Shown here: piece after piece, positions 1-36,156 of the stretch
Position numbering within the stretch: position 1 is the stretch's first letter
How the letters are laid out: each line of letters begins with the position of its first letter
Assembly: GCA_937884605.1 (NCBI GenBank)
Contig: CALGDM010000010.1
Coordinates: 1 to 36,156, forward strand
Length of the DNA: 36,156 nt
From: an uncultured Spiribacter sp.
Lineage (GTDB): Bacteria; Pseudomonadota; Gammaproteobacteria; Nitrococcales; Nitrococcaceae
Reading direction: 5' to 3'
Position numbers and translations under genes: made by a program
Notes under the pieces: model-generated
What the model saw: only the letters and a program-made list of their open reading frames with translations
What the model was told of the DNA's origin: nothing
The model's database searches: none

Positions 1-768
1 GCCATCGCCGAGCGCCCGGTCATCGACCACTGGTGGCAGACCGAGACGGGCTGGGCGATTGCCGCCAATCCCATGGGCATCGAGCCGCATCGCGAGAAAA
101 GCGGGTCGGCCGCCCTGCCCGTGCCGGGCTATCGCGTCGAAATCCTCGATGCACAGGGTCAGCCGCAGCCGGCCGGTACCCAGGGCAACATTGCCCTGCG
201 TCTGCCCCTGCCCCCCGGTTGTCTGCCGACCCTGTGGGAGGACGATGCACGGTTCCGCTCGTCCTATCTGCAGGCCTTTCCCGGTTACTACGACACCGCC
301 GATGGCGGCTATATCGACGAGGACGGCTATCTATTTGTCATGGGCCGCATGGATGACGTGATCAACGTGGCCGGCCACCGGCTTTCCACCGGCGAAATGG
401 AGGAGCTGATCGGTCATCACCCGGCGGTCGCCGAGTGCGCCGTGGTGGGTGTCGCCGACGAGCTCAAGGGCGAGATGCCCATGGGCTTTGTGGTGCTAAA
501 GGAAGGCCAGACGGTGGATCCGGACGAGCTGGAGGCGGCGCTCAAGTCCGTGATCCGCGAGCAGATCGGTGCCATCGCCAACCTGCAGGCGGTCGCCGTG
601 GTGGACAAGCTGCCCAAAACCCGATCCGGCAAAATCCTGCGCAAGTCCATCCGGCAGCTCACCCGCGAGCGCGATGTGCCGGTGCCCGCCACCATCGAGG
701 ATCCCACCAGTCTGGAAGCGATTCGGGACGCGCTGGAGGCGGCCGGCGTGGGTCAGTACGCCGATTAG
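1..768 (+). CDS. prpE: Propionyl-CoA synthetase (acyl-CoA synthetase), C-terminal part
   Basis: The gene enters from the left edge, so its start is missing; 255 residues remain. The protein is an AMP-forming short-chain acyl-CoA ligase that activates propionate or acetate to the acyl-CoA through an acyl-adenylate. Visible motifs are HWWQTETGW (residues 10-18), the hinge and nucleotide-binding stretch around GRMDDVINVAGHR (about 112-124), and the C-terminal PKTRSGK with the catalytic, acetylatable lysine at residue 211 of the fragment. The tail TIEDPTSLEAIRDAL and the absence of an acetyl-CoA-synthetase-type ending favour the propionyl-CoA synthetase (PrpE/ACSS3) branch over Acs, although substrate cannot be proved from sequence. 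It converges on folM with about 40 nt between the stop codons. Propionyl-CoA activation would fit the PHA-associated phasin further on, but that link is inference. Confidence 0.9.
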   Translation, partial: AIAERPVIDHWWQTETGWAIAANPMGIEPHREKSGSAALPVPGYRVEILDAQGQPQPAGTQGNIALRLPLPPGCLPTLWEDDARFRSSYLQAFPGYYDTADGGYIDEDGYLFVMGRMDDVINVAGHRLSTGEMEELIGHHPAVAECAVVGVADELKGEMPMGFVVLKEGQTVDPDELEAALKSVIREQIGAIANLQAVAVVDKLPKTRSGKILRKSIRQLTRERDVPVPATIEDPTSLEAIRDALEAAGVGQYAD

Positions 769-778
769 GCGGGGTCAA

Positions 779-793
779 GCCGGCGGCGCCGGC
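779..793. other. GC-rich stem-loop between convergent genes
   Basis: GCCGGC, a 3-nt loop, then GCCGGC forms a perfect 6-bp stem between the stops of the acyl-CoA synthetase and folM. It has no U-tract on either strand, so it is not a convincing intrinsic terminator. It may limit read-through or protect 3' ends. Confidence 0.3.
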
Positions 794-808
794 GCGGGGA
801 CGCCTGAC

Positions 809-1516
809 TCAGGCCAGGTGCCGCCCCCCGTCGAGGCCGATCCGGCGACCGGTGATGTAGGGATTATCCAGCAGAAACTGCAGGGTCTGCACCGCCGCGG
901 CCTCGCCCGGGGCGATCCCCAGCAGGGATTTCTTCAGGGTTTTCTCGCGGTAGGCGTCGCTATCGCCCTCGTTGAACATGATCAGCGACGGGGCAATGCT
1001 GTTGACCTTGACCCCGGGTGACAGCAGCCGCGCGAAGGACAGCGTCAGGTTATCGAGAGCCGCTTTGCTGGCGGCGTAGGCAATGTGCTTGGCGCTACCT
1101 TTTTCCACGACATAATCGGTCATATGGACGATATCGGTCGGGGTATCGCTATTCTCGAGCAGATGCCGGCAGGCCAGGTTGATGCGATAGGGCGTGGTGC
1201 AATGGATCTGCATCATGGCGGCCATCACGTCGGCCGGCTCGGTGTCCGGGCTTTCGGGCATCCAGTCCGAGGCGTTATGGATGATCGCCCGCAGCGACGA
1301 CGTTTGCGCCTTGAGCGTGTCGACAAACGCATCAACCCCTGGGTTGGTGGCGAAATCGGCATGAATGCAATGGGCGCCGGCCTGCGCCAGGCGATCCACC
1401 GCGGGCCGGTGGGTGCGGTAGGTTGCAATCACGGGAATGTCCCGCTCGAGGCAGTGCATCGCGAAAGCAAGCCCGATGCGCTGGCTGGCACCGGTGACAA
1501 GGATGGGCGCGGTCAT
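809..1516 (-). CDS. folM: Dihydromonapterin reductase / alternative dihydrofolate reductase FolM
   Basis: This is a 235-residue short-chain dehydrogenase of the FolM type, which uses NADPH to reduce dihydromonapterin and has weak dihydrofolate reductase activity in E. coli. The sequence shows the Rossmann glycine motif TGASQRIG (8-15), the NAS motif (81-83), the catalytic Tyr147-x3-Lys151 pair in IAYAASKAAL, and the ending GRRIGLDGGRHLA, all very close to E. coli FolM. The ATG at 1516 is preceded by GGAG at about 7 nt. It starts 22 nt after the 3' end of tRNA-Leu with no terminator between, so its mRNA is probably made as the tail of the tRNA transcript and released by tRNA 3' processing. In E. 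coli folM is not linked to these tRNAs, so this linkage is lineage-specific. Confidence 0.93.
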   Translation of the reverse strand: MTAPILVTGASQRIGLAFAMHCLERDIPVIATYRTHRPAVDRLAQAGAHCIHADFATNPGVDAFVDTLKAQTSSLRAIIHNASDWMPESPDTEPADVMAAMMQIHCTTPYRINLACRHLLENSDTPTDIVHMTDYVVEKGSAKHIAYAASKAALDNLTLSFARLLSPGVKVNSIAPSLIMFNEGDSDAYREKTLKKSLLGIAPGEAAAVQTLQFLLDNPYITGRRIGLDGGRHLA

Positions 1517-1538
1517 TGCATGCTCCGGCTGATGGAGA

Positions 1539-1623
1539 TGGTGCCCGGAGTGGGACTCGAACCCACACGGCCTAAGCCCCGGGATTTTAAGTCCCGTGCG
1601 TCTACCTGTTCCGCCATCCGGGC
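1539..1623 (-). tRNA. leuZ: tRNA-Leu (anticodon TAA)
   Basis: An 85-nt class II tRNA with encoded CCA (1539-1541), a 7-bp acceptor stem (GCCCGGA/TCCGGGC), and anticodon stem CGGGA/TCCCG around loop CTTAAAA, giving anticodon UAA. The length fits a long variable arm. It is the last tRNA of the Gly-Cys-Leu cluster, as leuZ is in E. coli. Confidence 0.96.
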
Positions 1624-1630
1624 GGATAGA

Positions 1631-1704
1631 TGGAGGCTAGGGCCGGAATCGAACCGGCGTTCACGGCTTTGCAGGCCGCTGCATCACCATTCTGCCACCT
1701 AGCC
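1631..1704 (-). tRNA. cysT: tRNA-Cys (anticodon GCA)
   Basis: A 74-nt tRNA with encoded CCA, acceptor stem GGCTAGG/CCTAGCC, discriminator U as expected for tRNA-Cys, and anticodon loop CTGCAAA giving GCA. Its 5' end lies only 2 nt after the U-tract of a terminator-like hairpin, and its 3' end is 7 nt before tRNA-Leu. It is the middle gene of the cluster and must be transcribed either through that hairpin or from a promoter not recognised here. Confidence 0.97.
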
Positions 1705-1706
1705 AT

Positions 1707-1734
1707 AAAAAACCCCGACCGTGACCGGTCGGGG
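1707..1734 (-). terminator. Terminator-like hairpin with U6 between tRNA-Gly and tRNA-Cys
   Basis: Read on the minus strand, CCCCGACC pairs with GGTCGGGG (8 bp, 6-nt loop) and is followed directly by six T residues. This is a textbook intrinsic terminator. It lies inside a conserved tRNA cluster: tRNA-Gly ends 9 nt upstream and tRNA-Cys begins 2 nt after the T-tract. It may terminate partially, act as a processing element, or separate two transcription units. Confidence 0.75.
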
Positions 1735-1743
1735 TCGCCTGTA

Positions 1744-1819
1744 TGGAGCGGGAAACGAGATTCGAACTCGCGACCCCAACCTTGGCAAGGTTGTGCTCTA
1801 CCAGCTGAGCTATTCCCGC
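1744..1819 (-). tRNA. glyW: tRNA-Gly (anticodon GCC)
   Basis: A 76-nt tRNA with encoded CCA, acceptor stem GCGGGAA/TTCCCGC, canonical D-arm TAGCTCAGCTGGTAGAGC, anticodon loop TTGCCAA giving GCC, and T-loop GTTCGAATC. It is first in the Gly-Cys-Leu cluster and lies 37 nt after pgsA, matching the E. coli pgsA-glyW arrangement. Confidence 0.97.
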
Positions 1820-1856
1820 GTCACAGCCCGATATTCTAGTCGGGGCGCTGAATGTG

Positions 1857-2423
1857 TCAACCCTGCTCGACCCGATCAAGCGTCCGCATTGCCGCCGACA
1901 GGTACAGCACCATCGAGTACAGCGTCAGCCCGGCGGCGACGTAGAGCATCACCAGCCCCACCGGCCAGGTGGGAATGCCCTCGATCTGGTGGCGATAGAG
2001 CAGGAACACGATGGCGACCATCTGCAGGGCTGTCTTGACCTTGCCGGTCATGCCCACCGCGACACTGGCGCGCTGGCCCAGCTCGGCCATCCACTCACGC
2101 AGCGCCGAGACCGCAATCTCGCGCCCGATGATGACTGCCACGGGGATGGCCACCAGAGCGGTCGGCGACTCGACCAGGACAATGATCAGCGCGATCGCCA
2201 CAATCAGTTTGTCGGCCACAGGATCGAGGAAAGCCCCGAATGGCGATGCCTGATTCCAGCGTCGCGCCAGAAAGCCGTCCAGCCAGTCCGTCACGCTGGC
2301 CAGTGCAAACACGAAGGCGGCCGCTCCGTTCGCCCAGGGCGCGGGCAGCAGAAACAGCAGACCCAGCACCGGGATCATGACGATCCGCAGCCAGGTCAGG
2401 ATATTCGGGAGCGTCATTTCCAT
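1857..2423 (-). CDS. pgsA: CDP-diacylglycerol-glycerol-3-phosphate 3-phosphatidyltransferase PgsA
   Basis: The enzyme makes phosphatidylglycerol phosphate from CDP-diacylglycerol and glycerol-3-phosphate in the inner membrane, the committed step to phosphatidylglycerol and cardiolipin. The 188-residue protein carries the full CDP-alcohol phosphotransferase signature: Asp46, Asp49, Gly50, Ala53, Arg54, Gly63, Asp67 and Asp71. Several hydrophobic helices flank it (about 13-27, 33-47, 73-87, 90-104, 150-172), and length matches the family. The start at 2423 is followed two codons later by a second ATG at 2417; a TAGG element upstream slightly favours the first. It follows uvrC by 27 nt and precedes tRNA-Gly, the same order as in E. 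coli, and is probably cotranscribed with uvrC. Confidence 0.96.
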   Translation of the reverse strand: MEMTLPNILTWLRIVMIPVLGLLFLLPAPWANGAAAFVFALASVTDWLDGFLARRWNQASPFGAFLDPVADKLIVAIALIIVLVESPTALVAIPVAVIIGREIAVSALREWMAELGQRASVAVGMTGKVKTALQMVAIVFLLYRHQIEGIPTWPVGLVMLYVAAGLTLYSMVLYLSAAMRTLDRVEQG

Positions 2424-2450
2424 GATTGCGAGCCTACCATCGCCTGAGTG

Positions 2451-4271
2451 TCAGCCATTCAAGTGCCCGTGAATCCGCTCGGCCAGCGCGGTGCTGATGC
2501 CCTGTACGCGGGCCAGGTCCTCAACACCGGCCCGTTTGATCCCCTTGAGCCCGCCGAACTGCTTCATGAGTGCCTGACGCCGCTTCGCGCCCAGCCCCGG
2601 GATTTCCTCCAGACTGGACTGCTGACGGGCCTTGCCGCGCCGGTTGCGGTGCCCGGTGATCGCAAACCGATGCGCTTCGTCGCGGACCTGCTGCAAAAGA
2701 TGCAGCCCCGGTGACTCCGGTGCAAGGCGAATCTCATCGGAGCGCCCCGAAACCAGCAGCACCTCTTCGCCGGGCTTGCGGCGTGGGCCCTTGGAGATCC
2801 CCACCGCCAGCACCCCCTCAATGTCGAGCGAGTCGAGCACGGCCTCTGCCTGGCGCAGCTGGCCCAGCCCGCCGTCGATCAGCAGCACATCGGGGGCGGT
2901 GCCCTCGCCGTCTTTCAGGCGCTGAAAGCGCCGCTCCAGCGCCTGATGCATGGCGGCGTAGTCATCACCCTCGGTAATGCCGTCGATGTTGAACCGCCGA
3001 TAGTCGTCCTTGATCGGGCCTTCGCGGCCCATGACAACGCAGGACGCCACCGTGGCCTCGCCGCGGGTGTGGCTGATGTCAAAGCATTCCAGGCGCTCCG
3101 GGATCTCGTCGAGTGATAGCGCGCGCTGGATGTCGTCAAAGCGCCGCTCCATGAGGGCCTCGCCACTCATCCGGGCACTGAGCGCGTGATCGGCGTTGCG
3201 CTGGGCCATCTCCATCCAGCGCCGCCGCTCGCCGCGCAACCGGGCACTGATCCGCACCCGATAACCGGCGTCGTTGCTCATCGCCTCTTCGAGGATCTCG
3301 CCATCGGCCAGCTCGTGGCTGATCAGCAGCTCGCCGGGCGGCGACTCGCCCAGATAATGCCGCGCGATGAAGCCATAGAGGATTTCCTCGGGCGTGGTCT
3401 CGGGGGGGGTGCGCGGGAAATAGGTCTGATTGCCCAGGTTCTGACCATCGCGAATCACGAACACCTGCACACAGGCCAGATTTTCTCGCAGTCGGCAGGC
3501 GATGACATCGACATCACCGCGCGCCCCCGAGACGTACTGACGTTCCTGAATGCGACGCAGGCTGGTGATGCGGTCCCGCAGCCGGGCCGCCTGTTCAAAG
3601 TCCTGATCCTCGGCCGCCGCCTCCATGCGCCGGACCAGCTCGTCGACCACCTCGTTGCTCTGCCCCGAGAGGAACATCTCGACGTGGCGGACATCCCTGG
3701 CGTAGTCCGCCTCGCTGACATACCCCACGCACGGCGCCGTGCAGCGGCCAATCTGATACTGCAGGCACGGCCGGGTGCGATGGCGGTAGAAACTGTCCCG
3801 GCATTGCCGCACTGGAAACACCTTCTGCAGGTGATTGAGGGTCTCACGCACGGCGCCGGAGGACGGGAATGGGCCAAAATAGCGCCCCTCGCCGCGGCGC
3901 TGGCCCCGGTGAAACCCGAGTCGGGGAAAGTCCTGCTGGGTTGAGAGGTAGATGAACGGATAGCTCTTGTCGTCACGCAGCAGAACGTTATACCGCGGCC
4001 GATGCTCCTTGATGAGATTGTTCTCGAGGATCAACGCCTCGGCTTCGGTGTGGGTAACGGTCACCTGCAGATCCGCCACCTGGCCGACCAGTGCCTGGGT
4101 TTTGGCGTTGTGCGCGCCCTTGCGGAAATAGCTGCTCACGCGGCGCTTGAGGTTGCGCGCCTTGCCCACGTAGATCACCGTCCCGGCGTCATCGAACATG
4201 CGATAGACGCCGGGTGCCGTCGGCAGCGTCTTGAGAATCGGATCCGGATCGAATGCGTTGGTCTGGGTCAT
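2451..4271 (-). CDS. uvrC: Excinuclease ABC subunit C (UvrC)
   Basis: UvrC makes both incisions around a lesion during nucleotide excision repair after UvrA and UvrB have located and verified it. The 606-residue protein has the N-terminal GIY-YIG nuclease (GVYRMFDDAGTVIYVGKA, about 21-38), a four-Cys region near 140-165, the UVR helical hairpin that binds UvrB (about 198-233), the RNase H-like 5' nuclease domain with the LLIDGG motif, and tandem helix-hairpin-helix motifs at the C-terminus (EEIPGLGAKRRQALMKQFGG). I chose the ATG at 4271 because family members start just before the DPDPILKTLPTAPGVY stretch and AGGGGGT lies immediately upstream. An in-frame extension to 4376 would overlap the divergent neighbour. 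TAGAAT just upstream could be a -10 element, which would give a very short leader. Confidence 0.97.
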   Translation of the reverse strand: MTQTNAFDPDPILKTLPTAPGVYRMFDDAGTVIYVGKARNLKRRVSSYFRKGAHNAKTQALVGQVADLQVTVTHTEAEALILENNLIKEHRPRYNVLLRDDKSYPFIYLSTQQDFPRLGFHRGQRRGEGRYFGPFPSSGAVRETLNHLQKVFPVRQCRDSFYRHRTRPCLQYQIGRCTAPCVGYVSEADYARDVRHVEMFLSGQSNEVVDELVRRMEAAAEDQDFEQAARLRDRITSLRRIQERQYVSGARGDVDVIACRLRENLACVQVFVIRDGQNLGNQTYFPRTPPETTPEEILYGFIARHYLGESPPGELLISHELADGEILEEAMSNDAGYRVRISARLRGERRRWMEMAQRNADHALSARMSGEALMERRFDDIQRALSLDEIPERLECFDISHTRGEATVASCVVMGREGPIKDDYRRFNIDGITEGDDYAAMHQALERRFQRLKDGEGTAPDVLLIDGGLGQLRQAEAVLDSLDIEGVLAVGISKGPRRKPGEEVLLVSGRSDEIRLAPESPGLHLLQQVRDEAHRFAITGHRNRRGKARQQSSLEEIPGLGAKRRQALMKQFGGLKGIKRAGVEDLARVQGISTALAERIHGHLNG

Positions 4272-4320
4272 ACCCCCTATTCTAGCGCGCCGTGGGGCTT
4301 TGCCGTATCGTCCGGCGGGC

Positions 4321-5154
4321 ATGAATGAATCGATTGTGTCCTGCCACCCCGATGCCGGTACGGTACGCCCGCTCACCGGCCTTTATCGGGACATGGAACT
4401 GCCGGATCACGGTCGCGGCGGTCCGTTTGTCTACACCAACTACATTGCAAGCCTCGATGGGCGTATCAGCGTGCCCGCGGCGACGGGCGGTCAGAAGGTG
4501 CCCGATCGCATCGCCAATGCCCGCGACTGGCGGTTGTTCCAGGAGCTCGCCGGGCATGCCGACCTGCTGCTGAGCTCGGGCCGCTATCTGCGCGAATTCG
4601 AGGCCGGCACCGCCCAGGACAGCCTGCCGGTGGGCACCGACGCGGCGTTTAGTGACATCCACGTGTTTCGCGCGCGCCAGGGACTGGCCCCGCAGCCTGA
4701 TGTGGCGGTGCTCAGCGGCCGTCTCGACTTTGCCGTCCCGACCCGCCTGCTCGAACAGGGCCGGCGGGTGATCGTGATGACCGGCGAGGCCGCGACGGAC
4801 GCCCGGGTGCAGGCCCACGAACGCGCCGGTGTCGAGGTCATCGCCCTGCCCCAGGGCGAGCAACCCGGCGGCAACGCATTGGCGACAGGCCTCACCCGCC
4901 TCGGCTATCGGCGCATTTACGCCGTCGCCGGCCCCTATGTGATGCACACCCTCCTCAGTGCCCAGCTGCTCGACGCGCTCTTTCTGACCCGCGTGCATCG
5001 CATTATCGGTGGCCACCCGTTTGCCAGCCTCTGCGAAGGCGACCTGTTGCCCGAAACCGGCGATTTTCAGCTGACATCGATGTATCTCGACGCTCAGGGC
5101 CCCGGGGGCTGCAGCCAGACGTTCAGCCGCTACGACATCGTGCCTGCCGGTTAA
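4321..5154 (+). CDS. RibD C-terminal-type pyrimidine reductase, stand-alone
   Basis: The 277-residue protein belongs to the RibD_C/DHFR-like reductase fold. It shows the strand-loop motif TNYIASLDGRIS (39-50), a central Rossmann-like region (VIVMTGEAATDARVQAHERAGVEVI), and the late motif AVAGPYVMHTLLSAQLLDALFLTRVHRIIGG, which corresponds to the GGP-x-LxxxLLxxgLVDE segment of riboflavin reductases. The deaminase domain of bifunctional RibD is absent. It might supply 5-amino-6-ribosylamino-pyrimidinedione reduction or act on another pterin-like substrate; no riboflavin genes are adjacent to support the first. The ATG at 4321 fits the family; the open frame extends upstream to 4231 but that part overlaps uvrC and its leader. 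The stop codon shares TTAA with the convergent fumC stop. Confidence 0.8.
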   Translation: MNESIVSCHPDAGTVRPLTGLYRDMELPDHGRGGPFVYTNYIASLDGRISVPAATGGQKVPDRIANARDWRLFQELAGHADLLLSSGRYLREFEAGTAQDSLPVGTDAAFSDIHVFRARQGLAPQPDVAVLSGRLDFAVPTRLLEQGRRVIVMTGEAATDARVQAHERAGVEVIALPQGEQPGGNALATGLTRLGYRRIYAVAGPYVMHTLLSAQLLDALFLTRVHRIIGGHPFASLCEGDLLPETGDFQLTSMYLDAQGPGGCSQTFSRYDIVPAG

Positions 5155-6545
5155 TCCGCGCCGGGAATGCCCCCCGCGGTCAACGCCTTCGGATCCAGCA
5201 GCCGCTCGAGCTCATCATCGGCGAGGTCCGTCATCTCCCGGGCAAGCTCCATCAGCGGCCGGCCCTCGGCATAGGCGCGCTTGGCGATCTTTGCCCCCAG
5301 CTCATAGCCAATCTCGGTATTCAGTGCCGTGACCAGAATGGGGTTGCGGCCAAGCGCGGCTTCGAGGCGCTCGCGGTTGACGCTGAAGCCGGCCACCGCC
5401 CGATCCGCCAGCGCCCGCGACGCATTCGCCAGCAGCGTGATGCTCTGCAGCAGGTTGTGTGCGACCACCGGCAGCATGACGTTGAGCTGAAAATTGCCCG
5501 ACTGGCCGGCCACGGTGATGGTGGTGTCGTTGCCGATGACCTGGGCCGAGACCTGTGCGACGGCCTCCGGGATCACCGGATTGACCTTGCCGGGCATGAT
5601 GCTGCTGCCAGGCTGCAGCGCCGGCAGGGCAATCTCGCCCAAACCCGCCAACGGCCCGGAATTCATCCAGCGCAGATCGTTGCTGATCTTCATCAGGCTG
5701 ACGGCCACGGTTTTCAGCTGACCCGACAGCTCCACGGCGGCGTCCTGGGTGCTCAGGGCCTCGAAGCGGTTGGGCGTGGGATGGAAGGACACACCGGTGC
5801 GCCGGCTGAGCGCCGCCGCCACCTCGTCACCAAACGCGGCGCGCGCGTTGATGCCCGTGCCCACGGCCGTCCCGCCCTGGGCCAGCGCGCGCACCCGCTC
5901 CATGGCCGAGCGAACCCGCGCCTCGCCCTGACGGATCTGAAACGCCCAGCCACCGATCGACTGACCGAGGGTCACCGGCATAGCGTCCATCAGGTGGGTC
6001 CGACCCGTGGTGGTCACCTCATCAAGGTCCTCGGCGCGGCGCTCGAGCGTTGTGGCAAGGTGATCCAGTGCCGGGAGCAGTTCCTCGGCACAGGCAAGCG
6101 TCGCCGCCACATGAATCGCGGTGGGGATGACGTCATTGCTGCTCTGGCTCATGTTGACGTGGTCGTTGGGATGCACCGTCGCGCCCAGCGACTGGGTGGC
6201 CAGTCGAGCAATCACCTCGTTGGCGTTCATGTTGCTGCTGGTCCCCGAGCCGGTCTGGAACACATCGACAGGGAACTGCGCGTCATGCTCGCCCTCGGCG
6301 ACGCGCTCCGCCGCCTGGGTGATGGCGCCGGCGATGGCGGTATCGAGATCCCCCAGGGACTCATTGGCCTGCGCGGTCGACGCCTTCACCAGACCCAGGG
6401 CCTGGATGAAGCGCCGCGGCATGGGCAGTCCGCTGATGGCAAAGTTGTCGACGGCGCGCTGGGTCTGGGCGCCGTAGAGGGCATCCATTGGCACCTGCAG
6501 CTCACCCATGCTGTCCGATTCAGTCCGAAATCCCTGCTCACTCAT
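5151..6545 (-). CDS. fumC: Fumarate hydratase, class II (FumC)
   Basis: Fumarase C interconverts fumarate and L-malate in the TCA cycle as an iron-free homotetramer. The 464-residue protein has all three conserved regions of the superfamily: SSNMNANEVIA (about 103-113), TTTGRTHLMDAMPVTLGQ with catalytic His184, and the mobile-loop signature GSSIMPGKVNP (313-323). Three consecutive ATG codons (6551, 6548, 6545) follow GGAGAG; the third is taken as the start because it alone has normal spacing (6 nt). It is divergent from purB, another member of the same superfamily, with 56 nt between the starts. The two are probably not recent duplicates, since each matches its own orthologous group. Its TAA stop overlaps that of the neighbouring reductase. 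Confidence 0.96.
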   Translation of the reverse strand: MSEQGFRTESDSMGELQVPMDALYGAQTQRAVDNFAISGLPMPRRFIQALGLVKASTAQANESLGDLDTAIAGAITQAAERVAEGEHDAQFPVDVFQTGSGTSSNMNANEVIARLATQSLGATVHPNDHVNMSQSSNDVIPTAIHVAATLACAEELLPALDHLATTLERRAEDLDEVTTTGRTHLMDAMPVTLGQSIGGWAFQIRQGEARVRSAMERVRALAQGGTAVGTGINARAAFGDEVAAALSRRTGVSFHPTPNRFEALSTQDAAVELSGQLKTVAVSLMKISNDLRWMNSGPLAGLGEIALPALQPGSSIMPGKVNPVIPEAVAQVSAQVIGNDTTITVAGQSGNFQLNVMLPVVAHNLLQSITLLANASRALADRAVAGFSVNRERLEAALGRNPILVTALNTEIGYELGAKIAKRAYAEGRPLMELAREMTDLADDELERLLDPKALTAGGIPGAD

Positions 6546-6564
6546 CATCATCTCTCCGGTTCTT

Positions 6565-6571
6565 GTAAACT
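6565..6571 (+). promoter_or_regulatory. Possible -10 element for purB
   Basis: GTAAACT lies 30 nt before the purB start and matches four of six TATAAT positions. A similar GGTAAACT precedes the DUF3581 gene at 24068. No convincing -35 was found, so this is tentative. Confidence 0.3.
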
Positions 6572-6586
6572 GTCTGTTCAATTTAA

Positions 6587-8549
<1,963 letters not shown>

Positions 8550-8571
8550 GGCGACGGCTCCCGGGCGGTCA

Positions 8572-9903
8572 TCAGCGACTGAACACAGCCATTGCCTCGG
8601 CGTGACCGGTATGCGGAAACATATCCATGAGCCCGGCGGCCTCAAGGCGATAGCCATAGCGATGCACCAGTTCGCCGGCATCGCGGGCCAGCGTCGACGG
8701 CCCGCACGACACGTAGACAATCCGCGCCGGGCCAAGCGCGTCCAGGCTGGGCAGCACCTCGAGGGCGCCCGAGCGGGGCGGATCCAGCAGCGCCCGGTCC
8801 ACCCCATCACCCAGCCAGTCGGCATCCGCGGGGATCCGGGTGAGATCCGTGGCGGCAAACCGCGCGTTGTCGATGCCATTCAGCGCCGCATTTTCGCGGC
8901 CGCGCTCGACCAGCGGCTCATCACCCTCGACGCCGATCACGGTCCCGGCATGGCGGGCGATGGGCAGGGTAAAGTTGCCCAGCCCGCAGAAAAGATCCAG
9001 AACCCGGCTGTCGGGTTCAAGCGCCAGCTGCTCGATGGCCTGGGGCACCATCTGCCGGTTGATCGCGGCATTGATCTGGGTGAAGTCGGTGGGGGCAAAG
9101 GCAAACCGCAGCTCATACGCGGGCAGACAGTATTCGAGCCGCGTGTGCGTGTGGCCCAGTGGCGCCACGGTGGATTCATTGCCGGGCTGCTCGAACATCA
9201 GCACATCGTGAGCCTTGCCAAAGGCGATCAACGCGTCACGGTCCGCCGGCGCCAGGGCGCGGAGGTTGCGAAACACCAGCCCCACCGCCTCATCGCCCGC
9301 GGCGACTTCGATCTGGGCGATGCGATCGGGAATGCTCAACGCGCGGACCTGTTCGGCCAGTGCCGGAATCAGGGGCCCCACCCGCGCATCCAGCACATGG
9401 CAGGACTCGATATCGGCAACGAACGGGCTGAAGCGTTCACGAAACCCGACGAGGACCCGATCGCCCTTGCGCGGGACATACTTGACGCCCAGTCGGGCCC
9501 GACGCCGATAGCCGGCCGTGGGGCCGGTCAGCGGCGGCAGCCAGCGATCGGGCGTGACCCGCCCGGTGTGCTCGAGGAGCTCGGCCAGGGTGGATTCCTT
9601 GTGGCGGACCTGGGCAACAGGATCCATGTGCTGCAGGCTGCAGCCGCCGCAGACCCCAAAGAACTCGCACGGGGGTGTCACCCGCTCGGCGGCCGGTGCC
9701 CCGACCACGGAGAGCGCCTGGCCCTCCTGCTGACGGCGGCGCTGGCGGCGGATATCGGCGGTCACCCGCTCGCCGGGCAATGCCCCCTGGATGAAGGCGG
9801 TGCGACCGTCGTTGACACCGATGCCACGGCCCTCGTGGCTGATGCGATCGATATCCAGCTCGATGGGCGCCTGCGGCAGGCGTCGGCTGCGTCGTCCCCC
9901 CAT
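8572..9903 (-). CDS. rlmD: 23S rRNA (uracil-1939-C5)-methyltransferase RlmD
   Basis: RlmD uses S-adenosylmethionine to methylate C5 of U1939 in 23S rRNA. The 443-residue protein has a TRAM-type beta-barrel at the N-terminus (about 12-68), the iron-sulfur cysteines C79, C85 and C88 in CEFFGVCGGC with a fourth near 168 (IESCHV), a SAM-binding DLFCGLGNFTLP motif, the DPPRSG motif, and the catalytic cysteine in VYVSCGPSTLARD. The ATG at 9903 lies 5 nt after the stop codon of the upstream exonuclease gene, so the two are likely translated from one message. An arginine-rich start (MGGRRSRRLP) is consistent with RNA binding. RlmCD-type enzymes are close relatives, but the Fe-S pattern and gammaproteobacterial context favour RlmD. 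Confidence 0.95.
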   Translation of the reverse strand: MGGRRSRRLPQAPIELDIDRISHEGRGIGVNDGRTAFIQGALPGERVTADIRRQRRRQQEGQALSVVGAPAAERVTPPCEFFGVCGGCSLQHMDPVAQVRHKESTLAELLEHTGRVTPDRWLPPLTGPTAGYRRRARLGVKYVPRKGDRVLVGFRERFSPFVADIESCHVLDARVGPLIPALAEQVRALSIPDRIAQIEVAAGDEAVGLVFRNLRALAPADRDALIAFGKAHDVLMFEQPGNESTVAPLGHTHTRLEYCLPAYELRFAFAPTDFTQINAAINRQMVPQAIEQLALEPDSRVLDLFCGLGNFTLPIARHAGTVIGVEGDEPLVERGRENAALNGIDNARFAATDLTRIPADADWLGDGVDRALLDPPRSGALEVLPSLDALGPARIVYVSCGPSTLARDAGELVHRYGYRLEAAGLMDMFPHTGHAEAMAVFSR

Positions 9904-9908
9904 GCCGC

Positions 9909-10679
9909 TCAGCCCGTCCACGCGTCGATGAATTGTCTCAGATGCGGCTTGTCGGCCTCCTGCAGTGCATCGCGCACGCGGGCACACTCCCGGTCGTGGT
10001 CAGTGTCGTCGAGCTCGCCGCGCAGGCGCCGAAACCGCAGCCAGAGCAGATAGGTATTCAGTACATCGTGCTCGCAATAGTCGCGCACCGCGGCAAAGTT
10101 GCCGGCCTCCACCTGGTGACGGACATCGGCGCCGCTCATCCCGAGTTTGCCGGGCAGTCCGCAGAGCGTGGCGATTTGATCGAGCGGTGCCACCGCCCGA
10201 CCGGAATAGCCCGCCAGCACATCCATCAGATCGGTATGCCGATCATGAAAACGGTTGTGGTAATTGTTGAACCGAAATTCGCGGTCGCTGGCGCCGGTCT
10301 CCCAGTAGCGGGGGGCACTCAGGCCGTGCATCAGTGCCCGGTAATGCAGCACCGGCAGATCGAACCCGCTGCCATTCCAGCTGATCAGGCGCGGGATGTA
10401 GCGCTCGATGCCATCAAAAAACCGATCAATCAGGCGCGCCTCGTCATCACCGCCCTCGCCCAGCGAAAACACGGTGAAACGATCGCCGATGAGCGCCGCC
10501 ACCGAGATCACCACCACGCGGTGCAGCGGCAGGCGCAGAAAGTCTGAGCCGGTCTCTTCGCGCCGCATGGCCAGCAGCGCCTCGGCGGCATCGTGATCAT
10601 CCAGACCCTCAAGACCATGCAGCCGGCGACCACCGGCCACATCCGGCACGGTCTCGATATCAAAGGCAAAGACGTTCAT
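9909..10679 (-). CDS. Predicted PolB-like 3'-5' exonuclease (DEDDy)
   Basis: The 256-residue protein is a free-standing proofreading-type exonuclease domain of the DNA polymerase B exonuclease-like family. It shows all DEDDy motifs: Asp7 and Glu9 in FDIETVPD (ExoI), Asp107 in WNGSGFDLPVL (ExoII), and Tyr201-x3-Asp205 in YCEHD (ExoIII). No polymerase domain is present. Such proteins are widespread in proteobacteria, usually uncharacterised, and are presumed to trim DNA or RNA 3' ends. The start codon overlaps the TGA of cysM as ATGA, so translation is probably coupled; rlmD follows after 5 nt. Whether its substrate is RNA, as the rlmD neighbour hints, or DNA cannot be judged here. Confidence 0.87.
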   Translation of the reverse strand: MNVFAFDIETVPDVAGGRRLHGLEGLDDHDAAEALLAMRREETGSDFLRLPLHRVVVISVAALIGDRFTVFSLGEGGDDEARLIDRFFDGIERYIPRLISWNGSGFDLPVLHYRALMHGLSAPRYWETGASDREFRFNNYHNRFHDRHTDLMDVLAGYSGRAVAPLDQIATLCGLPGKLGMSGADVRHQVEAGNFAAVRDYCEHDVLNTYLLWLRFRRLRGELDDTDHDRECARVRDALQEADKPHLRQFIDAWTG

Positions 10680-11569
10680 TGATCCGGGAAGACGCCGCTC
10701 GACAGGTAACGATCACCGCGGTCGCAGACAATGCTGACAATGGTCGCGTTTTCGACCTCGCGAGCGATCTGCAGGGCGGCCCATAGCGTCCCGCCGCTGG
10801 AAATCCCGGCAAAGATGCCCTCTTCGGCGGCCAGGCGACGGGTCATCGTCTCGGCCTCGTCCTGCGCCACCTCGACCACCCGATCGACGCGGTGGGACTC
10901 GAAGATCGCCGGCAGATAGGCCTCGGGCCACTTACGGATGCCGGGGATGCTCGCCCCCTCGCGGGGCTGGGCGCCAACGATCTGGACCCCGGGATTCTGC
11001 TCCTTGAGATAGCGCGACACGCCCATGGTCGTGCCGGTGGTGCCCATCGAGGCCACAAAATGCGTCACCTCGCCGCCGGTGTCACGCCATACCTCAGGGC
11101 CGGTGCCGTTGTAGTGCGCGCCCCAGTTGTCCGGGTTGGAGAACTGATCAAGGACCCGGCCCTTGCCCTCGGACTGCATGCGCAGCGCGACGTCGCGGGC
11201 GCCTTCCATGCCCTGCGCCTGGGTGACCAGCACCAGCTCGGCGCCATACGCGCGCATGGAGGCACGGCGCTCGACGGTCATGTTCTCGGGCATGATCAGC
11301 ACCATCCGATAGCCCTTGACCGCCGCCGCCATGGCCAGCGCGATGCCGGTGTTGCCGCTGGTGGCCTCGATGAGGGTATCGCCGGGCCGGATCTCGCCGC
11401 GGCGTTCGGCCTGAGTGATCATGTTCATGGCCGGACGGTCCTTGACCGAGCCGGCCGGGTTGTTGCCCTCGAGCTTGAGCAACACGGTGTTCGAGCCGGT
11501 ATCCGCAAGGCGCTGGAGCCGCACCAGCGGGGTATTACCGACGCATTGATCAACGCTTGGATATGTCAT
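10676..11569 (-). CDS. cysM: Cysteine synthase B (CysM)
   Basis: CysM is a PLP enzyme that makes cysteine from O-acetylserine and sulfide, or S-sulfocysteine from thiosulfate. The 297-residue protein has the PLP lysine K43 in NPAGSVKDRPAMNM, the substrate loop EATSGNTGIALAM (68-80), and the glycine-rich phosphate-binding GTTGTTMG. NPAGSVKDR and the short C-terminus resemble CysM rather than CysK. I chose ATG 11569 because the family begins around TYPSVDQCVGNTPLV; upstream in-frame codons run into the divergent trmO gene. No clear Shine-Dalgarno is seen, but GATACT and TACAAT on the minus strand (11576-11591) are possible -10 elements, which would leave a leader of 0 to 10 nt. It heads the cysM-exonuclease-rlmD-nudF run. 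Confidence 0.95.
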   Translation of the reverse strand: MTYPSVDQCVGNTPLVRLQRLADTGSNTVLLKLEGNNPAGSVKDRPAMNMITQAERRGEIRPGDTLIEATSGNTGIALAMAAAVKGYRMVLIMPENMTVERRASMRAYGAELVLVTQAQGMEGARDVALRMQSEGKGRVLDQFSNPDNWGAHYNGTGPEVWRDTGGEVTHFVASMGTTGTTMGVSRYLKEQNPGVQIVGAQPREGASIPGIRKWPEAYLPAIFESHRVDRVVEVAQDEAETMTRRLAAEEGIFAGISSGGTLWAALQIAREVENATIVSIVCDRGDRYLSSGVFPDQ

Positions 11570-11599
11570 GCCCGGATTGTAACGCAGTATCCTGTCGAC

Positions 11600-12301
11600 A
11601 TGGATATCCACCCCATCGCCACGCTGCGCAGTGATTTCGAGGGCCGTTTCGGCACGCCGCGCCAACCCGGTCTGGTGCCCGCCGCGCGGGCCGAACTGGT
11701 CTTCGCGGCCCCCTACAATGACCCGGCCGCCCTGCGCGGGCTCGAGACCTGTTCGCACTGCTGGCTGGTGTTCGGGTTTCATGCCATCAGTCCGGGGCCA
11801 TGGCGCCCCACGGTCCGCCCGCCTCGGCTGGGCGGCAATCAACGCCTGGGCGTATTCGCGACGCGCTCGCCGTTCAGGCCCAACGCCCTCGGCCTGTCGC
11901 TAACACGCATCGAGGCGTTGCTGACACCCCTGGGCCGCGGGCTGGCGCTGCGCGGCTGTGACCTGATGGATGGCACCCCGATTTTTGACATCAAGCCCTA
12001 TCTGCCCGCCATCGAGTCGGTACCCGAGGCTCAACCCCCCGCCGGCCTCGGACAGGCGACGCCGGGACTGGCGATCGAATGGCATACCGATGCGCGAGCG
12101 GCACTCGCCAATGCCCCGGCACACCTCGGCGAGCTGATTGATCAGACCCTCGCGGCCGATCCGCGGCCGGCCTATCACCAGCCGCGCAAACGCGGCACCT
12201 ATGGCATGCAACTGCTGGGTCACGAAGTGCGCTGGACCGTCACCGAATCCTGCGCCCGCGTGATCGGCGTCACGCCGATCGCGGATGGCGAGCGCGATTA
12301 G
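11600..12301 (+). CDS. trmO: tRNA (N6-threonylcarbamoyladenosine-37-N6)-methyltransferase TrmO
   Basis: TrmO methylates t6A37 to m6t6A in tRNA-Thr, using SAM bound in an unusual beta-barrel fold. The 233-residue protein has the UPF0066 hallmarks: the start MDIHPIATLRSDF, the central GVFATRSPFRPNALGLS segment with the conserved Arg and Asn, and DIKPYLPAIES. The C-terminal QPRKRGTYGM segment is the conserved tail of the longer YaeB-type enzymes. It starts 30 nt from the divergent cysM start. Its TAG stop overlaps the TAA stop of the convergent hydrolase by sharing TTAG. Confidence 0.93.
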   Translation: MDIHPIATLRSDFEGRFGTPRQPGLVPAARAELVFAAPYNDPAALRGLETCSHCWLVFGFHAISPGPWRPTVRPPRLGGNQRLGVFATRSPFRPNALGLSLTRIEALLTPLGRGLALRGCDLMDGTPIFDIKPYLPAIESVPEAQPPAGLGQATPGLAIEWHTDARAALANAPAHLGELIDQTLAADPRPAYHQPRKRGTYGMQLLGHEVRWTVTESCARVIGVTPIADGERD

Positions 12302-14298
12302 TCGTTGCGACGCGCAATCCGTCGCTGCCAGTTGCGCGAAAACACCCGACAATCCGCCTCCCAGGCGTCGAGCTCGGCGGTCAGGTAGAACGCCTCGGCG
12401 TCGGCTTCGAGCCGGGTCTTTGTGCGGGTGGCAATCTGCCAGTCACCGCGGCCGAGTCGAAACTCCGCTACCACCTCGCCACTGACCCGAGCCGGATCAC
12501 CGTCGATCTGGTGGTAGACCTCGCGGGTCGCATCGCTCAGGGTCAGATCAACGTCCTCGAGGGTCCGCGTGCCGTTGTCCTGAATCACCTCAAGGCTTGC
12601 GGCGTTGCGACCGAGCTCATGGTGCACGCGCCAGGCCTGCGTCGGCGCAACGCGCTCGACGGCGCTCAAGGGGGCGTAGGCCGGTGCCGGTGGCAACACC
12701 GGCGACACGTCCGGCCCCGCCGGCTCGCGCACCGGCAGCTCGAGGGAGGTGGCCGCGGGATCGATCTGCAGCGGGCCGGCGTCGGGTTCGGGCCAGATCA
12801 ATGGCCAGTAGGTCGTCGACAGCGCCATTTGCAGACGATGGCCCGCGGCAAACCGGTGGCCGAGGTGATTGAGTGGCACATCCACGTCAAAGTCGGTGCC
12901 CGCCACCAGATCCCGCGGGCGGTGGTGGCCCTCGCGGTGGCGGAGATTGAGAACGCCATAGCTCACTCGGGTCGCGGCGCCATTCGGGGCGACATCACAA
13001 AGCCTCACGATAAGCTGACCACGGGGCTGCTCGGCGCGCAGTCGGATGCGCAGCCGTGGCTCGCCGAGCAGTTCCAGGGGGGTATCCAGGGGCTCTGTCT
13101 CAAACACCTGCCCGCCGCTCAGTTCCTTGCGCTGGTCATCCGGCAGATCCGGCCCATCGGCATAGCTGCACCATTTGCCGGCAAACAACCCCAGCCCCAG
13201 TGGCGAGTCCAGCTCGAGGCGCTCGGCGGTCGCGGTGGCAGGCGCCTCATCCAGCGTGCCGGTGGCCTGGGGGTAGAGCGCTCGGGTCTGCACCGCGGGC
13301 GTTGGCCATTGCGCCTCGGCCACCCAGCGCCCGGCGCGCTCGGCATAGGCCGTTGCCGGCGGATCGGCGTCCTGAATCCAGGCGCGCAGCTGCGGCGCCT
13401 CGTCGACGCCATTGGATTGTCCCTTCAACCAGCGATCCCACCAGTCCTTGACGAGCGACTGAAAGCCGATGGCCGGGCCCGGCTCGCCGAGGTGCGGATA
13501 GCGATGGCTCCAGGGGCCGACGATGGCCTGACGCGGCCCCTCAAGGTTGGCCATCAGGCGGAATACCGCATTGGTGTAGCCATCCGCCCAGCCACTCACC
13601 GCCATCACCGGGCAGCGGATCGCGGCGTAGTCCTCGCAGACCGAGCCATGCCGCCAGTAGTCATCGCGATGCGGGTGCTCGAGCCATTCCATCAGCCAGG
13701 GCTCATTCGCCGTGAGCCGTTGCTGCCAGATCGACCGCCACTCCTTACCCCGCAGTTCAGGATCCGGCGGCAAGCTGTTGAAAGCAAACATCACCGATGA
13801 CCAGGACAGATTGTCGCTGAGCAGGCATCCCCCCATGGTGTGGATATCGTCGGCATAACGATCATCGGTGGAGCAGACGGTGACCACCGCCTTGAGCGCG
13901 GGCGGCTGCATGGCAGCGATCTGCAGGCCGTTGAATCCGCCCCAGGAGATACCGATCATGCCCACCCCGCCGTCACACCAGGGCTGAGCGGCCAGCCATT
14001 CGATCGCCTCGTAGCCATCCTCGAGCTCGCGGGCCAGATACTCGTTGGCGAGCACACCACCGGACTCGCCGCTGCCGCGGATATCCACCCGGACGCTGGC
14101 ATAGCCATGCTCGGCCAGCCAGCGATGCAGCGTCTCGTCACGGGGCCGGGTGTGATCGCGTTTGCGATAGGGGATGGTCTCGAGGACCGCCGGCACGGGC
14201 TGGACCTCGGATCCGGTCGGCCGCCAGATCCGGGCCGAGAGCGTGACCCCGTCGCTCATCGGGATGCGCACATCCTCGTCGATACGGAGATCGCTCAT
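12298..14298 (-). CDS. CocE/NonD family hydrolase (X-Pro dipeptidyl-peptidase S15-like)
   Basis: The 666-residue protein is an alpha/beta-hydrolase with a C-terminal jelly-roll domain, the architecture of cocaine esterase CocE, glutaryl-7-ACA acylase and S15 X-Pro dipeptidyl peptidases. The likely catalytic triad is Ser118 in GISWGG, Asp239 in SGWADGY and His265 in GPWSHRYPH. The oxyanion region Pro-Tyr (TIPYRKRDHT, 41-50) is also present. There is no signal peptide, so it is probably cytoplasmic. The natural substrate, ester or peptide, cannot be told from the sequence. It is translationally coupled to the upstream mechanosensitive channel by an ATGA overlap, an association with no obvious biochemical reason. 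Its TAA stop shares TTAG with trmO. Confidence 0.88.
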   Translation of the reverse strand: MSDLRIDEDVRIPMSDGVTLSARIWRPTGSEVQPVPAVLETIPYRKRDHTRPRDETLHRWLAEHGYASVRVDIRGSGESGGVLANEYLARELEDGYEAIEWLAAQPWCDGGVGMIGISWGGFNGLQIAAMQPPALKAVVTVCSTDDRYADDIHTMGGCLLSDNLSWSSVMFAFNSLPPDPELRGKEWRSIWQQRLTANEPWLMEWLEHPHRDDYWRHGSVCEDYAAIRCPVMAVSGWADGYTNAVFRLMANLEGPRQAIVGPWSHRYPHLGEPGPAIGFQSLVKDWWDRWLKGQSNGVDEAPQLRAWIQDADPPATAYAERAGRWVAEAQWPTPAVQTRALYPQATGTLDEAPATATAERLELDSPLGLGLFAGKWCSYADGPDLPDDQRKELSGGQVFETEPLDTPLELLGEPRLRIRLRAEQPRGQLIVRLCDVAPNGAATRVSYGVLNLRHREGHHRPRDLVAGTDFDVDVPLNHLGHRFAAGHRLQMALSTTYWPLIWPEPDAGPLQIDPAATSLELPVREPAGPDVSPVLPPAPAYAPLSAVERVAPTQAWRVHHELGRNAASLEVIQDNGTRTLEDVDLTLSDATREVYHQIDGDPARVSGEVVAEFRLGRGDWQIATRTKTRLEADAEAFYLTAELDAWEADCRVFSRNWQRRIARRND

Positions 14299-16241
14299 GC
14301 CTTGAGCGCCTCACTGCCGTCCGCCTCGTCACCGGCGCCAAAGTAAAGGGTGCGGTGCGGATAGGGGATTTCGATGCCGGCGGCGTCGAAGCGTTCTTTC
14401 ACGCAGCGGTTGTAGGCGCGACCCACGGCGTATTGCATGCCGGCGGTGGTGCGGATGCGCACGCGGATCACCACGGCACTGTCGGCGAGTGCACTGACCC
14501 CGTCCACCTCCAGCGCGCCGGTCACCTCGGAGCCGATCTCGGGGGTCGCCTGCAGCTGCGCGTAGGCGCTGTGCAGCGCATCGATGGCATCGGCCACACT
14601 CTCGCGATAGGCCAACCTGTATTCACCCAGGTGATAGCCGAAGTCGCGGGTGTAGTTGGAGACCGTGTCCACCGATGAAAACGGCACCACATGCAACACG
14701 CCAGAGAGGTCACGCAGCCCCAGCGAGCGGATGCTCAGCCGCTCCACCGTGCCGCTGATCCCGGCGGCGGTCACAAAGTCGTCCTGATGGATTGCGTCCT
14801 CGAGCTGGATGAACACACCGGTGATGATGTCCTGGACGAGCTTTTGCGCGCCAAACCCGATGGCCAGGCCGATGACACCGGCACCGGCGAGCAGCGGGCC
14901 GATGTCAATGCCGATTTCGGAGAGCGCCACCATACCGGCGAGAATCAGGATGGCGATGGCCACCGCATTGCGGAACAGCGCCAGCAGCGTCTTCTCGCGG
15001 GCACCCGGCTCGCCCGTGCCGGTGTCCGGGTTGAGCCGATCCTCGATCCAGCTCGCCGCGACCAGCCAGCCGCCGACGGCAAGGATACCGATGACGAGCA
15101 GCGCCACGACGGAATGAATCAACGCCTGACCGGCAGGCGTACTCAGCCATTGCGCCACATCGGCGAGCCCCCAGACATCAAGCAGTGAGCCGATCAGCGC
15201 GGCAATCAAAAGCCAGTGGATGACGCCGACAAACCGCGGCACCCAGGCGTCGATCCGCCCCGCCAGCATCGGCAGGCGGTCGCGCAGCCGCTGGGGCAGA
15301 TAGCGCCCGATGCGCCGCAGGTTGGCCAGCGACGTGCCGATGAACCCCGCCGCCAGAATGATCAGCAGGCTCAGGCCACTGGCCTGGCTGACAAAAACCA
15401 GCGCACTCGCCGGCCCGGTGACAATGAGCACGGCATAGAGCGTGGCAAAACCGCCGGCGAGCCCATGCCAGACGCCGGCCAGCGGTCGCAGGACCGGGCC
15501 ATAGAAACTGCCGGGGTGATGGGCGGCCCGGCCCAGCATCCACTGTTGCACCGGCCTGCGGGCGGCACGAATCAAACGGCCCACCCCCATCAGCACGATC
15601 ACCGCAATCGCCGCTTCCACCAGCACGGCCAGCGCCGGGGCAATGGTGCTAAGCGTCGGCGTTACCCAGAGCAGCCCATAGATGGCGACCCGAATCAGGT
15701 GCGAGAGCTGCGCCTCCCAGCGGGCAGCGTCAGCATCCGAGACAGGCAGCAGGCGCGCCGCGCTCGCCCGGGGTTCGAGGAAGGCATTGATGGCGAGGCG
15801 TAGCGACTCGGCAATCACAAATGCCAGGACGAACCGACCGGCAATGGCCGATGCCTCGGCACTCGCGGATATCCCCAACACGATGGCTGCATAGCCGATG
15901 GCCGCCACCACCGCCACCTTGGCCCCCTGCAGGACGATGACCAGCGCAATGACCACGAGATGCCGCAGCGGACCCAGCCCCTGACCGGCGCGTTCCTGCC
16001 AGGCGGCCAACCCCGCGATCAACGCCCTGCCACGATCGCGGATCAGCCGCTGGGTGATCAGTACCAGGGCGATCAGCAACGCGATGCGACCGGCGGCGAT
16101 GGCGTTTTCCGGATTGGCGGCCGCCGCGATGGCACCCGGCGTCGCCGTGACCTCACCCAGTAGCCGGTCCGCCCAGACGGTGATCGCCTCGCGTGCTCCC
16201 GCAATCCAGTCCACCAGCCCGAATCCGTTGACAGTCAGCAT
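14295..16241 (-). CDS. Large MscS-family mechanosensitive channel (YbiO-like)
   Basis: The 648-residue inner-membrane protein opens in response to membrane tension, releasing solutes on hypo-osmotic shock. Roughly ten hydrophobic segments cover residues 45-460. The pore-lining helix of MscS is recognisable in LLAGAGVIGLAIGFGAQKLVQD, followed by the beta-domain (FIQLEDAIHQDDFV, GTVERLSIRSLGLRD, VPFSSVDTVSNYTRDF) and the alpha/beta C-terminal cage. Length and the many extra N-terminal helices resemble E. coli YbiO or MscM-type channels more than the 3-helix MscS. The start at 16241 has AAGGAA about 7 nt upstream. It is divergent from the phasin gene, and its stop overlaps the start of the hydrolase gene. 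A large osmotic valve would suit a halophile, but this is only suggestive. Confidence 0.92.
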   Translation of the reverse strand: MLTVNGFGLVDWIAGAREAITVWADRLLGEVTATPGAIAAAANPENAIAAGRIALLIALVLITQRLIRDRGRALIAGLAAWQERAGQGLGPLRHLVVIALVIVLQGAKVAVVAAIGYAAIVLGISASAEASAIAGRFVLAFVIAESLRLAINAFLEPRASAARLLPVSDADAARWEAQLSHLIRVAIYGLLWVTPTLSTIAPALAVLVEAAIAVIVLMGVGRLIRAARRPVQQWMLGRAAHHPGSFYGPVLRPLAGVWHGLAGGFATLYAVLIVTGPASALVFVSQASGLSLLIILAAGFIGTSLANLRRIGRYLPQRLRDRLPMLAGRIDAWVPRFVGVIHWLLIAALIGSLLDVWGLADVAQWLSTPAGQALIHSVVALLVIGILAVGGWLVAASWIEDRLNPDTGTGEPGAREKTLLALFRNAVAIAILILAGMVALSEIGIDIGPLLAGAGVIGLAIGFGAQKLVQDIITGVFIQLEDAIHQDDFVTAAGISGTVERLSIRSLGLRDLSGVLHVVPFSSVDTVSNYTRDFGYHLGEYRLAYRESVADAIDALHSAYAQLQATPEIGSEVTGALEVDGVSALADSAVVIRVRIRTTAGMQYAVGRAYNRCVKERFDAAGIEIPYPHRTLYFGAGDEADGSEALKA

Positions 16242-16297
16242 TCTTTATTCCTTTCATGACAGTGCGCGCACAATAACAAACGTCGCCGGCGAAAATT

Positions 16298-16341
16298 TTG
16301 TTGCAATGCACCAAACGCATTGCTATATTGCACTGCAACAA
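16298..16341 (+). promoter_or_regulatory. Phasin promoter with flanking operator-like inverted repeat
   Basis: A sigma-70-type promoter is visible: -35 TTGCAA (16301-16306), 17-bp spacer, -10 TATATT (16324-16329), predicted start near 16336. A 13-bp inverted repeat, TTGTTGCAATGCA at 16298-16310 and TGCACTGCAACAA at 16329-16341 (one mismatch), covers the -35 box and the -10/start region. TGC/GCA-rich repeats of this kind resemble sites reported for the PHA-responsive repressor PhaR, which controls phasin genes in other bacteria. Assignment to PhaR is inference. Confidence 0.7.
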
Positions 16342-16387
16342 GGCCAGAAAGCCTTGGATTGAAACGGCAACAAGAGGAATCAGAATC

Positions 16388-16756
16388 ATGGCGAACGATA
16401 ACTTTGACAAGATGAACGACCAGGCCGAGAAGCTGTTCATGGGCCCGACCCGTGACTATGCCAAGCTGGCCATGGACTATGCCGAGAAGATGATCGACGC
16501 GCAGATGGAAGCCGCGAAGACCTACACCGACATCGGCATGCAGCAGGCCCGCGCGGCCCTCGAGGTCAAGGACACCGAGGCCCTGAAGACCTATGCCGAG
16601 GAGCAGCAGAAGGTCGCCAAGGAAATGACCGAGCGCGCCAAGAATGATGCCGAGAAAGTGGCCGCGATGAACCAGGACTTCGTCAACGAAGCCCGCAAGC
16701 TCGTCGAGACCAACGTCAAGTCGGCGTCCGAGGCGGCGACCAAGTCGACCAAGTAA
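16388..16756 (+). CDS. Phasin family protein
   Basis: The 122-residue, helix-rich, alanine- and lysine-rich protein has the Phasin_2 pattern: MNDQAEKLFMGPTRDYAKLAMDYAEKMIDAQMEAAKTY, then a long charged helix with AALEVKDTEALKTYAEEQQKVAKEMTERAKNDAE. Phasins coat polyhydroxyalkanoate granules and control their size; some act as chaperone-like stress proteins. No PHA synthase gene lies in the window. The ATG at 16388 has AGAGGA about 9 nt upstream. The gene is a single transcription unit bounded by its own promoter and an intrinsic terminator. AAG and GAG dominate its Lys and Glu codons, which would fit high expression. Assigning a granule role rather than a general stress role depends on finding phaC elsewhere. 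Confidence 0.87.
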   Translation: MANDNFDKMNDQAEKLFMGPTRDYAKLAMDYAEKMIDAQMEAAKTYTDIGMQQARAALEVKDTEALKTYAEEQQKVAKEMTERAKNDAEKVAAMNQDFVNEARKLVETNVKSASEAATKSTK

Positions 16757-16758
16757 CG

Positions 16759-16772
16759 CCGATCGCGATCGG
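16759..16772. repeat. Perfect 14-bp palindrome after the phasin stop
   Basis: CCGATCGCGATCGG is identical to its reverse complement and begins 2 nt after the phasin stop codon. It contains two overlapping CGATCG hexamers. It lies just upstream of the terminator and may be a protein-binding site or simply chance in GC-rich DNA. Confidence 0.45.
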
Positions 16773-16784
16773 TATGGCTGAAAA

Positions 16785-16816
16785 GGCCGTCGGTGCGGAA
16801 CCGGCGGCCTTCTTTT
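16785..16816 (+). terminator. Intrinsic terminator of the phasin gene
   Basis: GGCCGTCGGT pairs with ACCGGCGGCC (10 bp with one G-U) around a 5-nt loop, followed by TTCTTTT. It separates the phasin gene from the efflux genes, so those need their own promoter in the 47 nt that follow. Confidence 0.85.
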
Positions 16817-16863
16817 GTGTCGACGAGCCAGCGACACAGCGCAAGACACGATACCCTCACCCA

Positions 16864-17934
16864 ATGAAATCAATCGTCCGGACCCTCGGTCACCTGGTCG
16901 TGGCCCTCCTTCTGCTACCCGGCCTCGGGTGGGCCCAGTCCGATGCGGCACCGGTGCGCCTGAGCCCGGTCGAAGCCGGCCAGCAGCGCGAACTGATCGA
17001 GGCCGTGGGCGAGGCGCGCGCCGCCCGCTCGGTCACGCTCTACCCCGAGAGCACCGGCATTATCACGCGGCTTGACGTGGCCGCCGGCGAACGGGTCGAA
17101 GCCGGTGAAACCCTTCTCACGCTGGCGTCCGCCCGGGCCCGCAACGCCCTCGAGCAGGCGAGCGCCGAGCTGCGTGACGCCCGCAATCGCCTCGAGCGCT
17201 ATGAATCAGGGAATGCCGCCGGCACCTTCTCGCCGACGACCCTTGAAGACGTTCGCCGCGAGGTCGAAATCGCCCGCCTGACCCGCGAACAGGCCCGACT
17301 CGATCTGGATGACCGGTCGCGTCAGGCGCCCTTCCCGGGCCATGTCGGCATGACCGATCTCGAGGTGGGCCAGCGCGTCGATCCCGACACGCCCATCACC
17401 ACGCTGGACAACCGCCAGACATTGCGGGTGCGCTTTCGTCTGGCGGGGCATTACCACGACCAGCTTTCCGTGGGGGACACCGTCACCCTGACCGCCTGGG
17501 CCCGGCCGCAGGCACCCGTCACAGCCACCATCGCGGCCATCGACAGCCGCATTGAGCGTGACACCGGGACGTTCGAGCTCGAGGCGCGACTCGATAACCG
17601 TGATGATCGCTTTCGCCCGGGCATGCGCTTTCGCGTGACCCGCGAGCTGGCCGGCCCGCGCCATGCCCGAATCCCGGCCACCAGCCTGCAGTGGGGGGAT
17701 AACGGCGCTTACGTCTGGCGGGTTCAGGACGGAACCGCGGAGCGTGTTGATGTGGCGCTGGTCGCCCGTCAGTCCAATCAGGTGCTGGTGGACGGCCCGC
17801 TCGAGACCGGCGATGACGTGGTCAGTGAGGGCGCCCAGCGAATGCGCCCGGGCATTGAGGTGCGGATCATCGACCCCGCGACCCTCGATGACTATCCGCG
17901 TGTTGATGCGGTTAGGGACGCCTCGGCGCAATGA
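16864..17934 (+). CDS. RND efflux periplasmic adaptor (membrane fusion protein)
   Basis: The 356-residue protein links an inner-membrane RND pump to an outer-membrane channel. It begins with a Sec signal (residues 1 to about 24, cleavage near GWA/QS, no lipobox). The lipoyl half-motifs lie around VTLYPESTGIITRLDVAAGERVEAGETLL and DDRSRQAPFPGHVGMTDLEVGQRVDPDTPI, separated by a short helical hairpin (about 90-145). Beta-barrel and membrane-proximal domains follow. The short hairpin resembles MexA-like or smaller adaptors. I chose ATG 16864 because it immediately precedes the signal peptide; no good Shine-Dalgarno is visible. The stop overlaps the pump start as ATGA. No outer-membrane TolC-like gene is adjacent, so the pump probably uses a shared one. 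Confidence 0.92.
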   Translation: MKSIVRTLGHLVVALLLLPGLGWAQSDAAPVRLSPVEAGQQRELIEAVGEARAARSVTLYPESTGIITRLDVAAGERVEAGETLLTLASARARNALEQASAELRDARNRLERYESGNAAGTFSPTTLEDVRREVEIARLTREQARLDLDDRSRQAPFPGHVGMTDLEVGQRVDPDTPITTLDNRQTLRVRFRLAGHYHDQLSVGDTVTLTAWARPQAPVTATIAAIDSRIERDTGTFELEARLDNRDDRFRPGMRFRVTRELAGPRHARIPATSLQWGDNGAYVWRVQDGTAERVDVALVARQSNQVLVDGPLETGDDVVSEGAQRMRPGIEVRIIDPATLDDYPRVDAVRDASAQ

Positions 17935-20900
17935 GGGATTCGCCCCGCGGCTTGCCCGCCCTTGGCATCCGCCGTCCGGTGCTGGTGGCGGTGATCAATC
18001 TGATCATTGCCATTGCCGGCATCGCCGCGCTACTGGGCGTCGAGGTGCGCGAGCTGCCCGATGTCGACCGCCCGCGCATTACCGTCAGCGCGCAATATCC
18101 GGGGGCCGCGCCCGAGACCATGGATGCCGAGGTGACCCGCGAAATCGAAGGGGCCGTGGCGCGGGTCTCGGGGGTGCGGCGGATCAGCGCCTCCAGCGAG
18201 GAGAGCAGCACTCGGGTCGTCGTCGAGTTCAGCGCCGACGCGGACCTCGACAGTGCCGCGGCCGACATACGCGAGGCGGTGAGCCGCATCGAGCGCAACC
18301 TGCCGGATAACGTCGAGCAGGTGAATGTCATCAAGGCCGACCAGGACGCCAGTCCGGTGGTGCGGGTCGCGGCGCGGGGGAACGGGCTCAGCCTCGACGC
18401 CCTCACCCGCCGGGTCGAAAACGACATCATTCCCGCGCTGATCTCGCTACCCGGCGTCGCCGATGTGCGTCTGTACGGCGACCGTCAGCGCCAACTGCGG
18501 GTGGCGGTGGATCCACTGCGCCTCAGCGCTCACGGCCTGAGCATCGATTCGCTGCGTACGCGACTCGAACAGGCCGATCTGGACATCCCCGCCGGCAGTT
18601 TCCGCGCCTCGGCGCTTGAGCTGCGGGTGCGCGCCAACGCGGTGCTCGACACCCCCGAGCGGGTCGCTGCGCTCACGCTTGCCCCCGGGCTGCGCCTGGG
18701 CGATGTGGCGAATGTCTTCTTCTCGCCCGCCGATGCCCGCAGTCAGGTGCAGCTGAACGGCGAGCCGATCCTGGGCCTTGGCATTGTGCGCCAGGCCCAG
18801 TCAAATACCCTCGAGATCAGTGCCGCCGCCGATGCGGCGATCACCGAACTCAACCGTCGCTTCGACGCCGTCGAGGTGGTCAAGACCTCCGATGATGCCG
18901 TGTTCATCCGCGGTGCCATCACCGAGGTACTGATCACGCTGGTCGCGGCAACGCTGATCGTCATTGCCGCGATCTGGCTTTTCATCGGTTCACCCCGTGC
19001 GACGCTCATCCCGGCCATCACCATCCCGCTGGCGCTTACCGGCACCATCGCCGCGATCTGGCTGCTGGGCTTTTCCATCAATCTGCTCACCCTGCTCGCC
19101 CTGGTGCTGGCGACGGGCCTGGTGGTGGATGACGCCATCGTCGTGCTCGAGAACATCCAGCGCCGCCAGCGCATGGGACTGGGAGCGGGCGCCGCGGCCC
19201 TGCTGGGGACCCATCAGGTCTTTTTTGCGGTCATCGCGACCACCGCCGTGCTGGTGGCGGTGTTTGTACCGATCTCGCTACTGCCAAGCACCGCCGGGCG
19301 CCTTTTTCGCGAATTTGGCGTGGTACTCGCGGTGGCGGTGACGCTGTCATCGTTTATCGCCTTGTCACTGGTCCCGGCCCTCGCCGCCCGCTTCCTGCGC
19401 CCGCAGGATGGCCGCGACGACCCATCGAGCGGCGGCGCGGTGGGTCGCCGGTTGCGCCGCCTGGGTCGCGGCCTGGCCGACTTTTATGCCGCCAGCCTGG
19501 GGCGTGCCCTCGCCCACCCGTGGCTGATGGGGCTGGTGGCACTACTGGTGCTGGGCTTGGCCATCCAGCAGTTCACACGCATCGACCAGACGCTGCTGCC
19601 CGAGGAGGACCGCGGGTTGATCTATGTGGTGGGTAACGGACCCGATGGCGCGGGACTCCAATACAGCCAGAACCAGGCCTGGCGCATGCAGGCGCGGTTA
19701 CAGCCGCTTGTCGACAGCGGCGAAGTCACCCGGCTTTTCACTATTGCCGGGCGCTGGGATCCCAATCGCATTCTGATCGTCGCGCCCCTGGCGCCCTGGT
19801 CGGAGCGTGAGCGCAGCGAGCAGGCCATTGCCGACGATGCCCGGGCGGCGCTGGCGGATCTGCCGGGCGTTAACATCCGGGTTGGCAGTCCGAACAGTCT
19901 GGGCCTGCGCGGCGTCGGCAGCGGTCTCGAGGTATCGCTGCTTGGCAGTGACTACGAGCGGCTCTACGCGGCCGCCCAGTCATTCAGTCGTGCGCTCGAG
20001 GACGAGGTGGACGGCCTGAGTCAGGCGCGTATCGACTATTCGCCCACCCAGCCCCAGGTGCGGGTGGATATTGACCGCGAGCGCGCCGCCGCCCTGAACG
20101 TGCCGGTCGAGGATCTGGCCGACACCCTCGAGGCGATGATCAGCGGTCTCGAAATCGCTGACCTCAACATCGACGATCGGGCCATCCCTCTGCGTCTGGA
20201 ATCCACCAGCGGCCGGGTCAATCAGCCGTCTGATCTGGGCAACCTGCGCATCCGCTCCGAGGACGGCCAGTTCGTCGCCCTGTCATCGCTGGTCAGCCTG
20301 CGCGAGGAAGGTGTTGCCGCGGAACTCGACCGCGAGGCCCAACGTCGCGCGGTCAGCATCGATCTGGCCGTGGACGATGGCTATCCTCTGCAGGCGGCGG
20401 TCTCGGATCTGCGCGCCCTGGCCGATGAAACGCTACCCGCGGGCATCGGGCTCATCACGCGGGGCGAGGCCGAAACGCTCGAGGAGACCCGCCAGGAGGT
20501 CATGATCACCTATGCGCTGGCGCTGCTGATTGTGCTGCTGGTGCTGGCGGCGCAGTTTGAAAGCCTGATGAGCGCTCTGGTGGTCATGCTCACCGTGCCC
20601 TTCGGCCTGGCCGCCGCGGTCTTCGCGCTGGTGCTGAGCGGCACTTCGATCAATGTCTACTCGCAGATCGGTCTGATCCTGCTCATCGGGCTGATGGCCA
20701 AAAACGGCATCCTGCTGGTGGAGTTTGCCAACCAGCTGCGAGACGCGGGCCATGATCTGCGCGAGGCGGCACTCCAAAGCGCCCGAGTACGCCTGCGCCC
20801 GGTCGCCATGACCATCATCGCGACGGTGCTTGGCGGTCTGCCGCTGATCCTCAGCGGCGGCGCCGGTGCCGAGTCGCGCGCGGCGATTGGCTGGGTGGTG

Positions 20901-21074
20901 TTTGGGGGGCTGGGCCTGGCGGCGGTGTTCACGCTCTACTTTACGCCGGCGCTGTATCTGCTGCTCGCGCGCTTTGCACGCCCCCGCGCCGCGGCCGAGG
21001 CCGCGCTCGAGCGTGAGCTTGATCAACCGGTGAGCGACAGCACCAGCGCCATCGACGGCAACGCCAGGGGATAG
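17931..21074 (+). CDS. RND multidrug efflux permease (AcrB/HAE1 type)
   Basis: The 1047-residue inner-membrane pump uses the proton gradient to export hydrophobic compounds. It has the duplicated RND layout: TM1 near 20-36, a large periplasmic loop, TM2-6 (about 330-480), TM7 near 530, a second periplasmic loop, and TM8-12 (about 855-1015). The proton-relay Asp pair is D400-D401 in TGLVVDDAIVVLENI (TM4), and the partner Lys is K924 in LMAKNGILLVEFANQL (TM10), as in AcrB. Sequence style is close to the MexF/MdtB/AcrB-like group without the heavy-metal (HME) motif. Translation is coupled to the adaptor. The C-terminal tail after residue 1025 is variable and overlaps the convergent AEC transporter gene by 52 nt. 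Substrate is unknown. Confidence 0.94.
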   Translation: MRDSPRGLPALGIRRPVLVAVINLIIAIAGIAALLGVEVRELPDVDRPRITVSAQYPGAAPETMDAEVTREIEGAVARVSGVRRISASSEESSTRVVVEFSADADLDSAAADIREAVSRIERNLPDNVEQVNVIKADQDASPVVRVAARGNGLSLDALTRRVENDIIPALISLPGVADVRLYGDRQRQLRVAVDPLRLSAHGLSIDSLRTRLEQADLDIPAGSFRASALELRVRANAVLDTPERVAALTLAPGLRLGDVANVFFSPADARSQVQLNGEPILGLGIVRQAQSNTLEISAAADAAITELNRRFDAVEVVKTSDDAVFIRGAITEVLITLVAATLIVIAAIWLFIGSPRATLIPAITIPLALTGTIAAIWLLGFSINLLTLLALVLATGLVVDDAIVVLENIQRRQRMGLGAGAAALLGTHQVFFAVIATTAVLVAVFVPISLLPSTAGRLFREFGVVLAVAVTLSSFIALSLVPALAARFLRPQDGRDDPSSGGAVGRRLRRLGRGLADFYAASLGRALAHPWLMGLVALLVLGLAIQQFTRIDQTLLPEEDRGLIYVVGNGPDGAGLQYSQNQAWRMQARLQPLVDSGEVTRLFTIAGRWDPNRILIVAPLAPWSERERSEQAIADDARAALADLPGVNIRVGSPNSLGLRGVGSGLEVSLLGSDYERLYAAAQSFSRALEDEVDGLSQARIDYSPTQPQVRVDIDRERAAALNVPVEDLADTLEAMISGLEIADLNIDDRAIPLRLESTSGRVNQPSDLGNLRIRSEDGQFVALSSLVSLREEGVAAELDREAQRRAVSIDLAVDDGYPLQAAVSDLRALADETLPAGIGLITRGEAETLEETRQEVMITYALALLIVLLVLAAQFESLMSALVVMLTVPFGLAAAVFALVLSGTSINVYSQIGLILLIGLMAKNGILLVEFANQLRDAGHDLREAALQSARVRLRPVAMTIIATVLGGLPLILSGGAGAESRAAIGWVVFGGLGLAAVFTLYFTPALYLLLARFARPRAAAEAALERELDQPVSDSTSAIDGNARG

Positions 21075-21958
21075 CTGATCACGATGGCGCCGGCCATCAA
21101 GGCGCCATCCCCGTCCATTTCACGAACCAGCACGTAGGCGGCCGAGGCAGTCGGGCAGGCAAGAAAGATCAACGCCAGGCGCGTTTCCTCGGCATTCAGT
21201 CCCACGCCGATGGCCAGCGCGGCACCAATCAGCGGGGTGACGGCGGTTTTAAGCACCGCCGCACTGAGCGCCCAGCGGCGATGTCCGCGCAGCCGGGTGG
21301 CGTAAAGGCCGCCGCCGATGCCGATCAACGCCAATGGCAATGCCATCTGTCCCATCGCTGACAGGGTCCGGTCGACAGCCACCGGCATGGGCCAGCCAGT
21401 GATCGCGATCGCCATTCCCGCGCCGGTCCCGATGAGGATGGGATTGCTCAACAGGCGTCGCATCAGCGTTGCCGTGGTCGCGATCATCCCCTCAGCTCCG
21501 GGGCGTTGCATGATGATGACCGCCACCACGTTGTAGACAATGACCAGGGGGGCGAATGCGATGAGTGCAGCGGATTCCACCGCCGCCGGGGCCTGACTGC
21601 CGGCAAACGCGTAGATCACCACCGGCAGGCCGATAAACGTGAGATTGCCGCGGTAAGCGGCGTGCACAAAGGTGGCCAGGGAGGGACCCGGCAGCCGCCC
21701 GGCGCGCCCCAGCAAGGCGCTGATCAGCACCACCACCGCCGTCGTGCCCACCAGCACCGCAAGCAGGCTGCCGACCCGGTCGTAGGCCGGCGTCGCACCA
21801 CCGATGCGGCTCGCCAGCAGCGCCGGCAGGCCGACCCAGTAGGTCAGGCGGTTGAGTTCAACCAGCGTTGCCGATGACAGGAACCGCGTGCGTGCCAGCA
21901 GCCAGCCAAGGCCGATGACCACCACAACGGGCGCAAGGATCTGGGCAACGGCAACCAG
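21023..21958 (-). CDS. AEC (auxin efflux carrier) family transporter, apparent CTG start
   Basis: The protein of about 311 residues has some ten hydrophobic helices in two five-helix halves, with GNLTFIGLPVVIYAF and NPILIGTGAGMAIAI typical of the AEC/malonate-permease-like transporter family. Substrate is unknown. The start is odd. A full first helix (VAVAQILAPVVVVIGLGWLLAR) is encoded, but no ATG, GTG or TTG lies between the in-frame fxsA stop (21974-21976) and that helix. CTG at 21958 has GAGGT 5 nt upstream and is my choice. GTG codons at 21925 or 21922 would remove about half of helix 1. The gene probably depends on translation of fxsA, 15 nt upstream. The 3' end overlaps the RND pump gene. 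Confidence 0.85.
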   Translation of the reverse strand: MVAVAQILAPVVVVIGLGWLLARTRFLSSATLVELNRLTYWVGLPALLASRIGGATPAYDRVGSLLAVLVGTTAVVVLISALLGRAGRLPGPSLATFVHAAYRGNLTFIGLPVVIYAFAGSQAPAAVESAALIAFAPLVIVYNVVAVIIMQRPGAEGMIATTATLMRRLLSNPILIGTGAGMAIAITGWPMPVAVDRTLSAMGQMALPLALIGIGGGLYATRLRGHRRWALSAAVLKTAVTPLIGAALAIGVGLNAEETRLALIFLACPTASAAYVLVREMDGDGALMAGAIVISYPLALPSMALVLSLTG

Positions 21959-21973
21959 AACAGACCTCGGCGC

Positions 21974-22441
21974 TCAGCGCCGCGGATCGTTGTCGCGGCG
22001 CTCGTACTCGCCTTCGATGACGTTGTGCTCATCCGATCCGCCTGCCGACCCCCCACCGGATCCCGGTGGCGGCCCGGCGGGCCCGACCCGTACCGCCATT
22101 CGCGCCAGCGCCAGGCGCACCAGCCAGCGCCGGGTTGGCGGGATCAGGCATAAGAACCCGATCACATCGGTCACCAGACCGGGGGTCAGGAGCAGCGCGC
22201 CGCCCACAATCAGCGCCGCCCCCTCGAGGAGCTCCACGGCGGGCAGCGAACCGCGATCAAGGTTGTTGCGGGCCCGGGCGAGGGTCTGTACCCCCTGCTG
22301 GCGCAGCAGCCCAGCGCCCATCATCGCGGTCAGCAGACACAAGCCGATGGTGGGCAGAGCGCCGATCCAGCTGCCGACCTCAATCAGCAGAAACAGCTCG
22401 GCAAGGGGGATGGTCACAAAAAGGACAAGAACTGTGGGCAC
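21974..22441 (-). CDS. fxsA: FxsA family membrane protein
   Basis: The 155-residue protein matches FxsA, an inner-membrane protein whose overproduction in E. coli relieves F-plasmid exclusion of phage T7; its normal function is unclear. Hydrophobic helices lie at about 2-21 and 25-47 and a GLLLL-type segment at about 74-105 (ALIVGGALLLTPGLVTDVIGFLCLIPP). The glycine-rich C-terminal tail ends in an IEGEYERRDND motif like the FDGEYQRKDDE of E. coli. I chose GTG 22441 because GGAG lies 6 nt upstream and the N-terminus then matches the family; an in-frame ATG at 22483 adds 14 polar residues. Its stop is in frame with the next gene, the AEC transporter. It is divergent from the transglycosylase. 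Confidence 0.88.
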   Translation of the reverse strand: MPTVLVLFVTIPLAELFLLIEVGSWIGALPTIGLCLLTAMMGAGLLRQQGVQTLARARNNLDRGSLPAVELLEGAALIVGGALLLTPGLVTDVIGFLCLIPPTRRWLVRLALARMAVRVGPAGPPPGSGGGSAGGSDEHNVIEGEYERRDNDPRR

Positions 22442-22519
22442 GATCGCTCCAGGCTGGGATTCATCGATTGCAGAGGGTAACATTCCCGTTAATCGCGGTC
22501 AGATCGGGGGACAACACCG

Positions 22520-23731
22520 ATGAACCGACTCATTCAGGGCCTTTTCGCCATTGCCCTGCTCCCGGCGCCCGCCCTGGGCGCCATCCCGCCGGATGACTTT
22601 GCCGCCTGCCTGGATCGCATCCGCGATACGGCGCGCTCGCGGGACATCGCCCCGACCACCATCGACGAGATGCTGGGCGGGGTCACCCCCAGCGACCGGG
22701 TGATTGAGCTGGATCGTCGCCAGCCCGAGTTCACGACCACCCTGCATGACTATCTGAACGCCCGGGTCGATCGCGGTCGTATTCAGTCGGGCCGACGCAT
22801 GCTACGCGAGCATGCCGACCTGCTGGGGCGGATCGAGGCCGACTACGGCGTCCCGGCACGCTATCTGGTGGCTTTCTGGGGGCTCGAGAGCAACTTCGGG
22901 CGCACGACGGGATCAATGTCCACCGTGCGCTCGCTGGCCACCCTTGCCTGCGATCGCCGACGTGGCGAGTTCTTTGAATCGGAATTGATCTCGGCCCTGC
23001 ATCTGGTCGATGAGCAGACGCTCGCCGCGGATCAGTTGCGTGGCTCCTGGGCCGGCGCGCTCGGCAATTTCCAGTTTCTGCCAAGCGTCTACCGCCGCCA
23101 TGCCGTGGATGCCGATGGCGACGGCCGGATCGACCTGTGGGACAGCCTGCCCGACGCCGCTGAGTCCGCCGCCAATTTTCTGCGCGCCCGGGGCTGGACG
23201 CCCGAGCAGCGCTGGGGGCGCGAAGTGCGCCTTCCCGAGGGTTTCGACTACCGGCTGGCTGAAACCGAGCAAAGCGTCAATGAGTGGGCGCAGGCCGGTC
23301 TGCGCCGGGCCAATGGCAAGGCACTGCCGTCGGCCGATTTCGACGCCCGGCTGATCGTGCCGGCCGGCGCCGAGGGCCCCGCCTTTCTCGTCTACCCCAA
23401 TTTTGACGTGATCATGCGCTGGAACCCTTCCCGGGCCTACGCGCTGTCGGTGGGCCTGCTTGCCGACCGCCTGGTGGGGGCGCCGCCGCTGCATAACCCC
23501 CCGCCGGACCGGCCGGCGCTGCCGGTTGACACCATCGAGGCCCTGCAGACAGCGTTGCAGACACGCGGCTTCGAGGTGGGGCCAGTGGATGGCCGAATGG
23601 GCCCCCGAACCCGCGAGGCCATACGAACGTTTCAGGACCAACAGGCCATGACCCGCGACGGACACCCCGATCGCAGCCTGTTGCGCGCACTCGGCATAGA
23701 GCAATCGGAGGACTCGAACGATGTGGAATAA
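22520..23731 (+). CDS. Lytic murein transglycosylase (MltB type) with peptidoglycan-binding domain
   Basis: The enzyme cleaves the glycan strand of peptidoglycan to 1,6-anhydro-muropeptides. The 403-residue protein has a Sec signal peptide (1 to about 20, cleavage near ALG/AI, no lipobox Cys, so soluble periplasmic rather than lipoprotein). The GH103 domain (about 25-325) has catalytic Glu123 in FWGLESNFGR and the conserved GSWAGALGNFQFLPS and DGDGRIDLWDS segments. A C-terminal PG_binding_1 domain follows at about 340-395 (IEALQTALQTRGFEVGPVDGRMGPRTREAI). This two-domain form is common in proteobacteria and longer than E. coli MltB at its C-terminus. The last 11 nt overlap the next gene. Confidence 0.93.
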   Translation: MNRLIQGLFAIALLPAPALGAIPPDDFAACLDRIRDTARSRDIAPTTIDEMLGGVTPSDRVIELDRRQPEFTTTLHDYLNARVDRGRIQSGRRMLREHADLLGRIEADYGVPARYLVAFWGLESNFGRTTGSMSTVRSLATLACDRRRGEFFESELISALHLVDEQTLAADQLRGSWAGALGNFQFLPSVYRRHAVDADGDGRIDLWDSLPDAAESAANFLRARGWTPEQRWGREVRLPEGFDYRLAETEQSVNEWAQAGLRRANGKALPSADFDARLIVPAGAEGPAFLVYPNFDVIMRWNPSRAYALSVGLLADRLVGAPPLHNPPPDRPALPVDTIEALQTALQTRGFEVGPVDGRMGPRTREAIRTFQDQQAMTRDGHPDRSLLRALGIEQSEDSNDVE

Positions 23732-24035
23732 CCTGATGCGCCGCTGGCTGGAAATGGCAACCTGGTGGCTACCCAAGCACGAAGACGAACCCACTCCAGA
23801 GCCAGCCAAGCCGACCTCGGCCGAGACCTCGGCCGAGGCCTCTGCCGCCGACGATCTCACCGACATTCGCGGTATCGGTCCGGCCATGCAGCGCCGTCTC
23901 GAAGGACTCGGCATCCGCAGCCATGCCGATCTGGCGGCCGCCGACCCCGAAACGCTGACCGAGCGGCTCAAGGCGGATCGCGCGGTGGTTTCCCGGGCTC
24001 AGGTGGCAACCTGGATCGATGCCGCGGGCCACTGA
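23721..24035 (+). CDS. Small helix-hairpin-helix protein
   Basis: The 104-residue protein has a tryptophan-rich amphipathic start (MWNNLMRRWLEMATWWLP), a low-complexity acidic linker rich in Glu, Pro, Ser and Ala (20-43), and a C-terminal double helix-hairpin-helix of the DUF4332 or polymerase-beta thumb type (DLTDIRGIGPAMQRRLEGLGIRSHADLAAADPETLTERL). The HhH normally contacts DNA backbone; the W-rich start could bind a membrane or partner. The start overlaps the transglycosylase by 11 nt and has GGAGG about 15 nt upstream, so coupled translation is likely. Function is unknown; similar HhH tails occur on L21 ribosomal protein fusions and membrane proteins. Confidence 0.75.
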   Translation: MWNNLMRRWLEMATWWLPKHEDEPTPEPAKPTSAETSAEASAADDLTDIRGIGPAMQRRLEGLGIRSHADLAAADPETLTERLKADRAVVSRAQVATWIDAAGH

Positions 24036-24045
24036 CCCGGCCGAC

Positions 24046-24063
24046 TCGCCCCCGCCGGGGCGA
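24046..24063. other. Stem-loop between HhH gene and DUF3581 gene
   Basis: TCGCCCC pairs perfectly with GGGGCGA around CGCC. No U-tract follows, so termination is not assured. It ends about 5 nt before the GGTAAACT element at 24068-24075, so it may mark the boundary between two transcription units. Confidence 0.4.
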
Positions 24064-24068
24064 AGACG

Positions 24069-24074
24069 GTAAAC
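24069..24074 (+). promoter_or_regulatory. Possible -10 element for the DUF3581 gene
   Basis: TAAACT, in the context GGTAAACTGG, lies 42 nt upstream of the start codon. It resembles the element before purB. There is no convincing -35 because the expected position falls in the GC-rich hairpin. Confidence 0.3.
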
Positions 24075-24116
24075 TGGCAGGCTTGGGATGGCTGACAAAA
24101 GGAATCGCACAAGACC

Positions 24117-24842
24117 ATGCCTGCGAGCACCGCGCTGGAAACTGACTGGCTGGATGACTTTCACAACGGTGACGGCAACCAGCGCTGGGTGACGGCTGAC
24201 CAGGGCAGTCGTTTTGCCAAGGAGATCGCCGGGGATCATAACCCCCTGCATGACCCCGACTCGCCGCGGTTCTGCGTACCGGGGGATCTGCTGTTTGCGC
24301 TGATCGTCCGGCGCTACGGACTGGCGCGCCACTTTGCGCTGACCTTCCGCGGCATGCTGCGGGCCGACACACGGCTGACCTTTCCGTCGCAACCGGCGCC
24401 GGCGTTCATCATTGCCGATGAAAACGGCCGCGACACCGTCGCGGTCAATCACGACCAGCCGGTGCCCAGCGACCCCGCCGCGCAGCTGGCACTGATCGAG
24501 GCCTACGTCGCCTGCTCGGGGGAAACCTTCCCGGACCGCCTCGGCCCGCTGCTGGCCGAGGCCGGCGTCATGTTCAACCCGCAGCGCCCGTTTCTGGTCT
24601 ACGACAGCATGGCCCTCGAGATCGAGCGGGCGCCGGGTACCGACGTCCAGGTGACGCCACTGGATGCGTCACTGACCGTCAACGGCAAACGCGCCGATGT
24701 GCAATTCGACTATCGCATCAGTGATGCCGACGGGGCGCTGGGCGAGGCCTCGAAGCGGATGGTCGTGAGCGGTCTGCGGGCCTACGACGCCGACGCGATG
24801 GCTTCGGTCATTGCCGCCTATCAGGCGCGTCGGGCTCAGTAA
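24117..24842 (+). CDS. DUF3581 family protein with MaoC-like motif
   Basis: I recognise this 241-residue protein as DUF3581, a family largely limited to gammaproteobacteria. The segment RFAKEIAGDHNPLHDPDSPRF (residues 32-52) closely resembles the catalytic motif of MaoC-type hot-dog hydratases, in which the Asp and His of AGDxNPxH act on enoyl-CoA. The second half (VTPLDASLTVNGKRADVQFDYRI) could be a second hot-dog repeat. No signal peptide or membrane segment is seen. Enzyme activity on an acyl thioester is a reasonable hypothesis but unproven. A purine-rich AAAAGGAA stands about 13 nt before the ATG, farther than usual. The 3' end overlaps the convergent FkbM gene by 35 nt. Confidence 0.75.
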   Translation: MPASTALETDWLDDFHNGDGNQRWVTADQGSRFAKEIAGDHNPLHDPDSPRFCVPGDLLFALIVRRYGLARHFALTFRGMLRADTRLTFPSQPAPAFIIADENGRDTVAVNHDQPVPSDPAAQLALIEAYVACSGETFPDRLGPLLAEAGVMFNPQRPFLVYDSMALEIERAPGTDVQVTPLDASLTVNGKRADVQFDYRISDADGALGEASKRMVVSGLRAYDADAMASVIAAYQARRAQ

Positions 24843-25575
24843 GCTGGGCATACACATCACCGGATCCGGCGGATTCCGCTGGCCCGGCCAGCCAGTCAGA
24901 CAGTCCCTCGGCGGTCTGCCATGAGCGAAACCGCAGGCGTCGCTGCTCGCCGACGGTGACGTTGTAGCGATAGTTGCCCAGCGCCTCGAGGCGATCTACA
25001 CAGGCGCGGGCCCGATCCAGACTGCCGGCCACATATTCGAACGACAGCGCCGGCAGGGCCTGCTGCAGGCCGTTGAGCACCGCCTCCTCGGCGCCTTCCA
25101 CGTCAATCTTGCAAAACCCGGGCACGCCGTGGCGGGCGATGAGCGTTTCGAGCGTGATCATCGGCACCGTGATCGAGTGCTCCCAGGCGACCTGCGCAAA
25201 CGACGGATTCTGCTGAGCGATCTCCGATCGCCACTGGGCATTGACGCTCGCCAGCGTGGGATGGCGATCACTCAGCGCCAATGTGGCCTCGCCGGAGTGA
25301 TCCCCCACGGCCTCGTCACTGACCAGCGCCTGGGGATAACGACGCAGCCGCCAGGCCAGCAGCGGCCGCAGTGCCGGTTGCGGCTCGAGCGCCACCACCC
25401 GCGCCCCCAGCGCGGCAAAGGCCAGACTGCGATCTCCCAGATGCGCCCCGATATCAAAAACCGGACGGTCCGGATCAATCAACGGCGCATAGAACCGCCG
25501 CAATCCCGGCTGCCGCCAGGGCGCGGCATAGATCAGCAGCGAGCGTGATAGGCCGATCAGGCGGCGAAGGTTCAT
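24808..25575 (-). CDS. FkbM family SAM-dependent methyltransferase
   Basis: The 255-residue protein has the FkbM pattern: SAM motif PVFDIGAHLGDRSLAFAALGARVVALEPQP (about 46-75), then the later motif ITLETLIARHGVPGFCKIDVEGAEEAVLNGL and FEYV. FkbM-type enzymes O-methylate sugars or polyketides in surface glycans and secondary metabolites; the acceptor is unknown here and no glycan cluster is adjacent. I chose ATG 25575, which overlaps the TGA of the upstream membrane-protein gene as ATGA; an in-frame ATG at 25599 is possible but lies further inside that gene. The N-terminal LRRLIGLSRSLLIYAAPW is basic and hydrophobic and may touch the membrane. Confidence 0.88.
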   Translation of the reverse strand: MNLRRLIGLSRSLLIYAAPWRQPGLRRFYAPLIDPDRPVFDIGAHLGDRSLAFAALGARVVALEPQPALRPLLAWRLRRYPQALVSDEAVGDHSGEATLALSDRHPTLASVNAQWRSEIAQQNPSFAQVAWEHSITVPMITLETLIARHGVPGFCKIDVEGAEEAVLNGLQQALPALSFEYVAGSLDRARACVDRLEALGNYRYNVTVGEQRRLRFRSWQTAEGLSDWLAGPAESAGSGDVYAQLTEPDAPDRRQ

Positions 25576-26837
25576 AGCCAGAATGTACTCCCTGTCCACA
25601 GCCCACCGGCAACAATCACCGCGCCCAGGCCCAGACCGACCAGCGCGCCCATGCGGCCACGGGCGATCGCCACGGCAAGGCCGAGTTTGACCAGGGTATT
25701 GGCCATCGCGGCAATCACCACCCCGCGTTCGGCCACCGTTGCGTCGAGTCCGTCACCCACCATGCGCGAGAGTGACAGCGTGATCGCATCAACATCGGTC
25801 AGCCCCGAGACCAGTGCCAGTGCATAGATGCCGGCATCACCGGCGTAGCGCCGCAACGCCTCGCCCGCCACCATCACCGCGGCCAGCAACAGCGCAAAGC
25901 GCAGCGCCGTGGCCAGCTCGAACGGGCGTTGCATGGGGGGCTGCGAAGCGCCCTTGCCGCCATCACGCGCTTGCCATGCCAGCACCGCGGTGGCAACGGC
26001 ACCCACCCCGCTCATCAACACCACCGGGACGATCAGTCCAGCGAGCATGGCCGGCTGGATTGCCCCCACGAGCACCAGCATTCGCGGGAACATCGTGGTG
26101 CTCGCCATGACCACCGCGGCGGCGAATAACGGCTGATAAGCGCGCTGACCGCGACCCGCCCGCGACAGCGTCAGGGTCAGCGCGGTCGACGAGGCAAGCC
26201 CCGCGAACAGCCCGGTCAACAGGATGCCACGGCGCGGCCCGGTCAACCGCACGGCGAAGTGCCCGACAAACCCAATGGCGCTGATCAGCACCACCATGGT
26301 CCAGAGAGTACGGGGGTTGAGCGCCTGCCAGGGCCCATAGCCCTGGTCGGGTAGCAACGGCAGAACCACCGCGGTAATCAGCGCCAGCTGCAGAATGGCA
26401 CGCATTTCCACGCCGTCGACGCGGCGCAGCAGCGCGTGTAACCGGGGCTTGAATCCCAGCACCGTGGCCGTGATGACACCGCCCGCGGTGGCGAGCAATG
26501 GCGTCGATGCGCTGGTCATTACGCCCAGCAGAAACGTCACCAGCGCGGCGATTTCGGTCGTAATACCGCGGTCGTCGCCGGCCTGCGAGCGGCGTCGATA
26601 ACCGATCACCAGCAGTGCGGCCACCGCCGCCAACGCCACGCCCACCAGCAGTCGTCCGGTCTGCTCGGCGAGCACGCCGGCCAACCCGCCGGCAAAGCCG
26701 ATCAGGATGAACGTCCGCAGGCCCGCTACGCGGCCACCTTCGGCCACGTCGCGGCGCTGCCAGCCACGCTCGAGGCCGATGACCGCCCCGATTGCCAGCG
26801 CCGCGGCCAGCGCCAGCCAATGCCCGCTGCCTGTCAT
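25572..26837 (-). CDS. MgtC/SapB family membrane protein with DUF4010 domain
   Basis: The 421-residue protein has an N-terminal MgtC/SapB region (1 to about 135) with the GAVIGLERGWQRR motif and RTFILIGFAGGLAG, then a DUF4010 region (about 175-395) with many helices (GPRRGILLTGLFAGLASSTALTLTLSR, ALVSGLTDVDAITLSLSRM). About 12 membrane segments are visible. MgtC relatives influence magnesium homeostasis and the F-type ATP synthase in pathogens, but function of the DUF4010-containing version is not established. It could be a transporter. The stop overlaps the FkbM start by ATGA. It is divergent from the NYN gene, with about 30 nt between starts. Confidence 0.87.
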   Translation of the reverse strand: MTGSGHWLALAAALAIGAVIGLERGWQRRDVAEGGRVAGLRTFILIGFAGGLAGVLAEQTGRLLVGVALAAVAALLVIGYRRRSQAGDDRGITTEIAALVTFLLGVMTSASTPLLATAGGVITATVLGFKPRLHALLRRVDGVEMRAILQLALITAVVLPLLPDQGYGPWQALNPRTLWTMVVLISAIGFVGHFAVRLTGPRRGILLTGLFAGLASSTALTLTLSRAGRGQRAYQPLFAAAVVMASTTMFPRMLVLVGAIQPAMLAGLIVPVVLMSGVGAVATAVLAWQARDGGKGASQPPMQRPFELATALRFALLLAAVMVAGEALRRYAGDAGIYALALVSGLTDVDAITLSLSRMVGDGLDATVAERGVVIAAMANTLVKLGLAVAIARGRMGALVGLGLGAVIVAGGLWTGSTFWL

Positions 26838-26868
26838 TGCGTTAACCTGTGACGCTTTTCCACGACGG

Positions 26869-27480
26869 ATGCCCCTGATGCGACGACTCTGGCTGATCGA
26901 TGCAAGCTACATCCATGCCAACAATCTTGCACTGCTGGGTAGCCAGCGGCGCATCGACTACCTGCGACTGCGCGAGCTGATCGAGCACGAGCTCGGCCCG
27001 CTGTGGCGCGGCTACTTCCTCAATTCCGCGCAGGACGAACCCAACGAGGGGCGGGATCGTTTTCACAACTGGCTGCAGACCGCGGCGCCTCATGGTCCCA
27101 ACCTTATCGTCAAGCTCTACGGGCTCAAAAGCGAGCGGGTGCGAAGCGCCTGGTGCGCCGACTGTGGCACCAAGGTTGACCTGCGCTGCCCCCACGGCAA
27201 CGGCCAGCATCGGCTGTTCAATCAGCGCCAGATGGGTGTGGATGTCGGGCTTGCCTCGCTGGCACTCATCCATCGCGAGCGCTACGACAGCCTGGTCCTG
27301 TCCTCGGGCGATGGCGATCTGCTGGATGCCGTGGAGCACCTCTCGGAAGCCGGCAAGCGCATCGAGCTGGCGGTATTCAGCACCGGGGTGGCCACCGACC
27401 TTCAGGCCCGGTCCGACCGGGTCCTCTGGCTCGATGACCACCTGCCGGCACTCACCGGTCAGGAAGGGCCAGACGCCTAG
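26869..27480 (+). CDS. NYN-domain (PIN-like) ribonuclease with internal Cys/His cluster
   Basis: The protein of about 203 residues has the NYN/PIN-like nuclease fold: Asp11 in LWLIDASYIHANN, QMGVDVGLASLAL with Asp125, and SSGDGDLLDAVEHLSEAGKRIEL with Asp148 and Asp150. These acidic residues would bind Mg or Mn for RNA cleavage. Between the second and third segments lies WCADCGTKVDLRCPHGNGQH, with C96, C99, C107 and H109 or H114 suggesting a zinc site. Two in-frame ATG codons exist (26869, 26878); neither has a strong Shine-Dalgarno, and the first is used. Bacterial NYN proteins include LabA-like proteins and RNA-processing nucleases; substrate is unknown. The TAG stop shares CTAG with the M42 peptidase. 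Confidence 0.82.
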   Translation: MPLMRRLWLIDASYIHANNLALLGSQRRIDYLRLRELIEHELGPLWRGYFLNSAQDEPNEGRDRFHNWLQTAAPHGPNLIVKLYGLKSERVRSAWCADCGTKVDLRCPHGNGQHRLFNQRQMGVDVGLASLALIHRERYDSLVLSSGDGDLLDAVEHLSEAGKRIELAVFSTGVATDLQARSDRVLWLDDHLPALTGQEGPDA

Positions 27481-28712
27481 CCGGGATGACGCTTCGGCGT
27501 CGCCTGGTCAAGGCGCGGGTGCTGGTTGCGGAAGCGCTCGGCCAGCGTGCCCGGTGCGCTCTCCTCGGCATCCAGCGCCTTGAGCGTTTCCGCCACGGCG
27601 TGGGTGCAGGCCAGCACATCCCGGGTGCAGCCGCTCTCCGAGATGGTGTGCATGTTGCGGATCGGCATGCCCACCGAGGTCGCCGCGCAATCGACGTTGC
27701 CGAGCACACCGGCCATGCCGTCGGTCCCGGTATCCGGGCCCACCGCGTCGCGCTGGATCGGGATATCGTGCTCGCGGGCGACCGCCTCGATGCGGCGGTT
27801 GAGCTGCTCGCTCACGATCGCGCCAACGCTCATGGTAAAGCCCTTGCCCATGGTCACCGGCGACATGCGCTTGTCACCAATGCCCGGTGCCGCCACAAAG
27901 TCATGATTGACGTCGACGCCGATGATGGCATCGGGGCGCATTTCACTGACCAGCACCCGGCTGCCGAAGCGCCCGATCTCTTCATAGGTGGCGGCGGCGA
28001 ACAGCATCCGGATATTCGACGGCCCGCCGGCCTCGGCCACCAGACGCGCGGATTCCGCCGCCACAAAGCAGCCGAGACCGTTGTCGAGATAGGCCCCGTA
28101 GAACGTATCCGGGCTGAACCCGCGCCGGATGGGACGGTTCATGAGCAGGCTGTCACCGGGCCGGATGCCCAGATCCTCCACCTGCTTTTTCTTGTCCTCG
28201 CCGTGGATCTGCAGCTCGACGTAGAGCTGCTCCTTTTTGACGCCCTGATCACCCGAGCGGACCTTGGGATCGGCGAAGTGGATCGCGCCCAATGCCTCGA
28301 CGGTGCCCCCGTCAAAGCGGCGGTACGATCCGGGGGATTCCGGATCCTCGCTGAACAGGCTCACCTCGTGGCCGATCAACGTGGTGGGCAGAAACGAATC
28401 ACTATTGATCCAGATCTTGCCGTCCTCGCCAATGCTTCGCACCTGCATGCGGATCTTGTCGGCGTGGCCGATGACCATCACCGTAAACAGATCATCGCGG
28501 CCGGGATGGGTATCGAGCACAACGCCGGCATGACCCATGAAATTGCGCACCGCAGCGCCCTTCGGCGCATGTTTTTCCATGTACGGGCGCAGTACGCCCT
28601 GAGTCATGGCCGCCTCGAGGCCGATCGGGCTGGGCGCGGCCAGAATGTCGTGGATGAACGTAAACTGCTCATCGGGCATGGACTCGGTCCACGGCTTGGC
28701 GTGATCGGCCAT
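27477..28712 (-). CDS. M42 family metallopeptidase (glutamyl aminopeptidase/TET-like)
   Basis: M42 enzymes are cobalt- or zinc-dependent aminopeptidases, often forming large cytosolic TET shells. The 411-residue protein has the expected metal and catalytic residues: His83 in IGHADKIRM, Asp210 in GAYLDNGLGC, Glu244-Glu245 in TYEEIGRFG, Asp267 in GVDVNHD, and the late His in NMHTISE. No signal peptide is present. The segment of about 120-185, including GEDKKKQVEDLG, corresponds to the dimerisation domain. I chose ATG 28712 because GGGAG lies about 9 nt upstream; an ATG at 28739 would add nine residues without a ribosome site. It is divergent from ogt and ends tail to tail with the NYN gene. Confidence 0.9.
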   Translation of the reverse strand: MADHAKPWTESMPDEQFTFIHDILAAPSPIGLEAAMTQGVLRPYMEKHAPKGAAVRNFMGHAGVVLDTHPGRDDLFTVMVIGHADKIRMQVRSIGEDGKIWINSDSFLPTTLIGHEVSLFSEDPESPGSYRRFDGGTVEALGAIHFADPKVRSGDQGVKKEQLYVELQIHGEDKKKQVEDLGIRPGDSLLMNRPIRRGFSPDTFYGAYLDNGLGCFVAAESARLVAEAGGPSNIRMLFAAATYEEIGRFGSRVLVSEMRPDAIIGVDVNHDFVAAPGIGDKRMSPVTMGKGFTMSVGAIVSEQLNRRIEAVAREHDIPIQRDAVGPDTGTDGMAGVLGNVDCAATSVGMPIRNMHTISESGCTRDVLACTHAVAETLKALDAEESAPGTLAERFRNQHPRLDQATPKRHPG

Positions 28713-28790
28713 AGAAAAGGCTCCCTGTCGTTGTTTCACGCGGATTTTTCAGGCGCTAGCATAACGCGTTCAAGCCACAAGGAGCAGCCC

Positions 28791-29294
28791 GTGGGCCTGC
28801 CTGCTATCGAGATCATTGCCGTTGAGCGGCGCCCCGCGAGCCCGCATCGGGCGCTGTGGCATGGCCCATGGGGGACGCTTCTGCTGATCGGTGATGCACA
28901 GTACCTGAGTGCCGCGGTATTCCAGGGACCGGCGCCGAGCCGACCGGGACTGGCCCGGCCCCTGCCTGCGCCCTGGGGCGGACGACTGCGGCTGCGACTG
29001 GCCCTGCAGGGGACCGCTTTCCAGATCCAGGTCTGGCGCGCGCTGGCCGAACTCCGCGCTGGCGAGCCGGTCAGTTACAGCGAGCTGGCCGCCCGCATTG
29101 ATCGACCCAATGCGGCCCGGGCCGTGGCCTCAGCCGTTGCCGCCAACCCGGTCCCGGTTTTGCTGCCCTGCCACCGGGTCATTCGACGCAACGGCCAGAT
29201 CGGCCAATACATCGGCGGGCCGGCCCGCAAGCAACGCCTGCTGATCGACGAGCGCACTCACAGGAGAGACCCCGATGTTCACGAACGCCCCTGA
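28791..29294 (+). CDS. ogt: Methylated-DNA-[protein]-cysteine S-methyltransferase (Ogt)
   Basis: The protein removes O6-alkyl groups from guanine by irreversible transfer to its own cysteine. The 167-residue sequence has a short N-terminal domain (1-70) and the DNA-binding/active domain with FQIQVWRALAELRAGEPVSYSELA, the Arg-finger region NAARAVASAVAANP, and the acceptor PCHRVI with Cys127. The GTG start at 28791 is preceded by AAGGAG at 6 nt, an excellent ribosome site. The reading frame is open far upstream but that part is antisense to the M42 gene. The last 20 nt overlap the photolyase-like gene, so alkylation repair and a putative light-dependent repair or sensing protein are made together. 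Confidence 0.93.
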   Translation: MGLPAIEIIAVERRPASPHRALWHGPWGTLLLIGDAQYLSAAVFQGPAPSRPGLARPLPAPWGGRLRLRLALQGTAFQIQVWRALAELRAGEPVSYSELAARIDRPNAARAVASAVAANPVPVLLPCHRVIRRNGQIGQYIGGPARKQRLLIDERTHRRDPDVHERP

Positions 29295-30519
29295 GGCCAG
29301 CCACCCCGCGGGATCCGCCCGGCTCGAAGCCTTCATCCCCCACGCCGGTGCCGACTATGCGCGCGGCCGCAATCACGACCTGGGGCCGGACGGCGATAAC
29401 GCGGTCTCCGCCCTGTCGCCCTGGCTGCGGCATCGTCTGCTGCTCGAGGAGACGGCCATCGACGCCGCGATCGAAGCCCACGGCCTGGATGGCGCCGAAA
29501 AGTTCATCCAGGAGGTCTGCTGGCGGACCTACTGGAAGGGTTATCTCGAGCGCCGGCCGGTGCACTGGCACGACTACCGCGCCGCCTGCGACGAGGCCCA
29601 CGAGCAGGTGACAAAGGACCGGCGGCTCGCCGCCGACCTGCAGGCTGCGCTGGACGGCAATACCGACATCGACGCCTTCAACTTCTGGGTACATGAACTG
29701 CGCGAGACCGGGTATCTGCACAATCACGCCCGGATGTGGTTTGCGAGTATCTGGGTGTTCACCCTCGAGCTGCCCTGGGCGCTGGGCGCGGATTTTTTCC
29801 TGCGCCATCTGCTCGACGGCGATCCCGCCTCGAATACCCTGTCCTGGCGCTGGGTGGCCGGGCTGCACACACCGGGCAAGCCCTATATCGCCCGCTCATC
29901 GAACATCAACAAGTACACCCAGGGCCGATTCAACCCCGGCTATCGCATCAACACCCAGGTCGAGATCCCCGAGGGTGTCGAGCGCCCGCCGGTGGGCCCG
30001 CCACCGCTGGCGGTGGACTGGCGGATGACGCCCACCACCGGCCTGCTGATCACCGAGGATGATCTGCTCCCCGAGTCCCTTTTCGGCGAGCGGGACTGGC
30101 CAGTGGTGATCGCCGTGCAGAGCACTGACTGGCGCAGCAGCGGCCCCGTGGCCGACCGGCCCCGGGCGTTTGCCGCCGACGGCCTTGCCGATGCCCTTGC
30201 CCGCAACCCGGGGCGCCAGGCAGTGGGGCCGGTGGATCTGGCAACCGCCGAGGGACTGACCGCCGTGCGCGATGCCGCCGCCGCGGCCGGCGTCGATACG
30301 CTGCTCACGCCCTATGTGCCGATTGGCCCCACCGCGGATGCCATGGCGGCGCTCGATACGGTTCTGGGTGCCGCCGGCATCCGCCGTCAGGCCGTGCCCC
30401 GGGACTGGGACGTTCTCCACTGGCCGGCCTCCACCCACGGGTTTTTCCGTTTCTGGAAGGCCGCGCGGCCGCTGATCATGGAGCGCACCAGTGCGGGCTC
30501 TCTGTCGCGCGGGGGGTGA
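29275..30519 (+). CDS. Photolyase/cryptochrome-like FAD-binding protein with apparently swapped domain order
   Basis: The 414-residue protein starts directly with the helical FAD-binding domain of the photolyase/cryptochrome family: ALSPWLRHRLLLEE (46-59), FIQEVCWRTYWKGYL (78-92), LHNHARMWFASIWVFTLELPW (148-168, like the N-x-R-M-x-x-A-S-F motif), HLLDGDPASNTLSWRWVAG (178-196) and YTQGRFNP (214-221). The usual N-terminal antenna-binding alpha/beta domain is missing in front. Instead, residues about 275-402 form an alpha/beta region (WPVVIAVQSTDWR through DTLLTPYVPIGPTADAM) ending in THGFFRFWKAARPLI, which recalls the TPFWRAW linker that normally joins the antenna domain to the FAD domain. This suggests circular permutation. 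It could be a functional photolyase or a blue-light sensor. The start overlaps ogt by 20 nt; GGAGAG lies about 7 nt upstream. Confidence 0.83.
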   Translation: MFTNAPEASHPAGSARLEAFIPHAGADYARGRNHDLGPDGDNAVSALSPWLRHRLLLEETAIDAAIEAHGLDGAEKFIQEVCWRTYWKGYLERRPVHWHDYRAACDEAHEQVTKDRRLAADLQAALDGNTDIDAFNFWVHELRETGYLHNHARMWFASIWVFTLELPWALGADFFLRHLLDGDPASNTLSWRWVAGLHTPGKPYIARSSNINKYTQGRFNPGYRINTQVEIPEGVERPPVGPPPLAVDWRMTPTTGLLITEDDLLPESLFGERDWPVVIAVQSTDWRSSGPVADRPRAFAADGLADALARNPGRQAVGPVDLATAEGLTAVRDAAAAAGVDTLLTPYVPIGPTADAMAALDTVLGAAGIRRQAVPRDWDVLHWPASTHGFFRFWKAARPLIMERTSAGSLSRGG

Positions 30520-30575
30520 ATATGAAAGAATGCGCGCAATAACAACGACTCGCACTGCAAGAGAGAGGGCTAATC

Positions 30576-31874
30576 ATGAGCACCTATCAGGTCCCCGCCG
30601 ACGGCGCCCCGGTCACCCTGGACAATGGCGTACTCAACGTCCCCGACAACCCGATCATCACCTACATCGAGGGGGATGGCATTGGTGTTGATATCACCCC
30701 GGTGATGCAGCGCGTGGTGGATGCCGCGGTGGAGAAGGCCTATGGCGGCAGCCGCAAGGTGCACTGGATGGAAGTGCTTGCCGGCGAGAAGGCCAACAAC
30801 GAAGTCGGCGCCTGGCTGCCCGACGAGACCGTTGATGCCATTCGCAAGTACCTGATCTCGATCAAGGGGCCGATGACCACGCCGGTGGGCGGCGGCATCC
30901 GCTCACTCAACGTCGCCCTGCGCCAGGTGCTTGACCTGTATGTCTGCCAGCGCCCGGTGCGCTGGTTCAACGGTGTTCCCTCGCCGGTCAAAAACCCCGA
31001 TCAGGTCGATATGGTGATCTTTCGCGAGAACACCGAAGACATCTACGCCGGGATCGAGTTCGAAGCCGGCTCCGAGGAAAACGAGCGCTTCAAGCAGCTG
31101 CTCGCCGAGCATTTCCCCTCCGCGCACGCCAATATCCGCTTCCCCGATGAGTGCGGCTTCGGCATCAAGCCGATCTCGCGCGAGGGCACCGAGCGGCTGG
31201 TGCGGGGCGCGATCCGCTATGCCATCGATAACAAGCGCGAGTCGGTGACGATTGTCCACAAGGGCAACATCATGAAATACACCGAAGGCGCCTTCCGGAC
31301 CTGGGCCTATGAACTGGCCGAGCGCGAGTTTGCCAACGAGACCTACACCTGGGCGGAGTGGGAGCGCACCGTGGCCGAGAAGGGCCAGGAAGCCGCCAAC
31401 GCCGAGCAGGACGCTGCCGTCGCCGCCGGCAAGATCCTGGTCAAGGATTCCATCGCTGACATCACCCTCCAGCAGGTACTCACCCGGCCCACCGACTTCG
31501 AGGTGATCGCTACCATGAACCTCAACGGTGATTACCTCTCCGACGCGCTGGCCGCACAGGTCGGCGGCATCGGCATTGCCCCCGGCGGCAATATCAACGA
31601 GCAGACCGGGCATGCGGTGTTCGAGGCCACCCACGGCACGGCGCCCAAGTACGCCGGCCGCGACATGGTCAACCCGGGCTCGCTGGTCCTCTCCGCGGAG
31701 ATGATGCTGCGACATCTGGGCTGGTCCGAGGCCGCCGATCTCATCCTGACCGGCATGGATTCGGCCATCGCCAGCAAGCATGTCACCTACGACTTTGCCC
31801 GTCTGATGGACGGCGCCACCAAGGTGAGCTGCTCGCAGTTTGGCGAGGCCATGATCAAGCGCATGCAGGCCTGA
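30576..31874 (+). CDS. icd: Isocitrate dehydrogenase, NADP-dependent
   Basis: The enzyme oxidatively decarboxylates isocitrate to 2-oxoglutarate in the TCA cycle, making NADPH. The 432-residue protein closely follows E. coli Icd: [10 protein letters not shown] near the start, [15 protein letters not shown] with the regulatory phosphorylation Ser110 (E. coli Ser113), [12 protein letters not shown], the [15 protein letters not shown] metal-site Asp region, and [13 protein letters not shown]. Conservation of the Ser region and the adjacent aceK show that activity is controlled by reversible phosphorylation. The ATG has GAGAGG about 9 nt upstream. It follows the photolyase-like gene after 56 nt and precedes aceK by 40 nt, an icd-aceK pair instead of the E. 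coli aceBAK operon. Confidence 0.97.
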
Positions 31875-31914
31875 TCCGCCACCCCACCGATTCGTAACGG
31901 CCGCGGAGCATCCC

Positions 31915-33648
31915 ATGACCGATAGCCCCTCCCGCTATCAACAGGTTGCCACCGCGGCGCGTTGCATCCACGACGGCTTTCTCGATTACAACCGCTCGTT
32001 CCGCGAGATCACGGCGCGGGCGGGGCGACGCTTCGAGGAGCGCGACTGGAAAGGCCAAATGGCGGATATCGCGGCCCGGGTCGAGCTCTACGAGCTCTGG
32101 GCCCGGCGCACCGTCGATACCCTGCGCACCGCGATCGGCGACGACCTGGCCGCGCACAGTTTCTGGGCCGAGGTGCGCGAGTGCTTCGGCCGCCGGGTCG
32201 AGGCCGTGCCCGACGCGGGCTTCATGAAAACCTTCTTCAACTCCATTACCCGACGCGTGTTCGGCACCCGCGGGGTGGATGCGGCGGTGGAGTTTGTCCA
32301 GCCGCCGCCCGAGGAAGGGATCGAGTCGCTCACCATGCGCCGCTATCCGTGCTGGAACGACCTCGATCAGGCCTGTCGGCGCGTCCTCGAGGACTTTGCC
32401 TTCGAGCGGTCCTACGGGGACCGGGACGCCGACGCCCGCGGCATGGCCGCCACCATTCGCGAGCAGTTGGGCGGGGTCCAGGCCGACGCCGACTGCCTGC
32501 GCTTTGAGTTCATCGACTCGCATTTCTTTCAGGGCACGCGGGCCTATCTGGTCGGGCGGATGCGCCTGAGCGACGAGATTCGTCCCATCGTGGTGGCGCT
32601 GCGCAACGACGACGAGGGCATCGCGGTGGACGCCGTCCTGCTCACCGCCGATCAGGTCGGCGTGGTGTTCTCCTACACCCGCTCGTACTACTTTGCCGAC
32701 CCCACCTCGGTGGTCGCGGCGGTGCAGTTCCTCCACGGGCTACTGCCCGATAAGCCCATCGACGAGCTCTACACCGTGCTCGGGCGACTGCGCCAGGGCA
32801 AGACCGAGCGCTACCGCCAGCTCATGCACCATCTGGACGCCACGGGGGACGAGTTCGTGCATGCCGCCGGTGATGCCGGGCTGGTGATGATCGTGTTCAC
32901 CCTCCCCTCGTTCAATCTGGTCTTTAAGATCATGCGCGACGTCTTTCGGCCGCCGAAGACCACCACTCAGGAAGACGTCCACCAGAGCTATCGCCTGGTC
33001 TCGCGCCATGATCACGCCGGGCGGCTGATTGATACGCAGTTCTTTCGCAATCTGGAGCTGCCCCGCGAGCGCTTCTCGGAGGCACTGGTTGACGAGCTCA
33101 TGCGTGAGGCCCCGCGAACCGTCGCCGTCAATGGCGATCAGTTGGTGTTTGCCCACGCTTACGTCGAGCGCCGGGTGCGCCCGCTCAACCTCTACATCCG
33201 CGAGGTCGAAGAAGCCGAAGCCAAGCGTGTCATCCTCGATTATGGGCGCTGCATCAAGGATCTGGCCGCCACCAACATCTTCGCCGGCGACCTGCTGCTC
33301 AAGAACTTCGGCGTCACCAGTTCCGGGCGCGTTGTGTTCTACGACTACGACGAGGTGATGCTCGTCAGCGATTGCCGGTTCTATGAGCTGCCCGAGCCCG
33401 ACGAGGATTTTCCGCTCATGGAGCACGCCACCACACGGTTTGTGGGCGCCCACGACATCTTCCCCGAAGAATTCATCCGGTTTCTGGCCATGCCCGCGTT
33501 TTTGCGCCAGACCTTTCTCAGTGAGCACAGCGATCTGCTGACCGCTGAATACTGGCGTGACATCAAGCGCCGACGCGTGGCCGGCGAAGTCGCCGAGATC
33601 GTCCCCTACGCCCGCCAGAGCATTGCGCCCCAGCAGATCACGCTCTAG
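31915..33648 (+). CDS. aceK: Isocitrate dehydrogenase kinase/phosphatase (AceK)
   Basis: AceK phosphorylates and dephosphorylates isocitrate dehydrogenase in one active site, switching carbon between the TCA cycle and the glyoxylate shunt. The 577-residue protein matches E. coli AceK in length. It has the regulatory domain (1 to about 310) and the kinase domain with VFTLPSFNLVFKIMRD (ATP-site Lys338), NIFAGDLLLKNFGVT, and VVFYDYDEVML with Asp477 and Asp479, two residues offset from the E. coli Asp475/Asp477. A GGAG lies 7 nt before the ATG. Being in one unit with its target icd is informative. Its presence implies a glyoxylate shunt, whose aceA and aceB genes are not in this window. The TAG stop shares CTAG with pilT. 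Confidence 0.97.
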   Translation: MTDSPSRYQQVATAARCIHDGFLDYNRSFREITARAGRRFEERDWKGQMADIAARVELYELWARRTVDTLRTAIGDDLAAHSFWAEVRECFGRRVEAVPDAGFMKTFFNSITRRVFGTRGVDAAVEFVQPPPEEGIESLTMRRYPCWNDLDQACRRVLEDFAFERSYGDRDADARGMAATIREQLGGVQADADCLRFEFIDSHFFQGTRAYLVGRMRLSDEIRPIVVALRNDDEGIAVDAVLLTADQVGVVFSYTRSYYFADPTSVVAAVQFLHGLLPDKPIDELYTVLGRLRQGKTERYRQLMHHLDATGDEFVHAAGDAGLVMIVFTLPSFNLVFKIMRDVFRPPKTTTQEDVHQSYRLVSRHDHAGRLIDTQFFRNLELPRERFSEALVDELMREAPRTVAVNGDQLVFAHAYVERRVRPLNLYIREVEEAEAKRVILDYGRCIKDLAATNIFAGDLLLKNFGVTSSGRVVFYDYDEVMLVSDCRFYELPEPDEDFPLMEHATTRFVGAHDIFPEEFIRFLAMPAFLRQTFLSEHSDLLTAEYWRDIKRRRVAGEVAEIVPYARQSIAPQQITL

Positions 33649-34667
33649 CTGTCGGTGACCGTCTTCGCCATTTCGGGGCTGATCTCGCCCCGACGCTGGA
33701 GCTGCTGGAGGGACTGCGCCATGGTCTGCATGCCGTGGGCCTGACCGGTCTGCAGCGCATTGGGTATCTGCGCCAGGTTGCTCTCACGGATCAGGTTTCG
33801 GATCGCCGGCACGGCCATCATGATCTCGAACCCGGCCACCCGGCCGCCGCCTTCGCGCTTTAACAGCGTCTGCGAGATCACGGCAAGCAGTGACTCGGCG
33901 AGCATTGCCCGCACCTGCGCCTGCTCATCGCCGGGGAAGGTGTTGATAATACGGTCAACGCTGCTGGCGGCGGTGCGCGTGTGCAAAGTGCCGAACACCA
34001 GATGCCCCGTCTCCGCCGCGGTCAATGCCAGACGGATGGTATCGGGGTCACGCAGCTCGCCGACCAGGATCACATCGGGATCCTCGCGCAGGGCGGCGCG
34101 AAGCGCATGCTTTGTGTCGATGGTGTGATGCCCCACCTCGCGCTGGGTGATGAGCGCCTGATTGGAGGGATGCACAAACTCGATCGGATCCTCAATGGTC
34201 AGGATATGTTCGGGATACTGGCGATTGCGGTGATCGACCATGGCAGCGAGCGTGGTGGACTTGCCCGAACCGGTGGGACCGGTCACCAGCACCAGTCCGC
34301 GCGAGCGGTCCGAGACCTGCCGGATCACCTCGGGCGCGCCCAGGTCATCCAGCGCCGGGATCTGCTGGGGTATCGCACGCAGGACGACACCCGGGCCATT
34401 GAGCTGCTCGTAGACGTTGACACGGAACCGCCCGGCGCCTTCCACCTGCAGCGCAAAGTCCACCTCGCGGTGGTCGCGATACTGGGCCTGCTGCGCCTCG
34501 TCCATGACCTCGAACAGGGCCTTCTCAAGCGCCTTGTGGGAGATCACCTCGTCGCTGAGTGTGCGCAGATCGCCATCAACACGAATCACCGGCGGCCCGC
34601 CGGCGGCGACGTGCAGGTCCGAGGCTTTGTGCTGCACGGCCTGGGTAATCAGGGCATTGAGGTTCAT
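33645..34667 (-). CDS. pilT: Type IV pilus retraction ATPase PilT
   Basis: PilT is the hexameric cytoplasmic motor that depolymerises type IV pili, driving twitching and DNA uptake. The 340-residue protein has the Walker A GPTGSGKST (130-138), Asp box ILTIEDPIEFVH, Walker B DVILVGELRDPDTI, the His box GTLHTRTA, and the diagnostic AIRNLIRE motif of PilT. The C-terminal ISPEMAKTVTDS is short, favouring PilT over the longer PilU. AGGAG lies 8 nt before the ATG. There is no yggS or pilU neighbour; instead it is divergent from two pilin-like genes. The stop codon overlaps that of aceK. Confidence 0.95.
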   Translation of the reverse strand: MNLNALITQAVQHKASDLHVAAGGPPVIRVDGDLRTLSDEVISHKALEKALFEVMDEAQQAQYRDHREVDFALQVEGAGRFRVNVYEQLNGPGVVLRAIPQQIPALDDLGAPEVIRQVSDRSRGLVLVTGPTGSGKSTTLAAMVDHRNRQYPEHILTIEDPIEFVHPSNQALITQREVGHHTIDTKHALRAALREDPDVILVGELRDPDTIRLALTAAETGHLVFGTLHTRTAASSVDRIINTFPGDEQAQVRAMLAESLLAVISQTLLKREGGGRVAGFEIMMAVPAIRNLIRESNLAQIPNALQTGQAHGMQTMAQSLQQLQRRGEISPEMAKTVTDS

Positions 34668-34700
34668 GATCGAGCTCCTGTGCCGGCGCGCAGACCGACG

Positions 34701-34741
34701 ACGCTAAAGCGTGATTGCATGGATTGGTTTAACCTACCAAT
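34701..34741. promoter_or_regulatory. Two inverted repeats between pilT and the first pilin
   Basis: ACGCT-AA-AGCGT (34701-34712) and ATTGGT-TTAACCT-ACCAAT (34723-34741) are both perfect inverted repeats in the 95-nt divergent gap. They are candidate operators for pilT, the pilin, or both. No strong promoter was recognised; TTGGTT and TATTTT with a 15-nt spacer are weak. Confidence 0.4.
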
Positions 34742-34762
34742 GTCGTATTTTGGCACGGGTAG

Positions 34763-35227
34763 ATGTCTGATCCCATGAACCACCCACTCCAAAAGGCGGG
34801 CAGAGCCGGGTTTACGCTGGTCGAGATGGTCATTGTCCTCGCCGTGCTCGCGGTCCTGGCCGCCGTAGCAATCCCACAGATCCAGCAAATCCAAAGGCAG
34901 GTCGAGCTCAACAATGTTGCGAGGAGTCTCGCCAGTGCCGCCGAGCACTCCTTCGCGCTGCAAGTGAGCGACCAGAACGGGTGGCCGGGCGTATGGACAA
35001 CGGCCTACGGCGTCAACATTTGCGATGCCCTCAATGACTTGAGCAGCAATCTGGTGCGGCCCTCCGAAAACGGGGGGAGTTACGGCATCGAGATCCCCGA
35101 CGGGTACATTGTTGCTCCCGCCGCGAATGCATCTTCAGAGGCCGTTACCTTCAGCGTTCCCAATGCGACGGGCGGAAGTCGGGATAGTCCGACCACGTCG
35201 GTCCTCTGTGCGCTGATCCCGGAGTAA
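34763..35227 (+). CDS. Type IV pilin-like protein (prepilin) 1
   Basis: The 154-residue protein has a class III prepilin leader: a 16-residue basic leader ending in Gly, cleavage before Phe17 (GFTLVEMVIVLAVLAVLAAVAIP), and the conserved Glu at mature position 5 (E21). A hydrophobic helix then enters a globular C-terminal domain with two cysteines, one in GVNICDAL and one in SVLCALIP, that could form the pilin disulfide loop. The ATG at 34763 has GGGTAG directly before it; a second ATG at 34775 would give a 12-residue leader and is equally possible. It is probably a major or minor pilin processed by PilD and retracted by PilT. Pseudopilin identity cannot be excluded. Confidence 0.85.
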   Translation: MSDPMNHPLQKAGRAGFTLVEMVIVLAVLAVLAAVAIPQIQQIQRQVELNNVARSLASAAEHSFALQVSDQNGWPGVWTTAYGVNICDALNDLSSNLVRPSENGGSYGIEIPDGYIVAPAANASSEAVTFSVPNATGGSRDSPTTSVLCALIPE

Positions 35228-35321
35228 TCCCGGCGCGGAAGCTGTAGCGACCGGACGAAGGATGAGACAATCTGAAACACGATGTAGAGGGGTTGAGCAA
35301 AGAGAGAGTCTGGAGGTGGTT

Positions 35322-35783
35322 ATGAAGACATTTGATCGGGCAAGTCAAAAGCAATATGGCTTTACATTGATTGAGCTCGTTATTGTTTTGGCAGTGCTCG
35401 GCGCGCTCTCAGCGATCGCAATACCTCAGCTCACTGGGCTTGAGGACGAGGCGGAGTTGCAGGCAATAGCCGCAAGCGCCTCATCCGAAATCAACAATGC
35501 ATTCGCGCGGGATCTAGCGGCGGGCGAAGCGGATGATACGTTCGGTGGAACCGGCGTAAATTGGGGAGATGACGAAATTTCTTGTCAAGCTGCGAATATC
35601 TGGGGAGAAGACAACCCCGAAACCAATGCGAACCTCGTTTTTGAATCGCTCGTTGGGTACAGAGCTTTTTATGGTGTGAATGTAGATCCCCCGAACGCCG
35701 CCCCAATAACAGTGCCGACGTATGTAAGCGGCGTAATTGGTTCTTCCCGCAACTGTTACATTAGGAAGAAAACTGCCCCATAA
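35322..35783 (+). CDS. Type IV pilin-like protein (prepilin) 2
   Basis: The 153-residue protein has a 13-residue leader, cleavage site QYG/FTLIELVIVLAVLGALSAIAIP, and Glu at mature position 5 (E18). The C-terminal domain is acidic, with cysteines in SCQAAN and RNCYIRK that could form a terminal disulfide loop. The start has an excellent GGAGGT 5 nt upstream; an in-frame ATG at 35262 lacks this. GC content is about 40 to 53% in sampled 60-base lines, far lower than the upstream genes, which suggests recent acquisition or diversification. The N-terminal helix resembles that of the first pilin but the C-terminal domains do not, so they are not simple recent duplicates. Confidence 0.87.
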   Translation: MKTFDRASQKQYGFTLIELVIVLAVLGALSAIAIPQLTGLEDEAELQAIAASASSEINNAFARDLAAGEADDTFGGTGVNWGDDEISCQAANIWGEDNPETNANLVFESLVGYRAFYGVNVDPPNAAPITVPTYVSGVIGSSRNCYIRKKTAP

Positions 35784-35806
35784 AATCCGCTCTCAAAAGG
35801 GCCTAG

Positions 35807-36156
35807 ATGTTCTCTAGAGTACTGGCACCGCAAATTGCGGTCCTATTGTTTATATTGGCCGCTGCGCTAATTGACCAGACCAATTATCAGCAGCACCTGA
35901 TGCATATTGCCGTGGCCGTTATTGCCGCGTTGACCGGCTTAGCTGTCGCCCTCGCCCGGCGGCCATCGGCAGGGTGCTGGCCAATTGGCCCCGCGGGTGT
36001 CTTGCTGCTGATGTTGATCGCCTGGAGCGCATTGGCGATCAGCTGGAGTCGTGTGCCGTATTTAACGGGGGTCGATCTCGCCGCTATGGGGTCAGTGGCC
36101 TTCGCGTATGCCGCCTGGCGGATTGTGATGGCACCCGAGCAGGGGCGGTATCGGGC
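35807..36156 (+). CDS. N-terminal part of a polytopic membrane protein, possibly O-antigen ligase/pilin oligosaccharyltransferase type
   Basis: An open frame runs from ATG 35807 off the right edge (116 codons seen). AAGGG lies about 6 nt upstream. The translation has hydrophobic segments at about 7-21, 33-50, 63-80 and 90-102 and a short periplasmic-type segment with ISWSRVPYLTGVD, which resembles the first loop of Wzy_C-family O-antigen ligases and PglL/TfpO/PilO pilin glycosylases. Position directly after two pilins supports a pilin-glycosylation role, as TfpO follows pilA in Pseudomonas. The signature periplasmic loop is not in the window, so this remains tentative. Confidence 0.6.
   Translation, partial: MFSRVLAPQIAVLLFILAAALIDQTNYQQHLMHIAVAVIAALTGLAVALARRPSAGCWPIGPAGVLLLMLIAWSALAISWSRVPYLTGVDLAAMGSVAFAYAAWRIVMAPEQGRYR

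Follow-up and report, generated by a model that had tools for sequence, protein, structure and literature searches.

A probable NewPHL photolyase of an uncultured Spiribacter, with the FAD domain ahead of the alpha/beta domain

Passages of a 2026 paper (PMC13274461) speak of "NewPHLs or SPLs" with an "inverted domain topology" that repair cyclobutane pyrimidine dimers (CPDs) in single-stranded DNA, and credit the NewPHL class to Emmerich et al. 2020, with members from Dinoroseobacter, Methylobacterium, Erythrobacter and Rhodospirillum. The Dinoroseobacter shibae NewPHL has, according to an excerpt of PMC8948257, a mere Trp dyad and is called ancestral there, and a portion of PMC12083526 lists NewPHLs among the families conserving a flavin-facing Asn. 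SPLs (Xu et al. 2021) are described, in what citing papers say of them, as being without an alpha/beta domain, and SPL and NewPHL have both been proposed as near the photolyase origin, again in statements of later papers including PMC8948257. The abbreviation SPL has an unrelated meaning, spore photoproduct lyase, in the relevant part of PMC12029717. Here we describe a protein with inverted topology encoded in the window, by which we mean the whole stretch of 36,156 nucleotides that was analysed. Four FeS-cluster cysteines are a feature of some SPL members, and the named NewPHLs (D. shibae A8LJA9, M. mesophilicum M7YZC8, E. litoralis Q2N8F4 and R. centenum B6IPR5) we take to be alphaproteobacterial. 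Searches of a literature library on photolyase and circular permutation listed nothing relevant, judging by title and abstract.

Domain layout, relatives and neighbourhood

The preliminary description held that the protein begins with the FAD-binding helical domain and has no N-terminal antenna domain, and Pfam, the matches to solved sequences and the short upstream frame all agree with this. FAD_binding_7 is found at residues 77-211 (E 1.4e-19), covering profile positions 1-132 of 203 and leaving 133-203 unmatched; to judge from this match, the FAD domain lacks its usual end or has something else in its place. The DNA_photolyase domain (PF00875) is absent from the Pfam result for the whole protein, in which the sole other match is a sub-threshold one to BLH_phosphatase. 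An identification of the C-terminal domain with that family was rejected: the match lies below the curated cut-off, and 8 of 66 members match it, with a best E of 3.9e-5 over 41 residues. All 17 solved sequences listed match within residues 6-224 and enter at their own residue 175 or later, that is, in their FAD part or C-terminal half. The 414-codon reading frame (Table 1) lies in a stop-to-stop frame of 424 codons, which opens just 10 codons further, and the first 20 bases of the gene lie within the upstream one; an antenna domain ahead of the FAD domain would not fit. A wrong start codon or a frameshift masking such a domain was ruled out on the strength of those 10 codons and of the lack of any N-domain match upstream in the relatives (below).

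Table 1. Features of the photolyase locus in the window
Feature	Position	Strand	Residues	Basis or remark
O6-methylguanine-DNA methyltransferase DNA-binding-domain gene	28746..29294	+		PF01035, E 6e-28; neighbour; start approximate
Probable NewPHL-type photolyase gene, FAD domain then alpha/beta domain	29275..30519	+	414 aa	ORF, Pfam, model
N-terminal FAD-binding helical domain	29302..29949	+	10-225	Solved-sequence matches, Pfam, model
NHARM	29722..29736	+	150-154	Putative active-site counterparts; alignments
DGDPASNTLSWRW	29815..29853	+	181-193	FAD-contact Asp/Asn counterparts, Trp191 and Trp193
Inter-domain linker	29950..30033	+	226-253	At the place of the last part of the ordinary FAD domain
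C-terminal alpha/beta domain, probable counterpart of a relocated photolyase N-terminal domain	30034..30432	+	254-386	Model, structure search, profiles
Closing linker motif THGFFRFWKAARPLI	30433..30477	+	387-401	Putative counterpart of photolyase ...VFTPFWK... linker; profile alignments

Relatives are encoded in at least 589 candidate stretches of the genome collection (tblastn, E 1e-3), with Rhodobacteraceae, Sphingomonadales and Rhodospirillaceae among their hosts, and 70 of the 80 relatives kept are labelled alphaproteobacteria. An even sample of 299 Pseudomonadota genomes has a full-length member in 12, the window genome counted (E 3e-130 or better), and a FAD-only form in a thirteenth (G074). 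All 14 genomes of the window genus, its own included, give a match at E 1.3e-112 or better, which in one of them (G003) lies in two pieces on different contigs; outside the genus, 6 of 45 other genomes searched match at E 1e-96 or better. Nine PLSDB plasmid records match as well, 7 of them annotated "FAD-binding domain-containing protein". A highly diverged permuted member (L172, open frame of 399 aa) comes from a 1.7 Mb genome (G444) that the genome collection assigns to the cyanobacteria, and is the longest end branch of the FAD-domain tree described below.

The window protein and 99 relatives all keep the order FAD domain then alpha/beta domain, with at least 100 residues beyond position 254 in every one of these 100 rows, including one cut by a contig end. 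The median in-frame room ahead of the FAD domain is 32 residues, and 9 of the 100 rows could hold 130 or more there. The relatives' start codons were chosen nearest the expected place, and a profile of ordinary photolyase N-domains matches none of the relatives' upstream stretches of at least 60 residues. An assembly artefact was ruled out, the same layout being present in relatives from many genomes at 92% to about 41% identity. The swapped order is confirmed as genuine and fits a class already published. The earlier claim of a permutation is supported. The preliminary description had said that it would lose novelty if the architecture were already a named class, and that is the case with NewPHL, so that the novelty is largely lost.

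In this window and at 7 further loci of the genus, a DNA-alkyltransferase gene adjoins the photolyase gene. Directly downstream in the window lie an isocitrate dehydrogenase-type gene (30576-31874) and AceK, isocitrate dehydrogenase kinase/phosphatase (31915-33648), then on the minus strand a T2SSE-type ATPase gene (33645-34667), which we take to be PilT-like, and, diverging from it, two plus-strand ORFs (34763-35783) that are presumably pilin-like from their N-terminal motif. Neighbour counts refer to a search of all 100 loci; 57 of the 80 loci from the genome collection exceed 12 kb, and Pfam was run on one example each of the conventional and the DPRP-type photolyase-related neighbours. In L053, L063 and L081 the NewPHL gene forms a photolyase cluster with nearby matches to conventional and DPRP-type photolyase-related genes, PF04244 being found in the neighbouring gene of L081, and similar clusters with weaker or partial matches are seen in L075, L046 and L095.

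Active site and proposed function

The residues expected of a CPD photolyase are retained. In Anacystis photolyase numbering we take E80, W83, N150, M154 and W193 to be E283, W286, N349, M353 and W392, and N187, W191 and W168 to be N386, W390 and W367, the positions printed in the alignment being one lower than these numbers. Every one of these residues is invariant in the 66 aligned sequences, including the Trp dyad (W191 and W168) and the flavin-facing Asn (N187), and the motifs quoted in the preliminary description (NHARM, DGDPASN, WRWVAG and THGFFRFWKAARPLI) are all present in the translation. No conserved counterpart of the distal Trp of the usual triad was found at the tabulated positions 120-126, a region of uncertain alignment where position 122 is Trp in 16 of 66 sequences. 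CxxC is absent from residues 190-270 in all 100 rows of the window family, and position 134, the first FeS ligand position, is Cys in 36 of 66 sequences and Ala in the window protein; this leftover Cys suggests that ancestors of the family may have had an FeS cluster.

Because the domain order, the host groups of the relatives, the Trp dyad and the conserved Asn all fit, we assign the protein to NewPHL, an assignment that draws on these points of the class description. With its CPD-type active site in the FAD domain and its swapped domain order it is very probably a NewPHL photolyase. By analogy with the published class its most likely function would be that of a CPD photolyase with single-stranded DNA as preferred substrate. 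Reduced FAD, excited by blue/UV-A light, would pass an electron to a CPD that has been flipped into a pocket lined by E80, W83, N150, M154 and W193, the dimer would be split and the electron would then be returned to FAD. Photoreduction of FAD would proceed through the Trp191-Trp168 dyad, and the C-terminal domain is predicted to pack onto the FAD domain and so to close the flavin pocket. A cryptochrome-like light sensor that has kept FAD and lost repair activity is conceivable in a genome with two other photolyase-family genes, where a third could be free for another role, yet all 66 members keep the five residues that contact the CPD or the DNA, a conventional photolyase query was matched in the fetched flanks of 10 of 80 loci (6 of those 10 also matching a DPRP query), and the class is reported to repair CPDs in the passages of PMC13274461 cited above. 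We regard a sensor as most improbable and continue to treat the protein as a repair enzyme.

The C-terminal alpha/beta domain

AlphaFold2, run with 66 aligned sequences (that of the window protein and 65 non-redundant ones from 80 loci of the genome collection), produced a whole-protein model with a mean pLDDT of 94.6 and a pTM of 0.92. Structure search with this model puts photolyases at the top, in matches that span some 220-280 columns, and each of the 17 matches with E up to 0.001 is a photolyase or cryptochrome. Residues 245-404 modelled alone (mean pLDDT 94.2, pTM 0.88) form five strands alternating with helices, with two helices at the end. A Foldseek search of the PDB with this isolated domain gave no match at E 0.001; cryptochrome/photolyase chains make up 17 of the 50 rows listed (probability 0.89-0.99, TM 0.44-0.57), PDB 4i6j, which we assume to be such a chain, being counted among them. 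They are the best-fitting group among those 50 rows, with the top TM-scores, the best other row reaching TM 0.44 at probability 0.96. Ranked by E-value the first row is an Argonaute chain of TM 0.31, and many Rossmann-like folds match the domain at E-values as good as those of photolyases. The latter would suit a chance fusion in which a truncated FAD domain acquired a Rossmann-like or USP-like domain of unrelated origin, with no true permutation; the highest TM-scores, belonging as they do to photolyase chains, speak against it.

Profile searches with the two halves gave different outcomes, the FAD half being recovered by FAD_binding_7 while the C-terminal domain touches PF00875 weakly, in 4 of 66 members with a best E of 0.0038. 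A profile search of the PDB with the C-terminal domain had no photolyase among the matches listed, the best being BdcA (YjgI) at E 0.0045. Compared with 67 ordinary photolyase N-domains, the window-family C-terminal profile gives P 3.1e-4 (probability 40%), against 0.012 for the best of 25 controls; the reverse query with the N-domain profile gives P 3e-4 to the window family, against 0.0014. Direct comparisons of the two range from P 1.6e-4 to 3.1e-4 (probability 39-50%). The 25 control clusters are a weak control, several of them looking like off-frame ORFs, and block shuffles were added; 60 shuffled versions reach at best 0.0011 against 2.5e-4 observed. This weakness of the direct similarity to photolyase N-domains is a further point in favour of a chance fusion, as is the Usp family, touched below cut-off by 3 of 6 stand-alone relatives.

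Clearer matches come from other members of the lineage. The C-terminal domains of actinobacterial FeS forms (n=29) match ordinary N-domains with P 2.7e-9 (probability 96%, first 72 columns); a repeat gave 6e-8, with shuffles at best 0.0022, and a smaller N-domain set gave 2.7e-6. The direct profile comparison of window-family with FeS-form C-terminal domains was not significant (P 0.14 to 0.3), and the link between these two runs through stand-alone alpha/beta proteins. A 23-row profile of the latter matches ordinary N-domains with P 5.2e-10 (probability 96.6%, 133 columns) and the window-family C-terminal domain with P 2.9e-6 (probability 88%, 131 columns), where 25 controls reach at best 0.038 and 60 block shuffles per target at best 0.007 (N-domains) and 0.0031 (window family). 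The profile excludes L279, a weak match in a long frame, with which the values become 1.6e-12 and 3.8e-6. The closing linkers pair up, stand-alone RFSRYWK with ordinary FTPFW and with FFRFWK of the window protein, in printed alignments of the same ranges made with the profile that still includes the wrong row L279. The proposal that THGFFRFWKAARPLI is the photolyase linker fits these alignments with N-terminal domains.

The profile matches through the stand-alone halves, together with the paired linkers, thus argue that the C-terminal domain is a relocated photolyase N-terminal domain, and homology of the two, down to the closing linker, is supported at the level of sequence. The alignments through the stand-alone halves are collinear over the full domain, linker included, at the P values just given, and PF00875 is the best Pfam family for 5 of 6 such halves, all below its cut-off; a chance fusion of an unrelated domain is, in our judgement, very unlikely. 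Structure search and profile comparison both indicate relocation, and the fold of the isolated domain and the collinear alignments support the circular permutation, FAD domain before antenna-type domain, put forward in the preliminary description.

Split genes, FeS forms and known classes

A FAD-domain tree of 84 rows gathers the family of the window protein, together with the actinobacterial FeS forms and FAD-only forms, in one clade (100/100) that stands apart from ordinary photolyases. The FeS forms are about 400 aa long and carry a CxxC...CP motif in 28 of 30 sequences, short partial ones counted; among cyanobacterial FAD-only proteins, 10 of 10 show a cysteine motif resembling it. We take the CxxC...C cysteines of the FeS forms to be FeS-cluster ligands, after SPLs, and both the FeS and the FAD-only proteins are here taken to be SPLs. 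The tree as found joins FeS-fused with FAD-only forms (98/90, a bootstrap that had not settled). When NewPHL and FeS-fused forms are constrained to group, an arrangement that the tree search had missed, the log-likelihood exceeds that of the tree as found by 2.17 (p-AU 0.53), and a grouping of NewPHL with FAD-only forms is also not rejected (p-AU 0.47). L191, filed in the FeS group, is a fragment of an ordinary photolyase; the tree places it with the ordinary photolyases, and these tests exclude it. The inference that the FAD-only forms arose by loss was dropped in view of these AU results.

In Deinococcus sp. QL22 and in G074, a genome of the phylum of the window, an alpha/beta gene follows the FAD-only gene with a 4-base overlap, the GTG start of the G074 gene having been assigned in the present analysis. 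On the QL22 plasmid (L256) the FAD-only gene occupies 1384-2157 and the stand-alone alpha/beta gene, annotated 'hypothetical protein', 2154-2675; for the product of the latter PF00875 is the best Pfam family (E 2.3e-4), below cut-off. Among 117 genomes of the cyanobacterial phylum a FAD-only gene is present in 21 (E 3.4e-39 or better) and the alpha/beta gene in the same 21 (E 4.2e-46 or better; loci L258-L278), a co-occurrence with a Fisher p of 1e-23 when relatedness is ignored. The alpha/beta gene is directly downstream in 11 of the 21, with match edges 59-277 bases apart, within 2 kb downstream in 3 and unlinked in 7, on different contigs in 3 of those. A weak alpha/beta match in G348 (8e-7) was left out, and G363 was kept out of the FAD-only set on account of its 451-aa protein (L281, minus strand), which is extended at the C-terminus by a region matching none of the alpha/beta profiles applied. 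The 451-aa protein ends in the linker-like motif MRSFSQFWEVARDQL.

The alpha/beta domain is therefore present in all three groups sampled, as a C-terminal fusion in NewPHL and FeS-SPL and as a separate gene with FAD-only forms, and from this we infer that the two-domain state probably predates the divergence of the NewPHL/SPL lineage from ordinary photolyases. A more specific reading, which we offer tentatively, is that a photolyase split into genes for a FAD half and an alpha/beta half that were re-fused in reversed order in some branches; the FAD-only forms would then be catalytic subunits of heterodimers and not antenna-less ancestors, and the split operons would record the permutation. Part of PMC3441193 describes both a marine Synechococcus two-gene cluster, SynWH7803_0266/0267, for which a heterodimer was suggested in 2012, and a Prochlorococcus FAD-half gene that lacks its partner half, the latter counting against an obligate partner.

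That Prochlorococcus gene also fits the opposite reading, in which NewPHL and SPL did not arise by rearrangement but are relics of a photolyase that was primordial or had no antenna domain. Such an origin is the published proposal for SPLs as later papers quote it, the D. shibae NewPHL is called ancestral in the excerpt of PMC8948257, and our FAD-domain tree does not root the superfamily; the occurrence of the alpha/beta domain in all three groups, fused or as a partner gene, nevertheless makes relics unlikely. If the domain is present throughout the lineage, moved or separate, its supposed absence becomes a weaker argument for placing the lineage near the photolyase origin, and assays of FAD-only members should include their partner. 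The relatives of the window protein thus give fresh clues to the origin of the domain swap.

Among known systems the NewPHLs are closest, sharing with the window protein the inverted domain topology, a bacterial host, the Trp dyad and the conserved flavin-facing Asn; the window gene shows no established difference from them, and it overlaps an O6-methylguanine-DNA methyltransferase-type gene in a small genome (1.8 Mb) taken to be gammaproteobacterial. SPLs, as citing papers quote them, resemble it in having no N-terminal alpha/beta domain and a class I/III-like active site, whereas the window family is without their FeS cysteine motif. The actinobacterial FeS forms depart from the SPL description in having the alpha/beta domain at the C-terminus, and the cyanobacterial short forms in encoding it separately. 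Class I/III CPD photolyases share the FAD-domain fold and active-site residues with the window protein, but their alpha/beta domain precedes a FAD domain whose C-terminal end is complete, the reverse of the order seen here. Pfam did not find in the window protein the PF00875 domain ahead of the FAD domain that is a class I feature, nor the PF04244 N-terminal domain of FeS-BCP/DPRP proteins, a class of which FeS cysteines are a further feature. The PF04244 (DPRP) domain is linked to FeS-BCP (6-4) photolyases. The Synechococcus pair, as described in 2012, resembles the split forms in that its photolyase (alpha/beta) half and its FAD half are encoded by two genes, giving two chains where the window protein is a single fused one. 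Given that cluster the gene pairing is not wholly new; what may be new is that one lineage includes both FeS forms that carry this C-terminal domain and FAD-only forms with a partner gene.
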